This document shows, piece by piece, positions 1-21,847 of a stretch of 21,847 bases of DNA. Origin of the DNA: a virus; IMG/VR virus record IMGVR_UViG_3300037635_002605, positions 1-21,847 of that record; one strand, written 5' to 3'. Position numbers and translations under genes: made by a program. The notes beneath the pieces were generated by a model, which did not search any database, was not told where the DNA came from, and saw nothing but the letters and a program-made list of their open reading frames with translations. Position 1 is the stretch's first letter. The number at the start of each line of letters is the position of its first letter.

Positions 1-122
1 GTTATATGTTGTTTAAATACTTGATATCTTTTTAATGCCATCTCATCACCTTTAATTAAATACAAATCTAAATTAGCCTGTGCTTCTTCTTCTAATCGTT
101 CAATTCTTTTCTCTCTATTCAT
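1..122 (-). CDS. Hypothetical protein, cut by the left edge of the window
   Basis: An open frame begins with ATG at 122 and runs off the left edge without a stop, so only about 40 N-terminal residues are visible. They are charged and helix-prone (N-terminal MNREKRIERLEEEAQANLDL), with a short coiled-coil-like start. The start lies 6 nt after the large terminase stop, so the gene is very probably co-transcribed with the terminase genes. The leader is A/T-rich with no Shine-Dalgarno, like nearly all genes here. I do not recognise a family. In many phages the next gene would be a portal, but the portal of this phage lies at the other end of the window, so no function follows from position. Confidence 0.6.
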   Translation of the reverse strand, partial: MNREKRIERLEEEAQANLDLYLIKGDEMALKRYQVFKQHI

Positions 123-128
123 ATTATA

Positions 129-1292
129 TTATTTAAATGATAAAACATACTTACCTTTATTTTGTTGCTTAATACTTAATCTACTCATTGCTAAATAACG
201 CAATGCATCAATCAAGTGATTATTAAAATCTTGTGGTTTATCTAATACAATTCCATTCTTATCCGTACGATACTCATATGAATATAGTTCATCAATTAAA
301 TGCGTGCTCTTTGAATCTACATTAAGTGCAAAGTTTTGTAATACAGATATCCCGAAGTTGATACTATCAGGTCCTTTCTTCACAGGTTTAATATTAAAAC
401 CAGAACGATAGATTTCTTCTATCAATCGTGGTTCTGCACTATCTGCCCAAATCTCATCTGTTCTACCTATGTTAAGTGATTTTAATCTTTTAATTATATC
501 TGTTGTTGTCAGACCTGTATCATACATTAGTTCTCTACAATACAACATATCATGATGTCTATGTACGGCTACCAATGCAGTTGGGTCATTACTAAATCCA
601 AAGTCAAGACCAAATCCTACTAACTCATGTACAGGCATCTCTTCTAATATTTGGAAGTTATTGAATACTGCTTTCTCATTCGCTGCATATTCTCCTAATC
701 CATATATCTTCCAATACTTTGGATTCTTTATCTCTAGTGATTCAATCTCTTTTACCATTTGTTCTGGTAGATAAGGATTGTCTTTATAAGTTGTATTGAA
801 TATCTGTACATCATCCATACTACGAAGGAAATGATACGGAGATACTGTTGGGTTAAATGCTAATATAATTTCACCTGTTGTTCTTATACTCAATTGAAAG
901 TATGCTTCTTGATGTTGTTCCGATGCTTCATCTATAAAAAGTATATCACTCTTAACACCTCTTAACTTTTCTGCATCATCTGTATTTACAAACGATATAA
1001 GTGCACCATTGCTAAACGAATAAACCCTATCAGAGATGTTGTATGATTCGTTTGACCATATTCCAAGCTCTAACATGATTTCTTTAAAATCTTTGATTAC
1101 AGAACGTTTAAGAGATGGAACAGTTCTTCTTACTATTGTAATGTTCTGTGGTTCTTGTAGAGCTTTTACTATAAGGTATTGTAAGATAGCATATGTCTTA
1201 CCTGACCTAGTTCCCCCTATATGCTGCGTTATTCTCTTCTTAGCTTCTAGAAGGTTATCAAATGTTATGGTTGTATTAACCGTCAATTCCAT
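129..1292 (-). CDS. terL: Terminase large subunit (packaging ATPase and nuclease)
   Basis: This is the motor that pumps phage DNA into the prohead and cuts the concatemer. The 387-residue protein has a Walker A motif GGTRSGKT at residues 26-33, a hydrophobic Walker B ILFIDE at 117-122, and a coupling-type motif FNPT at 146-149. The C-terminal half carries the RNase H-like nuclease acids: D230 in GFGLDFGFSNDP, D284 in EIWADSAEP and D362 in NNHLIDALRY. Length and motif order fit a complete protein of the Terminase_3/PBSX type. It overlaps the preceding small-terminase gene by 17 nt, which supports translational coupling. Nothing is missing or truncated. The terminase genes sit at the end of the leftward replication/regulation operon, far from the portal at 19527, so the head genes are split in this genome. 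Confidence 0.96.
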   Translation of the reverse strand: MELTVNTTITFDNLLEAKKRITQHIGGTRSGKTYAILQYLIVKALQEPQNITIVRRTVPSLKRSVIKDFKEIMLELGIWSNESYNISDRVYSFSNGALISFVNTDDAEKLRGVKSDILFIDEASEQHQEAYFQLSIRTTGEIILAFNPTVSPYHFLRSMDDVQIFNTTYKDNPYLPEQMVKEIESLEIKNPKYWKIYGLGEYAANEKAVFNNFQILEEMPVHELVGFGLDFGFSNDPTALVAVHRHHDMLYCRELMYDTGLTTTDIIKRLKSLNIGRTDEIWADSAEPRLIEEIYRSGFNIKPVKKGPDSINFGISVLQNFALNVDSKSTHLIDELYSYEYRTDKNGIVLDKPQDFNNHLIDALRYLAMSRLSIKQQNKGKYVLSFK

Positions 1293-1581
1293 CGTTACTA
1301 CCTGATTTGTTTATGTTGATGTTAATAGATTGTATCTTCTGCTCTATCTCACCTTTTAACTCTACCCTTGATTGTTTAGGTAAGATATATTCTAATATCT
1401 TAAGATATAATTCAGCTGCTCTTATTGGGTCTTTCTCTCTTATCTTATTTAAATCTTCCTTTAAATGATTCAATCCCTCATCAGTAATACGAGCAAGTGT
1501 AAGTTTAGCCATTTCAGTACTACGATTGATAGCTCCTTTAGGTCTTCCCTTACTTAACTTATTTCCTTTTGCGAATGGCAT
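1276..1581 (-). CDS. terS: Probable terminase small subunit
   Basis: A 101-residue basic protein placed immediately before and overlapping the large terminase, the usual place for the small subunit that recognises packaging DNA. The N-terminus has the lysine/glycine-rich FAKGNKLSKGRPKGAINRST segment seen in small DNA-binding phage proteins of this kind, followed by helical stretches (about residues 22-75). The C-terminal tail is rich in I, N and G and lies over the start of terL. The ATG at 1581 is preceded by a short A/T-rich leader and, 22 nt upstream, by the promoter-like motif at 1604-1618, so it may head its own late transcript. Assignment rests on position, size and charge. A generic small DNA-binding protein is the alternative. 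Confidence 0.65.
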   Translation of the reverse strand: MPFAKGNKLSKGRPKGAINRSTEMAKLTLARITDEGLNHLKEDLNKIREKDPIRAAELYLKILEYILPKQSRVELKGEIEQKIQSINININKSGSNDGIDG

Positions 1582-1603
1582 ATGTGTTTATCTATGTTAT
1601 TTA

Positions 1604-1618
1604 TACTACTATAACAAA
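1604..1618 (-). promoter_or_regulatory. Candidate late promoter motif ahead of the terminase genes
   Basis: Read leftward the site is TTTGTTATAGTAGTA. The identical 15 bases occur at 21205-21219, with 13/15 or 14/15 versions at 5919-5933 and 14341-14355, always on the minus strand just ahead of a gene start. It contains a TATAnT-like -10 core. No shared -35 element is visible upstream. Here it is 22 nt from the terS ATG. Promoter function is inferred from recurrence and position. Confidence 0.55.
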
Positions 1619-1649
1619 CGAAGATGATTCTGTTATATATACTTATATA

Positions 1650-1865
1650 CTACTCATCTTTTGTCTTTATATCTTCTAACTTTTGCTTATGTATCGCTAC
1701 TTGTTTAGCTCTTCTATTGATGACTGATGGTTTAAGAAATTCTTTTCTTCTTCTTAATTCAAATAAGTGGTCTGAATCTTTTACTCTTCTTTTAAAGATA
1801 CTCAACGCTTTCTGTATGTTATTGTTTCTTACCTTTACCGAAACTTTAGGTTTGTTCTTACTCAT
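1650..1865 (-). CDS. rpsU: Phage-encoded ribosomal protein bS21
   Basis: This 71-residue, strongly basic protein matches bacterial bS21, a small-subunit protein near the 3' end of 16S rRNA and the mRNA exit site. The match covers nearly the full family length: KVSVKVRNNNIQKALSIFKR at residues 7-26, ELRRRKEFLKPSVINRRAKQ at 36-55, and a basic tail. KPSV at 45-48 followed by a helix of the AIY/AIH type is the Bacteroidota version, not the proteobacterial one. From memory of Bacteroidia bS21, the conserved tyrosine (Tyr54) of the AIY motif helps to hold the anti-Shine-Dalgarno sequence; the aligned phage residue is His59. The start overlaps the previous gene by ATGA. Phage bS21 genes are known from other phages. 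The protein probably replaces or competes with host bS21 in late infection; that is inference. Confidence 0.9.
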   Translation of the reverse strand: MSKNKPKVSVKVRNNNIQKALSIFKRRVKDSDHLFELRRRKEFLKPSVINRRAKQVAIHKQKLEDIKTKDE

Positions 1866-2185
1866 GATGCATCATATTTTTTTCTTCCATTAATCATATG
1901 TTCTCTTATGAATTTATCTCTAGTTGATAAAGTACTCCATACAAACTTCTGATAATTACCATCTTGTTCGTGTAGTAAATCACATATCTCTTTTAACCAT
2001 CTCTTATACGTTTCTCTATCTTCTTCTGGATAAGGTTCTATAAATCTACCTGATTTAATGTCTGCAAATAAGTTGTCTGGATATTTCTCAAGCAATTCTT
2101 GTTTCTGTTCTCTGAACTTTACATAATCTTTGTTCTTCATTCGAACATCAAGCTTTGCCCAATTGGTAGTACTGTTTGGATTCAT
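1862..2185 (-). CDS. Hypothetical 107-residue protein between sigma-like factor and bS21
   Basis: I do not recognise a family. The protein is charged and mostly helical by eye. It has a lysine/arginine-rich N-terminal part (residues 10-30), an acidic proline-containing middle (FIEPYPEEDRETYKRW, about 48-63) and a long helical C-terminal part ending GRKKYDAS. There is no signal peptide, membrane segment or metal-binding cysteine set. The start at 2185 follows the sigma-like gene by 9 nt with an A-rich leader, and the TGA stop overlaps the bS21 ATG by 4 nt (ATGA). It is therefore translationally coupled to bS21 and may be needed in step with it, but a functional link is only inference. A terminase-associated or DNA-binding role is equally possible. 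Confidence 0.75.
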   Translation of the reverse strand: MNPNSTTNWAKLDVRMKNKDYVKFREQKQELLEKYPDNLFADIKSGRFIEPYPEEDRETYKRWLKEICDLLHEQDGNYQKFVWSTLSTRDKFIREHMINGRKKYDAS

Positions 2186-2194
2186 ATATTTATT

Positions 2195-2761
2195 TTAATT
2201 AGTTTCATCTGTAATATCTTTAAAAGGATTATCAATCATCATTTTTAAGTGTTGTTTTATTTTTTTAATGTTAAGAAAGACTGTACTCTTTGATATACCA
2301 ACTTCTTTACTTAGTTCATCCATAGTTAAATCACTAAATGCATAGAGTTCATATAACTTAGCACTACTCCACATACGCGATGATTTAAGAGTATCTAATT
2401 CTTTTTTGATACAATCATATGCATACTCTAATCTTTTATCCTCACCTACGTTGTATATGTTATCTGGCTTATCTTTCCACTCACTAACATATGTTGTTTT
2501 GTTTTCTCGTTTGATATAATTTATAAATCTAGAAGATATAAAGTTATAACAATACAACAAATTAAAAGAATCATTAAAAAATATTTTAGGATTTTGTTTC
2601 TCTGCTAGATACACATATAAATCTTGTACCAAATCTTGTGATACTTGTTTATCTTTAGATTTATTATATGCTACTGCAGTTAACCATTGATGGTGGTTGT
2701 TATACAATACACCCAATCGTTTGTTAATCTCTATATGTAGTGAACCACTATCTATTGTCAT
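2195..2761 (-). CDS. Sigma-70/ECF-like RNA polymerase sigma factor
   Basis: The 188-residue protein has the two-domain layout of a small (ECF-like) sigma factor. A region-2-like helix pair lies at residues 24-85, with QWLTAVAYNKSKDKQVSQDL and VQDLYVYLAEKQ as the RNA-polymerase-binding part. A region-4-like helix-turn-helix lies at about 130-172, with LTMDELSKEVGISKSTVFLN as the DNA-recognition part. The linker is charged. Such factors redirect the host RNA polymerase to phage promoters. It sits upstream of bS21 and the terminase genes, and a 15-base motif recurs ahead of late-type genes, so it is the best candidate for a late switch protein. A plain HTH regulator without sigma activity cannot be excluded, because region 2 is divergent. 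Confidence 0.7.
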   Translation of the reverse strand: MTIDSGSLHIEINKRLGVLYNNHHQWLTAVAYNKSKDKQVSQDLVQDLYVYLAEKQNPKIFFNDSFNLLYCYNFISSRFINYIKRENKTTYVSEWKDKPDNIYNVGEDKRLEYAYDCIKKELDTLKSSRMWSSAKLYELYAFSDLTMDELSKEVGISKSTVFLNIKKIKQHLKMMIDNPFKDITDETN

Positions 2762-2778
2762 ATGTTTTTTTGTGTAAA

Positions 2779-2844
2779 GAGTTTAGGCTCTGTTTATTTA
2801 TGCTTACTACGACTTAAATTTAATTTTAACAGAACCTATTACTC
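2779..2844. repeat. Imperfect inverted repeat between two genes
   Basis: TAGGCTCTGTT at 2784-2794 faces AACAGAACCTA at 2828-2838. Ten of eleven bases pair, with GAGT/ACTC at the outer ends across a small bulge and a 33-nt loop. It begins at the stop codon of the 77-residue gene and lies within the 82-nt gap before the sigma-like gene. It lacks a T-run, so it is not a typical terminator. An RNA-processing or regulatory hairpin is possible. Confidence 0.4.
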
Positions 2845-3077
2845 TATACAATTTCGTTACCTTCTAGTTCATCCAAGTATGCTGCAATTGTATCACATGC
2901 TTTTCTCCAAAGAGCTGCAGCAGTTCCACAATTACAAGGTTGTGGTTCTTTTGAGTTACCTGATATTTCTTTGTATGTGTTCCATATATAAAGCCTTATA
3001 TCGTGTGGAATATGGCTACCTACTCTTGAAATATTTACTTTCATTAACTCTATTTGTTCTTCTGTGTATTTTACCAT
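2844..3077 (-). CDS. Small phage protein with a CNC motif
   Basis: A 77-residue protein with a basic/acidic N-terminal helix (MVKYTEEQIELMKVNISRVG) and the short motif PCNCGTAAALWRKACD in the C-terminal half. Small proteins with this Cys-x-Cys plus tryptophan pattern are, as far as I recall, common in phages of Bacteroidota, without known function. The two close cysteines and a third at residue 61 could bind a metal, though this is not shown. The start overlaps the previous gene by 7 nt, so it is part of a tightly packed run of small genes. After its stop comes an inverted repeat and then the sigma-like gene. No signal peptide or membrane segment is seen. Confidence 0.75.
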   Translation of the reverse strand: MVKYTEEQIELMKVNISRVGSHIPHDIRLYIWNTYKEISGNSKEPQPCNCGTAAALWRKACDTIAAYLDELEGNEIV

Positions 3078-3265
3078 AATTTTATATCGTTATTACAATT
3101 AAATAAATTATCTAAATAATCTCTTCTACTATCACAACCACAATCGGTTCTTTTAAAGAACGTCCATGCTATCCACCCTGCGAGTTGTTTTCCGTGACCT
3201 AAAGTTAAAACTGATATCAACCCTTCTAACCAAGTTCCAAACCTCCATATACATCTATTTCTCAT
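3071..3265 (-). CDS. Small phage protein with CGC..RRDYLDNLF motif
   Basis: A 64-residue protein. Its N-terminal half is hydrophobic and tryptophan-rich (WRFGTWLEGLISVLTLGHGK), suggesting an amphipathic or membrane-touching helix. Its C-terminal half has the motif CGCDSRRDYLDNLFNC at about residues 42-57. A similar Cys-Gly-Cys-x2-R-x3-LN-x-LF pattern occurs, to my knowledge, in small uncharacterised proteins of Bacteroidota phages. The cysteines could bind metal. The ATG at 3265 overlaps the previous stop by 4 nt (ATGA), and the 3' end overlaps the next gene by 7 nt. No function can be assigned. Confidence 0.75.
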   Translation of the reverse strand: MRNRCIWRFGTWLEGLISVLTLGHGKQLAGWIAWTFFKRTDCGCDSRRDYLDNLFNCNNDIKLW

Positions 3266-3471
3266 TTCTTTAGTTTTTTTGCGTAATGTCTTAATTCTTT
3301 TTTACTCATAGGAAAATCTCCTACTTCAAATTTAATTGGTTCATCTGAATTGGTTAATAGATAATATAATTCCCACTTATTCCATAACTGTAAATGTCTT
3401 GTTGGTTCTAATGATATTAAGACAACTTCATTATCTATTATTTCTTTTACTTTAATTTTACCTAGTTTCAT
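3262..3471 (-). CDS. Hypothetical 69-residue protein
   Basis: I do not recognise this protein. It starts with a short beta-rich part (GKIKVKEIIDNEVVLISLEP), followed by a tryptophan/tyrosine-rich segment (LWNKWELYYLL) and a lysine-rich C-terminal helix (PMSKKELRHYAKKLKK). The last part could bind nucleic acid. It overlaps both neighbours by ATGA (4 nt): the GIY-YIG endonuclease upstream and the CGC-motif protein downstream. That makes it a genuine member of the operon. There is no signal peptide or transmembrane helix. Confidence 0.7.
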   Translation of the reverse strand: MKLGKIKVKEIIDNEVVLISLEPTRHLQLWNKWELYYLLTNSDEPIKFEVGDFPMSKKELRHYAKKLKK

Positions 3472-3995
3472 TTGTTGTGTTGTATGTTTAATAATTTATA
3501 TCCTCTTGCTTTATAAAATTTAATCCAGTTCTTTTCTAATTTGTACCCTTGATATCTTGTACCTGGTTTAGTTTCTAATACAATTGCAGATGCTAAAGAC
3601 TCTTCTATTTCTTCTTTACTCATCGTATCCCACATCTTGTGTAATGTTGGTAACCAACCACGCTTGTTTTTATAATCTGCTCTGTGTGTCGATATTCTTA
3701 CATTCAACTTAGCTTTTGTCATACCAATATAGAAATAATCTTTAACCTTAAGTAGATACACTTTTATATCTTCATCAGCTCTTCTGTAATCTGCTATATA
3801 TTCCCAATTCTCTCTGTGTGAGAAATAACCATCGGTTGTATTCCAGTATTCCGGTCTGATATCGTTTCTGTATTTCTTATTGTATTTGTTTTGACATACT
3901 TTACATCTATACTGATAACCTTGAACTCCTCTGTAAGTTCGTTTGTGGAAATCTGTGTAAGGTTTTGTCTTATGACATTTGTTACATTCTTTCAT
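3468..3995 (-). CDS. GIY-YIG endonuclease with N-terminal zinc finger (left copy)
   Basis: A 175-residue free-standing homing-type nuclease. The N-terminus carries a four-cysteine zinc finger: C4 and C7, then C31 and C34, with KPYTDFHKRT between. The GIY-YIG core follows: KVYLL at residues 78-82 (the GIY position), FYIGMT at 88-93 (YIG), R100 and H104. A C-terminal YKLLN ends the domain as in many family members. All catalytic positions that I can place are present. It resembles the right-hand endonuclease (21299-21712) in architecture, so the two are probably paralogues that spread in the genome. It lies in the middle of the replication/regulation operon and shares its transcription. Such genes are selfish elements that cut intron-less or homologous DNA near their own site. 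Confidence 0.88.
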   Translation of the reverse strand: MKECNKCHKTKPYTDFHKRTYRGVQGYQYRCKVCQNKYNKKYRNDIRPEYWNTTDGYFSHRENWEYIADYRRADEDIKVYLLKVKDYFYIGMTKAKLNVRISTHRADYKNKRGWLPTLHKMWDTMSKEEIEESLASAIVLETKPGTRYQGYKLEKNWIKFYKARGYKLLNIQHNK

Positions 3996-4018
3996 CTATA
4001 AGTATTTAGTTTTTATTT

Positions 4019-4276
4019 TTATGTGTTTACCTGAAGAGTATCCCATTTATCTATAAGGTGTTCGTGTAACCACTCCCACTCTTCCTGCCTACTCAGTAAC
4101 TCATTATAAGTTTTGTCTCTCTTACCTGTTAGATAAAGTTGTGCATTCTTCTCGTGTTGCTCCATTTCATCATCATAATATTTTATCTGATGGTTTATTA
4201 ATACAAATAACTTGCGTAAAGATAATAGAACATCTTCTGCCAATCCTTCATCATTTAAATGAAACTTATCTTTCAT
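4019..4276 (-). CDS. Hypothetical 85-residue helical protein
   Basis: Unrecognised. The protein is highly charged and helical. Its first part (residues 1-35) is amphipathic with NDEGLAEDVLLSLRKLFVLI, and its second part is a likely coiled coil rich in E, Q, W and H (YYDDEMEQHEKNAQLYLTGK and RQEEWEWLHEHLIDKWDTL). Its ATG at 4276 overlaps the stop of a 48-residue microprotein gene by 11 nt, so the two are translated together. No cysteines, signal peptide or membrane segment are seen. Small helical proteins beside a replication gene often act as helpers or host-takeover factors, but nothing here shows which. Confidence 0.7.
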   Translation of the reverse strand: MKDKFHLNDEGLAEDVLLSLRKLFVLINHQIKYYDDEMEQHEKNAQLYLTGKRDKTYNELLSRQEEWEWLHEHLIDKWDTLQVNT

Positions 4277-4412
4277 TTTTATCTATTCCTAAGTGCTCTT
4301 CTATTCTTTCGACTCGTTTAGTTAACCTGTATAATGCTGATGAGTACTCTACTTTACGTTGCTCATACTGTAATTCATCTATTATTTCTCTCAACCTTTC
4401 TTCTTTAGTCAT
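4266..4412 (-). CDS. 48-residue coiled-coil microprotein
   Basis: A short gene that would be missed by a length cutoff. It starts with the ATG at 4412, which shares one base with the TAA stop of the replication-type protein (TAATG). It ends 11 nt inside the next gene. Translation begins MTKEERLREIIDELQYEQRK and continues with EYSSALYRLTKRVERIEEHLG. It is almost all charged heptad-like helix, consistent with a small coiled coil. The same TAATG junction occurs at 10341 and 14796, which supports it as a real coupled gene. Function is unknown; position suggests a replication accessory role, by inference only. Confidence 0.65.
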   Translation of the reverse strand: MTKEERLREIIDELQYEQRKVEYSSALYRLTKRVERIEEHLGIDKNER

Positions 4413-5128
4413 TATACTGCCTGATTTATACTGATTACATTATTAATTGCTCTAGTCCAATTATTTTTCTGAGATTCTGTAAAGTTTAATTTTTTATAAA
4501 CCTCTTCAATACCACCATATTCTTCTATTTCTTGAAAACTTAATTTAAATTTACTAACATTTTCAAATTGTATTAAATCATCTAATAATCTTTTTAAAAT
4601 ATTATTTTCCTTAACTATGCTACTGTCAGTATTTTTAATAATTTCTTTTTCTTTATTTCTTTTATTATTATTTCTTTTATATGTCGGTTGATTATCAACT
4701 GACTTGTTAGGTGATTTTCCACTGTCTAGTAAGGTGATATTCACCTCACTTGTTGGTTGAAGATTAACTGTCTGAGGTATCTCTGGCTTGACCGATGAAT
4801 TTCCACTGTCAAGTGAGAGGAGTTCTTCTACCTTATTTAATAATACAAAATAATAATTCTTAGCAGGCATTTTTTTCTTTTCAACTGTAACCACACCAGC
4901 TTCTTTTAATTTCTTAATAGAATCTTTGATATGATGGTTAGTTAAACATAATTCTTTTTCAATCTGTTTATATGATTGAAAGAATTCGTTACCATGAAAT
5001 ACTTTAGTTTGTAAATCAATAAAATGTTGCAACAGTAGAGTAGTTCTCAATCCTAATTGCTTGTGTAGATGTTTATTGATTTGCCAGTAAGCGTTGTTAC
5101 TGATTGTGCGTGTGATGTGTTTTGCCAT
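4412..5128 (-). CDS. Winged-helix replication initiator-like protein
   Basis: A 238-residue protein that looks like a phage replication initiator or replisome organiser. Residues about 10-100 form an N-terminal winged helix: RTTLLLQHFIDLQTKVF, then QSYKQIEKELCLTNHHIKDS as the helix-turn-helix, then KKLKEAGVVTVEKKKMPAKN as the wing. A polar low-complexity linker (105-165) holds two LDSG(N/K)S copies and two (T/S)V..QPT copies, and a charged helical C-terminal domain follows (170-238). This layout of DNA-binding head, repeat-containing linker and partner-binding tail is that of lambda-O/DnaD-like proteins. It is the first gene behind the leftward early promoter at 5157-5195, which fits early replication. 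A transcription regulator is the alternative. Confidence 0.65.
   Translation of the reverse strand: MAKHITRTISNNAYWQINKHLHKQLGLRTTLLLQHFIDLQTKVFHGNEFFQSYKQIEKELCLTNHHIKDSIKKLKEAGVVTVEKKKMPAKNYYFVLLNKVEELLSLDSGNSSVKPEIPQTVNLQPTSEVNITLLDSGKSPNKSVDNQPTYKRNNNKRNKEKEIIKNTDSSIVKENNILKRLLDDLIQFENVSKFKLSFQEIEEYGGIEEVYKKLNFTESQKNNWTRAINNVISINQAV
4686..4818. repeat. Direct and inverted repeats inside the replication gene (possible origin)
   Basis: Two near-copies of TTTCCACTGTC(T/A)AGT(A/G)AG lie at 4716-4732 and 4800-4816. Two copies of GGTTGA(T/A)(T/G)ATnAACTG lie at 4686-4701 and 4755-4770. The first of the latter contains the perfect palindrome GTTGATTATCAAC (4687-4699). Between them lies AGGTGATATTCACCT (4732-4746), another perfect palindrome. 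All are in the linker region of the initiator-like gene, where lambda-type phages keep origin iterons. The copies are in frame (84 and 69 nt apart), so a protein-level duplication is the other explanation. Confidence 0.35.
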
Positions 5129-5156
5129 TGTTTATAGTTTTCCTAATTTGTTAATA

Positions 5157-5195
5157 CAAATATACGAAATATATTTGATATATCCAAGTCTTTTC
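5157..5195 (-). promoter_or_regulatory. Early-type Bacteroidota promoter for the replication operon
   Basis: Read leftward: TTG at 5187-5185, a 20-nt spacer that holds GATATATC, and TATATTTG at 5164-5157, which is a perfect Bacteroidota -7 box (TAnnTTTG). The 20 bases from 5195, GAAAAGACTTGGATATATCA, are identical to those at 5951-5970. The transcript would start about 20-25 nt before the ATG at 5128. Confidence 0.8.
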
Positions 5196-5238
5196 TTATA
5201 TATTTTTCAACATAGTTGTCAGACCGTTCATATATAAG
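5195..5238. repeat. Nested inverted repeat upstream of the leftward promoter
   Basis: CTTATATA (5195-5202) and TATATAAG (5231-5238) form perfect 8-bp outer arms. CAACATAGTTG (5208-5218) is a smaller palindrome inside. It abuts the upstream edge of the leftward promoter, a likely place for an operator. Low complexity makes chance pairing possible. Confidence 0.3.
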
Positions 5239-5269
5239 TATTAAGAAAAAAAGTTTTCGTATATTTTTT

Positions 5270-5323
5270 AAAAGAAAAGACCACCCTGAAGTTGAAGGTT
5301 GTAACAGTCACTCGGGTGGTCTT
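5270..5323 (-). terminator. Leftward Rho-independent terminator after the nucleotidyltransferase gene
   Basis: Read leftward, AAGACCACCC (5323-5314) pairs perfectly with GGGTGGTCTT (5286-5277) and is followed by TTCTTTT. The loop is 27 nt. There is no T-run on the rightward side. It isolates the nucleotidyltransferase gene from the replication operon promoter just beyond it. Confidence 0.8.
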
Positions 5324-5350
5324 AATATAAAGAATACTAAATTAGGAATA

Positions 5351-5370
5351 GGCTCAATGGCAGTCGAGCC
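5351..5370 (-). other. Second hairpin in the 3' region of the nucleotidyltransferase transcript
   Basis: GGCTC (5351-5355) and GAGCC (5366-5370) form a 5-bp G/C stem around a 10-nt loop in otherwise very AT-rich DNA. With the terminator it makes a structured, roughly 150-nt untranslated tail. A small RNA made from the 3' end is possible; the hairpin resembles a tRNA D-arm but no other tRNA part is present. Confidence 0.35.
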
Positions 5371-5421
5371 AAAAACATCTAGTATATATATATATTATAA
5401 CACTTGGTTTAGTTTTTGTAT

Positions 5422-5919
5422 TTAAAATTCTGATAAGGGTATACCTGTAAAGTTATATCCTCTATTTTTTCCTTTGTACCAGTTCTTACTTGGTTCATAA
5501 AAATCATATCTCCACAGTTGAGGAGCAATCTGTTCTACCTTATCTGCATTAAAAATTGTATGATATGTACCACCAAGATATTCTTTGTAGAACTCTTTAT
5601 CAGGACGAATTTTATAAAAAGGTTTAAACGATTCAGAGTACCATTCTGATGTATATATAATATCAATCAATAGTTCGTGCTCAAATCCCCTTGTAATACA
5701 CTCTGTAAAGAGTTTAGAGAGGACATCTAATGGTGGTTGAGGATTATATACTATTACATCTACATCCCATGTAGGAGAGTGTTTTTCAACTGTATTACCC
5801 ACCAAGTATAAAGGTATATCAGTGTCAATACTATTAAACCATTCTCGTATCTTTTCATCAGTAGGTCTTAACCAAGGTTGTGTAGTTTCAACTCCACCTG
5901 CTTTGCAATAAAACTTCAT
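5422..5919 (-). CDS. Nucleotidyltransferase-fold protein (pol beta superfamily)
   Basis: A 165-residue protein with the signature of the pol-beta-like nucleotidyltransferase superfamily: LYLVGNTVEK (G41-N42-T43), then after 11 residues DVDVIV (D52 and D54), then a third acid in HELLIDIIY (D86). In the family these acids bind two metals and transfer a nucleotide to a protein, RNA or small molecule. The glycine is followed by N instead of the usual S or G. The rest (aromatic, KFYKEYLGGTYH and WRYDFYEPSKNWYKGKNRGY) has no match I know. The gene stands alone: a promoter-like motif touches its ATG, a terminator follows, and both neighbouring operons have other promoters. This layout suggests an accessory (moron-like) gene. 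The substrate is unknown. Confidence 0.7.
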   Translation of the reverse strand: MKFYCKAGGVETTQPWLRPTDEKIREWFNSIDTDIPLYLVGNTVEKHSPTWDVDVIVYNPQPPLDVLSKLFTECITRGFEHELLIDIIYTSEWYSESFKPFYKIRPDKEFYKEYLGGTYHTIFNADKVEQIAPQLWRYDFYEPSKNWYKGKNRGYNFTGIPLSEF

Positions 5920-5933
5920 ATTATTATAACAAA
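5919..5933 (-). promoter_or_regulatory. Candidate late promoter motif touching the nucleotidyltransferase start
   Basis: Leftward TTTGTTATAATAATA, with a perfect TATAAT core. Its last base is the A of the ATG at 5919, and the protein has no other methionine. If it is a promoter, the transcript is leaderless or nearly so. Confidence 0.5.
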
Positions 5934-5950
5934 TAAATAAAAATAAACAC

Positions 5951-5989
5951 GAAAAGACTTGGATATATCATTTTTTTTTCGTATATTTA
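5951..5989 (+). promoter_or_regulatory. Early-type Bacteroidota promoter for the rightward cassette
   Basis: TTG at 5959-5961, a 20-nt spacer with GATATATC and a T-run, and TATATTTA at 5982-5989 (one mismatch to the Bacteroidota -7 box). It shares 20 identical bases and TTTCGTATATTT with the promoter at 5157-5195. The first ATG is about 38 nt downstream of the box. Confidence 0.8.
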
Positions 5990-6026
5990 CATAGTAAATG
6001 AGATTAATTAAATAAAACTTAAAATA

Positions 6027-6122
6027 ATGGATTATATACTAACAATATTTGTAGCAGTAATGCTTTTCAGTAAAACATTTTGGATAGAACTTATTAAAGG
6101 TCTATTTGATAAAAGAAAATAA
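6027..6122 (+). CDS. 31-residue membrane microprotein
   Basis: The first gene behind the rightward early promoter. Translation gives MDYILTIFVAVMLFSKTFWI followed by ELIKGLFDKRK. Residues 3-21 form one hydrophobic helix, and the C-terminus is basic, so it would sit in the inner membrane with its tail in the cytoplasm. It is followed after 3 nt by the next small gene and then by a secreted protein. Tiny early membrane proteins of phages often act on host membranes, superinfection or lysis timing, but no family is recognised. Its reality rests on position, clean start and TM pattern. Confidence 0.55.
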   Translation: MDYILTIFVAVMLFSKTFWIELIKGLFDKRK

Positions 6123-6125
6123 ATT

Positions 6126-6239
6126 ATGACAATAATAAACAAGTTAACAGGTAGAGATGTATCTTCAGAGTATCTAGCTCTTATGGAAGGTATAATCACC
6201 AACGATGAATTCGAATTAATAACAATGACAATTAAATAA
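6126..6239 (+). CDS. 37-residue acidic microprotein
   Basis: An ATG at 6126, 3 nt after the previous stop, opens a frame of 37 codons: MTIINKLTGRDVSSEYLALM, then EGIITNDEFELITMTIK. It is soluble, acidic and probably helical, with no cysteine or membrane part. The next gene starts 7 nt after its stop. Tight spacing on both sides argues for translation as part of the cassette. No family is recognised; a host-takeover role is possible but not shown. Confidence 0.55.
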   Translation: MTIINKLTGRDVSSEYLALMEGIITNDEFELITMTIK

Positions 6240-6246
6240 ATAAACA

Positions 6247-6726
6247 ATGAAACAATTAATGATGGTCTTGATGATGACCTTAATATCATTCACAACTTAC
6301 TCACAAACTGTGGGTGTATCCGCTAACTCATCTGAACTAGGAGCTGGTTATGGTTTCTATATAGAAGATGATGATAGTAAGTTTGGATTTGAATATCAAA
6401 AAGGAGCAACTATCAATTCAGACCCATTACAAGTAGAACAATACTTGAATGGTGAAATAGATTCATATACTGCTGGTAGTTCTTTTTATAATATAGGTGC
6501 TTATTGGTATGTATATCAAACTAATAGAACCAAGTTTTTATGGGGATTAGGAGCACAAAGTGAAAAAGAATTTAATACAACAGGTGATATTAAATCAATG
6601 AATATATATAGTAACATAGGATTTAAGTATCAACTAGATAAACTAGTTTCTTTCAAAGCAAGTTATCAATATGCACCTCATGGTGGTATTGATTCTATTG
6701 TAATTGGAATGGGATTTGATTTATAA
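6247..6726 (+). CDS. Secreted outer-membrane beta-barrel-like protein
   Basis: A 159-residue protein with a signal peptide: MKQLMMVLMMTLISFTTYSQ, with likely cleavage after YSQ as is common in Bacteroidota. The mature part alternates polar and aromatic/hydrophobic residues in short strands with glycine turns (ELGAGYGFYI, FGFEYQ, YNIGAYWYVY, FLWGLGAQ, SNIGFKYQL, FKASYQY). It ends with IVIGMGFDL, as outer-membrane barrels do. The size suits an eight-stranded barrel. It is the last gene of a rightward early-type cassette and stands outside the structural operon, so it is more likely a host-envelope modifier than a virion part. Receptor masking or superinfection exclusion is an inference. Acquisition from a host genome is plausible. 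Confidence 0.65.
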   Translation: MKQLMMVLMMTLISFTTYSQTVGVSANSSELGAGYGFYIEDDDSKFGFEYQKGATINSDPLQVEQYLNGEIDSYTAGSSFYNIGAYWYVYQTNRTKFLWGLGAQSEKEFNTTGDIKSMNIYSNIGFKYQLDKLVSFKASYQYAPHGGIDSIVIGMGFDL

Positions 6727-6774
6727 CACCTATATACAATAAACAACTTCTCATAATAGATGTTTTGCCAGAAC

Positions 6775-6806
6775 ACCTCATCATCTTAACTCAATGGTGG
6801 GGTTTC
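6775..6806 (+). terminator. Possible rightward terminator of the early cassette
   Basis: ACCTCATC (6775-6782) can pair with GGTGGGGT (6796-6803) over eight positions in the rightward RNA, using two G-U pairs, with a 13-nt loop and TTTC after it. In the leftward RNA two positions mismatch. It lies in the 125-nt convergent gap between the barrel-like gene and the structural operon. The T-run is weak. Confidence 0.4.
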
Positions 6807-6851
6807 TATATGTCGTACCTAGATTATATTGATAGTATGACAAAATGTCAG

Positions 6852-7139
6852 TTACTTTTGTGGAATACAATTCGGGACTTTTCGTCCATTCTTAATCTTC
6901 ATACCATATTGTTCGTATCCATCAGTACAAGGAGCTTTTAATTCTTCTTTACTAGGGTATAGATTAATATCATTTATAGCTGATAAGACTCTTTGTTGTG
7001 AACTCATATTTCTGTTTTGATATATAGAGTAACAAATCCCGGCTGCAACATCTGCACTCTTACCATATCCTATCTCAATAGGAATACATCTTTCTACGAA
7101 CTGAGATTCTGATTCTCCTGATTTAACTTTTATCGGCAT
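6852..7139 (-). CDS. Small cysteine-containing structural-region protein
   Basis: The last gene of the structural operon, 95 residues. It has two recognisable blocks. ESESQFVERCIPIEIGYGKS with AAGICYSIYQ (about 9-41) is of the type often found near head proteins and proteases of Bacteroidota phages, usually in the form SExEFxxRC...AVCYS. PCTDGYEQYGMKIKNGRKVPNCIP (about 70-93) has a proline/cysteine pair seen in similar small phage proteins. Four cysteines could pair or bind metal. It follows the 117-residue basic protein after a 62-nt gap. I infer a capsid-associated role from these motifs and place; no enzyme motif is present. Confidence 0.65.
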   Translation of the reverse strand: MPIKVKSGESESQFVERCIPIEIGYGKSADVAAGICYSIYQNRNMSSQQRVLSAINDINLYPSKEELKAPCTDGYEQYGMKIKNGRKVPNCIPQK

Positions 7140-7201
7140 AAGTACTTGGTTTTGTAGTTATTGTTTTCTTTTTGGGACAGTATGTAGTTAGTAGTGTCAT
7201 C

Positions 7202-7555
7202 TTATTTTACTTTGTAAAATTGATTATTAATCTTAACCTTACTAACAGTTCCTAATCTGATTGTGCGCCAATCTTGATTTGTTTGGGAGTACACTACCCA
7301 CATATTTTGTCTACGAAGTGTTCTCCTACGTTTTACAACACCAGGTGATGAGTTAGGTACTTTATCTCTTGTTTGTTCCATTCTTCTCATACCAACACCA
7401 TTTAACTTAGTACTCCATACTCTCATAGAAGTAAACTTAGTGTTCTTAATTAAATCTGTCATCTCTCTACGAGTAAGTTCAATTGCAGGTGCAGCAAAAT
7501 GATAAGTAGTATCTACTACTTTATTCATTACCTTTCTCATTAAATTATCTAACAT
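7202..7555 (-). CDS. Basic 117-residue structural-region protein
   Basis: A strongly basic protein. The first half is helical (residues 5-45, with ELTRREMTDLIKNTKF), a central segment is arginine-rich (GVVKRRRTLRRQNM, about 72-85), and the C-terminal domain has MWVVYSQTNQDWRTIRLGTV and ends KINNQFYKVK. The last part resembles a small SH3-like beta domain found in other phage proteins, from memory and without a name. It follows the prohead protease after 31 nt. Its start codon has a true Shine-Dalgarno-like AGGAG, unlike the other genes here. High charge suggests DNA or RNA contact in the capsid, or a tail-adaptor role; both are inference. Confidence 0.7.
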   Translation of the reverse strand: MLDNLMRKVMNKVVDTTYHFAAPAIELTRREMTDLIKNTKFTSMRVWSTKLNGVGMRRMEQTRDKVPNSSPGVVKRRRTLRRQNMWVVYSQTNQDWRTIRLGTVSKVKINNQFYKVK

Positions 7556-7564
7556 ATCTCTCCT
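7556..7564 (-). promoter_or_regulatory. Shine-Dalgarno-like ribosome binding site
   Basis: Leftward AGGAG at 7564-7560, then AGAT, then ATG at 7555. I checked the leaders of the other genes and saw only A/T-rich sequence or coupling overlaps. Bacteroidota genes normally lack such sites. Confidence 0.6.
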
Positions 7565-7586
7565 ATTCTATTTTTATCCGAACCAC

Positions 7587-8747
7587 TTAATCTTTAGGGT
7601 GAGTCTTACAAGGCATATAATATGTACCTTGGTCTACTGTTTCATGTGGATGACTTCCGCTACATCCTATCATCTCTGCAAACTCTTCAGCCATCTCTTC
7701 TGTTGGAAACATAATCTTTCTAACATCATTTAAATTAGTAGAACCACTAATCATTTCATTTGATTCACCTGGGTATGATGAATTAGGAATTGATATTTCA
7801 TTTTCTTCTAACTCTCCTAGTTCTCTTAATTTATTTTTACTCCAACCCAATGCAGCTAATCCACCCCAAAGTAAATAACTTATGTTACCACAAGCTTCAC
7901 TATCGTTTTGTTTATCTCTATACACCTCTTCTGCTCTTGATAAATAAGAATGCATTCTTTTTATCGTCTCTAATGAAATTGGTCTACCTTGTGCTAATTG
8001 TTGTGCTCTTACTTTGCCAACAGGTGTTGCGCATTTGTTACCACTCTTCTCGTTTAGTTCAATACCTTTCTTAGCATTGTTCTTAACACCTTGAGGATAA
8101 TCTGAATAAGATTCCATCTCTACTCTCTTACCACCTTTGTATCTTTTATCTTCTTTAACTACTCTTCTTATTTCGTTAAGTAAGTATTCTGCTTCTTGAT
8201 TAAGTATATCTTCTAATACATCTTCTTTACTAGCTTGAACTAAATCATGTGAGAATAAACCTTCTATACTGAATCCTTTTACTTCACCATTCTTTACATA
8301 ATCTTTCCATATATCATCGTTATCAACTTTAAACATACCCATCCATGTTCCAACAGGTACATTTAATCCATAGGAGTTAGATTTATCTAATTTGGATGTC
8401 TTTATCCAACTCTCTACTAAAGTTACACCAGATACTTTCTTTTCGTGTTCTAACGTTGATTTAGCTTGATATCCTTTCTTAAGATATCCTTGTGCTAGTT
8501 TTTCTATTGTTTCAGGTTTAAAGAATACCTCATAAGGTTGTCCTTCTCCATCTATACGAAGAATCTTTTTATTTGGTATAAGAACAGGTCCTACTACCAA
8601 TCTTTTTTCGTTATCTATCTTTTCAAACTGAACTTTCTCTTTATCAAACCATACGAAATTACTTTCTATGGCTGGGTCTTCTACTAATGAAATAGCAAAT
8701 ACCTCATCTAAAAATTCATCATCTATGGTTAATTCAAATAGTTTCAT
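7587..8747 (-). CDS. XkdF-like prohead serine protease with extra C-terminal domains
   Basis: A 386-residue protein. Residues 1-170 match the XkdF/S78-like phage protease: LVVGPVLIPNKKILRIDGEG (50-69), PETIEKLAQGYLKKG (78-92), STLEHEKK with candidate catalytic His101, VTLVESW (108-114), GTWMGMFKVDNDDIW (133-147), and GEVKGFSIEGLF with candidate Ser160. Residues 210-310 form a second domain with YPQGVKNNAKKG, CATPVGKVRAQQLA, ISLETIKRMHSYLSRAEEVY and CGNISYLLWGG, common in phage head proteins. A third part, 346-386, has GCSGSHPHE and TYYMPCKTHP, a possible metal site. The protease should cleave scaffold or capsid during head maturation. It lies downstream of the tail genes instead of beside the portal, which is unusual. 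Confidence 0.82.
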   Translation of the reverse strand: MKLFELTIDDEFLDEVFAISLVEDPAIESNFVWFDKEKVQFEKIDNEKRLVVGPVLIPNKKILRIDGEGQPYEVFFKPETIEKLAQGYLKKGYQAKSTLEHEKKVSGVTLVESWIKTSKLDKSNSYGLNVPVGTWMGMFKVDNDDIWKDYVKNGEVKGFSIEGLFSHDLVQASKEDVLEDILNQEAEYLLNEIRRVVKEDKRYKGGKRVEMESYSDYPQGVKNNAKKGIELNEKSGNKCATPVGKVRAQQLAQGRPISLETIKRMHSYLSRAEEVYRDKQNDSEACGNISYLLWGGLAALGWSKNKLRELGELEENEISIPNSSYPGESNEMISGSTNLNDVRKIMFPTEEMAEEFAEMIGCSGSHPHETVDQGTYYMPCKTHPKD

Positions 8748-8781
8748 ACTAATTTAACAATTTAATTTTAATTTATACTTT

Positions 8782-10341
8782 TTATCCAAACGAAGCTGCT
8801 GAGTTCGTTCTTCTATCTAATGCTTGTGTACTACTAACTTGTGTAGATACAACATATGCTTGTACAGGTCTTTGTGATGATGCTGCTATTGTTTGTGAAA
8901 TCTGTGAACCTGTATCACCTTCCATTGCAGCTGCAGTTTGTATTTGTGGAACTGTTGTTTGAGGTACAGATGGAGCTCCTCCTCCACCACCACCACTGGC
9001 ACCTCTAAGATTAGTTCCTGGTGGTTTTGGTACTTTAGTAGAAATAATCTTTCTAACTTGTAATAAACCTCCTGCAATAACAACACCTGCTGCAATACCA
9101 CCCCATGGTGGAGGATACGTTGCTAATGCTTTCGTAGCACCAAGATATGTGTTTATAGTTGCAGATGCAACTGCTAGAGCTTTACCAGCAATAGTATTTT
9201 CACCCACCATCTGTGCAACTGAACTAAGAGCTGAACTAATCACCATCAGTCTAGCTTCTTCTTCCTGCTCCGTCATTTGTAGTGATACCTCTGATGTCTG
9301 TTCTTGTGTATTAAGTGATAATTCAGAGAAATCTGTTTGAGTCTGAATCTTAGCTGCACCTGTTCTCTGTGCAGTTTCTATTTCAGATACACTAGATAGG
9401 TTATCATAGTTTCTTCTAATTTCTAATAAATCACCGTAATATTCTTGTTCTAATGCAGTAAAGTTTTCATATCCAGCTTGTTTAAGAATTGCGTATTCTT
9501 CATTGAATCTCGTTTCTCTTTCTATTAACTGTCTATCTCTTTCACTTAACAAAGATAACTCAGCTTCTAATTGTATAGCAGCTGCTTGTTCTCTAATAGC
9601 TTTAATCCTATCAACTTCTCGTTGAGTAGCATCTATTCTTTTCTGTGCCTCTTCTTCTGTTTTCTTTGTTAAATCTTCTTGTCTTTTTTCTTCATCATCA
9701 TATGCTTCTTGTAATACTGTTGATGATGCTCTACTTGCTTCTTCTATCTTTTCTGATGATATACCTAAGAACTTAGCAAATCTATTAAATCCACTAGCAA
9801 CTTTCTCTATTACCATTGCGAAGTTTTCAAAGATAGGTAATGCTACTTTTTCAATTACCGCAAAAACAGGTCCTAATATCTTACCAAATGCTGCTGATAT
9901 TCTATTTAAAGTTTCTTGTCCTTCAGATGTTTTACTTAATGATTCTCTCATCATAAGGAATGCACCAGCAATTGCAGTTACAACGGCAATGATTGGATTA
10001 GCCATAAACACTTTTAATGTTCCTCTTAATCCTTCCATTGATTGTCCTACCAATCCAATAACACCTGGTTGAGCTCCTAACGCTTCTGTAAATCTAACAG
10101 ATGCTATTTCTGTATCTGCTAAATCATCTTTTAAATTAGATAGTTCTTTTGATAATTCCTTAAACTCTTTAGATTTAGGGTCAATCTTTCCTAACGTATC
10201 TTGTGTTTTAGATATCGCTTCATTAAGGTTATCAAACTCACCAATGGAAGTAGAAATAGTTTTGTTAAGCAAATCAACATTCTTGCCTCCTTCAACTTCG
10301 ACATCTATTACTGCACTATATGTGGTTGTGTTTTCAGCCAT
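8782..10341 (-). CDS. Tape-measure-like tail protein
   Basis: A 519-residue protein with tape-measure features. It has an N-terminal helical part (residues 20-80, NLNEAISKTQDTLGKIDPKS), a hydrophobic helix at about 108-131 (FMANPIIAVVTAIAGAFLMM), and more hydrophobic helix at 153-185. A long charged coiled coil spans about 200-320. A second hydrophobic stretch at 386-432 contains YLGATKALATYPPPWGG and AAGVVIAGGLLQVRKI, which is typical of this family, and a Gly/Ser/Thr/Pro tail follows. At 519 residues it is short for a siphovirus tape measure. It sets tail length and may form part of the DNA channel in the host envelope. Its ATG shares one base with the stop of the microprotein before it (TAATG). 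Confidence 0.72.
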   Translation of the reverse strand: MAENTTTYSAVIDVEVEGGKNVDLLNKTISTSIGEFDNLNEAISKTQDTLGKIDPKSKEFKELSKELSNLKDDLADTEIASVRFTEALGAQPGVIGLVGQSMEGLRGTLKVFMANPIIAVVTAIAGAFLMMRESLSKTSEGQETLNRISAAFGKILGPVFAVIEKVALPIFENFAMVIEKVASGFNRFAKFLGISSEKIEEASRASSTVLQEAYDDEEKRQEDLTKKTEEEAQKRIDATQREVDRIKAIREQAAAIQLEAELSLLSERDRQLIERETRFNEEYAILKQAGYENFTALEQEYYGDLLEIRRNYDNLSSVSEIETAQRTGAAKIQTQTDFSELSLNTQEQTSEVSLQMTEQEEEARLMVISSALSSVAQMVGENTIAGKALAVASATINTYLGATKALATYPPPWGGIAAGVVIAGGLLQVRKIISTKVPKPPGTNLRGASGGGGGGAPSVPQTTVPQIQTAAAMEGDTGSQISQTIAASSQRPVQAYVVSTQVSSTQALDRRTNSAASFG

Positions 10342-10475
10342 TACATTCTTTTAAAGAGATTTTTTACTCCCTTCCAATTATTCGGTATTTCGTATTTACC
10401 TTTAGCTATATCAACTTCATCACTTACGTTGTGATAATCTTGTTGTTGTAAAAGGTCTATTATATTCGTTATCAT
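10341..10475 (-). CDS. 44-residue microprotein before the tape-measure gene
   Basis: An ATG at 10475 opens 44 codons: MITNIIDLLQQQDYHNVSDE, then VDIAKGKYEIPNNWKGVKNL, then FKRM. Its TAA stop shares a base with the ATG of the tape-measure-like gene (TAATG), the same coupling as at 4412 and 14796. It fills an otherwise empty 160-nt gap. The site is where tail assembly chaperones usually lie, but the protein is far shorter than those and no frameshift signal is seen. I cannot assign a function. Confidence 0.6.
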   Translation of the reverse strand: MITNIIDLLQQQDYHNVSDEVDIAKGKYEIPNNWKGVKNLFKRM

Positions 10476-10502
10476 CTATTAATTTAACAATTAAAGTTAA
10501 TT

Positions 10503-11027
10503 TTATTGGTTATCCAATGAATCATCAATTATAGGTCCTAATAATTGTAATTGACATTCACCTGTTTTAAGGTTATATTGATTTATTGCTCTTAAGTGGT
10601 AATGATTACCTCTAAAGAAAATTATATCATTTAATTCTAATTCTACATAATCTGCGAATGGAATAATACCTGCACATTCTATTAATCTTGTTTTAGGATT
10701 ATACAACAAAGTAATATACTTACTCCAATACTCTGAATAAACAGAATTAGCTGGTGTTGTTCCTAATGATGCTGCTTCATTAAAAAATAATAAAGAATCA
10801 GAATCAGTTTGTGGTAACTCTTCTCCACTACCTGTTGAGTAATGGTCAAAGTAAGGATATACGTCAGTTGTTTCAATTGTTTTATTTGATACATCAGTTC
10901 TATTATTTAATTGAAACTCTGTTGTTTCTAATGTACCATTATAGAAAAACATACGAGGTAACACCTGAGCAGGTTGAAACGCCGCGTTTGCTATAAAGGT
11001 TGGTATGAACATTTTTTGTTTAGCCAT
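10503..11027 (-). CDS. Tail/baseplate protein, 174 residues
   Basis: A virion protein of the tail module. It starts MAKQKMFIPTFIANAAFQPA, has a middle part YPYFDHYSTGSGEELP and SLLFFNEAASLG (about 77-105), and ends in a compact beta-rich domain with YWSKYITLLYNPKTRLIECA, ELNDIIFFRGNHYHLRAINQ and LKTGECQLQLLGP. The last block resembles, to my memory, the C-terminal end of baseplate or tail-tip proteins of Bacteroidota phages. It follows the 679-residue tail protein after 10 nt, and in relatives the two could be parts of one protein. No enzyme motif is seen. Exact place in the tail is not determined. Confidence 0.6.
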   Translation of the reverse strand: MAKQKMFIPTFIANAAFQPAQVLPRMFFYNGTLETTEFQLNNRTDVSNKTIETTDVYPYFDHYSTGSGEELPQTDSDSLLFFNEAASLGTTPANSVYSEYWSKYITLLYNPKTRLIECAGIIPFADYVELELNDIIFFRGNHYHLRAINQYNLKTGECQLQLLGPIIDDSLDNQ

Positions 11028-11037
11028 AATTTATATT

Positions 11038-13077
11038 TTAATCGTATGTTTGTCCTCCTCCACCGGCACAAGTTCCATATACTGAACCAAATACTCCTGA
11101 AGCAGGATTAAGGTTATATATAGTTGGTGCGTTATCTAGAAGTATGTAGTTATAAGCAAAAACAGCGGTTGAACCATTTACATCATAATAAATTGTATCT
11201 CCAAATACAGGTCTTACACCTGAACCATCGTGATACAATTGAAATTCTGATTGAACACAAAGTGTTGCAGTAGAGTTTGCTATAACTGCATAGAATGGTG
11301 TTAATCTAATTACTGAGAACCCTTCTGTTCCACTTCCTACAACGTATCGTAAAGGTGATGAACCCAACTTTGTTGTTACTTCTAATTTACCATCAGAGAA
11401 AAAGTTTTGTGTATCTCTAAAATAAGATTTACCAAATTCTCTGTTGTTTTGTTTTTTAAAGTTTTGAGTTAAGAAATCTATATCTAATGTATCTCCAAAC
11501 TCTACCTCTCTCATTCCTAAGTTGTTTGCTGGAGTTACTGATATATTTTTATTTAAATCTACAAAAGTATCAAAGTTTTTAACCTTACCTTGTTTATACC
11601 AATTATTAAATGTTTCTATAATAAAGTGTCTAGGTTTAGTTTTACTTGGATATATTTGTAAGTTAAATTTCTTTTGAACAGATGCTAGAAAATCTAACAA
11701 TGTAATACCACTAGTTCCAAACGGCATATTAGCCGGCATATCTATTGGCATTAAATCACCTAGTTCATTTAACGTTTTTATTTTTAATCTACTTTCAGTA
11801 TTGCCTTCAGGTCCTATGGTTACATTTAAAGAACCACCACCTAGTGTTACAAATCCAATCTTAAACTCATATGATGAACCACTTTCAAAACTTGCATTAA
11901 ATTCTTGTGTAAGTGTATATTCTTTTTCACCACTAGTATTTACAAAATCTCTTCTTATATAATCATTCATATAATCTAAATCAATTTCTTGTGCAGGACC
12001 TCCTGCAGTTGATTGATTATATAAAGTAAATTCAGGATATGATGTTGTACTACCTGATACTAATATGTTTAACTTTAATTCTCCTAATCCATTAGATGAT
12101 TGTACAACTGTATCTCCAAAGAAAGGTTCATATTCTCCATCTGTTGCTACTATTGAGAATGATGGGTCATCATATACGTTTGTAAATAAAAGTGAAGCTG
12201 TATTATTAGAAATAAGGTCTAATGGAGTACCTGAACCACTAACAGGTCCAACTTCTATTTGTCCATTAATTTCTAAATCTGTTCCACTAATAACAGGATA
12301 TTTTAATCCTCTATCAGCTAAAACATATGTGTTATCAAATCTAGATTCTGATAAGAACGTTGATTCGTATGTGTATTGTGTTTGGTCAAAGATAGCATCT
12401 ATTACTAAATCTAATCTAATTGCAGGTTTAAAATCTTGTGAATATAATCTTCCACCATCAGTATCAATACCAAATAAGTTATTTGATAAAGAAGATTGGT
12501 ATGCGTGTTGTTTACCACTATCGGTTAACATATAAACTATTTCACCACCTAAACTATGTCCATCAAATGATGATGTAAACTCAGAACCTGCATATGCAGA
12601 ACCACTCCAAGAAGCTTTTATATTATCAGCTGATAACTCGTGATTATAATGGTCTAGAACCCCTAAATTATTTAACGTAATGGATTGTAAATCTCTTTTG
12701 AATGATGATAATAGACCATAGACAGAAACCTCGTAAGAATCGATGAATTTGTTTTCTTTGATGTTAACTTTATTTAATTGGATATACCCTTGTGATACAT
12801 AAAATCCATCAAAATCAAATTGTGCAATTACTTTCTCATTTGTTTTAAATAAGAATGGTTCATCTACTGCTATATCATAGACGTGTTGAAAGAAATCATT
12901 GTTCTTTCTTGTACCTGGTATAGTAATCTGTCTAGTAAAATCACTAGGTAGTTTACCTATATCAAATAGACCGGTTACATTATTACTAAGATATATTGTT
13001 TCATCTTGAAATAAATCAAGTTCAACTCCTCTGGCAATAAGTTTAAATACTTTATTTCTTCCACTTGTAACTGCCAT
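11038..13077 (-). CDS. Large tail-tip or baseplate hub-like protein
   Basis: A 679-residue structural protein, the largest in the window. The N-terminal part has VELDLFQDETIYLSNNVTGL, KLPSDFTRQITIPGTRKNND, FFQHVYDI and VIAQFDFDGFYVSQGYIQLN. This is a pattern I associate with tail-tip/baseplate proteins of Bacteroidota phages: a beta-rich domain anchored to the tail tube. The middle (150-430) is Ser/Gly-rich beta sandwich. Residues about 460-540 contain TLLDFLASVQKKFNLQIYPS and PRHFIIETFNNWYKQG, which resemble a hub domain. The C-terminal part ends GGGGQTYD. It lies between two other tail genes in one operon with short gaps. The precise role (hub versus distal tail protein) is inferred. Confidence 0.6.
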   Translation of the reverse strand: MAVTSGRNKVFKLIARGVELDLFQDETIYLSNNVTGLFDIGKLPSDFTRQITIPGTRKNNDFFQHVYDIAVDEPFLFKTNEKVIAQFDFDGFYVSQGYIQLNKVNIKENKFIDSYEVSVYGLLSSFKRDLQSITLNNLGVLDHYNHELSADNIKASWSGSAYAGSEFTSSFDGHSLGGEIVYMLTDSGKQHAYQSSLSNNLFGIDTDGGRLYSQDFKPAIRLDLVIDAIFDQTQYTYESTFLSESRFDNTYVLADRGLKYPVISGTDLEINGQIEVGPVSGSGTPLDLISNNTASLLFTNVYDDPSFSIVATDGEYEPFFGDTVVQSSNGLGELKLNILVSGSTTSYPEFTLYNQSTAGGPAQEIDLDYMNDYIRRDFVNTSGEKEYTLTQEFNASFESGSSYEFKIGFVTLGGGSLNVTIGPEGNTESRLKIKTLNELGDLMPIDMPANMPFGTSGITLLDFLASVQKKFNLQIYPSKTKPRHFIIETFNNWYKQGKVKNFDTFVDLNKNISVTPANNLGMREVEFGDTLDIDFLTQNFKKQNNREFGKSYFRDTQNFFSDGKLEVTTKLGSSPLRYVVGSGTEGFSVIRLTPFYAVIANSTATLCVQSEFQLYHDGSGVRPVFGDTIYYDVNGSTAVFAYNYILLDNAPTIYNLNPASGVFGSVYGTCAGGGGQTYD

Positions 13078-13079
13078 AA

Positions 13080-14327
13080 TTAGAAAATTAGTTTATATCC
13101 TTGCCCTTGTGTAAATGTAAATGAGTATTGTATTAATTTATCTACTACATTAGTCTTTAAATTAAATGATGTATTATCAATTGCTAATGGTTTAAGTTTT
13201 TCAGTACCATTTTGTTCACTACCTTCTTCATATACCCAATAGATTTCATCACTAACCATTAGTTGTTTAAATGCATCATTGTAATCCTCATTAACATAAT
13301 CAGTATTAACTGATAGTTTAAGTGTAGAATCGGTTATATAATTTTGTATTGCTGAATCGTAATCGTTATAAGTTAACGTTCTATCTGCCCAAGTTCCTAT
13401 TTGTGGTTGATACTTACTTCTTTGTGTATTGAATGTTTCTGTACTTACTAAATTAAAATTAAAGTAATCCCATTGTCCAAATCTATTTTTCCATTTAATT
13501 CTTACATTAGGATATTTCTTTGTACATTCTAAATCAAAATGTAATGTATTACTAATTTTATTTGAACCATCATAGTTCTCATCAGAACCACTAACTAAGA
13601 ATACTTCAAAGTTACCAATATTGTTAGGGTCAGTATCTAAAGGCCAATCAGGCTCTAGAGGTGATATAGGGAATGTTTGTACACAATCACCTGAATTCTG
13701 TGATGAAGATATTGCAACTGCAATTGAGTTATCTTCTCCTTCAAAAGAACTAGAATAAACAATACCTGTTGCAATATAATTTTGATTTACAGGTTGTCCT
13801 GTCCATATACTCATTCTACCATAGTTTTCTGCAAAATATGATTGTGATACTGGTCCATCTGTCATCATAGGCCAGAATGGAGTTGATTCATATATTGAAT
13901 CACCACTACTACCTTGTACCCTATCTTGGAATAATTGATATCCATCAAAGGATTGTGCTGGTGTTTGACCTAAATGTGAACCTGTAACGAATGATGAACT
14001 CGGTGATGTTTTATATTGTATATAAGAATCTACTGAGAAATTATAAATAGATGAACTATTAGCTGCTCTAGGTTCTGTAAATAAAGATGTTACAATTCTT
14101 GATACATCAAATATACCTGAACCCGATGGGTTAGGAAACTTTTGTAAAGTATAACTTGCGTCATCAGGTGCTCCTGTTAATCTATCACCTTGCCAATACT
14201 TCAGTTCCATTACAAATTGCATAGAAGAAGATGTATATGATTCTGAGTTTGATTCAGAAACGGCATATACCATTGGAGATTGTGAAAAACAAACTTGACC
14301 TGGGTCTTGTAGATATGATATTGACAT
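13080..14327 (-). CDS. Tail structural protein, 415 residues
   Basis: Virion protein with a beta-rich, Ser/Thr-rich sequence. The start MSISYLQDPGQVCFSQSPMV leads into FVMELKYWQGDRL and YTLQKFPNPSGSGIFDVSRI, a pattern that recurs, as I recall, among tail proteins of marine Bacteroidota phages. The C-terminal half has KKYPNVRIKWKNRFGQWDYF and FNTQRSKYQPQIGTWADRTL, and ends with a short beta-domain QYSFTFTQGQGYKLIF. It ends 2 nt before the 679-residue tail gene. A promoter-like motif lies 14 nt upstream of its ATG, so this gene probably heads a second late transcript that covers the tail genes and the tape measure. No catalytic motif is recognised. Confidence 0.6.
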   Translation of the reverse strand: MSISYLQDPGQVCFSQSPMVYAVSESNSESYTSSSMQFVMELKYWQGDRLTGAPDDASYTLQKFPNPSGSGIFDVSRIVTSLFTEPRAANSSSIYNFSVDSYIQYKTSPSSSFVTGSHLGQTPAQSFDGYQLFQDRVQGSSGDSIYESTPFWPMMTDGPVSQSYFAENYGRMSIWTGQPVNQNYIATGIVYSSSFEGEDNSIAVAISSSQNSGDCVQTFPISPLEPDWPLDTDPNNIGNFEVFLVSGSDENYDGSNKISNTLHFDLECTKKYPNVRIKWKNRFGQWDYFNFNLVSTETFNTQRSKYQPQIGTWADRTLTYNDYDSAIQNYITDSTLKLSVNTDYVNEDYNDAFKQLMVSDEIYWVYEEGSEQNGTEKLKPLAIDNTSFNLKTNVVDKLIQYSFTFTQGQGYKLIF

Positions 14328-14340
14328 ATTTAATGTTTTT

Positions 14341-14355
14341 TACTAATATAACAAA
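14341..14355 (-). promoter_or_regulatory. Candidate late promoter motif ahead of the tail genes
   Basis: Leftward TTTGTTATATTAGTA, one base different from the sites at 1604 and 21205. It lies in the 52-nt gap between the gp10-like gene and the 415-residue tail gene, 14 nt before the ATG at 14327, and a GC-rich CCCCC precedes it. Confidence 0.55.
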
Positions 14356-14379
14356 GGGGGTGTGTAATATATTGGAGGG

Positions 14380-14796
14380 TTATGATACTGACAAAGTGTC
14401 ACCTCCACTTTCCCATGTAGAATCTAACTCTTTAAAGATACCATCAAGTAATAATTTTGCTTCTTCACCAAGTAGTGCATCTTTAGCTTTTACAAATTCA
14501 GGTGATTGAGCTGCTATTTGTGCAAATGGTCTAGCTTTCATATATCTTGTTCCATCATGAACATACTTTGCATAATCAGGTACTGAGAAGTTAAAGGTAA
14601 AACTAATCTTACCTTTCTTATCTTTTTGAAACATTGTTTGTATTCTGTTTCTACTAGCAACCTCTTTATACATCCTACCTGTCTTGTATGCTTTAGAAGA
14701 ACCAGTCTTAGTGTATTTGTTATAAGGTACACCAGGATTAATAGCAGTTAGAGCTTTATCCTTATATACTTTCGCTACGTCTTTTAGTGCTTTCAT
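14380..14796 (-). CDS. HK97 gp10-like tail completion protein
   Basis: A 138-residue basic protein. The diagnostic block is VPDYAKYVHDGTRYMKARPF (about 85-110), matching the YAxYVExGTxxMxARPF pattern of the HK97 gp10 family. Those proteins finish the head-tail joint or the tail end. The N-terminal part (KDVAKVYKDKALTAINPGVP and SSKAYKTGRMYKEVASRNR) is lysine-rich as in family members. I chose the ATG at 14796, not the one 9 nt upstream, because it shares a base with the TAA stop of the adhesin gene (TAATG). Its place after two fibre genes and before tail genes fits a tail-joining role, but the fibre genes lie between it and the other connector genes, which is uncommon. Confidence 0.75.
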   Translation of the reverse strand: MKALKDVAKVYKDKALTAINPGVPYNKYTKTGSSKAYKTGRMYKEVASRNRIQTMFQKDKKGKISFTFNFSVPDYAKYVHDGTRYMKARPFAQIAAQSPEFVKAKDALLGEEAKLLLDGIFKELDSTWESGGDTLSVS

Positions 14797-16424
14797 TATG
14801 TACAAGAACCAGTTAAAAAAGTTAAACTTGAACCTATACCAGTGATACTTTTAAATGAACCCGAAGTTATACAATAGTCTTCAACTTGGTCAGCTGAAAA
14901 TGAAACTACTGTTTGAGAACCTCCACATGGTGTATATGTTGCAGTACCACCACCAGAGCCAGCAGTAAATCTCCATTCTTCACAAGTATATGGTGCTGAA
15001 GCTGAACAATAATAACCACATTGTACTGAAGTAAAAGTTTCTACATATGATGAACCAGCGGTTTGTGTTGTAAGTTGAACTGAACCACTTTGAGCACATA
15101 TATTATGTGTACCAGTTCCTAAATTTCCTGTTCCTTGTGTTGTTCCTAAATAATCTATATAATCAAACGTTATAAATCCTGGATATGGACCAACACTTGG
15201 TGCAGTAATTACTAATTGAGTATTATACAATGGTTCTAAACTTGAACCTGATGCACAACTTGGTGGGTCTATTGGTTCAACATATCGACTACATGAACCT
15301 GTTGCAGTAAATGTTACATCACCACTACCAGATGGATATGGTGATAAAGGATATGAACAAATAGAAATATTATCTAATGGGTCTAAAGTTAATGTTTCAA
15401 TGTCATTATTTCCACAAGGAATAAATGTAAAATTACCACCACTTGCACCACCATGTACGGCATACTCATTACAAGATGTTAATTCTGGATTACAAACAGG
15501 AACCATTATAACCAGTATACCTGGTCTTCCTGCAAATTTACTTTGACCATACGAAGTACTAGCACCCCATCCACCAGCACCATACATTCTACTTGTTGGT
15601 GGTTGTGTATCATTAGTTGCATTTTCCCAAGTTCCTTGTCTCATACTTGCACCACCACACGCGTATTCTGTAAGTGTTCCATCAACATTAAAAAATAATC
15701 CATCCGCACCAGGAGTTTGATAACCAGCAGAACCAATACAATTTGTATCTTGTGATGATGAATCTGCTCCACCTCCACCTGTTGCTACACTTTCATCTGA
15801 ACTTGCACAACCCAAACCATCTATATCTCCTCCACCAAAACCTTGACCTGGTCTACCACTTCCTGCCAATGCCGTAGCATAAATTGAAACTGTCCTTAAG
15901 GATGCACAACCACCACCTCCAGAACCACCCGAAGATGCTTCAACACCAGGGTCAATTGTATCATCTATTAAATAAGCACCAAATCCACCTCCTTCTGCAG
16001 TTATTCTAGAAGCTGATGTTATATATGAATCTGTATAATTAGTTGGAGAATATCCTAGTTCAATCCAAGTATCCTCTCCACTACTTCCACTAGTATCTGA
16101 ACCACTTCCTATATAGAGATTATATGTACCAGGTCCTATTCTTGCATCAAACATTGTAACACCACCTGCTCCACCACCACCGGCAACTTCATTTAATGCT
16201 TCTCCATTAAATTCAGTAAATCCACCAGCACCTCCACCAGCAACCATAAATACCTTTACATCATTGGATGAACCACTATTAATAGTAAATGAACCTGAAC
16301 CTAAACCTGTAAATTTGTAATATTCCCAAACTTGTGAGCCTGATAAGAATATACCTGTTTCATCGTGTCCGCTAGCGTCTACACAAGTGTTTAATGCTCC
16401 AAATAATAACGAAGGGATATACAT
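14796..16424 (-). CDS. Glycine- and cysteine-rich tail fibre adhesin
   Basis: A 542-residue virion protein, probably the receptor-binding tip. Residues 30-60 (WEYYKFTGLGSGSFTINSGS) lead into a glycine-rich domain at 60-310 with clusters such as VAGGGAGGFT, GGGGAGGVTMF and GGSGGGGCAS. This fits the Gly-rich fibre-tip domains that display variable loops between polyglycine helices in T4-like adhesins. The C-terminal half (311-542) has cysteine repeats: C318, C337, C356, C378 and C481, C500, C518, C541 have almost identical spacing (19, 19 and 22, versus 19, 18 and 23). A divergent middle copy uses C390, C443 and C469. It lies next to the coiled-coil fibre and ends in TAATG with the gp10-like gene. 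Confidence 0.7.
   Translation of the reverse strand: MYIPSLLFGALNTCVDASGHDETGIFLSGSQVWEYYKFTGLGSGSFTINSGSSNDVKVFMVAGGGAGGFTEFNGEALNEVAGGGGAGGVTMFDARIGPGTYNLYIGSGSDTSGSSGEDTWIELGYSPTNYTDSYITSASRITAEGGGFGAYLIDDTIDPGVEASSGGSGGGGCASLRTVSIYATALAGSGRPGQGFGGGDIDGLGCASSDESVATGGGGADSSSQDTNCIGSAGYQTPGADGLFFNVDGTLTEYACGGASMRQGTWENATNDTQPPTSRMYGAGGWGASTSYGQSKFAGRPGILVIMVPVCNPELTSCNEYAVHGGASGGNFTFIPCGNNDIETLTLDPLDNISICSYPLSPYPSGSGDVTFTATGSCSRYVEPIDPPSCASGSSLEPLYNTQLVITAPSVGPYPGFITFDYIDYLGTTQGTGNLGTGTHNICAQSGSVQLTTQTAGSSYVETFTSVQCGYYCSASAPYTCEEWRFTAGSGGGTATYTPCGGSQTVVSFSADQVEDYCITSGSFKSITGIGSSLTFLTGSCT
14802..15473 (-). repeat. Tandem cysteine domains in the adhesin
   Basis: The segments at 15291-15473 and 14802-14984 each encode 61 residues with four cysteines at matching places and shared patterns such as C(N/E)E and PCGG or PCGN. 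The stretch between them (about 14985-15290) encodes a diverged third copy. This looks like duplication of one disulfide-type domain. Confidence 0.6.
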
Positions 16425-16425
16425 A

Positions 16426-18087
16426 TTATATTAAATCGTTAGTTAATACACCTTTTAATTTATTTGTATCAAAGGATACGAATGTTGCAATATCTACTGC
16501 TCCTGCTTCAGGAGTAATAGATGGTTGATTTAATCTTGGAAAACTATAATCATCTGTATCAAATACTAAATTTGAACTACCTGTTAGTGGTTGTTCTATT
16601 TGTAATGTAATTGTTAAACCAGGAACTATATTAGTTGCTTCTACATTTGTAGATGAACCACTAGGTAAACTTAATGTAAAGAAATTACCAGTACTACAAT
16701 CTAAACTTGCAGTGTTTGATGTGATTGTTAAAGAGTTTACTATACCTTGAACTGAACCACTAAATACTTGGTCTCCATCAAATGTATTAGAACCAGTAGT
16801 TGCATATGAACCAGTAAATGAACTTAAAGTATCTACCTCTACTTGTAAAGATGCAGTTGTTAATTCTATATCATCTAATCTATCTTGTATTGAACCTGTT
16901 TCCTTTTCTATATTGGTTAATCTATCATCTTGTGCACCTTGTTCTACTTCTATTGAAGCGGTATAAGAATTAAAATCAGGTGTAGAAACAAAATCTATTG
17001 AAAGTGATGAACTAAAGTTTTCTTGATTATCTAATCTTAAATCAAACGATGCTGAATCTATATAATAAGATGAAGTGAATGTATTGTATCCACTATTGAT
17101 GTTTAATTGAGATGATGTAAAATCATTTAACGATTCAGTATGTTGATTATAAAAACCATTTATAGTTTCTTGAGAACCAGTAAATGCTTCTAATGAATCT
17201 AATCTATTATCTTGTGAGCCTGTATCTGCTTCTAACTGGTCTATTCTATTATCAAATGATGCTGAATCTGTATTATAAACTGATACATCTAATTTATTTG
17301 TTTCTAATGATGCAGTTGTAGCTTCTATATTATCTAATCTATCATCAGTTGAAGATGTATAAGAATTATATCCACTATTAATATCTAATTGAGATGAAGT
17401 AAAGTTATCTAGGTTATTTATTCTATTATCAAAAGATGCTGAATCTGTTTGATATTCTGATGAACTAAAGAATTCTAAATCATCTAATCTACTATCTACC
17501 GATGCAGAGTAAGATGTTACATTACCTATACCATTAAGGGTAGAAGAACTTATCTCATTACTTACTGTAAGAGAACCTGTGAACGCTGAATTACCTTCTA
17601 CACCCAAAGTACCACTTACGATAACTTGTCCTATTAGCGTTTGTGTATCACTCTCTTCATCACCTAATACATTCGAACCACTTGAGAATATTACACTAGC
17701 AGATTCTTCTGTAATGTTTAACAACCTTGCATTAACTGTATCAAAGTTTCCTATATTAGCAGTTACATCTCCTTGTATAGTTACATCACCTAATACATCA
17801 ATTGAACCTGTATGTACGAATGAACCACTTATATCTAAATCACCTGCGATATCTACATCACTTCTAAAGAATGCAGAACCAGTTACATCTAATGAACTAC
17901 TTACACTTAATTCTTTATTTATTCTCCAATTATTTGAAGATGCATCAATAGCAGCACCAATGTTTTCTCCCATACCATCTTGTAGTTCTACATAACCACT
18001 TTGGGATGTAAGGTTTTGGGTACTATCTTCTAAGTTTATCAGTCCTAAGTAAGAACCGCTAATCATCATGTTACTTAAATTACTCAT
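16426..18087 (-). CDS. Long tail fibre with beta repeats and coiled coil
   Basis: A 553-residue structural protein in three parts. Residues 55-190 contain short repeated beta strands (SVSSSLDVTGSAFFRSDVDI, AGDLDISGSFVHTG, VLGDVTIQGDVTANIG) that fit a beta-helix or triple-stranded fibre shaft. Residues 195-425 contain heptad repeats of the type S(A/T)xDxRLDxIE, for example SASFDNRI at 217 and 275, and two copies of FTSSQL(D/N)INSGYN at 229 and 323, a parallel trimeric coiled coil. Residues 430-553 are a beta tip (NFFTLSLPSGSSTNVEATNI and ATFVSFDTNKLKG). It lies between a tail completion-like gene and the Gly/Cys-rich adhesin, which may bind its end. Repeat slippage in the DNA can change shaft length. 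Confidence 0.72.
   Translation of the reverse strand: MSNLSNMMISGSYLGLINLEDSTQNLTSQSGYVELQDGMGENIGAAIDASSNNWRINKELSVSSSLDVTGSAFFRSDVDIAGDLDISGSFVHTGSIDVLGDVTIQGDVTANIGNFDTVNARLLNITEESASVIFSSGSNVLGDEESDTQTLIGQVIVSGTLGVEGNSAFTGSLTVSNEISSSTLNGIGNVTSYSASVDSRLDDLEFFSSSEYQTDSASFDNRINNLDNFTSSQLDINSGYNSYTSSTDDRLDNIEATTASLETNKLDVSVYNTDSASFDNRIDQLEADTGSQDNRLDSLEAFTGSQETINGFYNQHTESLNDFTSSQLNINSGYNTFTSSYYIDSASFDLRLDNQENFSSSLSIDFVSTPDFNSYTASIEVEQGAQDDRLTNIEKETGSIQDRLDDIELTTASLQVEVDTLSSFTGSYATTGSNTFDGDQVFSGSVQGIVNSLTITSNTASLDCSTGNFFTLSLPSGSSTNVEATNIVPGLTITLQIEQPLTGSSNLVFDTDDYSFPRLNQPSITPEAGAVDIATFVSFDTNKLKGVLTNDLI
16815..17490 (-). repeat. Coding repeats of the fibre coiled coil
   Basis: Imperfect repeats of about 10-60 nt encode DSASFDxR(I/L)DxLE and FTSSQLxINSGYN units. 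The clearest pair is around residues 225-245 and 318-340. Such repeats allow length change by recombination. Confidence 0.55.
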
Positions 18088-18090
18088 ATC

Positions 18091-18996
18091 TTATGTATAT
18101 TGCCATTTTCTAAGTGCTTCATCAACTGCCCCATTGTTCCATCGTTCTGGTGTTGTATCCCAAACTTTTGGTGATGTCCATAATTCACACGCCTCACAAG
18201 TTTCAAAGTCATCGTAAGGTATATCAAGGACAGGTAAGTTAAAAAAGTTATAGTCATCTCTATTATTTATTTCTTCTTTTATTTCAAAACATCTTATGTT
18301 TTCATAACTTTGTAAATATGCTTCACCTCTTGTTGAAGGTATATAGTTTGTTGCAAATACTTGTCCTATTGAACCTGTCTCTGCTAAAACTGCATTAAAC
18401 ATATCTCCTGTTTCACAATCTTCTATTTTAAAGTACGAACCGCTAGGTGGACTCAAAAAAAAAAGGCAACGATTTCTATCGTTGTGAACAGTTAGGTCAA
18501 ACTCTGCTGACCATCCAACTAATCCATTGTCGAATCTTTCGGCAAAAGGAACACAATTAATTGTGCCATTCACCTCCATTCCATAATTCCCTTTCTGTAC
18601 ATAGGATGTTAAATCATTTATTATACTCATTGTATTAGAATGAATATCTACCATATCGTTAGTCCCATAGAAAGGTACTTCTTGTTTATTATCTTTTCTA
18701 TTTGGTATATCAGTATCATTTAATACTTTAGATTTGTCAGCAACGATTAACTGGATTCTATAATCAGTTGTATTGTTTGTAAAAGCTGCTGTCTGTATCA
18801 TTACATTACCAATAGGATACTGAGGAAATTGTGTTGTATCAATTGCAAATAAATCTCCTTGTGTTACCTTTGCAATACTTGGATGATTCTTCATAATGTT
18901 TTTGAAGAAGTTCAAAGTATTATAATACAAAGAAAAGTTTACTCCACTATCCTTAGTAATCTGTTGAGGTGCTGTATTTTGTGATGATGTACTCAT
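18091..18996 (-). CDS. Neck or tail-completion-like structural protein with a T10 run
   Basis: A 301-residue protein. The N-terminal 180 residues look like one domain: FSLYYNTLNFFKNIMKNHPS, KVTQGDLFAIDTTQFPQYPI, GNVMIQTAAFTNNTTDYRIQ, GTNDMVDIHSNTMSIINDLT and FDNGLVGWSAEFDLTVHNDR. I have seen this pattern in Bacteroidota phage structural operons next to the connector and suspect a tail terminator or neck part. The C-terminal 120 residues (from SPPSGSYFKIEDCETGDMFN) are different and end with a Trp-rich tail. The two parts are joined at residues 178-181 (LFFL), encoded by a run of ten T. Slippage there would give a product of about 180 residues. Start ATG at 18996 has the leader ATAAGAT, like the next gene. 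Confidence 0.6.
   Translation of the reverse strand: MSTSSQNTAPQQITKDSGVNFSLYYNTLNFFKNIMKNHPSIAKVTQGDLFAIDTTQFPQYPIGNVMIQTAAFTNNTTDYRIQLIVADKSKVLNDTDIPNRKDNKQEVPFYGTNDMVDIHSNTMSIINDLTSYVQKGNYGMEVNGTINCVPFAERFDNGLVGWSAEFDLTVHNDRNRCLFFLSPPSGSYFKIEDCETGDMFNAVLAETGSIGQVFATNYIPSTRGEAYLQSYENIRCFEIKEEINNRDDYNFFNLPVLDIPYDDFETCEACELWTSPKVWDTTPERWNNGAVDEALRKWQYT
18455..18464 (-). other. Ten-base T run inside the neck-like gene (possible slippage site)
   Basis: The coding strand reads CTTTTTTTTTTG across the boundary of the two protein parts. Losing or gaining one T leads to a stop within a few codons (TGA at once, or TAG four codons on). The frame is intact in this sequence, so it is not a sequencing error that breaks the gene. 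Confidence 0.4.
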
Positions 18997-18999
18997 ATC

Positions 19000-19512
19000 T
19001 TATAATTGTATTCCACCGAAGTATTGATTAGTTTGGTCAGGATATTGTTGTGTTGCATCTCCTGTACTTTCATTAAATTCGGGTACGTTAGTATTATTAG
19101 CAATTAACCAATCTTGTAATCTTGTTGAATAATAATCTGCATTATTCAATGCTTTATTTAACAAGTAATCTACTTCATTTTTACCTGGTGCTATTCCTGT
19201 TTCACTTTGTTGTTTAATTGCACCATTTGATTTAAATGTTACTGAACTAAATGGAATATATTCTACACACGAATACCAAATTAAAGTTGGTTTTACATAA
19301 TCTTCTACAAGAGTTTCATAATATCCTGTGAATGCAGTTTGTGCTTCTACATCATCTTGTAATTTATTGTATAATACAGTACCAAGTAAGTTAAGTATAT
19401 ATTTTTCTTGTGCTGTTCTAATGAAAGGTAGAAGAGCATCGGCATCAATTGCACCACCTAATGGTGTGTTCTTGATAATATCGTTTCGTGTTATTAATAA
19501 TCCAAATGCCAT
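19000..19512 (-). CDS. Head-tail connector-like protein
   Basis: A 170-residue helical protein placed directly after the portal. It begins MAFGLLITRNDIIKNTPLGG and continues with a helix bundle: DADALLPFIRTAQEKYILNL, LGTVLYNKLQDDVEAQ, YYETLVEDYVKPTLIWYSCV and NEVDYLLNKALNNADYYSTR. This pattern is that of gp6/DUF6712-like connector proteins, which form the ring under the portal. The C-terminal part is polar and ends PDQTNQYFGGIQL. It follows the portal after 14 nt and precedes the neck-like gene by 3 nt, the classical order portal-connector-neck. Confidence 0.7.
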   Translation of the reverse strand: MAFGLLITRNDIIKNTPLGGAIDADALLPFIRTAQEKYILNLLGTVLYNKLQDDVEAQTAFTGYYETLVEDYVKPTLIWYSCVEYIPFSSVTFKSNGAIKQQSETGIAPGKNEVDYLLNKALNNADYYSTRLQDWLIANNTNVPEFNESTGDATQQYPDQTNQYFGGIQL

Positions 19513-19526
19513 AATTTTATCTTTAT

Positions 19527-20807
19527 TTATATTGTTGAATCATAATGAGATTCAAAACCAAAATCTGTTGGTCTCATCGGCTCATACTCTTCACTCTTTT
19601 TGTTTCTTTCTAACTGTTGATTTTCTTCTCCTTCTCCACCTTGTAAGTTATCATCTATCTCTTCTTGAACTTCTTCTATTGTCTGGTCTGTATCATCAGC
19701 CGTATCTGAAAGGATTACAAGAGGTGTCAGTTGTTCAAAATATAAATCTGAACAATCTATACCACCAACTTTAAATGCGTTGTATATAGAGTTTATAACA
19801 AGGTTTTGGAATGGGAATATCGTCATCGTTTGCATAATTGAATATGCAGTTTTCATTTCTTCTGCTGCTGAAGAGAATCCATTGTTTGCAGTTCTAATAC
19901 CAAATAATAAAGGTGATACTATTCTATGAGCTACAAGAATTCTATCTTGTGCATATTCAGCAACATACTGATACTTCTCGTGTAAGTTCTCCATAGGGAA
20001 CGTATCAATAGTAGGTTTGTTTACTGCATCATCATTAAACGATACCATAAATCTACCAGCGTTTCTTGTACCTGTAAACTTAGCTTCTAATAAACTTTCT
20101 ATTGTTTGTCTTTCTTCAGGTGCAGGAACTCCATTATTGAAATTCACCATACCTACTGGTAAGAAACCATTTTCTATATTGTTAAGGTGTAAGTTAGATA
20201 GTTCTGCTTCACTAAATGAAAATTGTAATGCAGAAATCCAATCAGGTAATGAATAGTAATATCTGTTAGGTTCATATTCTTTTACATAAAGTATTTCTAC
20301 TTCTTCATTAGATGAACCAAAGCAAGGTAAATACTTTTTCTCTTTCTGTCTTCTGTGGTCACTCCAATCAGAACAATAGTAGTATCCTTCGATTCTACCC
20401 ATATCATATATCTTCTTTGCTCTTAAATTTTGAACAGGCATATGATACATTCTTAATATCTGTGTATGTGATTTATTCCAAATGATTTGCCATGCAGCAT
20501 TACCATATAATTTTAAATCAAAAGTAATCTTTCTTAAATCTTCTGGTGGAATTATCTTATCTAATTCTTGTTGTTTATCTTCTTCTTTTGTAAAGATACC
20601 TTTACCATAAATTAAATCTGCTACACCTTCAACACAAGCTGCGTTAGTTGTAGATGTGTTGTATGCTTCAGTTATCATACCAAAATAATCGTCTTGATCC
20701 AGTATTCCGACTGGCACCCATTGATACCTTGTTTTTGTATCTTCTGTAACAATAGGAACATCCTGTCTTGTTAGATTTAATACTGAAAATTGTTCTTGTT
20801 TCTTCAT
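19527..20807 (-). CDS. Portal protein
   Basis: A 426-residue protein that should form the twelve-subunit ring for DNA entry at the capsid vertex. Evidence: VADLIYGKGIFTKEEDKQQE after an N-terminal lead-in; ITFDLKLYGNAAWQIIWNKS, the typical portal core strand-helix; ILRMYHMPVQNLRAKK; a wing part with VEILYVKEYEPNRYYYSLPD; and a long stem/crown part, HEKYQYVAEYAQDRILVAHR, IVSPLLFGIRTANNGFSSAA, EEMKTAYSIMQTMTIFPFQN. The last block (IV(S/P)P...G.......S..AE) is characteristic of PBSX-type portals. The tail is acidic (EEVQEEIDDNLQGGEGEENQ). It overlaps the previous gene by ATGA. No prohead protease or major capsid gene follows here; the capsid protein is probably encoded to the right of the window. 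Confidence 0.88.
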   Translation of the reverse strand: MKKQEQFSVLNLTRQDVPIVTEDTKTRYQWVPVGILDQDDYFGMITEAYNTSTTNAACVEGVADLIYGKGIFTKEEDKQQELDKIIPPEDLRKITFDLKLYGNAAWQIIWNKSHTQILRMYHMPVQNLRAKKIYDMGRIEGYYYCSDWSDHRRQKEKKYLPCFGSSNEEVEILYVKEYEPNRYYYSLPDWISALQFSFSEAELSNLHLNNIENGFLPVGMVNFNNGVPAPEERQTIESLLEAKFTGTRNAGRFMVSFNDDAVNKPTIDTFPMENLHEKYQYVAEYAQDRILVAHRIVSPLLFGIRTANNGFSSAAEEMKTAYSIMQTMTIFPFQNLVINSIYNAFKVGGIDCSDLYFEQLTPLVILSDTADDTDQTIEEVQEEIDDNLQGGEGEENQQLERNKKSEEYEPMRPTDFGFESHYDSTI

Positions 20808-21193
20808 ATTACTATATAATCGTTATCTGTTGTATTCGATATGAACTCTTCGTTCTGAGTTAGATATACTACTTTATCAATACTTTGTGATGCATAAACT
20901 TGCATTGTTCCACTATAAACACTACCTGATACTGAACCACTTAACTGAACTCTAAACTCTTGAGCATCTCTTACAGTACCCTCTAATGATTGAGAGAATG
21001 TAAGGATTGATTCATATGGATTGTATGTATATGAACCACTTAAATCATAGTATGATGAACTATAAGTCATCATATCTTGTAATATAAGTGTCATATCTTC
21101 TGAACCCGAATCTGAACCACTAATGATTACACTAGCAGTATCTTGTGTGCGGACTGTAAATTCATTACTTTGTGATATATAATACGACAGCAT
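20804..21193 (-). CDS. Small serine-rich beta-sandwich structural protein
   Basis: A 129-residue protein rich in Ser, Gly, Tyr and Thr. Its alternating pattern (NEFTVRTQDTASVIISGSDS, MTLILQDMMTYSSSYYDLSG, ESILTFSQSLEGT, AQEFRVQLSGS, YSGTMQVYASQSIDKVVYLT) fits an Ig-like beta sandwich. It has no signal peptide and no cysteine. It heads the portal operon: a promoter-like motif lies 12 nt upstream of its ATG, and its TGA stop overlaps the portal ATG. The likely role is a capsid or neck decoration protein, because such small beta domains are common on phage surfaces; this is inference. Confidence 0.65.
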   Translation of the reverse strand: MLSYYISQSNEFTVRTQDTASVIISGSDSGSEDMTLILQDMMTYSSSYYDLSGSYTYNPYESILTFSQSLEGTVRDAQEFRVQLSGSVSGSVYSGTMQVYASQSIDKVVYLTQNEEFISNTTDNDYIVI

Positions 21194-21204
21194 ATCTTAA
21201 TGTT

Positions 21205-21219
21205 TACTACTATAACAAA
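21205..21219 (-). promoter_or_regulatory. Candidate late promoter motif ahead of the portal operon
   Basis: Leftward TTTGTTATAGTAGTA, 15 of 15 identical to the site ahead of the terminase genes. It lies 12 nt upstream of the ATG at 21193 and beyond a strong terminator, so the portal operon needs a fresh promoter here. Confidence 0.6.
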
Positions 21220-21262
21220 CAACCATTAACTTATAATTAAATCAAAATAACTCAACAATTGC

Positions 21263-21293
21263 TAGGATATATCAAATATTTTTCGTATATTAG
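21263..21293 (+). promoter_or_regulatory. Early-type promoter for the right-hand endonuclease
   Basis: TAG at 21263-21265 (TTG in the other two), a 20-nt spacer with GATATATCAAATAT, and TATATTAG at 21286-21293. The spacer length equals that of the promoters at 5157 and 5951. The ATG at 21299 begins only 6 nt after the box, so the mRNA would be leaderless or nearly so. Confidence 0.7.
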
Positions 21294-21298
21294 TGTAT

Positions 21299-21712
21299 AT
21301 GAAAGTTTGTACAAAGTGTAACGTAAATAAAAAAAGAACTGAATTCTTTAAGAAAAAAGATAGACCATTAGGTATTAGTTCTCATTGTAAGTTATGTACC
21401 TATGAATATAGGAACAAAAAAAGAAAACAAAACCCTCAAAAATCTAGAGATTATCATAATAGTTGGAGACATAATCAGAAAGATGGTAAATGGTCTGTGT
21501 ATATGTTAATAAACGCTAAAGAGTATGTTGGATATACTAACAACGAGTGGAGAAGAATGGCTGAACACAGAGCTCTAGGTTATGATACTACTGATTATAG
21601 AGTATTGATGAAGTGTGATACAGTTGAAGAAGCAAAAGAACTAGAAGAATTATTACACGATATGGGTTATCCAGGAAAGTATGGACATAAAAAATCCCCT
21701 ACCAAAAGGTAA
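21299..21712 (+). CDS. GIY-YIG endonuclease with N-terminal zinc finger (right copy)
   Basis: A 137-residue homing-type nuclease, read against the structural operon. The zinc finger uses C4 and C7, then C30 and C33, with KKRTEFFKKKDRPLG between. The GIY-YIG core has WSVYML (the GIY position, 65-70), EYVGYT (75-80), R85-R86 and H90, with the acidic helix EEAKELEELL after it. Architecture and motifs match the left copy at 3468-3995. I use the ATG at 21299 and not the GTG at 21293, because the GTG lies inside the promoter -7 box. The gene sits between two structural transcription units, with its own early-type promoter, and its last codons form one arm of the terminator of the opposing gene. This is a free-standing selfish gene. 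Confidence 0.85.
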   Translation: MKVCTKCNVNKKRTEFFKKKDRPLGISSHCKLCTYEYRNKKRKQNPQKSRDYHNSWRHNQKDGKWSVYMLINAKEYVGYTNNEWRRMAEHRALGYDTTDYRVLMKCDTVEEAKELEELLHDMGYPGKYGHKKSPTKR

Positions 21713-21718
21713 GGGATT
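21693..21718 (-). terminator. Rho-independent terminator of the upstream structural gene
   Basis: Leftward AATCCCTTACC (21718-21708), loop TTTT, GGTAGGGGATT (21703-21693), with eleven pairs including one G-U, then TTTT. In the rightward direction one pair becomes a C-A mismatch and the trailing T-run is broken, so it works best leftward. It overlaps the last codons and stop of the endonuclease gene. Confidence 0.85.
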
Positions 21719-21749
21719 AGTTTATTTTAGTCTCAATAAGTAATTCTAC

Positions 21750-21847
21750 TTAATTTGAACCGTATACAATTGTTGGTTTATCAATTGCTGCTAATCCTGC
21801 GAAAGGGTCTGCAACAGTTGAACCACTAATGAACGCTGCTGGAAGTT
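21750..21847 (-). CDS. C-terminal end of a structural protein, cut by the right edge
   Basis: The visible 31 codons end in TAA at 21750-21752 and encode LPAAFISGSTVADPFAGLAA followed by IDKPTIVYGSN. The composition (Ala, Gly, Ser, Thr, SGS linker) is like the other virion proteins here. A strong terminator follows after about 31 nt, which suggests a highly expressed gene such as the major capsid or another abundant virion protein upstream of the portal unit. That identity is inference from position; the visible part is too short for a family call. Confidence 0.6.
   Translation of the reverse strand, partial: LPAAFISGSTVADPFAGLAAIDKPTIVYGSN

Follow-up and report, generated by a model that had tools for sequence, protein, structure and literature searches.

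The 71-residue protein encoded at positions 1650-1865 of the window, a 21.8-kb viral contig taken over its full 21,847 nucleotides, is a genuine and unremarkable phage bS21, and it sits in a phage of the Shine-Dalgarno (SD)-free kind. The initial annotation had proposed that a histidine in place of a host tyrosine (Tyr54) lets this protein unlock the anti-SD of a Bacteroidota ribosome for the late genes of the phage. The structural genes of the window phage have no SD, and the residue at position 54 is not a reliable marker of anti-SD unlocking. In T4-like phages, which are not of the window's kind, SD motifs confined to late genes go with the carriage of bS21 and not with the loss of Tyr54. 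No ribosomal protein is found in phages more often than bS21.

The bS21 gene and its surroundings

Pfam family PF01165 matched residues 9-61 of the protein with 39.9 bits (cut-off 27, E 3.5e-10) over profile positions 1-54 of 55, which upholds the assignment to bS21 over nearly the full length, and PHROG 21469 ('ribosomal protein S21') matched the same ORF. The motifs FKRR (24-27), LRRR (37-40), KPSV (45-48) and AIHKQ (57-61) were all found where the initial annotation had placed them; the strand, which it had left unstated, is minus. A phmmer search against the PDB aligned residues 14-65 with residues 9-60 of Flavobacterium johnsoniae bS21 (7JIL_z); the offset is 5 throughout, and His59 therefore corresponds to Tyr54, as had been claimed. 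The host motif had been given as AIYxQ; AIYxQ-like forms do occur in other Bacteroidia, but F. johnsoniae itself has AAYIQ. The following features of the window are referred to below.

129-1292, minus strand: large terminase (PF04466 and PF17288)
1276-1581, minus strand: probable small terminase subunit (position and conservation beside terL; PHROG 8771, no function assigned)
1650-1865, minus strand: bS21 gene, 71 aa (PF01165, alignment to 7JIL_z, dN/dS about 0.2)
1689-1691, minus strand: codon 59 (CAT, His), aligned with Tyr54 (phmmer alignment; codon read)
1862-1865, minus strand: ATGA overlap between the stop of the upstream 107-aa ORF and the bS21 start (ORF coordinates)
1862-2185, minus strand: 107-aa protein directly upstream of bS21 (homologues at the same place in relatives)
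2195-2761, minus strand: probable phage sigma factor, 188 aa (phrog_1740, RNA polymerase sigma factor, E 1e-7; syntenic in relatives)
7202-7555, minus strand: 117-aa gene with the sole strong SD-like motif of the window (TAGGAGAGAT, dG -9.5)
7587-8747, minus strand: head maturation protease, late, without SD (PHROG 3017; dG +1.0)
8782-10341, minus strand: tail tape measure, late, without SD (PHROG 3336; dG -1.5)
19527-20807, minus strand: portal protein, late, without SD (PHROG 33693, E 1e-61; dG 0.0)

Histidine also occupies the Tyr54 position in both closest homologues (L003 and L011, with 77% and 70% identity). Residues A20, L21, K25, R40, K45 and P46 are invariant in a bS21 alignment that includes F. 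johnsoniae and Escherichia coli, and the core (AL..FKR, R, KP) is kept in the window protein as it is in host and structurally solved bS21. Compared with its nearest distinct relative the gene has a dN of 0.19 and a dS of 0.94, which indicates purifying selection. A second contig carries the same bS21 gene; its identity over the first 11.9 kb is 99.8%. One bS21 search of genome contigs with the window protein as query returned no match. A role away from the ribosome, or as a decoy in defence or regulation that binds, for instance, host rpsU control or a bS21-sensing effector, was also considered. Extraribosomal roles of bS21 have been reported, as in the OLE RNP (PMC12054373), and selection could also maintain a protein that has lost its function in the ribosome; however, the RNA-binding core (ALxxFKR, R40, K45-P46) is conserved and the protein is under selection as a whole, and we consider such a role very unlikely.

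The bS21 gene has the sigma-like gene on one side and terS/terL on the other, and it recurs at this place in related contigs (70-77% amino acid identity). The 107-aa protein directly upstream had no match in Pfam or PHROG, and the ATGA overlap, which is absent in L003 and L011, might allow coupled re-initiation of bS21. Elsewhere in the window, two proteins (21293-21712, plus strand; 3468-3995, minus strand) have similar Cys-rich N-termini, the former with a sub-threshold GIY-YIG match, and may be homing-type endonucleases. A 159-aa protein at 6247-6726 (plus, the strand opposite to bS21) is beta-rich, carries a signal peptide of Bacteroidota appearance (SFTTYSQ) and has no Pfam match; it is perhaps an outer-membrane moron. 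The 553-aa protein at 16426-18087 (minus) is tail-fibre-like, with repeated short coiled segments of the SASFDNRI type.

In a search of 50,697 phage records, the portal and the protease matched only, or best, the P12024S/L phages of marine Nonlabens, with 34.5% and 36.5% identity, respectively, over the aligned parts. The best match of the terminase was to Flavobacterium phages (40%). Judged indirectly, from these relatives and from an avoidance of SD as in Bacteroidia, a marine flavobacterium (Bacteroidia) is the probable host, in agreement with the Bacteroidota host suggested at the outset.

Initiation signals, position 54 and the role of the window protein

SD use was scored on ATG-start ORFs of 80 aa or longer: the region from -20 to -4 was paired with the 16S tail CACCUCCUUUCU, the duplex energy was computed, and internal ATGs served as the background. 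In the window, energies of -6 kcal/mol or lower were found at 1 of 26 starts versus 12 of 99 internal ATGs (12%), and the mean was -0.86 at starts versus -2.49 at internal ATGs (Mann-Whitney p 0.003); a count of literal SD motifs gave 3/26 starts, near the internal rate of 8/99. The 117-aa gene with the one strong motif recurs only in the near-identical contig. By duplex energy there was no SD at the portal, protease, tape measure or other structural genes of the window, and these genes would gain nothing from an opened anti-SD; the SD-bearing late genes expected of a phage that unlocks the anti-SD were not found. For comparison, the proportions at starts versus internal ATGs were 1.8% versus 19% in flavobacterial host loci, 2.0% versus 4.3% in Flavobacterium phage Fpv5, and 32% versus 10% in Pelagibacter phage HTVC008M, which is an SD user and bS21 carrier. 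The start regions of the window are A-rich upstream, a property described for Bacteroidetes (PMC6847099). No phage-specific initiation signal was found in them, and they resemble those of hosts and of Bacteroidia phages without bS21.

The tyrosine itself was considered next to its natural variants. The literature describes Tyr54 as uniquely conserved in the class Bacteroidia. In a class-level sample of 90 Bacteroidia genomes we found Tyr in 81, Arg in 5, His in 2 and Leu in 2, so that about one in ten (9/90) lacked it, and the seven non-Tyr genomes in which SD use was sampled (two His, three Arg, two Leu; 17-66 genes per genome) were as SD-depleted as the Tyr genomes. A tyrosine that varies among hosts with a sequestered anti-SD had been named by the initial annotation as evidence against its own proposal, and this is largely what the host sample contains. 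Phage bS21 proteins most commonly have Arg at position 54, with Tyr, Ala, Leu, His, Phe, Gln, Ile and Met also present; the relatives of the window phage mostly have Arg, and the window has His where Bacteroidia-type bS21 has the tyrosine that stacks on A1534. In a tree of 144 bS21 proteins (with L178 and L181 as phage rows), most phage proteins formed one branch apart from Bacteroidota bS21 (support 95/98), and an S[DEG]H[LI] stretch shared by phage proteins stands in the place of host TG(T/I/V). The His group of the window adjoined Arg relatives in this tree, the details of which are uncertain given its few alignment columns. With Arg-bearing phage relatives around it, His59 is more plausibly a change inside a phage lineage than a recent swap of the host tyrosine.

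Two further placements were seen in the bS21 comparison. The bS21 proteins of L013 and L017, whose terminases are 83-85% identical to that of the window, have Arg54 and group with those of SD-rich T4-like phages (96/95), which suggests that bS21 has been exchanged between unrelated phages. Another SD-free phage (L286 on G485, 72 kb) has a His54 bS21 inside the Flavobacterium bS21 branch, apparently a separate, recent capture.

What can be said for His59 opening the pocket of the 16S 3' tail, with SD recognition regained and late phage mRNAs favoured, is that the Y54A change in F. johnsoniae raises the expression of SD-dependent reporters up to about 3-fold (PMC9976891), that His aligns with Tyr54, and that related phages have Arg there. 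However, the late genes of the window lack SD, all Arg54 contigs in its terminase family are SD-poor, natural His, Arg and Leu54 Bacteroidia are SD-depleted with one His54 genome keeping an rpsU SD of -13.6, and Chen 2022 (PMC9723584) sees His as keeping the stacking. We therefore regard unlocking by His59 as highly improbable, and the claim that it serves the late genes of this phage finds no support in the window.

The control of the bS21 gene points to a different role. Flavobacterial host rpsU genes carried an extended SD in 79 of 79 cases (median -19.7 kcal/mol). In Flavobacterium, ribosomes lacking bS21 are poorer at translating SD-less mRNAs, and the very strong SD lets bS21-poor ribosomes alone switch on rpsU; the gene is autoregulated via its own SD (McNutt 2023, PMC9976891). 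The extended SD typical of Bacteroidia-type bS21 genes is missing from the phage gene, which has no SD upstream (dG -2.2 to -2.5), and none of the bS21 genes in the terminase family of the window has one (dG +2.9 to -2.5). Without a strong SD the phage gene should escape the rpsU feedback. McNutt 2023 (PMC9976891) also showed that bS21 without its C-terminal region lowers SD-less initiation, and another phage bS21 enters E. coli ribosomes (Mizuno 2019, PMC6375957).

The C-terminal result, taken with the SD-less phage genes, leads us to favour a supply or replacement role: we put it at about an even chance that the window protein replaces or tops up bS21 on host 30S subunits and so supports SD-less initiation on late phage mRNAs. 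The phage gene would be made by normal, bS21-replete host ribosomes, as it has no SD, and would stay outside the rpsU feedback loop. Its product would take the place of, or add to, host bS21 on the Bacteroidia 30S subunit and keep ribosomes stocked when host gene expression falls, and the stocked ribosomes would then support ordinary SD-less initiation on late phage mRNAs. Ribosome entry, timing and supply function are what we infer here. Two findings count against replacement, namely that the N-terminal helix of the window protein differs from that of host bS21 and that the related phage P12024S does without bS21.

The divergent helix raises the possibility that the protein may do more than replace host bS21. 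In the model of Chen 2022 this helix lies near the mRNA path, and a window bS21 that enters ribosomes could use it to re-select mRNAs by a feature other than SD. This would fit the supported separation of phage from Bacteroidota bS21 with its shared stretch, the mapping of phage-specific residues to the N-terminal helix, and late co-expression with structural genes, the last two from Chen 2022. On the other hand, no phage-specific signal was found in the start regions, and the phage branch includes the bS21 of SD-using phages, so its helix signature need not concern mRNA choice in Bacteroidia. We hold re-selection of this kind to be possible but rather unlikely.

Late-gene SD motifs in T4-like phages carrying bS21

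An SD-rich contig with bS21 (L216) matched Flavobacterium phage immuto, which is T4-like, does without bS21, and has SD at only 2 of 48 genes of its structural region. In a 288-kb relative of immuto that carries bS21 (G479), SD use was regional, with fractions of 0.35-0.54 in the structural block versus 0.00-0.04 in the first 60 kb. Its structural genes carried SD (mean -4.46, p 2e-6), while its non-structural genes avoided it (mean -0.67 versus -2.51 at internal ATGs, p 1e-16), and a 214-kb phage (G488) had the same split; the region limits in both were drawn after the map had been seen. For an unbiased test, genes were classed as structural or replication/metabolism by homology to annotated immuto genes. 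In six Arg54 contigs, energies of -5.5 or lower were then found at 47/84 structural versus 2/34 replication/metabolism genes (Fisher 2.4e-7, with related contigs treated as independent). The same classes gave 1/28 versus 1/31 in immuto, and Tyr54 contigs had SD at 1 of 14 structural genes. The SD richness of contigs with Ala54 and Leu54 went beyond structural genes (28/42 to 79/128 of all genes), the pattern expected from SD-using hosts. The large T4-like bS21 phages with SD on structural genes and avoidance elsewhere were L420-L434 (G479), L462-L472 (G488), L442-L447, L435-L441 and L448-L449.

In all Arg54 contigs tested, the genes for gp23, sheath and tail completion and the scaffold-like genes retained their SD cores even though four-fold sites were only about 40-65% identical, so the cores look selected; at terL and portal they were less consistent. 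This retention at orthologous late genes weakened the idea that the late module was recently imported from an SD-using phage, with its SDs decaying. The Arg54 bS21 genes themselves had an SD at normal spacing in only 1 of 30 cases, several having GGAGA touching the ATG, and the bS21 genes of Ala54 phages had one in 10/10. In G479 and G488, the clearest examples of the late-SD pattern, bS21 was among the genes without SD.

We also surveyed loci collected by the capsid protein gp23 and not by bS21, which left 80 non-duplicate loci with gp21 and gp23. SD at 40% or more of the structural genes was found in 16/22 contigs with bS21 versus 2/58 without (Fisher 3.5e-10, or 2.4e-6 after removal of Ala/Leu54, with related contigs treated as independent); L520, with bS21 elsewhere on its 253-kb contig, was counted among the carriers. 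On the gp23 tree there were five independent contrasts, in which SD followed bS21 in two to five and never went the opposite way (sign-test p 0.06-0.5). Residue 54 did not track the pattern: Arg54 occurred both with and without SD-bearing late genes, and T4-like phages with Tyr54 included some with SD (L669, L560, L554, L558, partly L667 and L670) and some without (L287-L306, G486, G490). The late-SD pattern thus goes with carrying bS21 and not with Tyr54 loss, and both Tyr54 loss as a marker of unlocking and Arg54 alone as the explanation of SD-rich phages were dropped, the latter after this survey, which was unselected for bS21.

The hosts of these phages were considered as well. Bacteroidota outside Bacteroidia whose own bS21 has Arg54 are less likely hosts of the Arg54 phages, since they are SD-neutral (24% versus an 18% background) and the phages avoid SD outside structural genes. 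The capsid proteins of mosaic phages matched those of Microcystis phage Mel-JY01 and of Rhodothermus phage RM378. Neither of these two phages nor cyanophage S-RIM14, all taken as controls, showed SD avoidance, which makes cyanobacterial or Rhodothermus hosts less probable for the mosaic phages.

For T4-like phages of probably SD-blind Bacteroidia, we tentatively propose, at somewhat less than an even chance, that phage bS21 is a late translational switch that does not require Tyr54 loss. The phage bS21 gene, lacking a properly spaced SD, would be made by unmodified ribosomes; its product would replace host bS21 and free the anti-SD, and the freed anti-SD would favour SD-bearing late mRNAs. The pattern is read from sequence, with inferred hosts and few independent evolutionary events. 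The initial suggestion that a bS21 swap changes late mRNA choice finds support in these phages, but not in the window phage and not through the loss of the tyrosine: the unlocking account does not fit the family of the window phage, which belongs to the SD-free kind of bS21 phage and would not use the switch. What emerges is a concrete prediction that T4-like phages of SD-blind hosts confine SD to structural genes, along with bS21. If confirmed, this would be a case of a phage that remodels the ribosomes of its host so that mRNA selection changes from early to late infection, and it would offer a natural system in which to study specialised bacterial ribosomes.

Comparison with described systems

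To our knowledge, SD use limited to late genes and linked to bS21 in T4-like phages is so far undescribed; no earlier description was found in the literature searched, which lay outside subscription papers and preprints. Chen 2022 (PMC9723584) did not examine the SDs of phage genes. His54 in phage bS21 is not new, as that study already read it, in some phage and bacterial proteins, as conserved aromatic stacking. Their Bacteroidetes myophage bS21 set (61 phage proteins; PMC9723584) resembles the window in the late block with terminase, here adjoining terS/terL, in the probable Bacteroidia host and in the His54 of some members, a residue of the aromatic class; the mostly Arg54 relatives of the window phage break the statement that all phage copies are aromatic. 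Their phages are large myophages with bS21 on the strand opposite to the structural genes, whereas the window phage is small and Nonlabens P12024-like, with bS21 on the same strand as these genes.

With F. johnsoniae bS21 (PDB 7JIL; McNutt 2023, PMC9976891) the window protein shares fold family, register and conserved core, and it differs in the Tyr54 to His change, in longer N- and C-terminal ends and in a gene without the autoregulating SD. The Nonlabens phages P12024S/L (NC_018271) share with the window a sigma-like gene upstream of terL and SD-poor genes, but P12024S, a related Flavobacteriaceae phage, lacks bS21. Finally, the T4-like late-SD phages (G479, G488, G478, G480 and G477) have in common with the window the bS21 branch and the avoidance of SD outside structural blocks, and they differ from it in the apparently selected SD motifs of their structural genes, which those of the window do not have.

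Follow-up and report, generated by a model that had tools for sequence, protein, structure and literature searches.

What a short block of genes does for a phage when it points against almost the whole genome around it is the question raised by the locus described here. The locus lies in a stretch of 21,847 nucleotides (the window, positions 1 to 21,847 of IMG/VR record IMGVR_UViG_3300037635_002605), a 21.8-kb phage record with a gene map that runs almost wholly leftward. The window belongs to a virus of marine-type Bacteroidota bacteria. Phages of Bacteroidota are abundant in the sea and in the gut, and to our knowledge superinfection exclusion and early genes have been little studied in them. 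A sequence-only reading of the window had proposed that a rightward cassette at 6027-6726 is expressed early and alters the envelope of the host.

A rightward cassette in a variable slot

The leftward genes follow the order portal region, tail genes, tape measure, XkdF-type protease, and two small genes up to the cassette, and continue beyond it with a 165-aa gene, the replication-initiation gene, small genes, a sigma-like protein, and the terminases (Table 1). The label "portal" was assigned from position and sequence, without a family match. Within this map, the cassette was the only multi-gene rightward unit, as the sequence-only reading had claimed. No lysogeny gene was found among the genes read in the phage. 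The sigma-factor-like protein might switch the late genes, which do not carry the early motif described below.

Table 1 Features of the window that bear on the cassette, with position, strand, and basis or remark
Feature	Position	Strand	Basis or remark
Sigma-factor-like protein	2195-2761	-	PHROG RNA polymerase sigma factor, E 1e-7
Replication-initiation gene	4412-5128	-	PHROG replication initiation O-like, E 2e-10
Motif copy 2	5159-5187	-	1 mismatch; 59 nt upstream of the replication-initiation gene
165-aa conserved protein, left flank of slot	5422-5919	-	Divergent from cassette
Motif TTGGATATATCA-N4-TTTTTCGTATATT, early-type promoter of cassette	5959-5987	+	0 mismatches to consensus
Palindrome ATTTAC-ATA-GTAAAT, possible operator	5986-6000	.	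Overlaps -7 element
31-aa single-pass membrane peptide, basic C-terminal tail	6027-6122	+	ORF, codon usage, hydropathy
37-aa acidic cytoplasmic peptide, without relatives	6126-6239	+	ORF, codon usage
159-aa exported protein, predicted outer-membrane beta-barrel	6247-6726	+	ORF, codon usage, signal peptide, classifier
95-aa conserved protein, right flank of slot	6852-7139	-	End of structural module; convergent with cassette
Motif copy 3	21263-21291	+	1 mismatch; upstream of the GIY-YIG gene
GIY-YIG gene	21299-21712	+	Other rightward gene, solitary, at contig end

The three ORFs of the cassette are separated by gaps of 3 and 7 nt. When codon log-odds were derived from 16 of the window's other genes, the proposed frames scored 0.31 (31-mer), 0.43 (37-mer), and 0.45 (159-mer), the remaining five frames over the same stretches did not exceed 0.10, and -0.12 was obtained for an antisense 85-aa ORF; these values have to be read with the caveat that some plus-strand ORFs antisense to known genes elsewhere reach 0.41. 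All three starts are preceded by A at -3, which is a positive determinant in Flavobacterium according to PMC6847099. The first product has a single hydrophobic segment from residue 4 (17-residue mean 2.04) followed by a basic tail, and the second has 6 acidic and 3 basic residues (net charge -3). Both the 31-residue membrane peptide and the 37-residue acidic peptide named in the sequence-only reading were thus recovered. The region 4000-9000 contained no intrinsic-terminator-like sites, and the stretch around a hairpin at ~6770-6807 folded no better than shuffles. A terminator common to the cassette and the convergent 95-aa gene was therefore unsupported.

The cassette occupies a slot between two conserved genes. 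The 165-aa protein on its left matched no family of Pfam, PHROG, or NCBIfam, and its G-N...D-V-D pattern is one that we take to recall a small nucleotidyltransferase. Relatives were collected via the protease, for which 80 of 246 loci were kept, and via the two flanking genes, of which the 165-aa gene yielded 3 loci and the 95-aa gene 46; the whole-record search took 41 of the 80 protease loci, the protease alignment held 18 sequences, and slot content was read in ~10 loci. In the loci read, the slot is a hypervariable island of opposite-strand genes unrelated to the cassette, with seven genes in L010, four main genes in L005, at least four in L110, a 196-aa GIY-YIG-like gene in L007, and one 141-aa gene in L008. 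It is nearly empty in L006, with ~360 nt between the flanks. None of the slot genes read in relatives had a signal peptide. In relative G005, both contig ends fall within the slot, so this record covers almost the entire genome, and the island spans the junction of its ends.

The cassette itself was found only in the window and in a sister contig that is 99.8% identical over 12.5 kb. A look for it in related phages, a check proposed in the sequence-only reading, thus gave nothing beyond this sister; the slot of the relatives holds unrelated genes or almost nothing. The sister contig differs at 5932-5957 and 6018-6019 and shows no difference in 5958-6017, promoter included. Its 31-mer carries L22F and I23V, by which hydrophobicity is kept. 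Twelve of the 21 rows of differences between the two contigs fall in 5932-6093, around the promoter and the 31-mer, which suggests a recombination patch. Elsewhere in the gene order, relatives G003, G004, G005, G008, and L060 carry a membrane protein of 56-60 aa after the protease that the window lacks at that place.

A promoter motif common to dissimilar phages

A conserved block emerged when we aligned the sequence ahead of the 165-aa gene from the window with that from four other contigs. It is a 29-base motif, TTGGATATATCANNNNTTTTTCGTATATT, often with a palindrome after it, and the window contains three sites at ≤1 mismatch. Markov shuffles keeping three-base content gave an expectation of 0.15 matches per window at ≤6 mismatches. 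A generic sigma-70 scan did not set the cassette site apart from background (28 sites found vs 26.6 expected), and neither did a bare TTG/TAnnTTTG scan (74 found vs 64.4 expected). Unlike both generic scans, the long motif alone separates the cassette promoter site from background. No motif site was found before the virion genes of the window.

The cassette promoter combines a Bacteroidota-like -33 element, TTG, and a -7 element, TATATTTA, with a spacer of 20. As given in PMC6847099, the Bacteroidota -33/-7 consensus is TTTG/TANNTTTG. Since the motif, with TTG and TATATTTR, comes near this consensus, it is plausibly readable by the host primary polymerase. Perfect 6-bp palindrome arms were present at 57 of 116 motif sites, compared to 5 of 116 with shuffled downstream sequence; this count and the base frequencies left out the 18 of 134 sites without an exact TATATT, and sites in related contigs are non-independent. 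The additional conserved spacer and the palindrome lying over the -7 element suggest an operator.

An exact scan placed the motif in 45 IMG/VR stretches, and the same block precedes most island genes of the relatives. A gene was found directly downstream at 74 sites, and these genes formed 48 clusters. Family searches (PHROG or Pfam), which took 15 of the 48 clusters, returned products including a UvdE endonuclease, a PD-(D/E)XK exonuclease, a primase, a polynucleotide kinase, and clamp-like proteins. The sequence-only reading had called the cassette promoter early-type, and this is upheld, with a stronger case than had been claimed, by the same motif before the window's replication initiator and before replication and repair genes of dissimilar phages. 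One further downstream gene (L198) encodes an exported lysozyme-like protein; as this gene also bears the motif, the motif is no proof of timing and the class is not purely replicative. Altogether, early expression of the cassette is probable.

Among 395 Bacteroidota genomes, none contained the motif at ≤2 mismatches. At ≤3 mismatches, it occurred in 4 of 397 genomes vs 3 of 397 for a reversed control pattern, i.e., at background; the two samples overlap partially, and the true host may be missing from them. Two of the four host-genome matches precede similar P-loop genes and may sit in mobile elements. A blastn search of the promoter against annotated phages matched 51 records, 45 of them from Pseudomonas, with a listed E of ~1. 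Most of these matches were weak and fell on Pseudomonas jumbo phages, and we took them as chance.

Motif and palindrome are common to phages that differ widely in genome size and in gene content (L158-L202). The more general find may be this promoter family common to dissimilar phages. Due to its chance-level occurrence in host genomes and its position before replication and accessory genes, the motif could serve as a simple marker by which early genes are recognised in phages of this group that have not been cultured.

The 159-residue exported protein

The third product of the cassette has a signal peptide (residues 1-19) that ends in TTYS and leaves Q20 as the mature N-terminus of a chain of ~140 aa. 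This conforms to the Q-rule for signal peptide cleavage in Bacteroidota, with Q at +1, as described in PMC5837995. The protein is thus signal-peptide-bearing, as had been claimed.

The same reading had also called the protein barrel-like, and here the evidence was divided. The classifier that we trained had 29 Bacteroidota PF13505 barrels as positives and, as controls, 272 proteins from phages of this group; a thirtieth barrel locus (L225) was kept out of training, since the ORF chosen there lay on the incorrect strand. With residue-pair features, the cross-validated AUC was >0.998 and the 159-mer scored 0.70-0.81, exceeding all 272 control phage proteins, a number that overstates independence since the controls are partly mutual orthologues. 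Composition alone was weaker, with 6 of the 272 controls scoring as high. Applied to 70 cellular ORFs beside the training barrels, the classifier scored 15 as high as the 159-mer; all 15 were barrel-like by eye, and a signal peptide was visible in 14. Of 1781 ORFs examined, 13 were flagged as exported by a Q-type or lipobox signal, and the 159-mer scored highest among these. A C-terminal alternating pattern, picked after the sequence of the protein had been seen, occurred in the 159-mer alone among 284 proteins scanned.

Strand alternation, family matches, and fold prediction stood on the other side. The strand-alternation count was 3 vs 3.2 in shuffles, which counts against a barrel as far as it goes. 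Searches of Pfam, PHROG, NCBIfam, and PDB gave no family or structure match; the sole Pfam match at E ≤1 was DUF6705 (E 0.21), which fails the cut-off, and PF13505 and DUF2490 gave no match to the 159-mer at E ≤10. The hhalign comparison with the barrel family was weak (28.9% over 34 columns; mature chain 2.1%; best of the 272 controls 1.4%). Structure prediction, which the sequence-only reading had named as a check, drew mostly antiparallel strands, but the two single-sequence AlphaFold models were unusable at pLDDT 38.5 and 37.7. A fold search with the pLDDT-38 model against PDB and BFVD returned no match at E ≤0.001. Homologues in viral contigs, genome contigs, phages, and plasmids were limited to the sister contig, and there is therefore no functional conservation to lean on. 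Matches in Bacteroidota genomes (1 in 108 and 2 in 395 at E ≤0.01) were at chance level for a per-genome E-value and were rejected. Considering composition, residue-pair pattern, C-terminal pattern, and the Q-rule signal peptide together, a barrel topology is probable for this protein.

Exported proteins were also seen in other motif-bearing phages. One early-motif contig encodes an exported Q-rule DNA/RNA non-specific endonuclease (L181:972-1598, minus strand; PF01223, E 1.6e-28), another possible exclusion tool. A 103-kb motif-bearing contig encodes a 135-aa exported protein that ends in GLGLSYKLK and looks like a small barrel (L160:5600-6007, minus strand); its similarity to the 159-mer was not significant (blastp E 0.10). 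In larger phages, predicted lipoproteins lie near or in motif-driven stretches (L168, L169, L172, L183, and L185), one of them with FG-GAP repeats.

Possible functions and known counterparts

We propose that the cassette is an early accessory operon encoding an envelope barrel for superinfection exclusion, a reading that we hold as a whole to be possible while falling short of probable. The operon would sit in a hypervariable opposite-strand island of a Bacteroidota phage, between the end of the structural module and the 165-aa gene, and its three genes would be transcribed from an early promoter of phage type that the primary RNA polymerase of the host can use. The 159-mer would be exported via Sec, cut before Q20, and probably inserted into the outer membrane as a small (~8-stranded) barrel. 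The 31-mer would reside in the inner membrane, its basic tail pointing inward, and the 37-mer in the cytoplasm. Made ahead of the virion proteins, the barrel could alter or occupy the surface and make it harder for further phages to reach the receptor or deliver their DNA, and the 31-mer may form a second layer at the inner membrane.

The variable slot, the ORFs, the signal peptide of Q-rule type, and the promoter family can be read from the sequence itself, and the barrel topology, the early timing, and the exclusion function are inferred. An envelope role combined with early expression is likely. Receptor masking or superinfection exclusion, the two purposes suggested in the sequence-only reading, fits the anatomy and is plausible. 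Exclusion is the likeliest single purpose, although we advance it tentatively. Two points make it the preferred guess: lytic phages are known to make exclusion proteins early (PMC9586334), and the slot resembles a conflict island. As no exported slot protein was seen in the relatives read, exclusion would be private to this lineage. Among the literature titles listed for possible precedents, none pointed to a barrel-type exclusion protein from a Bacteroidota phage.

Small barrels have diverse roles, and the 159-mer resembles ordinary Bacteroidota OMP_b-brl proteins in composition, and nothing links it to adsorption. It might therefore serve as an early envelope-maintenance or uptake factor (a small stabilising barrel, a channel, or a lipid-modifying enzyme) that keeps the cell productive and leaves other phages unaffected. 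We consider this rather unlikely, as a rapidly exchanged island without relatives fits conflict genes better than housekeeping. The restriction of the cassette to two nearly identical contigs and the nearly empty slot of L006 would also suit recent cargo with little effect on the phage that is only briefly kept. Such cargo is quite unlikely, given that the codon usage is clean, the genes of the operon are tightly spaced, and the promoter is conserved.

Lysis genes are commonly arranged as a membrane peptide next to an exported protein, and neither an endolysin nor a holin was recognised in the window or, by eye, among the genes of the nearly complete G005. In a lysis module, the 31-mer would be the holin- or pinholin-like component, and the 159-mer would help to breach the outer membrane. 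However, the promoter is common to the cassette and replication-type genes, and cassette-free relatives must lyse too. The membrane protein that the relatives encode by the protease is missing here, but its position differs from that of the cassette. We judge a lysis function quite unlikely. The 159-mer could instead be a beta protein of the periplasm or surface, other than a barrel, and plug or bind a host receptor in the manner of Llp of T5 and Cor of T1. These two are small exported exclusion proteins that act on an outer-membrane receptor (PMC9586334), and the fold models do not prove a barrel for the 159-mer. Against this stand the absence of cysteine, and thus of a lipobox, from the 159-mer and the classifier and C-terminal pattern, which favour a barrel, so that we regard a non-barrel protein as unlikely.

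Seen more broadly, dissimilar marine Bacteroidota phages might use one phage-specific early promoter-operator module, with the cassette as a plug-in for two-layer superinfection exclusion, an idea that we consider doubtful. Exchangeable islands would feed new early genes into this module (TTGGATATATCANNNNTTTTTCGTATATT plus the palindrome at -7), and the cassette would send its barrel to the outer membrane and its microprotein to the inner membrane. If the reading of the cassette as an early envelope operon is right, it would offer a three-gene test of early-infection surface change.

Compared with phage morons, the cassette is alike in having its own promoter (5959-5987), an opposite orientation, and presence-absence variation in a fixed slot; it differs in that no terminator was found and in that the slot of the relatives is a multi-gene early island and not a single inserted gene. 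Lom of lambda (Ail/Lom family) and the Lc porin of PA-2 are phage-encoded outer-membrane barrels, which come from enterobacterial temperate phages and belong to known families. In contrast, the 159-mer, although a predicted barrel, has no Pfam match of the Ail/Lom kind. With Bacteroidota OMP_b-brl proteins (PF13505), it shares the signal peptide, the residue-pair pattern, and the C-terminal strand, whereas it is unmatched by this family even at E 10 and its mature chain of ~140 aa is shorter than most. Llp of T5 and Cor of T1 are lipoproteins, and the 159-mer, a predicted barrel, has neither a lipobox nor a cysteine in its 159 residues. In common with Llp and Cor, it is a small exported phage protein with early-type expression from a phage without a lysogeny gene among those read, and it is proposed to act at the outer membrane on access to the receptor.
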